In this document: positions 1-38,552 of the stretch, one piece after another
Layout of the letters: every line of letters starts with the position of its first letter
Position numbering within the stretch: position 1 is the first letter of the stretch
Virus record (IMG/VR): IMGVR_UViG_3300028536_000024
Span: 1-38,552 of that record
Reading direction: 5' to 3' (one strand)
DNA: 38,552 bases
Source: a virus
Program-made: the position numbers and the translations under genes
Notes under the pieces: model-generated
What the model was told of the DNA's origin: nothing
The model's database searches: none
Seen by the model: only the letters and a program-made list of their open reading frames with translations

Positions 1-177
1 AACAAGGCATGCGTTTGGACGAAGCACGAATCGGACAAACAGACCGGTGAGGTGCGCACCAAGCTTCTGTTCACGGCGCCTCGTGGCTCGGTGAGCAGCT
101 TGAACACGGGGTTTGGCGACCCGACGTTGGACCAGGAAGCGGGCGCAGCTCCGGCGAAGAGGCGCGCTCGCCGCTAA
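1..177 (+). CDS. 3' end of a gene cut by the window edge (possibly the SSB-like protein)
   Basis: The first 58 codons are open in frame 1 and end with TAA at 175-177. The visible part is polar and ends in a basic tail (KRRARR), with a hydrophobic LLFTAP segment before it. No domain can be named from this piece alone. The right edge of the window cuts the start of an SSB-like gene in the same direction. If the phage genome is circularly permuted, this could be the 3' end of that gene. Joining the two edges directly does not keep the frame, so at least one base, or more, would have to be missing. The reading frame is well supported; the identity is inference. Confidence 0.6.
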   Translation, partial: NKACVWTKHESDKQTGEVRTKLLFTAPRGSVSSLNTGFGDPTLDQEAGAAPAKRRARR

Positions 178-193
178 GCTACTCGGCGATTCA

Positions 194-324
194 GGGGACT
201 GCTTTCGTGACAGCCCCTCGCCATTGTTCGGACGCCGGACGGTAGCTAGGCGTGACAGCCCGGAGAGACGGGCATTCGGGTAGCAGGGACAGAGAGTCCC
301 CAACTCTCTGGTGCCCCCTAGGGC
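194..324 (+). ncRNA. tandem hairpin array, candidate structured RNA
   Basis: Five hairpins follow one another in a stretch with no gene. H1 pairs 194-201 with 211-217 (GGGG, bulged A, CTG against CAGCCCC). H2 pairs 232-236 with 249-253 (ACGCC/GGCGT). H3 pairs 258-262 with 269-273 (GCCCG/CGGGC). H4 pairs 290-297 with 303-310 (CAGAGAGT/ACTCTCTG, 8 perfect pairs, loop of 5). H5 pairs 313-316 with 321-324 (GCCC/GGGC). None is followed by a T-run, so they are not ordinary intrinsic terminators. The strand is assumed from the surrounding genes. The function is unknown; the pairings were read by eye, not folded. Confidence 0.4.
206..261 (+). repeat. 11-bp direct repeat, two copies
   Basis: CGTGACAGCCC occurs at 206-216 and again at 251-261, 45 bp apart from start to start. 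Each copy lies in the hairpin array, the first on the loop and 3' arm of H1, the second running into the 5' arm of H3. Confidence 0.55.
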
Positions 325-407
325 CTCAGGAATAAGAAGCTCCGCGGCATGATGCGCCCAACCCCAGCAATTCATGATGGCCGCCACCCCAGAAATGGTG
401 GCATTTT

Positions 408-468
408 GGCGCGGGTCTCCCTCAGGAGTGGGGGCGGGGCTTGAGGGGTTCGATTCCTCTCCGCGCCA
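408..468 (+). tRNA. tRNA-like element 1 (short, no complete cloverleaf)
   Basis: A 7-bp acceptor-like stem, GGCGCGG at 408-414 with CCGCGCC at 461-467, closes a 61-nt element with A at 468 as discriminator. The T-arm is tRNA-like: AGGGG, loop TTCGATT, CCTCT. A short CTCC/GGAG hairpin (417-420 with 425-428) lies between them. There is no room for both a D-arm and an anticodon arm, and CCA is not encoded. The string CTCAGGA (421-427) resembles a leucine CAG anticodon loop, but the flanking stem pairs poorly. It may be a tRNA relic or a tRNA mimic. It ends 15 bases before the next start codon. Confidence 0.35.
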
Positions 469-483
469 CGAAGGGATTTCAAA

Positions 484-696
484 ATGAGTCACAAGCCTCA
501 GTTGGCGACCTATTGCGGGAAATGCGGCAATATCGCCTTTCTCGTTCACCTCAAGGACGGTCTTTGCTTGCAGTGCCAAGCTCCGATCGAAGGGGCCGTG
601 TGGGATGCGTATTCTTTTCTTCTCCTAGACCGGGACTGTTGGAGAGTCCGAGCGCTGGAGGCGGAGAAGATGCTTGCTGAAAGGATTCCGAAATGA
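484..696 (+). CDS. small zinc-ribbon-like protein, 70 aa
   Basis: The ATG at 484 has an AGGGA ribosome site a few bases upstream. The protein carries CGKC near residue 11 and CLQC near residue 28, a spacing typical of a small zinc ribbon, followed by a C-terminal helix rich in Ala, Glu and Arg. The stop overlaps the next start (ATGA at 693-696), so it is the first gene of a tightly coupled early cluster. No family is recognised. A metal-binding early protein that contacts nucleic acid or a host protein is a guess from the motif only. Confidence 0.8.
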   Translation: MSHKPQLATYCGKCGNIAFLVHLKDGLCLQCQAPIEGAVWDAYSFLLLDRDCWRVRALEAEKMLAERIPK

Positions 697-857
697 CTCG
701 AGATGAAGTGCTTGACGTTATCAAGCTGCTGGACGCGGGGAAAAATCCGGGCCGGGGGCGTGTGGAGGCGGTAATTGCTTTTCTGGTGGATGAGAGTAAC
801 CGTGAGACATTTATCCGCCCACCTGATTATGTGTACAAGGGGTGGGTGCTGAAATGA
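693..857 (+). CDS. hypothetical protein, 54 aa
   Basis: It starts at an ATG that overlaps the previous stop (ATGA) and ends in another ATGA overlap at 854-857, so translation is probably coupled on both sides. The product begins MTRDEVLDVI and looks like one or two amphipathic helices followed by a short tail with PPDY. I do not recognise a family. Support comes from the perfect overlaps on both sides and normal codon use. Confidence 0.7.
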   Translation: MTRDEVLDVIKLLDAGKNPGRGRVEAVIAFLVDESNRETFIRPPDYVYKGWVLK

Positions 858-1279
858 AGGGGGGCCTTGGAGTCTTGAGGCCTGGGATAATTTGGTGCGA
901 CTCTTGTCGTCGACGATGGAATATGACTCAAGATGATTTAGACTCGGAAAATTTTGGCTGCGAGTATGGTGGCGGCATTTTTACATGCCATTCATGTCGA
1001 GAAAAAGAGCCGAAAGCAGAGTCGGACGCGGTGAATCATCCGCCCCACTATACTGCTCATCCGAGCGGTGTTGAGTGTATCACCATCACCCAGCACATGA
1101 ACTTTTGCTTGGGGAACGCGGTGAAATACATCTGGCGGTCTGGCCTCAAAGCACTCCCGCAGCAGGAAGAAGGCCCAGACCCGCGCATCCAGGACCTCGA
1201 GAAGGCCCGCTGGTATCTGACGTGTGAGATTCGAAGGCTCAGAGGACAAACAAATGAGGACCAACATGGCGATAAGTGA
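854..1279 (+). CDS. DUF3310 protein (T7 gp1.7-like family) with N-terminal zinc ribbon
   Basis: From the ATG at 854 (overlapping the previous stop) the product is 141 aa. The N-terminal half has CDSC and, about 30 residues later, CHSC, a zinc-ribbon arrangement. The C-terminal half has the DUF3310 signature: HPPHYT, GVECI, then HMNFCLGNAVKYIWR and a later DLEKARWYL. DUF3310 includes the T7 gp1.7 nucleotide kinase and is common in phage early regions. A role in nucleotide metabolism is therefore likely but rests on family knowledge. The extra zinc ribbon in front is not part of the DUF3310 core. Confidence 0.88.
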   Translation: MKGGLGVLRPGIIWCDSCRRRWNMTQDDLDSENFGCEYGGGIFTCHSCREKEPKAESDAVNHPPHYTAHPSGVECITITQHMNFCLGNAVKYIWRSGLKALPQQEEGPDPRIQDLEKARWYLTCEIRRLRGQTNEDQHGDK

Positions 1280-1451
1280 ACACACACTACGGGCGCGTGC
1301 TCGGGTGGCGGCAGCGGCGACGAAACTCAGTGACGCTCGGACGGCGTTTCGGCGCTGCATGCAGATTTTGGAGGAGGCCCAGGATGAGTACCTCGAAGCA
1401 CGTTTCTCCATGATGACCGAGAACGCAGCTCGCCAACTGAATCACCGATGA
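1266..1451 (+). CDS. small coiled-coil protein, 61 aa
   Basis: The ATG at 1266 is chosen because GAGGA lies 5 bases upstream; an in-frame ATG at 1254 is less well placed. The gene overlaps the end of the DUF3310 gene. The product is almost entirely helical with Ala, Arg and Glu heptad-like spacing, consistent with a coiled coil. Its stop overlaps the next start (ATGA at 1448-1451). No family is recognised. Confidence 0.65.
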   Translation: MAISEHTLRARARVAAAATKLSDARTAFRRCMQILEEAQDEYLEARFSMMTENAARQLNHR

Positions 1452-1831
1452 AGCGCGCGGACCTGGTGGGGCAGGTGTTTGGTGGCTGGCGTGTCTTGGA
1501 GCCTGCGCCGGGCAAGGGTTTGGGGGCTTGGTGGCTCTGCCAGTGTGAGTGCGGAACTCGGCGTTCGGTGCCGGCCCGCTCCCTCGTGCACAAGAAGTCT
1601 TTCTGCTGTGGATGCCGCAACAGGAAGGACCTCACCGGGCAGAGGTTCGGCTGCTGGGTTGCGTTGAGCCGAATTCCAGGGAGGCTTGGGAAGCCGTCCA
1701 GGTGGTACACTCGGTGCGACTGCGGGTGGCGCGCAAAGGTGGTGACCAGTGTGCTCCTTGCCGGCAAGTCTAGGTCGTGTGGGAGCTGCTCAAAAAAAGG
1801 GCATTCGCAGCTGTTGGTGGCCGCTGAATAA
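1448..1831 (+). CDS. duplicated zinc-ribbon protein, 127 aa
   Basis: The start overlaps the previous stop. The product is two tandem copies of one domain: residues about 4-56 (DLVGQVFGGW ... CQCECG ... CCGC) and about 59-120 (DLTGQRFGCW ... CDCG ... CGSC). Each copy has the D-L-x-G-Q-x-F-G opening followed by two Cys pairs. This domain is familiar from phage and mobile proteins, where it usually sits beside an HNH or AP2 nuclease or DNA-binding module. No nuclease domain is present here. A DNA-binding role is inferred. Promoter P1 follows the stop. Confidence 0.8.
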   Translation: MKRADLVGQVFGGWRVLEPAPGKGLGAWWLCQCECGTRRSVPARSLVHKKSFCCGCRNRKDLTGQRFGCWVALSRIPGRLGKPSRWYTRCDCGWRAKVVTSVLLAGKSRSCGSCSKKGHSQLLVAAE

Positions 1832-1848
1832 ATAATTTAGATGGCCCC

Positions 1849-1876
1849 TTGCGCATTCTATTTAGAGGACTATAGT
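1849..1876 (+). promoter_or_regulatory. promoter P1 (sigma70-like)
   Basis: TTGCGC at 1849-1854, a 16-bp spacer and TATAGT at 1871-1876, followed by G. The A+T-rich stretch just upstream could act as an UP element. The layout matches P2 and P3. It would drive the 60-aa gene at 1940 through a leader of about 57 nt that contains two GCCGGC palindromes and ends in AAAGACGGGACG. Confidence 0.7.
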
Positions 1877-1939
1877 GATGGGTGTCGGGGCGAGAAACTC
1901 CGAGAGCCGGCAGCCGGCAGAAAAGAAAGACGGGACGCC

Positions 1940-2122
1940 ATGAAGACCTTCAGCCTTACCATCATCAATCCGAAGAGTGGCCGCACGGTGAGCAGCATCA
2001 GCAGCGACGAACTCCCCTTGACCTGCTCCGAGATGGTGGACATGGCGAAAGCGGCCATCAAGAATGGCTACCAAGCGAAGGTGTGGGAGTTGAATACAGA
2101 GGAGCCGGTGTTTGAGGGCTGA
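1940..2122 (+). CDS. hypothetical early protein, 60 aa
   Basis: The ATG at 1940 lies at the end of the P1 leader, which ends in AAAGACGGGACGCC. The product starts MKTFSLTIIN and has a beta-strand-rich first half followed by a helix (MVDMAKAAIKNGY). It has no cysteine cluster and no membrane segment. No family is recognised. Its place behind a strong promoter with a long structured leader suggests early, abundant expression, as for the gene behind P2. Confidence 0.75.
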   Translation: MKTFSLTIINPKSGRTVSSISSDELPLTCSEMVDMAKAAIKNGYQAKVWELNTEEPVFEG

Positions 2123-2166
2123 TTGGAGCTTCGTAGTTTGGAGTCCTGGAGTTGGGAGATTGAATC

Positions 2167-2280
2167 ATGACTTTTGCCCAGTTTGCGTGTACATTCTTCG
2201 GGTTTTTGGCGGGTAGCATCGTCACGAGTCTGGTGAATATGGCGTTGAAGAAATGGGATAAATATAAGGATGATTTCTAA
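2167..2280 (+). CDS. small membrane protein, 37 aa
   Basis: ATG at 2167 with GGGAG upstream. The product begins MTFAQFACTFFGFLAGSIVT, a single hydrophobic segment, and ends in a charged tail (KKWDKYKDDF), so a one-pass inner-membrane protein with its tail in the cytoplasm is likely. It is one of several very small membrane proteins in this genome. Function unknown. Confidence 0.65.
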   Translation: MTFAQFACTFFGFLAGSIVTSLVNMALKKWDKYKDDF

Positions 2281-2593
2281 ATGGCTTACATTTATTCTTG
2301 CCGATTTGGCCCAAGCTTTTCATGCCGCAGGCCTTGGCATCACGGCGTACGCGTGGAAGGTCATCATCGTCGAGGCCGCGATGTGCCTCGGGTGGACCTG
2401 GTATGAAACCGGCCGGCTGCTCTTCGTCCGCGCAGCTCATCACCTTGGCGATTCATCTTCTCCAAACTGCACCCCAAGCTGGATTCCGAGTGGACTGGAT
2501 TCGTGGCCAATGGGAGAGCTCACTTCAGATTCATCGGCAGGATGGCGAATCTATGGGGACAGTGTGGGTGGAAGATGGGAGGATAGTCTCTGA
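2270..2593 (+). CDS. hypothetical membrane-associated protein, up to 107 aa, overlapping the next gene
   Basis: The ATG at 2270 lies inside the end of the previous gene. The first 60 residues (MISKWLTFILADLAQ ... VIIVEAAMCLGW) are hydrophobic and show the C/G-rich third positions of neighbouring genes, so this part looks truly coding. From about 2450 onward the composition becomes poor in this frame while the frame starting at 2403 looks coding. Either two genes overlap by about 190 bases, or a +1 frameshift joins the two halves. No ribosome site is evident. Confidence 0.5.
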   Translation: MISKWLTFILADLAQAFHAAGLGITAYAWKVIIVEAAMCLGWTWYETGRLLFVRAAHHLGDSSSPNCTPSWIPSGLDSWPMGELTSDSSAGWRIYGDSVGGRWEDSL

Positions 2594-2636
2594 CGTTGAA
2601 GATGCTACATTTCTAGCACTGGCTGAAGGGGCATGA
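2403..2636 (+). CDS. hypothetical protein, 77 aa
   Basis: ATG at 2403, inside the preceding frame, gives a product whose C-terminal half (VDWIRGQWESS ... VWVEDGRIVSDVEDATFLAL) looks like a compact beta-rich domain. The first 20 residues overlap the better-looking part of the frame starting at 2270, so the true start is uncertain. The stop is 1 base before the ATG of the next gene. No family is recognised. Confidence 0.55.
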   Translation: MKPAGCSSSAQLITLAIHLLQTAPQAGFRVDWIRGQWESSLQIHRQDGESMGTVWVEDGRIVSDVEDATFLALAEGA

Positions 2637-2637
2637 C

Positions 2638-2979
2638 ATGGCGGCAAATATTAGGTCTTTCCAAGCGATTGCGATGTTCTCCCACACGCTTCGAAACGAC
2701 ATCGTCATCATCAGCGACGGGACAGACAAGTGGCTCTGCCGGGTGGGCCCTTGGTGTGCGGCTCTCCAGACTATGGACCCGAAACTTCCGGTCGCTGGCC
2801 CCACGGGCGGAGACCAGGCGTACACGGAGCTGAGAGGTGCCGTCGTGGCGCCAGTGGCGAGTCAGCAGGGCAACAGCAAGCCGCCGATTGACACCCTCGT
2901 CAGTGATGCGCTGACTGCCAGCGCGATAACTGCGGCAGATGCGGCTAAATATCCGAAAGATGTGGCGGTCCCAATTTAA
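2638..2979 (+). CDS. hypothetical protein, 113 aa
   Basis: The ATG at 2638 follows the previous stop directly. The product is Ala-rich with two cysteines (WLCRVGPWCAAL) and a long, low-complexity C-terminal half. No membrane segment and no known motif are visible. Promoter P2 begins 13 bases after the stop, so this gene closes the P1 transcription unit. Confidence 0.65.
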   Translation: MAANIRSFQAIAMFSHTLRNDIVIISDGTDKWLCRVGPWCAALQTMDPKLPVAGPTGGDQAYTELRGAVVAPVASQQGNSKPPIDTLVSDALTASAITAADAAKYPKDVAVPI

Positions 2980-2992
2980 ATCATTTAGGTCC

Positions 2993-3020
2993 TTGCCAAC
3001 TTCTAAATAGAACATATAGT
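2993..3020 (+). promoter_or_regulatory. promoter P2 (sigma70-like)
   Basis: TTGCCA at 2993-2998, a 16-bp spacer and TATAGT at 3015-3020, again followed by G and preceded by an A+T-rich stretch. The spacers of P1 and P2 are also alike (TTCTATTTAGA and TTCTAAATAGA). The leader contains a hairpin, GTGGG at 3028-3032 with CCCAC at 3042-3046, then AAGGA before the ATG at 3066. Confidence 0.72.
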
Positions 3021-3065
3021 GTTGGTTGTGGGGAGCAGGAACCCACCAGAAAGAAGGATGCGAAG

Positions 3066-3293
3066 ATGACCAAGTACAACCGATTCGCCGCCGCCTACGA
3101 AGTTGCCCAGACGATGACAGCCCCCAAGGGCTTCCGCTGGGAAGCACGGGGCCGCGGAGACACGGACTACAGCGGTCATGCTGAGTACTACGTGGTCGAG
3201 CTCCGCAACCTGGAAATGCAGAGGACGAATGAAGTGGACCAAGCTATGGGTGGCCACCTGAAAGAGACGGATTGGACCGGGCAGGTTGCCTGA
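3066..3293 (+). CDS. hypothetical early protein, 75 aa
   Basis: ATG at 3066 with AAGGA 8 bases upstream, directly behind P2. The product starts MTKYNRFAAAYEVAQ and has a central beta-rich part (EYYVVELRNLEM). No cysteines, membrane segments or known motifs are visible. It is followed by a 500-base stretch of hairpins and tRNA-like elements, so P2 probably transcribes both. Confidence 0.75.
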   Translation: MTKYNRFAAAYEVAQTMTAPKGFRWEARGRGDTDYSGHAEYYVVELRNLEMQRTNEVDQAMGGHLKETDWTGQVA

Positions 3294-3347
3294 AGGGTTG
3301 AGTGGCCGTCCGCCGCTCCTCCTGCACCATAACAGATTTGCAGGTCT

Positions 3348-3429
3348 CGCTCCCCGCCCTGACAACAAACTGGGAGCGCAAGAAAGGGGGGCCAAAGCCC
3401 CTCGTGAGTTTGCACAACAGGCGGCTCAC
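3348..3429 (+). ncRNA. three-hairpin structured stretch
   Basis: Three hairpins lie in a row in gene-free DNA. CGCTCCC at 3348-3354 pairs with GGGAGCG at 3372-3378 (7 perfect pairs). GGGGC at 3388-3392 pairs with GCCCC at 3397-3401. GTGAG at 3404-3408 pairs with CTCAC at 3425-3429. They sit just upstream of tRNA-like element 2, in the same order (hairpins, then tRNA-like) as at 194-468. Bases 3294-3347 hold nothing else I can name. Pairings were read by eye. Confidence 0.35.
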
Positions 3430-3462
3430 CCCTATGGCACCGAGGGAAAATCTGGCGCCGAT

Positions 3463-3529
3463 GCAACTGAGCACACGGGGCATTGGAGTGCCATTTTGAT
3501 GCGTGCAGGTTCGAATCCTGCCGGTTGCA
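3463..3529 (+). tRNA. tRNA-like element 2 (67 nt)
   Basis: The acceptor-like stem pairs GCAACTG at 3463-3469 with CGGTTGC at 3522-3528 (one G-T wobble), with A at 3529 as discriminator. The T-arm is perfect: GCAGG, loop TTCGAAT, CCTGC. A middle hairpin GGCA/TGCC has a 6-nt loop containing GG, as in a D-loop. An ATTTTGA string (3493-3499) could be a UUU anticodon loop but its stem is weak. The element is about 6 nt shorter than a standard tRNA. CCA is not encoded. It may be a degenerate tRNA or a mimic. Confidence 0.4.
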
Positions 3530-3530
3530 C

Positions 3531-3551
3531 TCGGTCGTTCCCTTCGACCGA
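3531..3551 (+). other. hairpin after tRNA-like element 2
   Basis: TCGGTCG at 3531-3537 pairs perfectly with CGACCGA at 3545-3551 around a 7-nt loop. The following sequence is not a T-run, so a processing or spacer hairpin is more likely than a terminator. Confidence 0.45.
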
Positions 3552-3597
3552 CTGGCTGTAAATAAAGGGCATATGGCACCGATGATACTGGCGCCAA

Positions 3598-3668
3598 GCA
3601 ACCGGACGCTTTGGAAAACGGCCCCCTCTGAGGAGAGGGTATCCCAGGTTCGATTCCTGGCAGTTGCA
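3598..3668 (+). tRNA. tRNA-like element 3 (71 nt)
   Basis: GCAACCG at 3598-3604 pairs with CAGTTGC at 3661-3667 with one C-A mismatch, with A at 3668. The T-arm is perfect (CCAGG, TTCGATT, CCTGG). The middle arm is CCCTC/GAGGG with a 6-nt loop TGAGGA; a 7-nt loop reading would give a GAG anticodon but breaks a pair. The D-arm region holds TTGG but pairs weakly. Of the three elements this is closest in length to a real tRNA. The short variable loop argues against a leucine tRNA. Bases 3669-3796 show nothing further I can name. Confidence 0.45.
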
Positions 3669-3796
3669 CTGGGCATCAGTAACTCATGGCGCGACGTCCG
3701 TCCTATGAGCGAGTCTGTATAAGACCCTTCATCTTTGATGTGTGATTGACACGCACCTGATTGCTGAGCCAAGAGCCGGCCATCCCGATACCATCG

Positions 3797-3809
3797 CCCC
3801 ATGATGGGG
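3797..3809 (+). promoter_or_regulatory. hairpin over the start codons of the next gene
   Basis: CCCCA at 3797-3801 can pair with TGGGG at 3805-3809, enclosing both candidate start codons (ATGATG). This could limit translation of the 79-aa gene, which also lacks a clear ribosome site. Confidence 0.35.
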
Positions 3810-4040
3810 AAATGTTGTCGTTGCCATAATGATTTTACGCGCAGCATTTTGGTTGCCGGGCTCTGTCCCCGATGTCATATTTATGTGGCGGCGGCGAACG
3901 AGGAGGATGACTGGCTCATTGCCGAAGTCCGGCACCGCATCAAGCGGATGCCGGACAGTGTCACTGGGTGGCACAAGAGCCTCGCGCTCTCTGCTGTTCT
4001 AATTGTGTTGGAGAGGAGAAGACGTGGCCGAATCGAATGA
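3801..4040 (+). CDS. zinc-ribbon protein with C-terminal hydrophobic stretch, 79 aa
   Basis: Starts at ATG 3801 (or 3804). CCRCHND near residue 5 and CPRCH near residue 22 form a zinc-ribbon pair. The C-terminus has a hydrophobic segment (SLALSAVLIVL) followed by RRRRGR, which could be a membrane anchor or an amphipathic helix. The gene overlaps the start of the glycosylase gene by 17 bases, so it probably belongs to the replication transcript. No family is recognised. Confidence 0.65.
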   Translation: MMGKCCRCHNDFTRSILVAGLCPRCHIYVAAANEEDDWLIAEVRHRIKRMPDSVTGWHKSLALSAVLIVLERRRRGRIE

Positions 4041-4989
4041 GACGGTGAAGCAGAATGCGCGGTTGCAGGGTGCGCGATGCGACTTGTGCCCGTTGGCCAA
4101 AGATGGCATCGCAGTGGGCCCCACGCCGCCGTCTGAGAATTTGCGCCTGGTGATTGTGGGTGAGGGACCCGGGCGAGTGGAAGAGAAGATGGGCACCCCG
4201 TTCGTCGGCGCCAGTGGCAAGTTTCTCGATGAGCGGCTTCGGAGAGATGCCAAGATATGGCGCACCGAATGCCACATCACGAATGCCGCCTTGTGTAGAG
4301 GAGAAAGCGATGAAGACAATGAACGTGCCGCGGAGTGTTGCGCGCCCCGTCTCCTCAACGAGTTGGCGGGCCTCTCAAAGAAGGCTCCTATTGTGGCATT
4401 GGGGAAATCAGCTGCGCGCTCTGTCCTGGGAGTACGTAACATTCTTACCAGTCGCGGTTTCATTTGGACCGCTCCGGTTATCGAAGAGAAAGTTGTGAAG
4501 GATGCGTTCAAGCGGGACATTTTGGCCGGCGAGACGTTGCGGGGCCGCCAGAAGCTGACTGGCCGAATTGTTCTCCCATCAATTCATCCGGCGTATGTGC
4601 TCAGGGCGGACACTTGGAAGCCCATCTCTGAGCTAGATTTTCGACGTGTGGGCCGAGTTATTCGAGGTGATGCTCGCGGGGGGCGTTGCGGTGTCGCGGC
4701 ATTAGAAGATGAGTGTGAATATAGTGTTGGAGGGCCGGAGGTTCTCATACCGAATCTAGGCATGAAAGTGAGTTGTGATATCGAGACTGACGGCATCAAG
4801 CCGCTCGAATGTAACATTCTTAGTCTCGGTCTCGCTGATTCTTGGGGCGGTGTTGTGGAGATTTGGCCTTGGCATGATAAATATGCTGAAGAGGTCTCTA
4901 TATTTCTTGCAAGCCGAGACGAGGTCATATTTCACAACGGACAGAATTTCGACTTGTTGGTCTTGGAGAATCATGGTGTCGTATGGTGA
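4024..4989 (+). CDS. family 4 uracil-DNA glycosylase fused to the N-terminal half of a 3'-5' exonuclease domain
   Basis: The GTG at 4024 is chosen because AGGAGA lies 5 bases upstream; product 321 aa. Residues 1-210 are a family 4 glycosylase: GEGPG (47-51), GTPFVGASGKFLD (57-69), HPA (188-190), and the four Fe-S cysteines C19, C22, C91 and C105/C106. Residues about 248-321 are the first half of a PolA-type proofreading domain: Exo I with D252 and E254, Exo II ending at D310. The ORF then stops at TGA (4987-4989) before Exo III, which lies in the ORF at 5072. Uracil removal coupled to phage DNA synthesis is the likely role. Confidence 0.88.
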   Translation: MAESNETVKQNARLQGARCDLCPLAKDGIAVGPTPPSENLRLVIVGEGPGRVEEKMGTPFVGASGKFLDERLRRDAKIWRTECHITNAALCRGESDEDNERAAECCAPRLLNELAGLSKKAPIVALGKSAARSVLGVRNILTSRGFIWTAPVIEEKVVKDAFKRDILAGETLRGRQKLTGRIVLPSIHPAYVLRADTWKPISELDFRRVGRVIRGDARGGRCGVAALEDECEYSVGGPEVLIPNLGMKVSCDIETDGIKPLECNILSLGLADSWGGVVEIWPWHDKYAEEVSIFLASRDEVIFHNGQNFDLLVLENHGVVW

Positions 4990-5075
4990 GATGGCTAGTA
5001 TTTGTGCTTCTGATTGTGGCGTGTGCTCTTGTCGGCACGATCCTTGCGGGGTTTATTTATGAGTCGCTCCGATGA
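4983..5075 (+). CDS. 30-aa single-pass membrane peptide ORF inside the split polymerase
   Basis: The ATG at 4983 overlaps the TGA of the glycosylase-exonuclease ORF, and the TGA at 5073-5075 overlaps the ATG of the polymerase ORF. The product is MVRW, then about 20 hydrophobic residues (LVFVLLIVACALVGTILAGF), then IYESLR: a textbook single membrane helix. No good ribosome site is present, so translation would depend on coupling. It may be a real peptide gene inserted into the polymerase gene, or the coding appearance may be incidental to a spacer that the ribosome bypasses. The overlaps at both ends favour a real gene. Confidence 0.55.
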   Translation: MVRWLVFVLLIVACALVGTILAGFIYESLR

Positions 5076-6589
5076 AGTTTGCCAACTGCCACGATACGCT
5101 TCTCGCCCACCATGCATTTGCTTCCCATCTGCCGCAGCGGCTCGACCATGTAGCTTCTTGTTATACCGACTCAAGGCCGTGGAAGCGGCTATTCAAAGGG
5201 GGAAGCGAGGACGAGAAGGGAAGCACGCCGGACCAGTTGAGCGGGGAGGACCTCTGCAAGTACAACGCTGCGGATGCCCGGTTGACGATGCTGAGTTGGC
5301 AACGGATGCAGAGCGACCTGGAGCCGGAGCGCGCGGTGTATGAGCACGACCAGAAGCTAGCCGCTGTTTGCCGGGAGATGATTCGGGCGGGGATTGGAGT
5401 TGACGAGGAGCGGAAGAACGAGCTCAGCGACCTGCTTGCTGAAAGGTGTGATGAGCTTCGAGACAAGATGCGGCGGATGGTGAATGACCCTCATCTTGTC
5501 CCTGGAAGCCACCGGCAGATTCGGAAGCATCTGTTTGGCACCTTGGGTGCGCGCTTCGTGGCCGTGACTCCCAAAGGGTTGGCTGCCACGAGTAATGAGA
5601 CACTCGAGGGGCTACGGATGGGTGGCAACCAGCAGCATGCTGAGTTTGCGACCGCGCTTCTCACGTGGCGTGTGGCAGACAAGGTAAAGAGTACCTATGT
5701 GGGTGCGATTGGCGGGCCTGGGAAGAAGGGCGTGCATCTTCTTCGCGGAAGGGCGCACTACAATTGGAAGCCGTTCGGGACCGTTAGTGGCCGGCTGTCT
5801 TGTCGGCTTCAGAGTGTGCCGCGCTACAGCAATGAGGCTCCGGAGTCAAGAGTCCGAGAGATATATGTTCCCCGCAAAAACCATACGTTCGTATACTACG
5901 ATGTAAGCCAGGCGGAGATGCGGCTTGCCGCCTACCTCTCCAACGACGCCACCTTCATTGAGGCGTGTCGGGGAGACGTTCATGCCAACAACGCAAAGGC
6001 GGTGTTCCCGGTGGCTGCGCGCATGGGCCTTCTTGACGGCGCGTCGATGAAGGACCCGACGCGCGGCAAGAAGTTCCGCGACATCGCGAAGAACCTGGGG
6101 TTCGCCATCAGCTACTACGCCGAGGCTGAGAAGGTGTTCGCTACGCTGCGGTCGAAGGGGTTCGACGTCAGTTTTCAGGCGGTAACTCTCATCCTGAGCA
6201 AGCTTCGTTCGGCGTATCGCACCTACTATCGATGGGTCAACACCAACCACGCGCGCGTGCAGCAAGTCGGATACATGCGGACGCCGTTCCTTGGCAGGAT
6301 TCGGTGGCTTGGTTGGTATCCAAAGACCACTGAGGTCGCCAACTATCCCATCCAGAGCGGGCTGGCGGACATCATGAACGCGAGGACCATCGAGCTCTCA
6401 GAATCAATAATTGGGCCTTACCTCGTCGCGCAGGTGCATGATGCTTGCATCTATGACGTTCCGAATGATTTACTCAACGCGGCAAAGGAAATAATTTCGG
6501 AGATTTGGTCTCGGCCTATTGACACTGCTGGTGGAAAGCTTATTTTACCTGTAGATTTTAAATACGCGGAAAGATGGTCTGATTTATGA
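5072..6589 (+). CDS. family A DNA polymerase (C-half of exonuclease plus polymerase domain)
   Basis: 505 aa from ATG 5072. Residues 1-75 complete the exonuclease domain begun upstream: HDTLLAHHAF, then Exo III Y64 and D68 (KYNAAD). The polymerase domain has the TGRLS-like GTVSGRLSC (236-244), motif A with D277 (YYDVSQAEMRL), the O-helix R336, K340, F344, Y348, and motif C QVHD with H456 and D457. All catalytic aspartates are present. Phe at the 762-equivalent position implies normal discrimination against dideoxynucleotides. The first polymerase half is in a different frame 82-85 bases upstream, so the enzyme is made as two chains unless recoding joins them. No clear ribosome site precedes it. 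Confidence 0.92.
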   Translation: MKFANCHDTLLAHHAFASHLPQRLDHVASCYTDSRPWKRLFKGGSEDEKGSTPDQLSGEDLCKYNAADARLTMLSWQRMQSDLEPERAVYEHDQKLAAVCREMIRAGIGVDEERKNELSDLLAERCDELRDKMRRMVNDPHLVPGSHRQIRKHLFGTLGARFVAVTPKGLAATSNETLEGLRMGGNQQHAEFATALLTWRVADKVKSTYVGAIGGPGKKGVHLLRGRAHYNWKPFGTVSGRLSCRLQSVPRYSNEAPESRVREIYVPRKNHTFVYYDVSQAEMRLAAYLSNDATFIEACRGDVHANNAKAVFPVAARMGLLDGASMKDPTRGKKFRDIAKNLGFAISYYAEAEKVFATLRSKGFDVSFQAVTLILSKLRSAYRTYYRWVNTNHARVQQVGYMRTPFLGRIRWLGWYPKTTEVANYPIQSGLADIMNARTIELSESIIGPYLVAQVHDACIYDVPNDLLNAAKEIISEIWSRPIDTAGGKLILPVDFKYAERWSDL

Positions 6590-6990
6590 ATATTGATGAG
6601 GAGGCCGTGCTTTTGGAGACTCCGGATGATGTGAGCGTCATCGTCCCCAAGCAGAAACGAAAGAGCAAGGGGCCGCGAAAGACGCCTAAGATGACGAAGC
6701 CGGCGAAGCGGAAAGCTGGGAGTAAACGCGGACCTAAGGGCTGGGCGCCAGAGGACCGGATGCGCAATGGCTCTAAGAAGTTTGGCCTCGCACTTCGCAA
6801 GAAGCGGCTCGAGTTGGGCTGGACGCAGGCGCAGATGGGGATGGAGCTTGGCATCAAGCAGCCGCACATGTGCAACTTGGAGAAAGGGACGTTTGCTCCG
6901 GGCCCCAAGCTTCTTGCACTCATTGAGAAGAAATATCTCAAGCACACGGTGAAGAGTCGTTCGAAGAGGACTCCGAGGAAAGAGGCATGA
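6586..6990 (+). CDS. HTH (XRE-type) DNA-binding protein with a lysine-rich N-terminus, 134 aa
   Basis: Starts in an ATGA overlap with the polymerase stop. Residues 1-20 are acidic, about 20-60 form a Lys/Arg-rich tail, and about 63-115 contain a Cro/CI-type helix-turn-helix (ALRKKRLELGWTQAQMGMELGI, then QPHMCNLEKG). The basic tail resembles those of non-specific DNA binders. It could be a transcription regulator for the late genes that follow; that is inference from position. Its own stop overlaps the next start. Confidence 0.82.
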   Translation: MNIDEEAVLLETPDDVSVIVPKQKRKSKGPRKTPKMTKPAKRKAGSKRGPKGWAPEDRMRNGSKKFGLALRKKRLELGWTQAQMGMELGIKQPHMCNLEKGTFAPGPKLLALIEKKYLKHTVKSRSKRTPRKEA

Positions 6991-7166
6991 GCGCCCGAGC
7001 GCGCGTTTGCTTTTCGTGCGGGTGGGAGCATCGAACGCCGCATGGAGAAGCATTTCACCGGTGCTGCCCGGGCCCTCACATTCGAGAAGTAGAAGACGTG
7101 GAGCGGAACGTGGCCGGTGCGATTATTGATTGCGCCGAAGTTGCGCGGAAGCGCTGTAGGGAGTAG
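6987..7166 (+). CDS. small cysteine-rich protein, 59 aa
   Basis: ATG at 6987 overlaps the previous stop. CFSC at residues 8-11 and CC at 26-27 could form a zinc site. The C-terminal half is helical (EDVERNVAGAIIDCAEVARKR). It lies between the HTH gene and the terminase small subunit. No family is recognised. Confidence 0.65.
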   Translation: MSARARVCFSCGWEHRTPHGEAFHRCCPGPHIREVEDVERNVAGAIIDCAEVARKRCRE

Positions 7167-7176
7167 ATTTAGACTC

Positions 7177-7626
7177 ATGCCTGGCAACGGACCGACTGCC
7201 CTCAATGACTTGGTGCTGCGCAGACTTTGCGATGCGTTGAAGCGCGGCAACACTCGCCTCAATGCGTGCGCGCTGGCTCGCGTCAACCCCAGCACTTTCA
7301 ACCAATGGTGCTTGAAGGCTCGAGCCGGCAACCCTGATTACTTGGACTTCGCGTTGAAGATTCGGGACGCGGAGGCGGCAGCTGAGGACGAGGCAGTCGA
7401 CATCATCAGGTTTGGGCGTGGGGGATGGCAGGGTGCGGCTTGGTGGCTCCAACGGAAGAATCGTACCAAATGGGGCGACATCACCAAGGAAGGCGCGGTC
7501 CACTTGCGCAACGGTGCGGCCAACAACAATCTCGCCGAGGTGCCCCTTGAGGACCTGGAGTCAGCCATTCAGGAAGCCGCCGAATTGAAGCGGGCAGCCC
7601 TCGCAACCACCAAGAAGTCAGGGTAA
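7177..7626 (+). CDS. terS: terminase small subunit
   Basis: 149 aa from the ATG at 7177. The N-terminal 55 residues contain a helix-turn-helix (LCDALKRGNTRLNACALARVNPSTFNQW), the DNA-recognition part of many small terminases. A central helical oligomerisation region (YLDFALKIRDAEAAAEDEAV) and WWLQRKNRTKWG, a pattern common in this family, follow. The large terminase gene is 1.4 kb downstream in the same direction. The upstream GGGAG is somewhat far from this start, so a slightly different start is possible. Confidence 0.8.
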   Translation: MPGNGPTALNDLVLRRLCDALKRGNTRLNACALARVNPSTFNQWCLKARAGNPDYLDFALKIRDAEAAAEDEAVDIIRFGRGGWQGAAWWLQRKNRTKWGDITKEGAVHLRNGAANNNLAEVPLEDLESAIQEAAELKRAALATTKKSG

Positions 7627-7634
7627 TATACGTC

Positions 7635-7952
7635 ATGCCCTACAAGTCCGACGCCCAACGACGTTTCTTCCACGCGGCGGAAGCGCGGGGCGACATCAGC
7701 AAGAAGACAGTCAACGAATGGGACTCGGCCTCAAAAGGCAAGAAGCTCCCGGAGCATAAGGAGAAAAAGACAGTGGCAGACCTAGACCTAGATGAAGGCA
7801 CCGAAGACGGGGCCATCGACAACAAGGGCAAGCACAAGATGCATGGCAAAGATGGCTCGCATCAGGAGAGCCACAAGATGATTGGCGGCGCCAGGAGCCG
7901 CATTCACACCGGCTCCCCCGAGGAGCTCGAAGCTTTCAAGGAAGAGAAGTAG
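7635..7952 (+). CDS. conserved phage protein, MPYKSDAQRRFFHAAEARG type, 105 aa
   Basis: The N-terminus MPYKSDAQRRFF and the following KKTVNEWDSASKGKKLPE match a small protein I recognise from many phage structural or packaging regions. The C-terminal half is highly charged (Lys, His, Asp, Glu) with low complexity. The function is not established. It lies between the two terminase genes. Confidence 0.75.
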   Translation: MPYKSDAQRRFFHAAEARGDISKKTVNEWDSASKGKKLPEHKEKKTVADLDLDEGTEDGAIDNKGKHKMHGKDGSHQESHKMIGGARSRIHTGSPEELEAFKEEK

Positions 7953-7954
7953 AG

Positions 7955-8251
7955 ATGGCGACGGAGCGCATCGAGTTGGCGCGGGTGGAGTTCATCGAGG
8001 CCATCAACGCGCCGGGCGGTTACAACCAGGATGGTGCAGTCATGTATCCGACCAAAGAGAAGGTCTTGGCCACGGTGGTTGACCCCAATAATCGGCTCAA
8101 GACGCGCCAGAGGTTCAACCTCTGGTATGACCCGGTGCGCTCCGTCGTCTACGTCGAACACCCTGAGTCGGGTGTGAGGGAGCAGGTGCCACGCGAGAAC
8201 GTGCTCCAGTGGCGCGAAGTTGAGCCCATGAAGCAGCTGGGTAAGAAGTGA
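7955..8251 (+). CDS. hypothetical protein, 98 aa
   Basis: ATG at 7955 follows the previous stop by 2 bases, with GAAGTAGAG before it. The product is beta-rich (FNLWYDPVRSVVYVEHPES) and ends with a basic tail. It may be a small virion or packaging accessory protein given its location, but no motif proves this. Its stop overlaps the GTG of the next gene. Confidence 0.75.
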   Translation: MATERIELARVEFIEAINAPGGYNQDGAVMYPTKEKVLATVVDPNNRLKTRQRFNLWYDPVRSVVYVEHPESGVREQVPRENVLQWREVEPMKQLGKK

Positions 8252-8460
8252 ACGAGCTTGCAATCTTCGCTATGGGAATTGCGACCCCCATCGTCCTGCT
8301 GATGGGGCGCGACCTCATTCGTAATCGCCGACCGAAGCGGTGCGCTTGGTGTGGAGTGAAGCAAGGTAAGCCATTCTCAGGGGGCGTCTGCACTAAATGT
8401 CTCAAGAAGAATGACGACGAATGTGGGGCTGCGGCGCCGGATGGGTGGCCCAAGTCATGA
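8248..8460 (+). CDS. membrane-anchored zinc-ribbon protein, 70 aa
   Basis: GTG start at 8248 in a GTGA overlap. Residues about 4-20 (LAIFAMGIATPIVLLMG) are hydrophobic and followed by RNRRPKR, a positive-inside pattern. CAWC and CTKC then form a zinc ribbon. The combination of a membrane helix and a zinc ribbon is unusual for a packaging neighbourhood. Function unknown. Confidence 0.68.
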   Translation: MNELAIFAMGIATPIVLLMGRDLIRNRRPKRCAWCGVKQGKPFSGGVCTKCLKKNDDECGAAAPDGWPKS

Positions 8461-8588
8461 AGCTTTATTCAAAAATTCCAATTAAATTGCAGGATGTTGA
8501 GAGAATGAGCTTTAAGAATTGGTTGAAGAACAAGCTCTTTTCTTACTGGGTACGCTTCAACATGCGATTCGGCAAGAGAATCAGATGA
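8457..8588 (+). CDS. small basic protein, 43 aa
   Basis: ATG at 8457 overlaps the previous stop, and the TGA at 8586-8588 overlaps the next ATG. The product is rich in Lys, Arg, Phe and Trp (FKNWLKNKLFSYWVRFNMRFGKRIR), likely an amphipathic helix that binds membrane or nucleic acid. It is more A+T-rich than its neighbours. No family is recognised. Confidence 0.55.
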   Translation: MKLYSKIPIKLQDVERMSFKNWLKNKLFSYWVRFNMRFGKRIR

Positions 8589-8992
8589 GCTTCATGCGTC
8601 GCCTGTCTCGGCGAGCACCTGCTGGCGGGTTGATTCTTCCGCGTGAGGTTGCTGCTCGTGGTGTGGCCAACTGGCCCAAGTGCGCGCTCTGCATGCGCGC
8701 CGTTGACGCCTACGGGCTCGAGAACGAGACGGACTCGGGGATTGAGATTTGGGCGCGCTGCGATGGGGTTGCGATTGACCCATCGTCGGGCGTTCAGATA
8801 CATGGGAGCCCGCGAGTCCACGAGACGATGAAGAGCAGCATCTTCCTTAATAAGGGGCGAGGCTGGAGCCGTAACCGGCTCACTGACATCATCAGCCGGC
8901 TCGCGTTCTTTGCACCCGATGCTGCGTCTGAGGGGCGGGAGTTTACTCAGAACCTTTCGGCAGATGGGCTGAAGAAGCGAGACACGGTGTGA
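8585..8992 (+). CDS. hypothetical protein with a cysteine motif, 135 aa
   Basis: ATG at 8585 overlaps the previous stop. The product has CALC near residue 36 and another Cys about 27 residues on (WARCDG), a possible metal site, in a beta-rich segment (SGIEIWARCDGVAI). The C-terminal half is helical and polar. The stop overlaps the GTG of the large terminase gene. No family is recognised. Confidence 0.7.
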   Translation: MSFMRRLSRRAPAGGLILPREVAARGVANWPKCALCMRAVDAYGLENETDSGIEIWARCDGVAIDPSSGVQIHGSPRVHETMKSSIFLNKGRGWSRNRLTDIISRLAFFAPDAASEGREFTQNLSADGLKKRDTV

Positions 8993-10374
8993 GGATTGAT
9001 GCTCTCGCGGCAGTGAGCGAGGTTCGTCGGCGGAAGTTGGTGGCGGCAAACTACGTGCCTCATGCACCATTCCCGCGGCAGCAGGAATTTCTCTCACTCG
9101 ATTGCTTCGAGGCACTCTATGGGGGAGCTGCTGGCGGCGGCAAGAGCGATGCCATCTTGATGGCCGCCGCGCAATATCTGCACGTCCCAGGTTACGCAGC
9201 CCTCATTCTCAGGAAGTCCTACACTGACCTCGCACTAGAAGATGCCATCATGGCGCGCGCCGAGGGGTGGTGGGCCGGACTCGACGGAATCAAGTGGGAT
9301 GCCAAGGAGAAAAGGTGTGAATTCCCCGCCGGTAGCAGTATCACCTTTGGGTACCTTGACACCGAGATGGACAAGTATCGCTACCAAAGCGCCGCGTATC
9401 AGTTCATTGGCTTTGATGAGCTCACCCAATTTACCCAGAGCCGCTACTCCTATTTAACCAGCCGTTGCCGAAGAAGTGCATCTTGCAAAATACCGCTCCG
9501 AATACGTGCGGCCAGCAATCCAGGCGGCATCGGCCACGACTGGGTGTTCAAGAGATTCGTCAACCCCGACACCGCGCTAGCGCCTTTCGTGCCGGCGCAT
9601 CTCGCCGACAACTTCCATCTCGACCGAGAGAGCTATGTTGTGACGTTGTCCGGCCTTGACCCCGTGACCCGTAAGCAGCTCCTCGAAGGGGTGTGGATTC
9701 GCGATGGTGGGGGGCTCGTCTACGAGCAGTTCAACGAGCAGCGTAATGAAGTGGCACCTGCCGCGCTTCCGAAGCTTGACTACTACATCTGCTCCTTGGA
9801 TTTTGGCGTCGTCGACCAGAACGGCATTTGTGTTTTGGGGTGGCGAGACCACGACCCACACATTTACGTCGTCCGCGCGTATCGGCTCAAAGGATTGGTG
9901 GCTGATGTCGCAGCCGAGGTCTCATCGCTGGATGGCATCTACCACTTCATCAAAATCGTGGGCGACGTTGGTGGAATGGGGAAGCTGTTCCAAGCCGAGC
10001 TCCTGAGCCGATTCAGTCTCGCAGTGAGTCCGGCCGAGAAGACCAACAAGCTCGGATACATCCGCTTGCTGAACTCCGACCTTGCTCTCGGGCGGGTGAA
10101 AGTGGTCTCGGGCCCAGCGACGGCTAATTTGGTGGAGGAATGGGTCTCTCTTCCGTGGAATGACAACCGGCTGAAAGAAGCTGATGGCTTCTCGAATCAT
10201 GCGGCGGATGCTGCCCTCTATGGGTTCCGCGCGTGTATGGCTTACCTCGAGACTCCGAAAGAGGAGAAGCCGAAGGCTGGGTCGGCGGAGCAGATTGCGC
10301 GAATGGCGGCGGAGTTGGAGCGCTTGGCGTTCGAAGATGTTGAGAAGATGCAAGAGGAGCAGCGATGGCTATGA
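8989..10374 (+). CDS. terL: terminase large subunit
   Basis: 461 aa from the GTG in a GTGA overlap. The ATPase domain has Walker A GGAAGGGKS (45-53) and Walker B FIGFDE with D143 and E144. The RNase H-like nuclease domain has the expected acidic residues in SLDFG (D271), VGDVGG (D326) and HAADA (D407). The protein pumps DNA into the prohead and cuts it. Downstream come one small gene and the portal, the classical order. Confidence 0.95.
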   Translation: MRIDALAAVSEVRRRKLVAANYVPHAPFPRQQEFLSLDCFEALYGGAAGGGKSDAILMAAAQYLHVPGYAALILRKSYTDLALEDAIMARAEGWWAGLDGIKWDAKEKRCEFPAGSSITFGYLDTEMDKYRYQSAAYQFIGFDELTQFTQSRYSYLTSRCRRSASCKIPLRIRAASNPGGIGHDWVFKRFVNPDTALAPFVPAHLADNFHLDRESYVVTLSGLDPVTRKQLLEGVWIRDGGGLVYEQFNEQRNEVAPAALPKLDYYICSLDFGVVDQNGICVLGWRDHDPHIYVVRAYRLKGLVADVAAEVSSLDGIYHFIKIVGDVGGMGKLFQAELLSRFSLAVSPAEKTNKLGYIRLLNSDLALGRVKVVSGPATANLVEEWVSLPWNDNRLKEADGFSNHAADAALYGFRACMAYLETPKEEKPKAGSAEQIARMAAELERLAFEDVEKMQEEQRWL

Positions 10375-10658
10375 GCGAGTGGATTCAGTTCGCCGACGAG
10401 AGAATTGAGAAGCGGTTCCGTGCGACCATCGCGATGATGCGCGAGCTCGGTGTTGTGTCCGCGTTCGGCATCATGCTTGGCCCCGAGCCGCGGACTCCCA
10501 CCAAAATCGAGAAGCTCGGGCGGGAAAACACCCCCGAAGCTCGCCGACAATTGCGCATCGAGACTGCCCGCGAGGAGCTTCGAGCTCGGATGGGGGACTG
10601 GGACATTCCCGACGCGAAGATTGACATGCTCATCGACCCGGCCGTGTTTGAGCAGTAG
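10365..10658 (+). CDS. hypothetical protein between terminase and portal, 97 aa
   Basis: ATG at 10365 overlaps the terminase end by 10 bases; a second ATG is at 10371. The product is helical and charged (ARRQLRIETAREELRARMGDWDIPDAKIDMLID). It has no cysteine or membrane motif. Position suggests a head-assembly or packaging role, but nothing in the sequence proves it. Confidence 0.72.
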   Translation: MAMSEWIQFADERIEKRFRATIAMMRELGVVSAFGIMLGPEPRTPTKIEKLGRENTPEARRQLRIETAREELRARMGDWDIPDAKIDMLIDPAVFEQ

Positions 10659-10670
10659 GATGTAAGCAAT

Positions 10671-12665
10671 ATGAATGCCGAATCCGAAAAGCTTTGGTGG
10701 TTGCGGCCCGAAGACGCGCTCAATGAGGAAGACCCCAAGGCGCACGAGAAGCTCCACGCGGTCATCAACGACATCATGCGCAACCAGGACCGCAAGCGCG
10801 ACTTGCTCCTCTACGGCAGCATGTACGCCGGCGGACTTCCTCCCGCGGGCGGCGGGCTCGCAGTCGACACCTATGTCCGAAGCACTCCTGGAATCGGCCG
10901 CTCGAGTCTCAGTCTTCCGGTGACGCGCAACGTAGTTGATGCTGTAGTGGCGCGTCTCTTCTCCAAGAGTCATCCGCGCGTCAGTGTTGCAACTGTTGGC
11001 GGAGACTATGAAAAGCAGGATGCCGCGGAGAAACTGGAACTCGGCATCGACGGCGCCATGCGCCAAACCAAATATTACCCCAAGAGTGTAGCGAAGGGCC
11101 GGGATGGCTGCGTCTTCGGCACCGGATTTACCCGCATCCGCCCAAATTACGATTGCAAGAACGTCGATGTGCTCCGCTACATGCCGTGGGAAGTGCTCAT
11201 CGACGATGGCGAGGCGATGACCGACGGCGGGTCGCTTTGGGATGGGCCGCGATGCATTTACCTCAGCTACTACATCGACAAGGGTGTGCTGATGCATCGG
11301 ATGGGCGTCAACGTCGACAACGATTGCAACTGGTATGCCGATGGGGATGAAGCCACCATCGCCTACAAGCTCGACATGGTCGAGAAGTTGAAGGGGCTGC
11401 GCGACAACGATGCTGAGTTTGGGTTTGCGCAAATTGCCAACCGCGTGCGCATTGAGGAAGCTTGGCATCGTCCGAGCGGGGTAGGGGCTTCGGATGGCCG
11501 CTACGTCATGGGCGTGGAGAATGTCACACTCATCGATCGATGCCTTGAAGAGTACAAGACAGAGCTTACCTGGTATCGCTGGAGTGACCCCATCGTCGGC
11601 TTCTATGGCCAGGGGATTGTGGAAATTGGTGCCGGCATCCAGGCTGAAATAAATAAGTTGGTGCGCGAGATTCAAAACGGCCACCATCTCATTAAGGGCC
11701 ACTACCTGGTGGAGATGGGCTCCAAGGTTCAAAAAAGTCATATAAATAATGACTTGACTACAATTCTTCAGTACGCGGGGACGGCGCCGGTCTATATGGC
11801 GCCGACTATCATCCCCCCGGAAATTTATCAGCACCTCTGGAACCTGGTCGCCAAATACTACGAGCTTGCTGGCGTCAACCAACAAGCCGCCCAAGCCCAA
11901 CGCCCAGTGGGACTTGACAGTGGTGAGGCCCAACGTGTCTACGCCGACCAGCAGACAGAGACACTCCTCGACAAGGGCAAGCGGTTCGAATCTGCCGTCG
12001 AAGAAGACGGGATGCTCATTGCGTGTGCCGCCAAAGCGCTCGCCAAAAAGGGTGCCTACGAGGTCCACTCTGCCGCGGACGATGGCTTCGAGTCAATCGA
12101 TTGGGCATCTCTCGAGGAGCCAGACGACTTTCAGATGTACGTCGAATCTACGTCCGCGCTTCCGGGAACGCTGCCCGGCAAATTGTCCACTGCGCAAGAT
12201 ATGCTGCAACTGGGCGTATTCAAGCCCGATGACGTCGTCGAGATGATTGGCCTCCCCGATTTGCTGCAAGTGGAGAAGCGCAAGTTGGCGTCTCGCAAAT
12301 TGGTCGAGAAGAAGGTGGGCATGATGCTCCGCGGTGAAGGTGGCTGGGAGCCGGAGCCGTTCATCAACATCCCCGAGGCCGTGGAGTTGGCGACGGAGAT
12401 GTACCTCTTGGCGGCGCGCAAAGACGTCGAGGAGAGTTGCCTCGGTTTGGTGCGCGACTTCATCTCGAAGTGCAACCGAATGCTGAAGCCGCCCGCGCCC
12501 CCACCTGGCGCAATGGGTCCGCCAATGGGTCCGCCGATGGGTCCTGGAATGCCGCACCCCGGAGGCCCGCCGCTCGGCGCGCCCCCAATGCCCTCACCAG
12601 GTGGGCCGCTACAACCTGGAGCACCAATGCCCCCGCCGGGCGCTAACGGAGTGATGCCGACATGA
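10671..12665 (+). CDS. portal protein
   Basis: 664 aa, the size range of podovirus portals, with AGGA upstream of ATG 10671. The protein is mixed helix and strand with motifs of the family, such as ITRNVVDAVV-like VTRNVVDAVVARLFSKSHP and WYRWSDPIVGFYGQGIVE in the middle, followed by helical stem and wing sequence. The last 60 residues are a Pro/Gly/Met-rich tail with repeated GPPMGPPMG, an unusual extension probably exposed on the portal. It forms the ring through which DNA passes. Its stop overlaps the scaffold start (ATGA). Confidence 0.85.
   Translation: MNAESEKLWWLRPEDALNEEDPKAHEKLHAVINDIMRNQDRKRDLLLYGSMYAGGLPPAGGGLAVDTYVRSTPGIGRSSLSLPVTRNVVDAVVARLFSKSHPRVSVATVGGDYEKQDAAEKLELGIDGAMRQTKYYPKSVAKGRDGCVFGTGFTRIRPNYDCKNVDVLRYMPWEVLIDDGEAMTDGGSLWDGPRCIYLSYYIDKGVLMHRMGVNVDNDCNWYADGDEATIAYKLDMVEKLKGLRDNDAEFGFAQIANRVRIEEAWHRPSGVGASDGRYVMGVENVTLIDRCLEEYKTELTWYRWSDPIVGFYGQGIVEIGAGIQAEINKLVREIQNGHHLIKGHYLVEMGSKVQKSHINNDLTTILQYAGTAPVYMAPTIIPPEIYQHLWNLVAKYYELAGVNQQAAQAQRPVGLDSGEAQRVYADQQTETLLDKGKRFESAVEEDGMLIACAAKALAKKGAYEVHSAADDGFESIDWASLEEPDDFQMYVESTSALPGTLPGKLSTAQDMLQLGVFKPDDVVEMIGLPDLLQVEKRKLASRKLVEKKVGMMLRGEGGWEPEPFINIPEAVELATEMYLLAARKDVEESCLGLVRDFISKCNRMLKPPAPPPGAMGPPMGPPMGPGMPHPGGPPLGAPPMPSPGGPLQPGAPMPPPGANGVMPT
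12512..12547 (+). repeat. three 12-bp tandem repeats in the portal tail
   Basis: Units AATGGGTCCGCC, AATGGGTCCGCC and GATGGGTCCTGG follow directly on each other and encode the GPPMGPPMG part of the portal C-terminus. Slippage in this stretch could change the tail length. Confidence 0.75.
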
Positions 12666-13621
12666 CGATGAATGTGATTCCCGAGGTTCAACCGACCGAG
12701 ACTCCTGCTGCGGAATTGAACGGAGCGGCGCCAAGTCCGGACCTTCAAGCGCCGGCGACCCCGGGGGAAGCGGCCAAAGAAGCGCGCCTCAATGCCGAGC
12801 TGCGAGCAAGGCAAGAGAGGACGAAGCGAAAGTCCGACGAATTGTTTCGACAGCGGAAAGCATTCGAAGATGAGAAGCGTGCGCATGCCGAGCAACAGTC
12901 CGGGGCGCAAAAGAAAATCGCCGAGGAGATGGCCACCCTCCAAGCGGAATTGCGGGAGTTGAAGTCCGGCAACCCGCTGATTCGTGCGAAAGGCGAAGAA
13001 GCCGCCAACTACCTCCGCGAGTTCGTCGCGCAAGGCACACCCGAAGCTCAAGTCGTGAATTTGCAGCGGGAGCTCGAGAAGCAGCGGCGAGATTTTGAAG
13101 AGCGCTTCAACTCGATGAGTGAGGCTTCGAAGAAGCGCGACGAGGAGGAGCAGCGCCGCGTCAATGAGGTCAACAGGAGCCAGTCGGAGAATGTCATCCG
13201 GCAATTTACGCTCTGGGCAACCACCGGCGAGCAAGCTTCTCAGTTCAAGCACCTCAATGCTGAATTTACGCAGGACGAGGTCTACAACCTTGCGCGTCAA
13301 GTTTCAGACTGGGCGCAAAAGGAGGGCAAAAGGTACAACGGTCGAGAAGTTGCGGCGTACCTTGAAAAGCACGCAGAAAAGGTGTATAAAACAAGAGAGG
13401 AGCGCCGTGGAATGTACCTTGGCGCCCCCCCACTCGCGACGGCCGCTGTATCGCCGAATCCCAAATCGGCATCCCTACCAGCAACTGGGAACGGCGCACC
13501 GCGGACTCATAAATCTCAGGCAAAGCAGATGACACGAGAGCAAGAGATAGAAGCCGACCTCGCAGCACTGAGGAAAGCCACTCAAGCCGACACCATCGCT
13601 AGGATGCCCAAGAAGAAGTAG
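12662..13621 (+). CDS. scaffolding-like protein
   Basis: 319 aa, between portal and capsid genes, the usual place of the scaffold. It has a disordered N-terminus rich in Pro, Ala and Glu, a long charged coiled coil (about 35-180: RARQERTKRKSDELFRQRKAF and similar), a compact central segment and a basic C-terminus (RMPKKK). Scaffold proteins commonly bind the capsid through a basic helical C-terminus. The assignment rests on position and composition, not on a specific motif. Confidence 0.72.
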   Translation: MTMNVIPEVQPTETPAAELNGAAPSPDLQAPATPGEAAKEARLNAELRARQERTKRKSDELFRQRKAFEDEKRAHAEQQSGAQKKIAEEMATLQAELRELKSGNPLIRAKGEEAANYLREFVAQGTPEAQVVNLQRELEKQRRDFEERFNSMSEASKKRDEEEQRRVNEVNRSQSENVIRQFTLWATTGEQASQFKHLNAEFTQDEVYNLARQVSDWAQKEGKRYNGREVAAYLEKHAEKVYKTREERRGMYLGAPPLATAAVSPNPKSASLPATGNGAPRTHKSQAKQMTREQEIEADLAALRKATQADTIARMPKKK

Positions 13622-13676
13622 ATTCCGCAATCATTGCGCCGGAAACTCTCAATCTCTTTGATTCTAGAGGTTTCCC

Positions 13677-14912
13677 ATGCCCGCAGGCGACGCAACTATT
13701 GCAGCACTAACGAATATTCTGAAGACCAGGTACGACCAAAAAGTCTTTCATCAGATGTTTTACCGAAAAGCCCCGTTTATTGGGCAAATTCGGAAAGACG
13801 AAAAGTTTGGCGGCAACAACGCCCGAATTTCTCTCCGCTACGGAGCTCCCCAAGGCGGCTCATTCAACTTGCAGGTGGCGATGGCCAACGCATCGAGTAG
13901 CTCGGATGTTGGCTTCCTCCTGACGCGCGCCAAGGATTACCAGGTGAGCGGCATCAGTGGAGAAGCCCTCGCAGCTGGCGATGGTGATGAGAACACCATC
14001 TACAACACGCTCCGTGGCGAAATGGAAGGTTCGATGCGGAACTTGAACCGCTCCCTTCAGATTTGCGCTTGGCGCAACGGCGGCGGACAGCGTGGCCGGT
14101 TGAACAATAGCTCCACGGCGACGACGGTCGGCACTCTCTTGCAGGCGGCGGACATCGTTGGCTTCGAAGTGCAGATGAAGGTTGACCTCTCTGTCGATGA
14201 CGGCTACAACAATGGCGGCGCCCTTGCCGGTGTTCGCGCTGGTGGCCCTCTCACGGTGGTTGCCGTCGACCGTACTGCCGGCACCGTGACCTTCAACGCC
14301 AACATCAGCACTCTGACTGGTGCATCAACGACGGACTTCTTGTTCAGGAACGGCGACTATAGCCTCGGTCCCGCGGGCGTTGCTCGCTGGCTCCCGGCAG
14401 TTGCTCCGACGGCTGGCGATTCTCTCTTCGGTGTTGACCGCAGTGTGGACGTCGTGCGGCTCGCCGGCATCCGCTACTCCGGCGGCGGTTCCAACAAGGA
14501 AGAGACCATCATCGACGCGGCCGAACTGGCCGGACGTGAAGGTGCTGAGGACCTCACGTGTTTCATCAACAATCTCGACCGCGCAGATTTGGTCAAGAGT
14601 CTCGGTTCGAAGGCGCTCTATGAGCCGGTTGAAAGCACGGACGCCGACATCGGTTACCGCGCACTTCAGATTGAAGGCCCGGACTCCACCATCAAGGTGT
14701 TCTCCGACGTGAACATCCCTCGCGGTACTTTCGCGTTGCTCGAAATGGACACGTGGGTTCTGAAGTCTGCGAAGGGCGTTCCGCGTATCCTCGATGACGA
14801 CGGGCTCAAGATGCTGCGCGAGGCCAACAACGACGGCTACCAGTGGCGCATGGGCGGCTACTTCCAGTACGGATGCGAAGCCCCCGGATATAATTTGCAA
14901 GGGACGTGGTGA
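13677..14912 (+). CDS. major capsid protein
   Basis: 411 aa with AGAGG 6 bases before ATG 13677. The N-terminus (MPAGDATIAALTNILKTRYDQKVF) and the following F-Y-R-K-A-P-F-I-G segment resemble HK97-fold capsid proteins of podovirus-like phages. The rest is Gly/Ala-rich with long beta regions and an E-loop-like stretch around GGNNARISLRYGAP. Placement after the scaffold, good ribosome site and strong codon bias fit a highly expressed structural protein. Confidence 0.82.
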   Translation: MPAGDATIAALTNILKTRYDQKVFHQMFYRKAPFIGQIRKDEKFGGNNARISLRYGAPQGGSFNLQVAMANASSSSDVGFLLTRAKDYQVSGISGEALAAGDGDENTIYNTLRGEMEGSMRNLNRSLQICAWRNGGGQRGRLNNSSTATTVGTLLQAADIVGFEVQMKVDLSVDDGYNNGGALAGVRAGGPLTVVAVDRTAGTVTFNANISTLTGASTTDFLFRNGDYSLGPAGVARWLPAVAPTAGDSLFGVDRSVDVVRLAGIRYSGGGSNKEETIIDAAELAGREGAEDLTCFINNLDRADLVKSLGSKALYEPVESTDADIGYRALQIEGPDSTIKVFSDVNIPRGTFALLEMDTWVLKSAKGVPRILDDDGLKMLREANNDGYQWRMGGYFQYGCEAPGYNLQGTW

Positions 14913-14926
14913 TTCGCCACTCAGAC

Positions 14927-14947
14927 TCTCGGCTGAACGACCCGAGA
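14927..14947 (+). other. hairpin downstream of the capsid gene
   Basis: TCTCGG at 14927-14932 pairs with CCGAGA at 14942-14947 around a 9-nt loop. There is no T-run, so a weak attenuator or RNA-processing site is more likely than a full terminator. Confidence 0.35.
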
Positions 14948-14966
14948 TATAGAAAGGTAAATACCC

Positions 14967-15443
14967 ATGTCGAATAGAAATGCAGATAAAGCGCGGCTGA
15001 TTCTTGGCAAGAGAATCTGGGAAATTGAGGGCACTTTCGTTGCTCTTGCAGGCGCCGGCACCGTCGTCGCCGCTAACGTGAAGGGCTGGGGCTTCGGCTA
15101 CGCGCCAGTCAATGGCGTCATGGCCCTCAAGCCAACCGCATCTCTCGGCGTCACGTCAGTCCCCGGAATTTTGCGGACCGGCGCTGGCGTCTACACCATC
15201 ACGCTCGAAGACCCGTACATCGACTTCATCTCCGCCAGCGCATGGCTCCAAGGTCCTGGGCCGAACGCGAATGATGCTCAGATTTTGCAGACCATCACAA
15301 ACCTCGGCAGCAGCAGCCTCGCGCCGACCTTCACACTCAACACGAACAACAGCGGCGGCGCGGCCACTGACTTGGGCACCACCTACAGCATCGGCTTTCG
15401 ACTCGTCCTACGAGATTCGACGGTCAACTACAACAAGCCGTAA
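14967..15443 (+). CDS. virion protein, probable head decoration or minor head protein, 158 aa
   Basis: ATG at 14967 with AAAGG upstream. The product is beta-rich with small residues (FVALAGAGTVVAANVKGWGFGYAP, then GVYTITLEDPYIDFISASAW) and no cysteine. Location right after the capsid gene and the beta-sandwich look suggest a capsid-associated protein, but I cannot name the family. Confidence 0.65.
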   Translation: MSNRNADKARLILGKRIWEIEGTFVALAGAGTVVAANVKGWGFGYAPVNGVMALKPTASLGVTSVPGILRTGAGVYTITLEDPYIDFISASAWLQGPGPNANDAQILQTITNLGSSSLAPTFTLNTNNSGGAATDLGTTYSIGFRLVLRDSTVNYNKP

Positions 15444-15468
15444 CGCTTGCGGGAAAGGATAAATCACA

Positions 15469-15750
15469 ATGGCTATCGAACATGATGACCCGCTTGGCGC
15501 CCTTCTTGGCGGCGGCTCCAAGGGAAAACCTTCTGCTCTTCTCGTTGATGACGATGAAGTCGAAGGAAAAGCATCGGATGCGGAACATGAGGCGGCCAGC
15601 GCGCTGATTGATTCGCTTCACGCCAAAGACCCTGGCGGTGTCGCCGATGCTTTCAAGGCGCTTTATTCGCATTGCAAGGCAGGCGCAGACGACGAGGACA
15701 TGGCGCCGGACTCGGAAGCCGGCGGCGAAATTCCACTCGAGGCTCGGTGA
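15469..15750 (+). CDS. acidic protein, 93 aa
   Basis: ATG at 15469 with AAGGA upstream. The product is strongly acidic (LLVDDDEVEGKASDAEHEA, DDEDMAPDSEAGGE) with one helical segment in the middle (LHAKDPGGVADAFKALYSHC). The central helix resembles those of small proteins found beside capsid genes in several phages. Role unknown. Confidence 0.7.
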   Translation: MAIEHDDPLGALLGGGSKGKPSALLVDDDEVEGKASDAEHEAASALIDSLHAKDPGGVADAFKALYSHCKAGADDEDMAPDSEAGGEIPLEAR

Positions 15751-15753
15751 TTC

Positions 15754-16503
15754 ATGGCGCGCCTAGTAACACTCTCCACCCTCCAGACTCGCGTGAAGCA
15801 GCGCGCCAATGTAGAAGTGGCATCGAACAGCGCGCTTTACACCACCGCGGAACTCACCGACAACATCAACGAGGGTTTGGCCAAGCTGTACGACCTCATC
15901 ATCGCGCAACAGGACCAGCCCTACTACCTCACGCAGGCGGCCTTCAATACGATAAATGCGATCGATACCTACCTCATTGGGAGCGGGGGACAAATCAACG
16001 TCACCAACTTCTACAAGGGCAAGGGCCTTGACGTCTCGTTCGGTCAACAAATCGTCATCAGCGCGCGACCTTTCATGTGGAGTGAACGAAACCGATTCAA
16101 GTGGTACCCCGGGTGGATTTACTCCCAGCCGGTCTTCTACCAATTCATCGGCAAGAGCTCCGGCTCCGTCGCGAACTCCGGGAATGACTCTATCAAGCTG
16201 ATTCCGATGCCGAACGGCCAGTTCAATTGCACCCTCTGGTACTACCCGACGCTCGACATGCTCGTCAATCCAGGTGACACGTTCGACGGCATCAACGGGT
16301 TCGAAGAATTCGCGGTACTCGATGCCGCCATCAAACTTCTCACCAAACAAGAACGTTTCGACCACGCCAACCTGCTGATGGCTCGCCAGCAACAGGAACA
16401 GGCGCGCATCGAAGCCATGCTCGTCACGCACGACGCGGAAAATCCGATGCGCGTGCAAGACGTAACTCTCAATGACGGCTGGATTGGTCGGCCGGGCTAC
16501 TAA
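15754..16503 (+). CDS. head-tail adaptor / connector protein
   Basis: 249 aa. The N-terminus (VTLSTLQTRVKQRANVE) and the pattern AELTDNINEGLAKLYDLII are typical of the small connector that docks under the portal in podovirus-like phages. The middle part (WYPGWIYSQPVFYQFIG ... LIPMPNGQFNCTLWYYP) is beta-rich, and the C-terminus is a long helix (LLMARQQQEQARIEAML). Position between head and nozzle genes supports this. Related proteins are annotated as tail tubular A or gp4-like; the exact family is inferred. Confidence 0.72.
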   Translation: MARLVTLSTLQTRVKQRANVEVASNSALYTTAELTDNINEGLAKLYDLIIAQQDQPYYLTQAAFNTINAIDTYLIGSGGQINVTNFYKGKGLDVSFGQQIVISARPFMWSERNRFKWYPGWIYSQPVFYQFIGKSSGSVANSGNDSIKLIPMPNGQFNCTLWYYPTLDMLVNPGDTFDGINGFEEFAVLDAAIKLLTKQERFDHANLLMARQQQEQARIEAMLVTHDAENPMRVQDVTLNDGWIGRPGY

Positions 16504-16527
16504 TTCAGAATTTAGGAGATTTATCAA

Positions 16528-17556
16528 ATGGCTCTCACGACAACGAACGCGCAAATCAGCATCCAGGACGGACCGTTGCCGGCCGTCAACCTCACTTCCG
16601 GAAGCAGCATCGGTCTTTTCACCCCCGGCGCCCTGCTCACCTTCGCGCTCCAGAGCACGACGGGCATCCAGACGGCGACCTTCCAGTTTGTGTGTCCTCG
16701 CTACCCGGCGCTCCACCTTCTCTCTTTCGACTGGCATCCGGGGCAATCGAATGCTTTTCAGGTGCAGATGCCCGCCAACACAGACGTCAATGTGGCGAAC
16801 ACGATTGGCGGGATTTTACTGAACGTCGAAATCAGCGACGGTTCATCGAGCATCGCATCGGCCTTCAACTTCCTCGAGAGCAAAGGCGGCAACTCCCTCT
16901 CGATGCAGATGACCGCGGACTACGTCATCGTCGCCGCGCTCCCGGCGTACACAAACACGAACGGTACCTTGGTGGGCAACGCCAACGGCGCCATCACCAG
17001 TGCGATGGCGGACGGGCAGACGCCGGCCGTGGGCGACACCGTCCTCCTCCCCAACGGCATCGCGGCTGCGGGTGTCGATGCGGGCCTCTACGTCATCACC
17101 GTAGTCGGCGCAGCGGGCGCTCGATTCACGATGGTGCAAGCAGCTGTCTGGGCGCAGGGTAACTTCGTCCTTCCGAAGACGGAGATTCTCATCGCCCGCG
17201 GTACCGTCTTCGGACTTTCATCGTGGGTCAACACGCTGGCGGGCCTCACCAACGCCGTCGGAGTGGCTTCGTTCACGTTCTATCCGCGCATCGTGAATCA
17301 GAGCGTGACGTTGGTCGCGGGCACGGTGACCATCACGAACGTCCCGATGCTATCCGCGACGAAAACGAACGTGCTCCCCATTCGTACGGCAACTGGCGGC
17401 ACCGTGACAACCACCATCCAGTATGCGCCTGCCGCTGCGCCCACTCCCGGCGCACTCGGAACTGCGACGGTGGCTGTCCAAGCCGAAGTTGCGGCAGGCA
17501 CCATTCAGAATACGGATACGTCCGTTCTGACCGTCACCATCATCAACCAGGTCTGA
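16528..17556 (+). CDS. virion surface or tail protein, 342 aa
   Basis: ATG at 16528 with a strong AGGAGA site. The central section (about residues 155-240: TPAVGDTVLLPNG ... GLYVITVVGAAGARFTMVQA) resembles a beta-rich module common in phage tail and head fibres. The rest is Thr/Val/Ala-rich beta sequence ending in TVTIINQV. No cysteines. A structural role is likely; head fibre, decoration or tail attachment cannot be told apart. Confidence 0.65.
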   Translation: MALTTTNAQISIQDGPLPAVNLTSGSSIGLFTPGALLTFALQSTTGIQTATFQFVCPRYPALHLLSFDWHPGQSNAFQVQMPANTDVNVANTIGGILLNVEISDGSSSIASAFNFLESKGGNSLSMQMTADYVIVAALPAYTNTNGTLVGNANGAITSAMADGQTPAVGDTVLLPNGIAAAGVDAGLYVITVVGAAGARFTMVQAAVWAQGNFVLPKTEILIARGTVFGLSSWVNTLAGLTNAVGVASFTFYPRIVNQSVTLVAGTVTITNVPMLSATKTNVLPIRTATGGTVTTTIQYAPAAAPTPGALGTATVAVQAEVAAGTIQNTDTSVLTVTIINQV

Positions 17557-17564
17557 GGTAAGTT

Positions 17565-18044
17565 GTGGCGGCCCCGCTTCTGAAAATAACAGCTCCTCGC
17601 GCGTCGTCGGTGTTGTCGCAAATATCGACGGCGTCGCCGCCAGTTAAAGCTGTACCGGCAGGGGCCCCCACATCAATTACCACCAAGGCGTGGGTGACAC
17701 TCCAGAGGGTCTTCTTCACTGTCGCTGATGTCGGGCAAGCTGGCAAATTGTACGATATCCTCAACAGGATGCAGGAGAGCTCACTCAAGGTGTTTAGAGT
17801 TGTGGGCACTAACCAGCTTGTACCAGGCAATATCCTTCGTGGCATCACATTTACGGCAGCTCAATCTCAGACGCTTTCTCATGGGCTTGGGCGCGCGTGG
17901 CAAGGGTACTTTTTGGTGCGAGCTGCGCCTGGGAGTGCGACGACATTTTTGACAGATGGGGTATATCCGGCTGGGGTCACGGCGGACCAGGTTATCCCAC
18001 TGACTTCTTCCGGCGCCGGCACCTACGACGTCTATGTCTTCTGA
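17565..18044 (+). CDS. virion protein, 159 aa
   Basis: GTG at 17565 with GAGGTAAG upstream. The first 45 residues are Pro/Ala/Ser-rich; the remainder is beta-rich (TFTAAQSQTLSHGLGRAWQGYFLVRA), ending TYDVYVF. The segment around LSHGLGRAWQGYFLV is typical of small tail or fibre-associated proteins. It lies between two structural genes. Function not proven. Confidence 0.65.
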   Translation: MAAPLLKITAPRASSVLSQISTASPPVKAVPAGAPTSITTKAWVTLQRVFFTVADVGQAGKLYDILNRMQESSLKVFRVVGTNQLVPGNILRGITFTAAQSQTLSHGLGRAWQGYFLVRAAPGSATTFLTDGVYPAGVTADQVIPLTSSGAGTYDVYVF

Positions 18045-18055
18045 GGTCTATCTCT

Positions 18056-21000
18056 ATGCCTCTCCGTAAAGCACTACTCGAAGCCCCTCTTAGCAGCGGC
18101 CTCAATCAAAAAAGCGACCATAGAAGTTTGGCTATTGATGGGGCCGAGATAATGCAAAATTGTGTGAGGACGAAAAATGGTGCTATTCGAAAGCGCCTGG
18201 GATGTCAACAACTTATAAATACGTTGTTGAAATCTGTCGTCCCTGCCGGAAATTCTTTTACCATCACGGAAACTCAAGCTGTCCGAGGCCTAAATTATGG
18301 CAGTAGCCCGTTGCTCTTTGATGGGTACATATTTAGTCAATATTCGGATGCTGATAACACATGGGCGCTAATTGATGCCGCCCCAGAGGCGGTCGCACTC
18401 GACCATATTCCAATACAATCGCCCATTTTGGGGGCACTCAGTGATGTTGCTTTTGGGTCTGGTTACTATGTATGTGTTACTGCGTCAGTCGTCGGAGTTG
18501 CCGCCGCCACATCCACCATAACTGCCACTATTGTGGACGCTACTAGTGGGGCTGTCATACAGCCGCCAGTCACTCTAGATACATACCCGGGTGGCCCATC
18601 GGCCAGTGTCTCTATACCGACTGTTATTATTTGCGGAACTATTGCTGTTGTGGCGTGGCTTCGCGTCGGCGGTGCGACGCCTGGAATTTACGTCTCTAAA
18701 ATTGACCTGACTGATATTGCTGGCGGATGGTTTTTTCCGCTTCAACTTATCACCGATAACATAGGTACCACATACGATATCACTGCCGTAACGGGCGACA
18801 CAACGACATTTTATGTCGCATACCCGATGGCGGGCGGTAATTCTAATACTAAAAGTGTTTTGGTTACTGTAAACAGTTTCGTAGTCGTTCGAGCATACAC
18901 CAGTGTTGGTGTTGTCGGGACAATTCAAAGTATTTCGACGATCGCCACATCCAACGATTGGTGCTGGGTAGCATATGTGGCATTTAATCCTGCCGCCGGC
19001 GGCACTTTTACCCCTCAAGCGTGGGCGTTTATTGATGGGCTAGTGACGCAGATAGCCTCAATTACAATTCAAGCAGCATCACCTAGTGGGGCTACAACAC
19101 CGCCACCATTCGCTCAATTGGGCATCGCTCGTGTATCGTCAACGGACGCCGTAGTTTTTTGGACCCTTGTCGATATAACTGCCCAATCATTGGTTGGAGT
19201 TTCGGCTGTCTATTCCACATATGGGAGACAAGTAACATCTAATACCGGCGGTGTTACGGTCGGCGTTGCTCGACGTACGCCTGGGGTTGGGCTCTATAGC
19301 CGACCTCTTACTATGACAACCCCCAATGGCGTTCGTTGTTACGCGATGGTTTCAGTCAATAGCCCGCTCCAAGGCACGCAGGCACTTGTCTGCTTCGATT
19401 GGTTTGGGCAGACTGGGGTTTTTGGTAGCGGCGGAGCCGCGAATACACCTGCCAGATTAGTTACGACTGTCTCTCCCCGACTAGCTAAAATCCTTCAATC
19501 GAGCAGCCTAGTCTTCGGTGGGCCTCAACGTACTGTTCATTTAGTCGCAACAAGTGCGACAACCATGGCGACACTCACATATTCAAATGTCTCCAAATCT
19601 CGGGCGGCTGCGTTTATACAACCATTTGACTTGAAATCTCAATTGTTGTATTTTGGCGGTGTTATGCCAGGCAGTAATATGCTCGGCATATCCGCGGGCG
19701 CCCCCATGATGTTTGACGGACAATTGCCTGTCGAAATGGGGTTTCTTTACTATCCGGAGATTACGAACGTCACATTGGCTGCGGGCACATTGACGGGAAC
19801 ATTCAGTTACATTGTAACTTATGAGTGGCCCGATACAGCAGGTAATATTCACCGAAGCGCAACGAGCCCACCTATAAGTGTCACGCTATCGAGTCAAAAT
19901 GCGACCCTTACGATTCCGACACTCGGGGTTACATGGCGCCAACGCCCATGCCCTACTGTTGTCCCCATCCTTCGAAGTGTGTTCCCAAATGCTGCACAAG
20001 GTGTCACTATTTGCGTATATCGGACAGCTTCTCTAGGGACTATCTATACTCAAATTCAAAGAATTGACAATGACACATCGGTAAGCTCGGTTACATTTAC
20101 GAATAGTAACACGCTCGGCAATGGCGATGGGTCTTTACTCTATACAACTGGCGGTGTCGCAGACAATTACTGCCCGCCAAGTGCCCGATCTTGCGTCATA
20201 CATAAGAATAGATGGTTTCTTGCCGGCGCCGATGACCCAACAGTTATCTGGCCCTCAAAAGCTCTCACCATCGGCGAAGCACCCGGCTTCAATGAACTCT
20301 TCAATATCAATGCGACTGGGGCAGTCACTGCCATGACCTCACTCGATGAGAAACTTATCGTGTTCGTGCGCCGTGGGACTGGCCAATATGGCATCGAATA
20401 TGTCATCGGAGAAGGCCCATTCGACACCGGCGCTGGTAATGATTGGACCAATCCGCCACAACCTGTCCCCTCAGCTGTAGGAGCTATCGACCAACGTAGC
20501 GTCGCGGTATTCGAACTCGGATGTGTATTCATGAGCCCCGTTGGAGCACCGAACGGTGGAGGTGGTATCTTCCTCCTAAGCCGAGATTTGCAAGTTCATT
20601 ACATCAGCGGCCCCGTCGAAGATATCATCGCCACCAATCCCATTTGCACCGGTGTTGCTGTCCACCCGAATGCCGGACGCATCTACTTCGAGATGACCCC
20701 AACCGACAATATCATCTCGTCTACACTTGGAGTTCGATTGGTATATGACTATATCCAGATGTGCTGGAGTAGTGATACACATTTTAGCTACATCGGCTCC
20801 CTTGATGTGGCGGCCGCGAGAGCTACCTGGGTCGCGGGCGGAAAAGGAACCAATGCCGCCCTTCAATCTGTAAATATGCCTCTCATCCACTGGGTCGACT
20901 ATTCTGGGGCAGTATATAGAGAGTCAAGCGGCGTGCCAACAACCAACGCCTATGCTGATGTGTCGGTCGCAGGGTCCCCTCGATGGGTTACGGCCTCATT

Positions 21001-21373
21001 TTCCAGTGCATGGTTCAAACCGTCTTTGAGCGGCTTCGCCAGATTTTGGCGCGTACAACTTCAAAGCGATGTCTTCGATTCCGCTCAACTTTCTCTCTCT
21101 TTTCAGTTCGATTATGCGCCAAGTTCCGTTTATACTGAAACAGTTACATTTACGGATGGGCAAATCGCGGGGTTCAATCGAGCCCCTCAATGCGATGTCG
21201 AACACCTCGTCGGCAACCAAAAAGCCAAGGCGATTCAAGTCACATTGGTCGACGTTGCCCCCATCGGGGGGTATACTACAGGTCAAGGATTTCAATGGGC
21301 AAGCATCAGCATAGAGGTCGGTATCGATGATGGCGGCCGCTACCAAAATCTGCCGGCAAGGCAAAGAAGTTAG
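18056..21373 (+). CDS. large tail protein, nozzle-like
   Basis: 1105 aa from ATG 18056, chosen for GAGG 9 bases upstream and for the MPLRKALLEAPLSSGLNQ start. The opening, in which a LNQKSD element leads to MQNCVRTKNGAIRKRLGC, is the pattern by which podovirus nozzle and tail-stabilisation proteins begin. The body is a succession of beta-propeller-like strands. An open frame continues upstream but has no such start. The first two-thirds (to about 20200) use many A/T-ending codons, unlike the neighbouring genes, and the last third returns to the usual use. Confidence 0.75.
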   Translation: MPLRKALLEAPLSSGLNQKSDHRSLAIDGAEIMQNCVRTKNGAIRKRLGCQQLINTLLKSVVPAGNSFTITETQAVRGLNYGSSPLLFDGYIFSQYSDADNTWALIDAAPEAVALDHIPIQSPILGALSDVAFGSGYYVCVTASVVGVAAATSTITATIVDATSGAVIQPPVTLDTYPGGPSASVSIPTVIICGTIAVVAWLRVGGATPGIYVSKIDLTDIAGGWFFPLQLITDNIGTTYDITAVTGDTTTFYVAYPMAGGNSNTKSVLVTVNSFVVVRAYTSVGVVGTIQSISTIATSNDWCWVAYVAFNPAAGGTFTPQAWAFIDGLVTQIASITIQAASPSGATTPPPFAQLGIARVSSTDAVVFWTLVDITAQSLVGVSAVYSTYGRQVTSNTGGVTVGVARRTPGVGLYSRPLTMTTPNGVRCYAMVSVNSPLQGTQALVCFDWFGQTGVFGSGGAANTPARLVTTVSPRLAKILQSSSLVFGGPQRTVHLVATSATTMATLTYSNVSKSRAAAFIQPFDLKSQLLYFGGVMPGSNMLGISAGAPMMFDGQLPVEMGFLYYPEITNVTLAAGTLTGTFSYIVTYEWPDTAGNIHRSATSPPISVTLSSQNATLTIPTLGVTWRQRPCPTVVPILRSVFPNAAQGVTICVYRTASLGTIYTQIQRIDNDTSVSSVTFTNSNTLGNGDGSLLYTTGGVADNYCPPSARSCVIHKNRWFLAGADDPTVIWPSKALTIGEAPGFNELFNINATGAVTAMTSLDEKLIVFVRRGTGQYGIEYVIGEGPFDTGAGNDWTNPPQPVPSAVGAIDQRSVAVFELGCVFMSPVGAPNGGGGIFLLSRDLQVHYISGPVEDIIATNPICTGVAVHPNAGRIYFEMTPTDNIISSTLGVRLVYDYIQMCWSSDTHFSYIGSLDVAAARATWVAGGKGTNAALQSVNMPLIHWVDYSGAVYRESSGVPTTNAYADVSVAGSPRWVTASFSSAWFKPSLSGFARFWRVQLQSDVFDSAQLSLSFQFDYAPSSVYTETVTFTDGQIAGFNRAPQCDVEHLVGNQKAKAIQVTLVDVAPIGGYTTGQGFQWASISIEVGIDDGGRYQNLPARQRS

Positions 21374-21381
21374 AGGTTACA

Positions 21382-23043
21382 ATGACCGATTGGAACGCTG
21401 ACATTAACGACCCAGGCATCCCGTGGTACCTCGGCGGCGCCCAAGGTGCGCACTCCCCACAATCTGCTTATTATAATTCTGGGAATGATATGAGTAGCAT
21501 TCTCGGACAAGCAGGGCTTTCCGATTCTGTCTACTTTGGCGGCGGCCCAACATCAGCAGGTGCCGCTACCGCTCAATATCAAGGGCTCGCTAACCAAACA
21601 ATGCAAAATAAGGCCCCCACTATTCAGTCTGAGGGTCTCGGCGGCGAGCGGTTTATTGGCAATCAAATGGGCGCCGCCTACGGGCAAGCAGCCGGCGCCA
21701 ACGCCGGTGCTCAAGGTCAACAGAATGCAGCCATGGGATACTTAGCGAATGCGGCCGCCGGGCGTGGCCCAAGTGCAGCAGGCGCTCAGCTGCAAGCCGG
21801 TACCGACCAGGCAATGCAAAACAATATGGCGATGGCCGCATCGGCACGCGGACAAGCCGGTCTCGCTAATGCGCAAAAGAATGCCCTTACAACTAATGCA
21901 TCGATGGGGCAATCGGCAGCGAATCAAGCGGCCCAACTTCGCGCCCAAGAAATGCAATCCGCGCAGTCGCAATATAGCAATGCGGCTAATCAGATGCAAA
22001 ATCAATACGCGCAACAGCAGCAAGGATATGCTGGTGGGATGCAACAGGCCGCCGGCGGCATAAATCAATTCAATGAGCAACAAGCGGGGCTTCAAGGCCA
22101 GCAAAACGCTCTTAATCAGCAAGGGGCTCTCGCATACCAACAACTTGGATTTAACGCCCAAGCTGAGCAACTCCAAGCAATGGAATCTAATCAACAAGCC
22201 GCCAATTCTTTGAATCAGTCAAATGCCAAAAACATGTCATCGGGCATGGGCGGGATACTCGGTGCAGTCGGCGGCGCAGCATTTCTATCCGATAAACGAT
22301 CGAAAACCAACATCAAAGATGCTGGTGATGAAATTGATGATGCTCTCTCTAAAATGGGCGCGCATGCTTATGAATATAAATATGACCCAGGTACTCGACA
22401 CATAGGGACGATGGCCCAAGAATTGTCAAAATCTGATGCTGGGTCCCGTATGGTTCGAGAGACTCCTAAAGGCCTGATGATCGATATTCCTGAAGCGCAA
22501 TCATTTTCACTCGGCGCTTTAAGCCGTGTAAATACTCGACTCAATGAGCTAGAAGATTCATTAAATAAAAATAGCGGCACACGTGTCGGCGAGTCAAGAC
22601 TAAAAGAACCGCGCGGAGGAGAAAGCGCCTGGACGCTTCGTGAGGAGCCGGACTTCTTGCTCGCCCGAAACGACCGCACCGGTCAAATGCAAAAAGTAGG
22701 TATGCAGCCTTTGACGCCCGAAGAAGAAAAACAAACCCAAAACCCCCATGGTGCTGGCCCCATTTCTACCCACGGCGATTTTGATATCGGCTCAATGCTG
22801 GGAGGTATTATGGGCGGCGGCTCGTCAAGTGGAAGCGGCGGCTCGTCAGGTCCGGCCCCTGTCGCTAATCCCAATCAAGCCATCAGCCCCCAAATGATGG
22901 GTTATGCAGCACCAGCGTATGCTCAACAATCCCCGCAGGCATCTGGCGGTGATATGACTATGGGCCAATCAATAGCAAATGGTTATAATTGGGCTAGCAA
23001 ATTGAATGCAGCTGCTGGTGCGGGATGGAGTGGAGGGATTTGA
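21382..23043 (+). CDS. Gln/Ala-rich virion protein with a Peptidase_S74-like intramolecular chaperone
   Basis: 553 aa, GAGG 6 bases before ATG 21382. Residues about 65-285 are low-complexity Ala/Gln/Asn helix. A short Gly-rich hydrophobic segment (286-302) leads to an S74-type chaperone: SDKRSK at 303-308, with Ser and Lys spaced as in the self-cleaving dyad, then YEYKYDPGTRHIGTMAQEL. In tail-fibre proteins this domain is usually C-terminal; here about 160 further residues follow, with GGGSSSGSGGSSG. Similar chimeras occur in phage tail regions. It may be a tail or ejection protein that matures by cleavage. Confidence 0.75.
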   Translation: MTDWNADINDPGIPWYLGGAQGAHSPQSAYYNSGNDMSSILGQAGLSDSVYFGGGPTSAGAATAQYQGLANQTMQNKAPTIQSEGLGGERFIGNQMGAAYGQAAGANAGAQGQQNAAMGYLANAAAGRGPSAAGAQLQAGTDQAMQNNMAMAASARGQAGLANAQKNALTTNASMGQSAANQAAQLRAQEMQSAQSQYSNAANQMQNQYAQQQQGYAGGMQQAAGGINQFNEQQAGLQGQQNALNQQGALAYQQLGFNAQAEQLQAMESNQQAANSLNQSNAKNMSSGMGGILGAVGGAAFLSDKRSKTNIKDAGDEIDDALSKMGAHAYEYKYDPGTRHIGTMAQELSKSDAGSRMVRETPKGLMIDIPEAQSFSLGALSRVNTRLNELEDSLNKNSGTRVGESRLKEPRGGESAWTLREEPDFLLARNDRTGQMQKVGMQPLTPEEEKQTQNPHGAGPISTHGDFDIGSMLGGIMGGGSSSGSGGSSGPAPVANPNQAISPQMMGYAAPAYAQQSPQASGGDMTMGQSIANGYNWASKLNAAAGAGWSGGI

Positions 23044-23044
23044 A

Positions 23045-24640
23045 ATGGCACTTCCTTCTGATATCGACCCGGCTGTCCTAGCAAAACTGCAAGCTCAAGG
23101 ATGGCTCACTCCCGGCGGACAGTTGGCACCGGGACCTGCTCCTCCGCCGGCACCAATGGCCCATCAAGACCCTTCTATGGGCTACGGAAGCCAGGGAACT
23201 CCGGGAGACACGCGGCAGGATGCCATCCGGCAGATGATTACATCTCCAATTACTCCACGTCCGCAGATGGCGCCGCCGGGTGCTGCTCCGGCACAGGGGG
23301 ACTTCGCCAACACTCCCAACGGCGCGGCTCCGGGAACTTCGGCGTTCAAGCCGCCGGCCGCGAAAGCTGTTCCCGCGCAGGCCACTTCGAATGTGTCTCC
23401 GCAGACGCGGCAGATGTACGAGAACGCAATGCAAAGCCAAGCAGCCGTGCCCAACGAAGAAGCAGCGGCCACTGGGACAATGAATGAGCGCCAGGCTCAC
23501 CTCCTCGATGAACAAGAGAAAGCGCTCGGCGCCCAAAGTTTGGAGCAAGCGAACGCGCGACGCAAACGAACCGATGCCCTCGATGCGCAGATGGCCGACT
23601 ACAAGCGGCTCCAAGACGAGGCGAGCGCGGAGAAAATCAACCCTGAACAATGGTGGGGGTCCAAAAGTTTCGGTGAAAAAGCACTAGGCGTCATCGGAAT
23701 TATTTTGGGCGGGTTCTCTCAAGGGGCAGGGCGCGGTAATCCTGCAATGGAAATGATGAACCGCGCCGTCGACCAAAACATTGAGGCGCAGAAGAGCGCG
23801 ATTGCCGGGAAGCAGCATCGGGCGGAAGCCGCCCAAAATATGTACCAGCAAAAGCTTCGGCAATTTGGCGACGAGAACGCGGCAGAGATGGCGACACGGA
23901 GTCAGATGCTCGAGCAGTTCAAACTCCAGACGCAAGCCGAGGGACTCCGCAGCCAGAGCCCAATCTTGCAGGCAAAAGCCAAAGACATCAGCGCCCAAAT
24001 TCAGTTGGAGCAGGCGAAGCTTCATCAAGGGCTCGAGCAGTGGCACCAAACGGGAGCTGCCGGCGGGGTCACCAAGGAAGATGCAACTCGCGCCGCGGAG
24101 CTCCTCAAAGGTGGCTTCGGGTTGACGCCAAACCAGGCGCTTCAAGCGGCGATGGCTCTCCGAGGAGCCGCACCGAATGAGGGGTTGCCGGCTTTCACCA
24201 AGCCTGGAGCAGCCGGTGGAAAAGGAAGTGGGATGGAAGCGGCTGCGATGCTCAACCAAGGCACCGAAAATCCGCCGAGCGAGTTGAGTTTTGGTGAGCG
24301 GCTCGAAGCCGGTCTCGCCAACGCTCCGATTGTCGGTAAGGCGTTTCAGGGGACCAGCGGCGCGCGCAAATCGCTTGCTTTGAAGTCCGCGAATCTTCCG
24401 GCAATGGGCTACGCGCACAAAGGGCTCGGGGCGCGGACTCCGGAACAGCAAGAGCACGTCGCGGAGCCGTTGCTTCTGAAGCCTTCGGATAATCAGGCGC
24501 GCATCAACCAGAAGATGGGCCTCCGCGCGATGATTGCTCGCGGCATGATTACTGAGGCTGAAGCCATGAAGAAGCTTGGCATCAGCATGAGTGGCACGCC
24601 GAGCCCTCAAGAAGCTGCCGAAGAAGCCGGGGAGCCGTAG
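23045..24640 (+). CDS. probable ejection (internal virion) protein, 531 aa
   Basis: ATG at 23045, 1 base after the previous stop. The first 120 residues are Pro/Ala-rich and disordered. A helical region follows, interrupted by a hydrophobic glycine-rich segment (EKALGVIGIILGGFSQGAG, about residue 215) that could cross a membrane. Then comes a long coiled coil rich in Gln and Ala. This mix of disordered head, membrane-active segment and coiled coil, placed among tail genes, is typical of proteins injected with the DNA. Its TAG overlaps the next GTG. Confidence 0.68.
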   Translation: MALPSDIDPAVLAKLQAQGWLTPGGQLAPGPAPPPAPMAHQDPSMGYGSQGTPGDTRQDAIRQMITSPITPRPQMAPPGAAPAQGDFANTPNGAAPGTSAFKPPAAKAVPAQATSNVSPQTRQMYENAMQSQAAVPNEEAAATGTMNERQAHLLDEQEKALGAQSLEQANARRKRTDALDAQMADYKRLQDEASAEKINPEQWWGSKSFGEKALGVIGIILGGFSQGAGRGNPAMEMMNRAVDQNIEAQKSAIAGKQHRAEAAQNMYQQKLRQFGDENAAEMATRSQMLEQFKLQTQAEGLRSQSPILQAKAKDISAQIQLEQAKLHQGLEQWHQTGAAGGVTKEDATRAAELLKGGFGLTPNQALQAAMALRGAAPNEGLPAFTKPGAAGGKGSGMEAAAMLNQGTENPPSELSFGERLEAGLANAPIVGKAFQGTSGARKSLALKSANLPAMGYAHKGLGARTPEQQEHVAEPLLLKPSDNQARINQKMGLRAMIARGMITEAEAMKKLGISMSGTPSPQEAAEEAGEP

Positions 24641-27600
24641 TGGCCGACCCGATTGCAACAGTTCCTGCGCCTCAAGAGATTGCGCCGCCCCTATCCCCGA
24701 GTGTGCCATCCGGGGACACCATTCCGCTGGTTGACCGCGATGGGCAGGTGCATCAGGTGCCGACTGCGCATGCCGCTCAAGCCGTGCAATCCGGCAACTT
24801 CGGATGGCTGCATGGGAGCAGCGTTCCCATTGTCGACCCCAGTACAGGATTGGTCAAGCAGGTTCCTAGCACCGAAGCTAGCAAGTATTTAACAAGCAGT
24901 GGTGCCCGGATTGCTTCGGGTTCTGAAGCGGCCGCCCAAGAGCATGAAGCTCGGTATGGGGGCATCGGCGGAAGTCTTGCGGCGGGCGGTGAAGGTCTCG
25001 CGCGCGGACTGACTGCTGGACTCTCTGACCCTCTCGCGGTTGAAGCGGCTCGGACGTTCGGTGGGGAAGCTGCGGGGGAAAAAACCCGAGAGCATCTCGC
25101 TCAGATTCAAGCGACGAATCCCGGCATCTCGATGGGCGCCGAGTTGACGGGCGCCATCGCGCCGATGTTTTTCGGGGACGAGGCAGGCGTTGCTGACATC
25201 ATCGGGTCGATACCTCGGGGGGTTGACGCCGCGGGTGGATTGGCTGGGCAATTTGCATCTAAGTTGGTCGGTACCGAAGCGGCTTCTCTCCTCGGCCGCA
25301 GCGGGCAGAAGGCCATCCAAGGTGCGGCGCGCGCCATCGTCGAAGGTGGCCTCTGGGGAGCCGGCTCCGAAGTTTCGGCCAGCACTCTGGAGAATCGGGA
25401 GCTCACCGCGGAGAGTGTGATGGCTTCGGCGGGTCACGGTGCTCTCCTTGCTGGTGCTTTGGGCGGGGCGCTCGGTGGACTCGAGCCGTTGGGCGGACAC
25501 TTGATGAGTCAAATCCGCGAGGCCGCACCCTTCGAGGGTGTGCTCAGTGACGCTGCCGACGAGCAGTACATCCGGGCACTTTCGCCAAATAAGAAGAGTC
25601 TCATCGAGCAGATGAAAGACCGGTTCGGCGGCGAAGACGCGACGAAGAGAATCGCCGACCGTATCCGCACTGAAGGCATCGTCCAAGCTGGGGACAATAT
25701 CGAAAACATCGCCCAAAAGAGCCAAAAAGCCGAGGCCGCGGCGGTGGAAAACCTGAGTGGAACTGTCGACAAGCTCGGAGCTTCGGGGGTGCGGCTTCAA
25801 GATGCAATCGATGCGCTCGAAGCAAGAGCAAGTCAGTTTGACCAGCAACTTGGATACCATAGCGCGGCTGCTGCGGTGCGCGACACGGCCGAGAATTTGC
25901 GGAGCATCTATCCGGAAGGGACTCCGGCAATTTCCCGCACGAACCGCATCACGGAAGATGGTGTCAAAAACATCGGTGAGCGGTTTGGTTTCGGTGTTCG
26001 CTTCGGCGACGACACCGCGAAGACCATGAACAAGGTGTTCTCAGATGCGCCGCCGGATGCCGAGGGGTGGGCGCGCGTCTGGAGTGTGCCCGATGAGGGA
26101 ATTGAAGTCCGGCCGACACGATTCGGCGATGAGGATGGGAAGCTCGCAGTCAACGCCAACATCTACAAGGATGGCTCCCACGTCGGAGATTTGGAGCTCA
26201 CCTTCTCGAAGGCAAAAAACGGCGAGCTTCATGTCAAACATGACGTCATGGAATTGCTCCCCGAGGCACAACAGCAGGGAATTGGGAAGGCTTTAAATGA
26301 ACATGCGATGAACACCTACCAGGACCTGGGGGTTCATCAAGTGAACCTCGATGCCGGCATGAGTGGTGGCCGCATCGCGCAGGCTCGGTACGGGTTCTCT
26401 TGGCCGGCCGAAGAGGGTGAATCATACCGTCGAAAGTTTGACCAGTTCTTGAAAGCGCGAGGAGTGGATGCACGTGAGGCTGCGAACCTCTCGACCGCGG
26501 CGCTTCAAGGAGCCGGCGCCGTGAGCGATGTTGAGGTCAACGGGCAGCGGGTGGGGCGCGAGTTTTTGAACACTGCGAACTGGCGCGGCTCCAAGAGATT
26601 ACAACCCAAAATGCAGATGTCCGGAGTCGAGATTCCTATCAAGGAGCTGCTCGCCCAACGGCGACGACTCGAGGGGACCATCAACTGGCAGACGGATTCG
26701 GTGGTGGCCTCTGGGCGAAAAGCTGCGGGCCGAACGCTTGAAGATGCCATCATGAGCGCCGGCGACAAAGCATCGAAAGCTTCCGGGGACAAGACGTGGC
26801 TTGCGGAGTACAAGGCTGCAAAGGCGCGCTACTCAGAGACGCGGTTCATCAACGACGTCGCAACTGATTCGGCGGGTGCGAAACTGCGCAACCGACTCGC
26901 ATCCCCCAGTGACTACGGTGCCATGGCGATGGGCGCAATGGTCGGCGGAGAAGGCGGCCATCCACTCGGCGGCGGTCTCAGTGGAATGTTGATGGGGGGC
27001 GTGCATCACCAAGTCCGCCAACGTGGCAATGCGACGCTCGCCGTGCTGCTCGACAAGCTCGGAACTTTGGGTGGTTTGAGCGAGACGCATGCAGCCCAAA
27101 TGAGTAGTTTGGACTCGGCGATTACGCGCGCATTGACCAGAGGCGGTGCTCACGAAAGCGCGGTCAAGCGGGGAGATTTCGGAGCGCGCCGGTTTGAGAA
27201 GGAAGCGGAGAGGATTCAGAGTCTTGCGGCAAGTCCTTCCGCGGTCGACAAGCACCTCACTTCGCAGACGATGCCAATTGCGAACCACGCGCCCGAAATT
27301 GGGGCCGCGGTGAAGGCCAAAACCTCAGCGGCCGTGAAGTATTTATCGAACCAACTTCCGGCTTCGTTCAAAGAGCCGCCGGCACCTAGCTTGACGCCGA
27401 ATGCGGCCAAGAAGTCGGCCTCCAACGCCGAGATGACGGATTTCCTCCGCAAGGTGGATGCCGTGGAGATGGGCCCCGATGAGATTTTTCGCAAGGTGAT
27501 GAAGGGCCACGCCGGGCTTGCCGAAGTGGATACGCTCAAGGCCGTGTACCCAGCATCATATGCCGAAATTCAGAATCGGGTGATGACCGCGGCGGCAGCT

Positions 27601-27849
27601 CGCAGCAAGCCACTCCCGTTCCAGACGGCGATGCGGCTTGGGCTCCTGTTCGAAGTGCCGACAGACGCCTCGTTGCAACCAGATTTGGTGCAGCAGCAGC
27701 AGGCGATGTACGCGGCGAAACCCGCGCAGCCGCCGAATCCGCAAGCACCGCATTCGAAGAAGCAGGGTGCGTCAACGCAGAAGAAACTTCAGTCGCCGGA
27801 CATGTTGGCCGGCATGTTTGAAACAGCCAGCCAGGAAGACAAAGGGTGA
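24640..27849 (+). CDS. large ejection-type virion protein with an embedded GNAT-like domain, 1069 aa
   Basis: GTG at 24640 overlapping the previous stop. It has an Ala/Gly-rich N-terminal half with several hydrophobic patches (GAELTGAIAPMFFG, GHGALLAGALGGALGGL), then long helices, the pattern of internal virion proteins. At about residues 490-580 a compact domain stands out: beta-rich, then ELLPEAQQQGIGKALNEHA, where Q544 to G549 (QQQGIG) matches the acetyl-CoA-binding Q/R-x-x-G-x-G/A loop of GNAT enzymes, and MSGGRIAQARYGF follows. The C-terminal half is helical. The ejection role is inferred from size and order. Confidence 0.72.
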   Translation: MADPIATVPAPQEIAPPLSPSVPSGDTIPLVDRDGQVHQVPTAHAAQAVQSGNFGWLHGSSVPIVDPSTGLVKQVPSTEASKYLTSSGARIASGSEAAAQEHEARYGGIGGSLAAGGEGLARGLTAGLSDPLAVEAARTFGGEAAGEKTREHLAQIQATNPGISMGAELTGAIAPMFFGDEAGVADIIGSIPRGVDAAGGLAGQFASKLVGTEAASLLGRSGQKAIQGAARAIVEGGLWGAGSEVSASTLENRELTAESVMASAGHGALLAGALGGALGGLEPLGGHLMSQIREAAPFEGVLSDAADEQYIRALSPNKKSLIEQMKDRFGGEDATKRIADRIRTEGIVQAGDNIENIAQKSQKAEAAAVENLSGTVDKLGASGVRLQDAIDALEARASQFDQQLGYHSAAAAVRDTAENLRSIYPEGTPAISRTNRITEDGVKNIGERFGFGVRFGDDTAKTMNKVFSDAPPDAEGWARVWSVPDEGIEVRPTRFGDEDGKLAVNANIYKDGSHVGDLELTFSKAKNGELHVKHDVMELLPEAQQQGIGKALNEHAMNTYQDLGVHQVNLDAGMSGGRIAQARYGFSWPAEEGESYRRKFDQFLKARGVDAREAANLSTAALQGAGAVSDVEVNGQRVGREFLNTANWRGSKRLQPKMQMSGVEIPIKELLAQRRRLEGTINWQTDSVVASGRKAAGRTLEDAIMSAGDKASKASGDKTWLAEYKAAKARYSETRFINDVATDSAGAKLRNRLASPSDYGAMAMGAMVGGEGGHPLGGGLSGMLMGGVHHQVRQRGNATLAVLLDKLGTLGGLSETHAAQMSSLDSAITRALTRGGAHESAVKRGDFGARRFEKEAERIQSLAASPSAVDKHLTSQTMPIANHAPEIGAAVKAKTSAAVKYLSNQLPASFKEPPAPSLTPNAAKKSASNAEMTDFLRKVDAVEMGPDEIFRKVMKGHAGLAEVDTLKAVYPASYAEIQNRVMTAAAARSKPLPFQTAMRLGLLFEVPTDASLQPDLVQQQQAMYAAKPAQPPNPQAPHSKKQGASTQKKLQSPDMLAGMFETASQEDKG

Positions 27850-27855
27850 CGTGTC

Positions 27856-28284
27856 ATGAGTGCAGGGATTTCAGGGTCGTATGATGGTGAGGGAGTAAAT
27901 GTCAGTGCGGCTTCCGCAACGGCCCCGGGCCCGCCGCCAGGTGTGAGCCCCGATGTGTGGGCGCAGACCAATGCGCTGAACAACTCGAAGACGGGCGGCC
28001 AGGGGCGAACGGCGATGATGCGCGTCGACCGGCGTGGGCGGTTGCGAACGTCCTCCGAGAGTGCACGTTCAGGAACGGCGATTGCGGTTGGCGGCGGCGA
28101 CCAGATTTTGGCGGTGTGCAGCCGCGCGGTCTACATCAGTGGAACTGGCGCCATCGTCATCCGGTTGGCAGATGACACGGCCGACATCACGCTTTCTGGC
28201 CTCGTGGTTGGCACCGTCTACCCACTCGCGATTGCACTGATTCGTCAATCGGGAACGACAGCAACTGGCGTGCTTCTTTTCTGA
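27856..28284 (+). CDS. spike-base-like protein (RCAP_rcc01079 type), 142 aa
   Basis: ATG at 27856. The first 60 residues are Gly/Ser/Pro-rich. The rest (AIAVGGGDQILAVCSRAVYISGTGAIVIRLADD ... GTVYPLAIALIRQSGTTATGVLLF) follows the pattern of small beta-rich proteins annotated as spike base protein in gene transfer agents and phages. The neighbouring receptor-binding-type gene fits a spike or fibre base. The family is recognised by pattern only. Confidence 0.65.
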   Translation: MSAGISGSYDGEGVNVSAASATAPGPPPGVSPDVWAQTNALNNSKTGGQGRTAMMRVDRRGRLRTSSESARSGTAIAVGGGDQILAVCSRAVYISGTGAIVIRLADDTADITLSGLVVGTVYPLAIALIRQSGTTATGVLLF

Positions 28285-28315
28285 TGAGCGCCATGACTAC
28301 GCATCGGGAGGAGGG

Positions 28316-29290
28316 ATGATGTTCATCGGATTGCAGCCTGCAAGCGGTCAAGGGATGGGCTCCGGGAGCGGCGGCCCAGCTGCTGCACCTACGGTCACCA
28401 GCATCGCGATGACCAATGGGCCTGCCAGTTTCGGCTACAAGCTGGGCTCTGGGATTGCGGTCACCATCACGGGCACTGGCTTCCAAGCCACTCCGACCGC
28501 CACAATTGGTGGCTTGGCATGTACTTCGGTGGTGTTTGTGAGCTCGACGACGCTCACCGCGATCACCCCGACGTTGGGGTCTGAAGCGCAGTTCGACGTG
28601 GTCGTGACCAATCCCGACACGCAAGTGAGTCCGCCCCTGGTCGGCGGGTGGCTCGCACTCGCGTTTCAATGGTGGCTGGACCCGAATGTGTTCACCCTCG
28701 ATGGCGGCGGGTCTGTTCTTCAGTGGACGGACCTTACTGGAAATGGGCATCACTTTTTGCAGCAAGCCGTCAATAGGGGGCCACTTCCGGCGAGTGGAAT
28801 CACCTCCAAGCCGAGTTTGCATTTTCGTCAGGCGAATAACGACACGCTCCAAGCGGGGTCATTCACTGGACCGACATCCGGCGAAACTTTCTTCGCTCGA
28901 ATAAATTCCGGCTCCGTCAGTACATACACATTGTGGACGATAGGCACATCTGGCAGCGGCGAATTCTCACCGTTTAGCGATGGGAATATTTATGAAGATT
29001 ATGGGTCCACGGTCAGATACGGCCCAATTGCTCCAGGAACGAGTTTGAATGCAGCTCATATCTACAGTTGCGATTCGGCGACCAACAACTGGAATCTCCG
29101 AATAAATAACGTCTTAGTGAATCATCAAGCGGCCAATACCGTCGGCTATTTTGCGACGCCGGATTTGGGCCTCGGAGGTACGCATTTGGACGGCGACTTG
29201 GGATATGGCGGCCAGATGCCCCGCGTGTTCACGACCACGGAGCGGGGCATCGTCGTGTCTTCGTTGAAGACCTTCTACTCAATCCCTTAG
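28316..29290 (+). CDS. tail fibre / receptor-binding protein with IPT/TIG and lectin-like domains
   Basis: ATG at 28316 or 28319 behind GGGAGGAGGG. Residues about 25-105 form an IPT/TIG domain (GSGIAVTITGTGFQATPTAT, then VVVTNPDTQ). Residues about 115-324 read as a concanavalin-like lectin fold (WLDPNVFTLDGGG ... LQWTDLTGNGHHF ... NWNLRINNVLVNH). Such domains bind surface sugars. Position after the tail genes and before lysis suggests the host-recognition protein. Domain calls are by pattern. Confidence 0.75.
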   Translation: MMFIGLQPASGQGMGSGSGGPAAAPTVTSIAMTNGPASFGYKLGSGIAVTITGTGFQATPTATIGGLACTSVVFVSSTTLTAITPTLGSEAQFDVVVTNPDTQVSPPLVGGWLALAFQWWLDPNVFTLDGGGSVLQWTDLTGNGHHFLQQAVNRGPLPASGITSKPSLHFRQANNDTLQAGSFTGPTSGETFFARINSGSVSTYTLWTIGTSGSGEFSPFSDGNIYEDYGSTVRYGPIAPGTSLNAAHIYSCDSATNNWNLRINNVLVNHQAANTVGYFATPDLGLGGTHLDGDLGYGGQMPRVFTTTERGIVVSSLKTFYSIP

Positions 29291-29347
29291 AATGATTCAG
29301 GAACTCGACGTGGAGAAGGACATGGTGCATGATAGCAAGGCAACGAA

Positions 29348-29773
29348 ATGTCCCAGAATGACCAGCGCGAACCGCCGCCGAGCTCCCCAACTGGACGACA
29401 CCGCGCGCTCCGAGATTCGGAGCCCGATTGGCAGACGCACATCCGAGGTGTCGACCAAAAGGTCGAGCGGTCTCGGCGCGAAGATGCAAAACATCGTGGC
29501 CAATTGTACGAACGTGTCACACAATGCGAGAATGCAGTGCGCGATGTCGGACGTCAGGTCGATGCAAATATCACGCACGTCGCATTGCTCGACCATCGTG
29601 CTGATGAAGTGGAGGCTGATGTGAGCGCCATGAGACAAGAGATTGTCGCCATCGCCCGGTTCACCAACGCGCTGGAAGGCGCGCTGGCGACGGCGCGATG
29701 GGCCATCCCCGTAATCATTGCCATGACGTCCGCAGTGGCGAGCGGCATCACCTACTTGTTGGTGCATCACTGA
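29348..29773 (+). CDS. coiled-coil protein with C-terminal membrane helix, XhlA-like, 141 aa
   Basis: ATG at 29348. The N-terminal third is charged and disordered (REPPPSSPTGRH), the middle is a coiled coil (VTQCENAVRDVGRQVDANI, then EVEADVSAMRQEIVAI), and the last 24 residues are a membrane helix (WAIPVIIAMTSAVASGITYLL). This layout matches XhlA-type lysis accessory proteins. It is the first gene of the lysis group. Confidence 0.7.
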   Translation: MSQNDQREPPPSSPTGRHRALRDSEPDWQTHIRGVDQKVERSRREDAKHRGQLYERVTQCENAVRDVGRQVDANITHVALLDHRADEVEADVSAMRQEIVAIARFTNALEGALATARWAIPVIIAMTSAVASGITYLLVHH

Positions 29774-29784
29774 GGTTTGTACAA

Positions 29785-29979
29785 ATGACTGAGTTGTTGA
29801 AATCTAGGTATACCGCCATCGTGGCATTTATCGTGGTTAATATTTCGAATGCATGGCTCACCCACTACCAGGTCCACAACCCTGCGGAATGGGTCGGCCA
29901 AGCTCTTGTCGCCGGTGCAAGCATTTCTCTCTTGCTCGGCAAGTCGGTTCTCACTTGGAAGGATGATGTGCCAAAATGA
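29785..29979 (+). CDS. holin candidate, 64 aa
   Basis: ATG at 29785 with GAGG 9 bases upstream. Two hydrophobic segments (YTAIVAFIVVNISNAWL and QALVAGASISLLLGKSVL) are linked by a short polar turn, and the C-terminus is charged (TWKDDVPK). Size, two membrane passes and location before the endolysin fit a class II-like holin. Holins vary too much in sequence for a firm call. Its stop overlaps the lipoprotein start. Confidence 0.6.
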   Translation: MTELLKSRYTAIVAFIVVNISNAWLTHYQVHNPAEWVGQALVAGASISLLLGKSVLTWKDDVPK

Positions 29980-30188
29980 AGCTCAGTGTAGCGGGGGTCG
30001 GCATCGGCGTCGGCCTCGGGATGATTCTCATTGGATTCGGATGCAGCTCCGCGAATGTGCAGTATGCAAGCTCCTTGCAGCGGTGCATCATCGAGGCTCG
30101 GCAGTCGGACGCGGGAGATGCTCCGGCGCGGCTTGCGATGTACAATGCGTGTGCGGATTCTCTTGACCAGGATGGCGGTGCAAAATGA
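29976..30188 (+). CDS. small lipoprotein, possible outer-membrane spanin, 70 aa
   Basis: ATG in an ATGA overlap at 29976. Residues 1-22 are a signal peptide (VAGVGIGVGLGMILIGFG) followed by C23, with S24 and S25; the residues before the Cys are not a perfect lipobox. The mature part (SSANVQYASSLQRCI) is polar with two more cysteines. A small lipoprotein between holin and endolysin genes often acts as the outer-membrane part of a spanin; no inner-membrane partner with an obvious matching overlap is seen. Confidence 0.55.
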   Translation: MKLSVAGVGIGVGLGMILIGFGCSSANVQYASSLQRCIIEARQSDAGDAPARLAMYNACADSLDQDGGAK

Positions 30189-30367
30189 ATACGGCACAAC
30201 TCGAATCTGATGTCTTGGCGATGGTGGAGAAGTTTGGCGTCAGCGTCGTGCTTGATGCTCTCCTCGCATTTGCCTCCGGTGAGAATATCTCCGCCGTGGC
30301 CGAACAGGTGGAGCGACGAGCCATTCGTCTGGCCGCCGACGCTGAAGCCGCGCAAGTCCTCAAATGA
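30185..30367 (+). CDS. hypothetical protein in lysis cassette, 60 aa
   Basis: ATG overlaps the previous stop. The product is a helical, mildly acidic, Ala-rich protein (VEKFGVSVVLDALLAFASGENISAV) with no signal peptide or clear membrane segment. It is sandwiched in the lysis cassette. Function unknown. Confidence 0.65.
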   Translation: MNTAQLESDVLAMVEKFGVSVVLDALLAFASGENISAVAEQVERRAIRLAADAEAAQVLK

Positions 30368-30380
30368 GTCGGAGGCGCTG

Positions 30381-31007
30381 ATGTATCCGTCAATTCGTTC
30401 TGTCTGGGTGGAATTCAACCGCGGGTTGGAGGGCATCGTCAACGGGCCCTATTGCGACGTCCTCGGCTTGGTGACCGTCGGGATGGGCAACAAAATTGAC
30501 CCGGTCCGCGACGCATTGGGTTTGCCATGGGTCAGCCGGGACTCTGGGTTGCCGGCTACCAAGGAAGAAATTCGGGCAGCGTGGGCTGCGGTCAAAAATG
30601 ACCCCCTTTGTGCGACTCGAGGCTGGAGGTATGCCCTGTCACTACCTTCCAATAACATCCGGCTCAATGAGGATGCCATCGACGCGCTCATCACCGCCCG
30701 GTTGGATGCGAATGACGAGGCGCTGAAAGACCACTTCCCCAACTTCGAGCTCTGGCCGGCGGACGCGCAGTTGGCCGTTCACTCTATGGTTTGGGCCATG
30801 GGGTTCGGCGGCTTGGTGGGCAAGTTCCCCAAGTGCTGCCGCGCTTTGGCCAACGCGGACTTCACCGCAGCTTCGGCGGAGTGCAAGATGGTACCCGAAG
30901 CGGGCACCCTCGTGATGCGAAACAAGCTGAATGCAAGCCTGCTGTTGAACGCTGCGGAGACGATGAGTTCGGGCGGACCGCCGTCGGTGCTTGCTTGGAG
31001 CCCCTGA
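30381..31007 (+). CDS. endolysin (muramidase-type)
   Basis: 208 aa from ATG 30381, chosen because GGAGG lies 5 bases upstream. The N-terminus has EFNRGLEG and then DVLGLVTVGMGNKIDP, the lysozyme-like pattern of a catalytic Glu followed by a G-x-V-T-x-G-x-G-N turn; WPADAQLAVHSMVWAMGFGG is a later family motif. No signal peptide is present, so release through a holin is expected. It is the last + strand gene before the converging - strand operon. Confidence 0.8.
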   Translation: MYPSIRSVWVEFNRGLEGIVNGPYCDVLGLVTVGMGNKIDPVRDALGLPWVSRDSGLPATKEEIRAAWAAVKNDPLCATRGWRYALSLPSNNIRLNEDAIDALITARLDANDEALKDHFPNFELWPADAQLAVHSMVWAMGFGGLVGKFPKCCRALANADFTAASAECKMVPEAGTLVMRNKLNASLLLNAAETMSSGGPPSVLAWSP

Positions 31008-31017
31008 ACACTAGGAT

Positions 31018-31407
31018 TCAGTCGCAGCCGGCGCGGTAGCCCGGGTTGATGGGGATGAATGTGGGCGTGGTCCCGCTAGGGCACCAAACGATGTAGGCCA
31101 CGGCATTGCGGTCGTTGTCGGTCAAGGCGATGGTGTCGAATGTGATGCGAGGCCCCATGAGCTCAGGCCCGCGGACGAATCGAATAGACCCGTCGGGGTT
31201 CACTATCCACGTGGAAACGACGACGAAGATGCCGCTGTTGTTGGCCAGCGTCGTCGTTGCATTGGCAGGTGCCCCCAGGAATCCTGGGATGGCCGATGAG
31301 TTCCACGGTGCGTTGCTCGTCGACCAGCCCATGCAACACCAAGACTGACTGTCATAGACGCCAACAACGTTCAAGAGTGCAAATATTGCAGATGCTATGA
31401 ATTTCAT
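31018..31407 (-). CDS. secreted or membrane-attached protein, 129 aa
   Basis: The start overlaps the previous stop (ATGA at 31407-31404). The N-terminus MKFIASAIFALLNVVGVYDS looks like an export signal. The mature part has CC at 24-25, a Cys near 108 and one at 128, which could form disulfides, and is beta-rich. It is the last gene of the - strand operon and faces the endolysin gene with 10 bases between. Function unknown; a surface role is possible. Confidence 0.7.
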   Translation of the reverse strand: MKFIASAIFALLNVVGVYDSQSWCCMGWSTSNAPWNSSAIPGFLGAPANATTTLANNSGIFVVVSTWIVNPDGSIRFVRGPELMGPRITFDTIALTDNDRNAVAYIVWCPSGTTPTFIPINPGYRAGCD

Positions 31408-31604
31408 TTTAGGTGGTCTCCGCGTTCAATTTGTTGGGCCAACATCTCCCGCTCGGCGCTACAGAGCTCTCCGCGTGCCGACGGTTTGCGTAGGAATGCT
31501 ACGATGGCAATCTGCTCGCGTCGAGAGGCCGCGTCTTCGAGGTAGGCGAATCCGTGCCTTTGGTGAGCTGCATGCTCCTGGAAAGACTTGCAGTGGCAGC
31601 TCAC
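31404..31604 (-). CDS. hypothetical protein, 66 aa
   Basis: GTG at 31604 overlaps the previous stop (GTGA). An upstream extension in the same frame is rejected because it overlaps a better gene. The product starts MSCHCKSFQ and is helical and charged (DAASRREQIAIVAFLRK ... EREMLAQQIERG). No family recognised. Confidence 0.62.
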   Translation of the reverse strand: MSCHCKSFQEHAAHQRHGFAYLEDAASRREQIAIVAFLRKPSARGELCSAEREMLAQQIERGDHLK

Positions 31605-31984
31605 CGGGGCCCGCTTTTCTCTATCTCTTCTCGAGCTGCGTCTCGTTGTTCCTGAGTCACGAGGCCGGCTTTGGTGAGCGCTGCATCGAGTATGCACCCG
31701 GCGTCGTGAGTTTGCGGTGCAAGTGCTTCTTTATTACGTGACGCCCACGCCGCCGTCCCTTCCCGCCATTGATTACAGAATGGGCAAGACTCGCAAGCCC
31801 CGATGCTTATTGCGGCCCATTCTACTGCCAGCAATGCGCGGAGCATGTTCGGGGCGGCAGCAATGAATAATGATGTAGATTTGTTGTATGCACTACCTAT
31901 AACGCATACATCAGTGCTTGTTTTGCTGATGATTGTCGTGGAGCAGTCCGGAACCGAATCCCACGTCTCTAGCCACGGTTTCAT
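31601..31984 (-). CDS. cysteine-containing protein, 127 aa
   Basis: The start at 31984 overlaps the helicase stop (ATGA). The central part AAAPNMLRALLAVEWAAIS followed by CESCPFC and later CILDAALTKAGL is a pattern seen in small phage proteins of unknown function with a CxxC zinc site. It probably is translated with the helicase. Role unknown. Confidence 0.7.
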   Translation of the reverse strand: MKPWLETWDSVPDCSTTIISKTSTDVCVIGSAYNKSTSLFIAAAPNMLRALLAVEWAAISIGACESCPFCNQWREGTAAWASRNKEALAPQTHDAGCILDAALTKAGLVTQEQRDAAREEIEKSGPR

Positions 31985-33630
31985 AATCCCAACCTCGCGT
32001 ACAAGTCCTTCATGATTGAGCTTTCGTCTTCTCGAAATCCTTCGGCCAAAGCCGTTTCGCCGAACCCGCCGATGCTTTTCTCCAACACATCCAACTTATT
32101 TATCACAACGTCGGCGACCAATTCGTCCGTCGTACCGCGGGCGATGAGGTACTGAATCAGGACGGGGTTTTTTTGGCCGAATCGGTGCAGCCGGGCTTCG
32201 GCTTGGAGGAGCTCGTGGGGCTCGTAGGTGAGCTCAACGAAGACCGCGACGTCGGCGTAAGAGAGGTCGATTCCAGTCGAAGCGGCGTCGATGGTTGCGC
32301 ACAAGAGGCTGGACTCTTCTTTGCGGATTTCATGAAGCGTTCTCGTACGTGCCGCTTGAGAAATGCCTCCGTGAAGAAGCATGCCGCCGCATTCGCACGC
32401 GACGTATTCGGCGACCGCCCGCCGGTAGGTGAAGACCACCACCTTGGCGCCCGCTTGAAGATGCTCATCGATGAGGGGGACCGCGGAGTCTTTGAGCTTG
32501 GCGTCGGCGGCAACTGCGAGGGCCGCACGAAGCGCGCCGCCCTGGGAGTCCGCGGAGAAAGATTGCCCGTTGTGCTTGGAGCCGACGTCGACACGAATCA
32601 CCTGGCGGGTCTTGGCCGGAAGCTCGAGCGCCACGTCGCTCTTCGTCCGGCGGAGCATGAAGTGTTGGAGTCTTGCATTGAGCTCTGGGAGATTGCTCTT
32701 GGAGTCGAACTTCCAGACGGTCTTCTCAGGGGTGACGGCCTCTTTGTAGCCGCCACAATACCGGATGCCGAACGGGAAGAAGTTGCTTCCAAAGCGGCCA
32801 GGGGTGATGGTGTCCAGGATTCCCCAAAGGTCTCGTGGCCGAGAAGTCATGGGGGTTCCACTGAGGCCCCAAACGTAAAGAGCATTTTGGCTTACCTTCT
32901 TGGCGGCTTTCGTTCGCTGCGTCTCCCGGTTCATCAGGTAGTGGCACTCATCGAAGATGACGATTTCGGGAGACCACTTCTGTAGTGTTTCTGCCCATGC
33001 GTGAAGGATGTCGTAGTGACAGATGATGATTTCGTAGGCAGAAAGAGGGAGAGTCTCCTCTTTGACCCCCTTGACGCCTTTGCACTGGTAGACGTTTGCC
33101 TCGTCCGAGGGATGCGCATCGGAGCCCAGCCTCCACTTGGCAAGCTCTCCGCCGTCATGGTCATTGGACCAGACGCCGCGGACGTAGGAGGGGCACACGA
33201 TGAGGGTTCGTTTGGTCGTGACGAAGGAATTCGCCGCGCTGATTGCGACGGCCGTTTTGCCGAGGCCCATGTCGTCGGCGAGGATTCCTCGGCGCACGTT
33301 TTTCAAGAAAGAGACGGCTTGCTTTTGGTAGTCGCGAAGTCGGCTGTCCAATTCGACGAATGCGTTTGAGGCGCAGAATTCATAGACGTCAGCTAGGTCA
33401 ATGCCCCCGAAAGCACTCTCGTTGAGGCCCTTCTCCTTGATTAGAAATTTGACGGCGGCTTCGATAGCGTCCGCTGCCCCGCCGATGCGCTTGCCGTCAA
33501 GCTTGACGCATCCGGGAATGGCGCGCGCCGCAGCGACCATCGCAGGGCTGTAAGAATCATGAGTGAGGGCATATTGAGGCCCGTGAGAAAATTCAAGACC
33601 TGCACCCGGCTCCCAGCGTGATATTTCCAT
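31981..33630 (-). CDS. SNF2-type DEAD/DEAH helicase
   Basis: 549 aa from ATG 33630. Helicase motifs in order: DYQKQAVSFL (Q-like, about 100), Walker A DDMGLGKT (119-126), DECH (227-230), LSGTPM, LRRTKSD, and in the C-terminal lobe STGIDLSYADVAVFVE and EARLHRFGQKNPV (motif VI arginines). The layout is that of SNF2/SMARCAL1-like ATPases that move along duplex DNA and remodel forks. In phages they often accompany a RecB-type nuclease, as here. Predicted promoter at 33639-33666. Confidence 0.92.
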   Translation of the reverse strand: MEISRWEPGAGLEFSHGPQYALTHDSYSPAMVAAARAIPGCVKLDGKRIGGAADAIEAAVKFLIKEKGLNESAFGGIDLADVYEFCASNAFVELDSRLRDYQKQAVSFLKNVRRGILADDMGLGKTAVAISAANSFVTTKRTLIVCPSYVRGVWSNDHDGGELAKWRLGSDAHPSDEANVYQCKGVKGVKEETLPLSAYEIIICHYDILHAWAETLQKWSPEIVIFDECHYLMNRETQRTKAAKKVSQNALYVWGLSGTPMTSRPRDLWGILDTITPGRFGSNFFPFGIRYCGGYKEAVTPEKTVWKFDSKSNLPELNARLQHFMLRRTKSDVALELPAKTRQVIRVDVGSKHNGQSFSADSQGGALRAALAVAADAKLKDSAVPLIDEHLQAGAKVVVFTYRRAVAEYVACECGGMLLHGGISQAARTRTLHEIRKEESSLLCATIDAASTGIDLSYADVAVFVELTYEPHELLQAEARLHRFGQKNPVLIQYLIARGTTDELVADVVINKLDVLEKSIGGFGETALAEGFREDESSIMKDLYARLGL

Positions 33631-33638
33631 TTGAACTC

Positions 33639-33666
33639 AATCTAGGTTGGACCAAATAAATGTCAA
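33639..33666 (-). promoter_or_regulatory. promoter for the helicase gene
   Basis: On the minus strand TTGACA (33666-33661), a 16-bp spacer, then TAGATT (33644-33639), a 4 of 6 match. The expected start, about 7 bases on, is near 33632, only about 2 bases before the ATG at 33630, so the transcript may be leaderless. No ribosome site is visible. Confidence 0.5.
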
Positions 33667-33670
33667 GTAT

Positions 33671-34003
33671 TTATTTTGCTCGATGTTCGCCATCATGCCC
33701 CAACTCGCCAACGCAATTTGTCGAGCGCCCACACCCACTGCATTCGACACGCTCGTGGCACTGGGTGGCCAAACGTCCGTACTCGTCGATGGGCACAAGC
33801 TTGTGGGTCCCATGCTCTTTGAGCCATGCGACATCGATAACGCCTACCCTGTAGTGTGACAGTGTAAAATCTCCGTTGAGGGGCAGAGCAATGGCTTGGG
33901 TCATGGCGATGATTTCATGCATCGCTTCTTCTGCATGATTCGACGAATCGAAATGCATCTTTTCGTCGCAGGTGAGACATTTTATGTACCAATTGCAGCT
34001 CAT
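33671..34003 (-). CDS. cysteine-containing hypothetical protein, 110 aa
   Basis: ATG at 34003 overlaps the previous stop (ATGA). The frame extends upstream but without a good start. The N-terminus has CLTCDEKMHFD (CxxC), the C-terminus CSGCGRSTNC (CxxC) and HDGEH; a zinc site is likely. The middle (FTLSHYRVGVIDVAWLKEH) is beta-rich. No family is recognised. Confidence 0.7.
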   Translation of the reverse strand: MSCNWYIKCLTCDEKMHFDSSNHAEEAMHEIIAMTQAIALPLNGDFTLSHYRVGVIDVAWLKEHGTHKLVPIDEYGRLATQCHERVECSGCGRSTNCVGELGHDGEHRAK

Positions 34004-34203
34004 TTTGCACCTACTTCGTTGAGGATGGGCGCATTGGGCCACCCTGACGACAATATCAATCGTTCGGCACATCGGGCGCAGTAGAAAGCGCCCGAACTCA
34101 CTGCCGTCGTCCATTCTGGTGACTCGTGACCGCACTCCAACTTGATGACAGCCCCGAGCCCCGGTTGAAATCTCATGCCAACTTTGGCTCGCCAGTACAT
34201 CAT
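34000..34203 (-). CDS. zinc-ribbon-like protein, 67 aa
   Basis: ATG at 34203 overlaps the nuclease stop. The product has LECGHESPEW and FYCARCAERL, which together can bind one zinc ion (C-G-H and CxxC). It ends in an ATGA overlap with the next gene. Function unknown. Confidence 0.65.
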   Translation of the reverse strand: MMYWRAKVGMRFQPGLGAVIKLECGHESPEWTTAVSSGAFYCARCAERLILSSGWPNAPILNEVGAK

Positions 34204-35357
34204 TTTGCCCGTAGCTCCTCTTGCTCAACCATCTGAAGCGCTCCGTCCATTCGTAGCCTCTCGAGCACCTTTTCACCCTCTTTTTGGCCGTATGCTTCGA
34301 GGATTGATTTCTTGCTCAAACGTTCGATTTCCTTCGTGACCAACGTGAGGACCTTGCCGTCGGGACGTTCGTAGAGGGCCCCGGCTCGGACCTCTTCGCG
34401 CAACTCGGCGCGCGCCATCTTCGCAAGCCGCTCCAACTCGCCGAGCATTTGGTGAAATCGCCCGGGCTCGATGGGCTCAACCCGCGCCTGGATGCCGCCG
34501 ACCGCTTTTGCGACCAACGCAGATGTGCTCGCGATGAGTTCTCCCTGCTTGGCCGGACAGGAGACGCGCGCCGGGCAGAAGCGGCACTCGGGGCCGGGGC
34601 GTAGGAATCCGGAATCTACGAGGTCGAGCGCGCGGAAGAATGTTTCGTTGAACGGGCCGGTGTCGATGTTCTCGGCATAAATGGTGGTTGGACCATCTGC
34701 TGGTGAATGAAGAATCGCAACGGCGTGAGCGTCGAACAGAAGTGCGAGTGTCTGCATCTGGGGCATTTTGCTCGGGTAGATGTATTCGCTGAAATGGTCG
34801 CGGCCAGTCTTGTGGTCAAGCACTACGCGGAAAATATCGCCGGGGACTTCACCGGCTTCTTCTGGTTTGCCGTACATATTCGCCGCGCGCCAGACCTTTC
34901 GAGGCAGTGCGCGGGCCTCAAGAATGACATCGCCGGTGCCGAAGATGTGCCCCTCACCCTCGTAGGTGTGTGCGCCATCCGCGTCGATGAGCGTTGCATC
35001 TCGCGGGTCTGCTTTGAAGTAGTGTTCGTACCCATCTTCCTCTTCGAGATGAAGGCCCTTGCTGACTTCGACGCCGACGACCTTGAACTGAAGTCCCCAG
35101 GGGTTACCACCTGGCTGCATCCACGCTTGGAGCTCATCATACGCTGCGAGGACGTGCCGCTCCAATTCCTCATTCACCAGGGTGTAGGTGGCCCCGCGCG
35201 TAGTGAGCAGTTTGATCGCCATTGTCTTGTGAAACCGTGTCCCGTAGACAGCTGCTTCTCCAGGCTCATCTCCCTCGAGTTCAACGTCCGAGCTGAATGG
35301 CCGTGGGCACTGCAAAAATAGCGCCGTCTTCGAGGCAGTGATTTGCATCTTGCTCAT
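34200..35357 (-). CDS. Cas4/RecB-like PD-(D/E)XK nuclease with Fe-S cysteine cluster
   Basis: 385 aa from the ATG at 35357, chosen because it overlaps the lipoprotein stop (ATGA); ATG 35369 is an alternative. The nuclease core is GTRFHK (His 43), a GTGDVILE element (D143), then VLDHKTG with D181 and K183. C17 and the cluster C258, C261, C267 (CRFCPARVSC) fit the four-cysteine Fe-S site of Cas4/AddB-type enzymes. It likely trims DNA ends in recombination, next to the helicase and near the Sak4-like gene. Confidence 0.88.
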   Translation of the reverse strand: MSKMQITASKTALFLQCPRPFSSDVELEGDEPGEAAVYGTRFHKTMAIKLLTTRGATYTLVNEELERHVLAAYDELQAWMQPGGNPWGLQFKVVGVEVSKGLHLEEEDGYEHYFKADPRDATLIDADGAHTYEGEGHIFGTGDVILEARALPRKVWRAANMYGKPEEAGEVPGDIFRVVLDHKTGRDHFSEYIYPSKMPQMQTLALLFDAHAVAILHSPADGPTTIYAENIDTGPFNETFFRALDLVDSGFLRPGPECRFCPARVSCPAKQGELIASTSALVAKAVGGIQARVEPIEPGRFHQMLGELERLAKMARAELREEVRAGALYERPDGKVLTLVTKEIERLSKKSILEAYGQKEGEKVLERLRMDGALQMVEQEELRAK

Positions 35358-35500
35358 TTGGTGCACCATTCTGGAAGAGGGGCTGATGGGTAGCAGAGAC
35401 TTGGTTCGCACGGAGAGTGCGCGCTCACGGTTTCGGCGATGGGTGGGTCCGGTGGCAGTGACGCGGTACATGAAAGCAGGAAGAATGCTACGAACTTCAC
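35354..35500 (-). CDS. small lipoprotein, 48 aa
   Basis: GTG at 35500 overlaps the previous stop (GTGA); stop overlaps the nuclease ATG. The N-terminus MKFVAFFLLSC is a lipoprotein signal ending in a lipobox-like LLSC with C11 as the lipidated residue. The mature part is Pro-rich with C31, C36 and C46. A lipoprotein in an early regulatory operon is a common arrangement for superinfection-exclusion proteins, but there is no direct proof. Confidence 0.6.
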   Translation of the reverse strand: MKFVAFFLLSCTASLPPDPPIAETVSAHSPCEPSLCYPSAPLPEWCTK

Positions 35501-35697
35501 GGTAGAACATCTCCATTTATATTGGTCATTTGGGTGCCGCCGGGCAGCGGTAAAAGGGCAGGGAGTTTTCCTGCTTTTTCTAGCCATTTTAACTCAGCCC
35601 GCCTTTTATTTATCATGGCGGGAATTTCGGCGCGCTCAGCCCGAGAACCCGAGAGGTCCTCCAACCTTTGACGATAACGCTTTAAATAGCCTTCCAT
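35497..35697 (-). CDS. hypothetical helical protein, 66 aa
   Basis: The ATG at 35697 overlaps the RHH stop by 1 base (TAATG). The first 45 residues are a charged coiled coil (YLKRYRQRLEDLSGSRAER); the last 20 are Pro/Gly-rich. Probably translationally coupled to the RHH gene; it could be a partner protein. No family is recognised. Confidence 0.65.
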   Translation of the reverse strand: MEGYLKRYRQRLEDLSGSRAERAEIPAMINKRRAELKWLEKAGKLPALLPLPGGTQMTNINGDVLP

Positions 35698-35891
35698 TAA
35701 TCCACGTCCTCGCCGAACGTCTTTTTGAATGCATCTCGAATCCACTGTCGGATAAGGGCGCCCGCCGCCGTACCCTTTCTGTCGGCGACGCGGTGGACTC
35801 CTTCGAGCTCGGAGTCGGAAAGACGGATGGTGAACCGCCGACCAAACCGGCCTTTGGTCCGGACAGTTTGAGCGGTCATTGACTTGGACAT
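35697..35891 (-). CDS. ribbon-helix-helix DNA-binding protein, 64 aa
   Basis: From ATG 35891. After a basic N-terminus, RFTIRLSDSELEGVHRVADRKGTAAGALIRQWIRDAF has the Arc/CopG layout: a short strand (FTIRLS), helix, turn and second helix with hydrophobic spacing. Such dimers bind palindromic operators and often repress their own promoter. It is the first gene of the - operon, and its promoter overlaps the divergent promoter for the VapE-like gene, so auto- and cross-regulation is plausible. Confidence 0.78.
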   Translation of the reverse strand: MSKSMTAQTVRTKGRFGRRFTIRLSDSELEGVHRVADRKGTAAGALIRQWIRDAFKKTFGEDVD

Positions 35892-35907
35892 ATCAGGAGT
35901 GTACAGT
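35879..35907 (+). promoter_or_regulatory. rightward promoter for the VapE-like gene
   Basis: TTGACT at 35879-35884, a 17-bp spacer, and TACAGT at 35902-35907. The expected start is near 35914, at or just before the start codons at 35913-35919, implying a leaderless transcript. Its -10 box overlaps that of the leftward promoter. Confidence 0.6.
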
Positions 35908-35925
35908 GTCTGGTGATGATGTCAA
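35898..35925 (-). promoter_or_regulatory. leftward promoter for the RHH operon
   Basis: On the minus strand TTGACA (35925-35920), a 16-bp spacer and TACACT (35903-35898). The expected start, 7 bases past the -10 box, falls on the A of the RHH start codon (35891), so the transcript may be leaderless. The shared core TGTACA is a short palindrome. Confidence 0.6.
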
Positions 35926-37160
35926 GCACCCCGAGCGGCGAAAATGTTGTGCAGCTTATCCGCGCTAAATTGACAACAAGCAAAGGCGGGCACAACGTCC
36001 GGCCAACACTGGAGAATACAAGGATAATCCTGGAGTTAGACTCTCGATGGGCTGGCGTTTTGGCCTGGGATGAATTCCGCGGGCGCATCTTCAAGTTGAA
36101 GCTGCCGCCATGTGGCGGCGATGTTGGCCCTTGGTGCGACATCGACACGCTGCGCGCCGCCGACTGGATTTCGTCTACCTATAAGGTCGATATCACCAAA
36201 AATATGGTGGCGGATGCCGCGCATTTGGTGGCGGACAAGTGCACGTTCAATCCCCTGGTGGATTGGCTCCGGAGCCTTCGATGGGACGGCGCCCTTCGGA
36301 TTGACCGGCTGTTCATCGACTATTTTGGGGCACCGGACTCTTTTTACATCCGAGAAGTCGGCCGAAATTTGCTCATCGGCGCCGTCAACCGTGCGCTCAC
36401 TCCCGGCATTGCTCTCCATGAGGTGGTCATTCTCGAGGGTCGGCAGGGCGCCGGAAAGAGTCGCGGCGTCAAGGTTCTCTTTGGAAAGGAGTACTTTAGC
36501 GACACGCCCCTAGAGGTAGGTAATAAGGACGCATTCCTTGTGATGCGTGGCAAGTGGTGCATTGAGCTCGGAGAGTTGAGCTCGATGAGCAAGACTGATG
36601 CCAATGCCATGAAGGTTTTCGTGGCATCACCTACAGACTCCTACAGGCGACCGTACGCTCGGGAGCCCGAAGACATTCCGCGTCGGTGTGTATTCATCGG
36701 TACGACCAATGATTCGGAGTACCTACAAGATTCTACAGGTAACCGACGCTGGTTGCCCGTTGAGGTTGGAGAAGTCCGTTGGCACGATATTGAGCGAGAC
36801 CGAACCCAGCTTTGGGCAGAAGCTTTCGAGCGTTCGGGTGAGGATTTTTGGCTTAGCCCCGCTGCACTCTCCCAGGCCCTCGAGATGCGCTCTTCGAAGA
36901 ATGTGGATGACCCGTGGCTCCCCCTGGTCGAAACGTGGCTGGAGGGGCGGCCAGGGCCCGTCACGACCACGGAGCTGCTCCAAGGTGCCGTCGGCAAAGA
37001 CCCGAGCACGGTCACTCGGGGTGACCAGTCACGTGTCGGGAGGATAATCCAATCGCTCGGATGGGCCAAGAGGCAGCTATCGACCGGTAAGCGGGTGTAC
37101 GAAAACAAGCAAACCACTGGCCTCGCGGATGGTGGTTTGAATTTGAAGCTAATAAAATAG
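35916..37160 (+). CDS. VapE/VirE-type primase-helicase
   Basis: 414 aa from the ATG at 35916 (a GTG at 35913 and an ATG at 35919 are also possible). The FNPLVDWLRSLRWDG and ALTPG.ALHEVVILEGRQGAGKS block is the signature of virulence-associated E proteins, a superfamily 3-like helicase used in phage and island replication. The Walker A is GRQGAGKS (near 176-183) and the following IELGELSSM fits Walker B. It begins at a strong promoter with no ribosome site. A role in unwinding or initiating phage replication is likely. Confidence 0.88.
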   Translation: MMSSTPSGENVVQLIRAKLTTSKGGHNVRPTLENTRIILELDSRWAGVLAWDEFRGRIFKLKLPPCGGDVGPWCDIDTLRAADWISSTYKVDITKNMVADAAHLVADKCTFNPLVDWLRSLRWDGALRIDRLFIDYFGAPDSFYIREVGRNLLIGAVNRALTPGIALHEVVILEGRQGAGKSRGVKVLFGKEYFSDTPLEVGNKDAFLVMRGKWCIELGELSSMSKTDANAMKVFVASPTDSYRRPYAREPEDIPRRCVFIGTTNDSEYLQDSTGNRRWLPVEVGEVRWHDIERDRTQLWAEAFERSGEDFWLSPAALSQALEMRSSKNVDDPWLPLVETWLEGRPGPVTTTELLQGAVGKDPSTVTRGDQSRVGRIIQSLGWAKRQLSTGKRVYENKQTTGLADGGLNLKLIK

Positions 37161-37330
37161 CTCTTTTAACTACATAACAACTATAACTACTACTCTATAT
37201 AGAGGGGGGTATATTATATTACTTATAAAGTATAGAGAGGCACTTTTGGGTGTTGGTGGTGGTGAGAGGCCGCCGACCGGTCGGATTCTAGGGTGGGATG
37301 AGGTGTGGAAGAATTTATTTCCAAAAGGCC
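37161..37330 (+). other. AT-rich intergenic region with palindromes, candidate origin or control region
   Basis: Gene-free DNA. Bases 37165-37235 are very rich in A and T (TATATTATATTACTTATAAAG). CTCTATATAGAG at 37193-37204 and CCGACCGGTCGG at 37273-37284 are perfect 12-bp palindromes. The stretch lies between the VapE-like and recombination genes and ends at promoter P3. Such DNA is a typical origin or regulator-binding site; no defined origin boxes can be pointed to. Confidence 0.4.
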
Positions 37331-37358
37331 TTGCGCGTTCATATCGGTGATGTACAGT
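37331..37358 (+). promoter_or_regulatory. promoter P3 (sigma70-like)
   Basis: TTGCGC at 37331-37336, a 16-bp spacer and TACAGT at 37353-37358, followed by G. Same layout as P1 and P2. The leader has a hairpin (TTGTC at 37364-37368 with GACAA at 37376-37380) and the sequence AAAGACGGGACG also found before the gene behind P1. Confidence 0.65.
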
Positions 37359-37406
37359 GAGTCTTGTCGGGACGAGACAACAACTCAAAGACGGGACGGC
37401 AAGAAA

Positions 37407-37649
37407 ATGTTTAAATTTATCAGAAGGTATTTTCGGTTGCGTGAAGTGGCGCGGACCATGAACTTGAACGTCAAGTGGTGGTGGGGCAATGACCGCATCA
37501 TTTACGAGATGGTTGAAGTACGGTGCCGACTTGAGAAGGAGAGGAAGCAGCGGCTCCAGTCGTTGTTTCCCAAGACGGCGAAGATTCTCGATTTCCGCAC
37601 GTTGCGGCAGCCGCTGAAAGCCAAGACGCCGGTGTCTGGGAGCAATTGA
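37407..37649 (+). CDS. hypothetical basic protein, 80 aa
   Basis: ATG at 37407 at the end of the P3 leader. The product is strongly basic (FIRRYFRLREVARTMN, RCRLEKERKQRLQSLFP) with WWW near residue 27; it could contact DNA or RNA. No motif is recognised. Its stop overlaps the Sak4-like start by 1 base. Confidence 0.72.
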   Translation: MFKFIRRYFRLREVARTMNLNVKWWWGNDRIIYEMVEVRCRLEKERKQRLQSLFPKTAKILDFRTLRQPLKAKTPVSGSN

Positions 37650-38395
37650 TGCCGCGCCCCTCGTCTGAGGTCGAAGCGACCGCTTTCCTGAATCTCCTTG
37701 TGCTTGGCACCGCAAAAGCCGGGAAAACGTGCACCGTCATCAGCACGGCGCCAGGGCCTGTCTACGTGATAAATTCGGACAGCCCCACCTCACTGAGGCC
37801 TGTGCTCGAATTTACGGATGACTTCGAATTTGACCTATGCTTGGGGGACAATCTAAGAGACATTGAAAAGTGCATCCACTCGGCGCGTGAGGGAGTAAAG
37901 GCCGGCAAGTACAAGACAGTGGTGTGGGATACCATCACCAAATATTGCCGGCGCGCTGAACAAATCTTCGAGGCCGCTGATGCCGCTGCGAATCGGTCCG
38001 GGGAGGCGAATGGGATGAAGTACATCCCCAAGTTTCAGCGGCACATTCACAATGTTTTGGACAGACTATTTACAATCCCGTGTCATGTGATAGTAAATAG
38101 TCATTGGATAAATGACGAAGGGCGGCAGATTGAGGGGCAAGCGCCGAAGAAGGGTGAGGGCATTGTGCCTATGCTGCCCGGCAAACTCCGGCTTTCAATT
38201 CCTGGGGAGTTCGAAGACGTCATCTTTCTCGAGAATAAGAGAGGAAAGCGAGAGTTCATCACGAGCGACTCTGGAGTGTTCGGCTCTGGGGGCCGCAATC
38301 TACCGAATGTTGAAGTGTTCCCGGGAGACATCAGTGCTCTTTGGGATGCGATGCAGGAACGAATCAATACAACGAAAGACGAGACCAAAAAATGA
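37649..38395 (+). CDS. Sak4-like recombinase ATPase
   Basis: 248 aa from ATG 37649 with GGGAG 6 bases upstream. Walker A is GTAKAGKT near residue 20; VVWDTITKYC is the Walker B region and VIVNSHW a later RecA-fold strand. Short RecA-like proteins of this kind (Sak4 family) act with a phage ssDNA-binding protein in homologous recombination; the next gene fits that partner. Its stop overlaps the next start (ATGA). Confidence 0.85.
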   Translation: MPRPSSEVEATAFLNLLVLGTAKAGKTCTVISTAPGPVYVINSDSPTSLRPVLEFTDDFEFDLCLGDNLRDIEKCIHSAREGVKAGKYKTVVWDTITKYCRRAEQIFEAADAAANRSGEANGMKYIPKFQRHIHNVLDRLFTIPCHVIVNSHWINDEGRQIEGQAPKKGEGIVPMLPGKLRLSIPGEFEDVIFLENKRGKREFITSDSGVFGSGGRNLPNVEVFPGDISALWDAMQERINTTKDETKK

Positions 38396-38552
38396 GTGAG
38401 ATTCAATTTACACGGGTCGAGACGGGCAACATGAGTGAGATTCCGCCGGACGCGCCGGAGGGCCAATGGGTGGCTTCGTTCAAGGTCAAGGTGGCTAAGA
38501 CGCAGAAGGACGGCTACCCGATGCTCATCGTCGATGCGCATCTCGAGGAGGC
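38392..38552 (+). CDS. ssDNA-binding-like protein, 5' part only
   Basis: Starts in an ATGA overlap with the Sak4-like gene and runs off the right edge after 53 full codons. The visible part (MSEIQFTRVETGNMSEIP ... VASFKVKVAKTQKDGYPMLIVDAHLEE) resembles the start of the small OB-fold-type proteins commonly paired with Sak4. The 3' end is missing; it may be the fragment at 1-177. Confidence 0.6.
   Translation, partial: MSEIQFTRVETGNMSEIPPDAPEGQWVASFKVKVAKTQKDGYPMLIVDAHLEE

Follow-up and report, generated by a model that had tools for sequence, protein, structure and literature searches.

The family A DNA polymerase gene of the virus considered here (IMG/VR record IMGVR_UViG_3300028536_000024; the whole stretch of 38,552 nucleotides that was analysed is called the window below) is divided between two ORFs, and a small ORF at the point of division overlaps both. 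We suggest that the enzyme consists of two chains produced through coupled re-initiation, that the small ORF between the two halves is a passenger gene open to exchange, and that the arrangement goes back to a single ancestral split; the probability of this reading is roughly 0.78. The split is conserved, the ORFs coupled to it are unrelated, unsplit ancestor-like relatives exist, the split has a single origin in the tree, and both halves are under selection.

The features of this region are listed in Table 1; the coordinates of all three ORFs are correct. ORF A starts with the GTG codon at 4024, preceded by GGAGAGGAG, a possible ribosome site. It matches the Pfam UDG domain (2.3e-21) and ends with FHNGQNFDLLVLENHGVVW followed by the stop codon at 4989. 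The small ORF, referred to below as the slot ORF, starts either with GTG at 4986 or with the neighbouring in-frame ATG at 4983. ORF B is read in a frame different from that of ORF A, begins with MKFANCHDTLLAHH at 5072, and matches Pfam DNA_pol_A (6.3e-40) and phrog_17 DNA polymerase (3e-64). ORF B lacks a consistent ribosome-binding site. The slot peptide of the window is very hydrophobic, with a best 19-residue Kyte-Doolittle mean of 2.84, a hydrophobicity matched by 0.03% of the stop-free 30-codon stretches of the window, and is a strong candidate membrane helix. The polymerase operon is directly preceded by a tRNA-Leu gene (anticodon gag, 3598-3669). Replication genes at the opposite end of the record (31981-38392) encode an SNF2-type helicase, a PD-(D/E)XK exonuclease, a VapE-type primase-helicase and a Sak4-like annealing protein.

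Table 1. Features of the divided polymerase gene and its surroundings (positions in the window)
Feature	Position	Strand	Description
ORF A (chain A)	4024..4989	+	family-4-like uracil-DNA glycosylase domain, then first exonuclease half (Exo I, Exo II)
UDG domain	4135..4614	+	chain A residues 38-197
Exo I	4777..4785	+	D252-I-E254 of chain A
Exo II	4933..4953	+	HNGQNFD, N305 and D310 of chain A
Slot ORF	4983..5075	+	29-30 residues, single candidate membrane helix in the window
GTGA overlap	4986..4989	+	ORF A stop / slot ORF start; identical in 5/5 slot-bearing relatives
ATGA overlap	5072..5075	+	slot ORF stop / ORF B start; identical in 5/5 slot-bearing relatives
ORF B (chain B)	5072..6589	+	second exonuclease half (Exo III) and family A polymerase domain
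Exo III	5261..5275	+	Y64-N-A-A-D68 of chain B
Polymerase motif A	5900..5917	+	D277-V-S-Q-A-E282 of chain B
Polymerase motif C	6437..6445	+	HDA; D457 kept, usual following Glu replaced by Ala
Downstream helix-turn-helix gene	6586..6990	+	4-base ATGA overlap with ORF B; same coupled operon

The residues of a DEDDy exonuclease (DxE of Exo I, Asn...Asp of Exo II, YxxxD of Exo III) are all present and are divided between the two ORFs. Residues D277, R336/K340/F344/Y348 and D457 of chain B align with Taq and correspond to motifs A, B and C of family A polymerases. The motifs thus lie where the first-pass annotation had placed them, Exo I and Exo II at the end of ORF A, Exo III and the polymerase domain from 5072 on. 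Its statement that all catalytic residues look intact is correct as far as the essential aspartates are concerned, but the glutamate of motif C is an exception: this motif is HDA, not HDE, both in the window and in the split relatives described below.

The glycosylase domain of chain A has the sequence characters of family 4 uracil-DNA glycosylases. It matches their fold and resembles the solved enzymes 1l9g, 1vk2 and 1ui0; cysteines C19, C22, C91 and C105/C106 correspond to the cysteines binding the FeS cluster in family 4, and both motifs of the family, GExPG and HPxxxLR, occur as GEGPG and HPAYVLR. Unlike these enzymes, the domain is fused to half an exonuclease, and its motif residues have been lost in two split relatives. 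In L006 (L006:3815-4759) HPAYVLR is changed to APSFVLR and GEGPG to GEHPT; in L017 (L017:4998-5957) the respective changes are to GPTFAAR and SEECQ. This suggests that glycosylase activity was lost in these two, whereas the glycosylase of the window phage may be active. Because the motif residues are altered in L006 and L017, the design probably does not depend on this activity. The enzyme may be a repair-coupled replicase, as proposed in the first-pass annotation, but the UDG active-site motifs are not retained in these two relatives.

Joined end to end, the products of ORF A and ORF B can be aligned over their length to phage proteins that combine UDG, exonuclease and polymerase in one chain (856, 859, 905 and 804 aa). 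The joint is gapless, and no residues are missing. The break falls into the loop of the exonuclease fold that connects the Exo II helix to the strand behind it. The proteins of Brevundimonas phage vB_BpoS-MaInes and Caudoviricetes sp. vir526 have the same domain order and collinear sequence, but are encoded by one continuous gene, as is the case in many phages. The two adjacent ORFs are thus collinear with one ancestral gene, and their arrangement is conserved across relatives. In comparisons of close relatives the pN/pS ratio is about 0.1-0.3, with a maximum of 0.4, for both chains and for the exonuclease half of each. Since this indicates purifying selection on both chains, both are in use. 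Residues 1-58 of chain B, folded alone from a shallow alignment, are modelled with very low confidence, whereas the remainder matches family A polymerases; chain A modelled alone is also poor (mean pLDDT 48). The low confidence of the N-terminal part of chain B would fit a half-domain needing chain A, although this is only suggestive.

The relatives were found by scanning viral contigs. In the viral collection, the family comprises five further slot-bearing contigs, among them one that duplicates the window at 99%, together with a single contig with an empty joint and several unsplit ones. The gene is split at the same codons in six contigs: the window, L001 (99% identical to it), and L002, L003, L004 and L006, whose ORF B has an identity of 71-75%. 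In the five relatives, ORF A ends with HG-V-(V/S)-W-stop and ORF B begins with MKFAN. One scan of bacterial and archaeal genomes returned only a relative with 25% identity and thus identified neither a host nor a prophage.

The slot ORFs of the four lineages are mutually unrelated and have 29, 56, 86 and 81 codons. The window and L001 encode the membrane peptide (29 codons), L002 a 56-residue cysteine-containing protein, L003 and L004 an 86-residue basic protein, and L006 an 81-residue protein; the proteins of the latter three lineages are hydrophilic and look soluble. When the lineages are compared at the DNA level, the 60 bases flanking the slot on each side are 72-90% identical and the slot itself 22-38%, and the switch is located exactly at the GTGA and ATGA overlaps. 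All four slot ORFs are uninterrupted in the frame connecting the stop of ORF A with the start of ORF B, with a joint chance of about 1e-7 in randomised inserts, and therefore they very probably are real genes. Comparison of the slot ORFs with Pfam and PHROG matched no family, and searches for the slot proteins beyond their own lineages found no relatives. Small accessory genes turn over at other joints of the polymerase operon too. Among the loci compared, a small gene of the same operon (7635-7952 in the window) has a counterpart in L002 only, and none was detected in L003, L004 and L006.

The more distant contig L017 is broken at the same place and has no insert. Its ORF A ends with HGVVW-stop; in this one contig ORF B starts, in the other frame, 17 bases upstream of the end of the ORF A stop codon, so that the two ORFs overlap by 17 bases. 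The first-pass annotation had suggested a search for a continuous glycosylase-exonuclease-polymerase gene, and had taken plain exonuclease sequence at this point in relatives as a sign of a sequencing error. Such a gene indeed exists in seven contigs of the wider family (L018, L033, L035-L039). However, the interval is plain exonuclease sequence in these distant unsplit relatives only, and the break is not an error because all close relatives keep it. In the tree of the joined proteins, all split forms constitute one clade with support 100/99, nested in the unsplit family; L017 is the first branch of this clade, and the insert-bearing forms group together with support 100/100. The simplest history would be that the split arose once and that small genes were then captured and repeatedly replaced at the joint. 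Two unsplit relatives (L018:4989-8504 and L039:3804-7565) have intein-like inserts at two different sites of the polymerase domain: at motif A in L018, with HNH and intein splicing matches, and near the later N-x-P-x-Q-type motif in L039, with no Pfam intein match. The polymerase gene therefore attracts mobile elements.

The replicative polymerase of this phage group would thus consist of two separate chains, the reading that fits best among those offered in the first-pass annotation and that is backed by the alignment, the relatives and the selection. Chain A, with the UDG domain, Exo I and Exo II, and chain B, with Exo III and the polymerase domain, would be translated successively off one mRNA and would assemble to one enzyme, with the break in the exonuclease-fold loop. 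Chain B probably needs ribosomes that terminate at its ATGA and then re-initiate; we infer this dependence because the overlaps are present and ORF B has no clear ribosome site. Coupled translation by way of overlapping start and stop codons has been documented (PMC6728339, PMC10666635), and the slot ORF is coupled to both neighbours, as had been noticed from the window alone. Since the ribosome would have to end at the start of ORF B, only ORFs spanning the distance from the stop of ORF A to this start would be tolerated. The ancestor would have been one fused gene, split once when the reading frame was broken in the loop, where a start codon was at hand. L017 would be the surviving empty state, whereas the other branch would have captured small genes between A and B and swapped them repeatedly, the membrane peptide of the window being one such passenger, presumably with its own function. 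The first-pass annotation had presented the membrane-peptide ORF as what splits the enzyme. Because the relatives carry unrelated, soluble-looking ORFs at the cut, or none, the peptide appears to be an interchangeable passenger and not the cause of the split. One possibility, which we put forward as a doubtful one, is that the cut serves as a capture site for new small genes: a slot ORF would be hard to lose or to frameshift without losing the replicative polymerase, so that one orphan gene after another would be protected by an essential enzyme.

Alternatively, a homing element, such as a homing endonuclease, an intein or an intron, could have left the split and the slot behind when it was later replaced or degraded. 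Other phage genes are known to be split by homing endonucleases (PMC2988022), and the intein-like inserts in the two unsplit relatives point in the same direction. However, these sibling insert sites lie elsewhere in the gene, none of the slot ORFs has an endonuclease, Pfam or PHROG match, and the overlapping frames of the empty form are explained by a simple frame break; we consider such an origin unlikely. A homing endonuclease residing in the slot was rejected, as there is no endonuclease ORF in the gap.

It is rather improbable that the slot product contributes to the work of the polymerase, be it by tethering the enzyme to the membrane or as a subunit needed for assembly. Its exact co-translation with both halves would suit such a role, as would the strong predicted membrane helix in the window phage. 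On the other hand, the other lineages have slot proteins that are unrelated, hydrophilic and different in size, and L017 has none, so that a common role is hard to see. The suggestion that the membrane peptide belongs to the enzyme is not supported for the same reason.

The chance is small that A and B are joined to one chain, be it through recoding (ribosome bypassing or frameshifting), the alternative named in the first-pass annotation, or because a small intron is spliced out. The chains would fit seamlessly, and a tryptophan codon followed by a stop codon ends ORF A in every split relative. However, the intervals have no common sequence and differ in length, the distance from the stop of ORF A to the ATG of ORF B ranging from 82 to 253 bases. 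The codon before this ATG is CCG, TGA, CAG or CAA, none of which matches the take-off codon TGG, and there is no slippery heptamer at the end of ORF A. The Rfam intron search over six sources gave no match. Finally, every interval is an open coupled ORF, which neither an intron nor a bypass needs. Group I or II introns were rejected given the absence of an Rfam match and the mutually unrelated intervals, and bypassing of the T4 gene 60 type given the unlike take-off and landing codons and the absence of a conserved coding gap. In L017, which has no insert, a +1 shift may join A and B.

A sequencing error, an assembly error or a decaying pseudogene, which in a single contig one frame change could imitate, can practically be dismissed, since several separate contigs and lineages are broken at the same site with different long inserts, and both halves are under purifying selection; that this is not simple decay had been stated already from the window, and the same site in five other contigs bears it out.

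Two chains made by coupled re-initiation, with a passenger gene between them, would complete a nearly continuous series from a single essential enzyme to two chains: the fused gene, the split with overlapping frames, and the split with successive unrelated genes. The series reveals a natural split site within a proofreading exonuclease and offers a clean system for asking if re-initiation by itself is enough to keep a gene where it is. It is also a warning that a small ORF within a split gene may be a passenger rather than the cause.

Split phage polymerases are already known; what is new is the position of the split and the exchangeable slot. Among published cases, the one most similar is that of Methylophilales phages MEP401 and MEP402 (OP830906, OP830907), whose polymerase is a family A enzyme encoded, as in the window, by two ORFs with one small orphan ORF in between, an arrangement that occurs in most related viral genomes (PMC10580990). 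The intervening ORF has 77 aa in both phages, and in MEP402 its start forms an ATGA overlap. However, the break of MEP402 lies inside DNA_pol_A, whereas that of the window lies between Exo II and Exo III, and the split is thus not of the MEP401 type. Moreover, MEP401 and MEP402 have no UDG domain and both cultured members have the 77-aa ORF, in contrast to the UDG domain and the unrelated ORFs observed here. In Aeromonas phages 25 and 44RR, the products 43A and 43B of the split gene 43 co-purify and are active (PMC2988022). This is analogous to the present case in that a replicative phage polymerase comes in two pieces and the content of the gap differs between phages. However, 43A/43B is a family B enzyme, and its gap is occupied either by untranslated DNA or by the gene of a homing endonuclease instead of an exactly overlapping small ORF. 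What sets the present family apart is the cut in the exonuclease domain of a UDG-bearing enzyme, the four unrelated coupled ORFs, the empty form and the unsplit outgroup.
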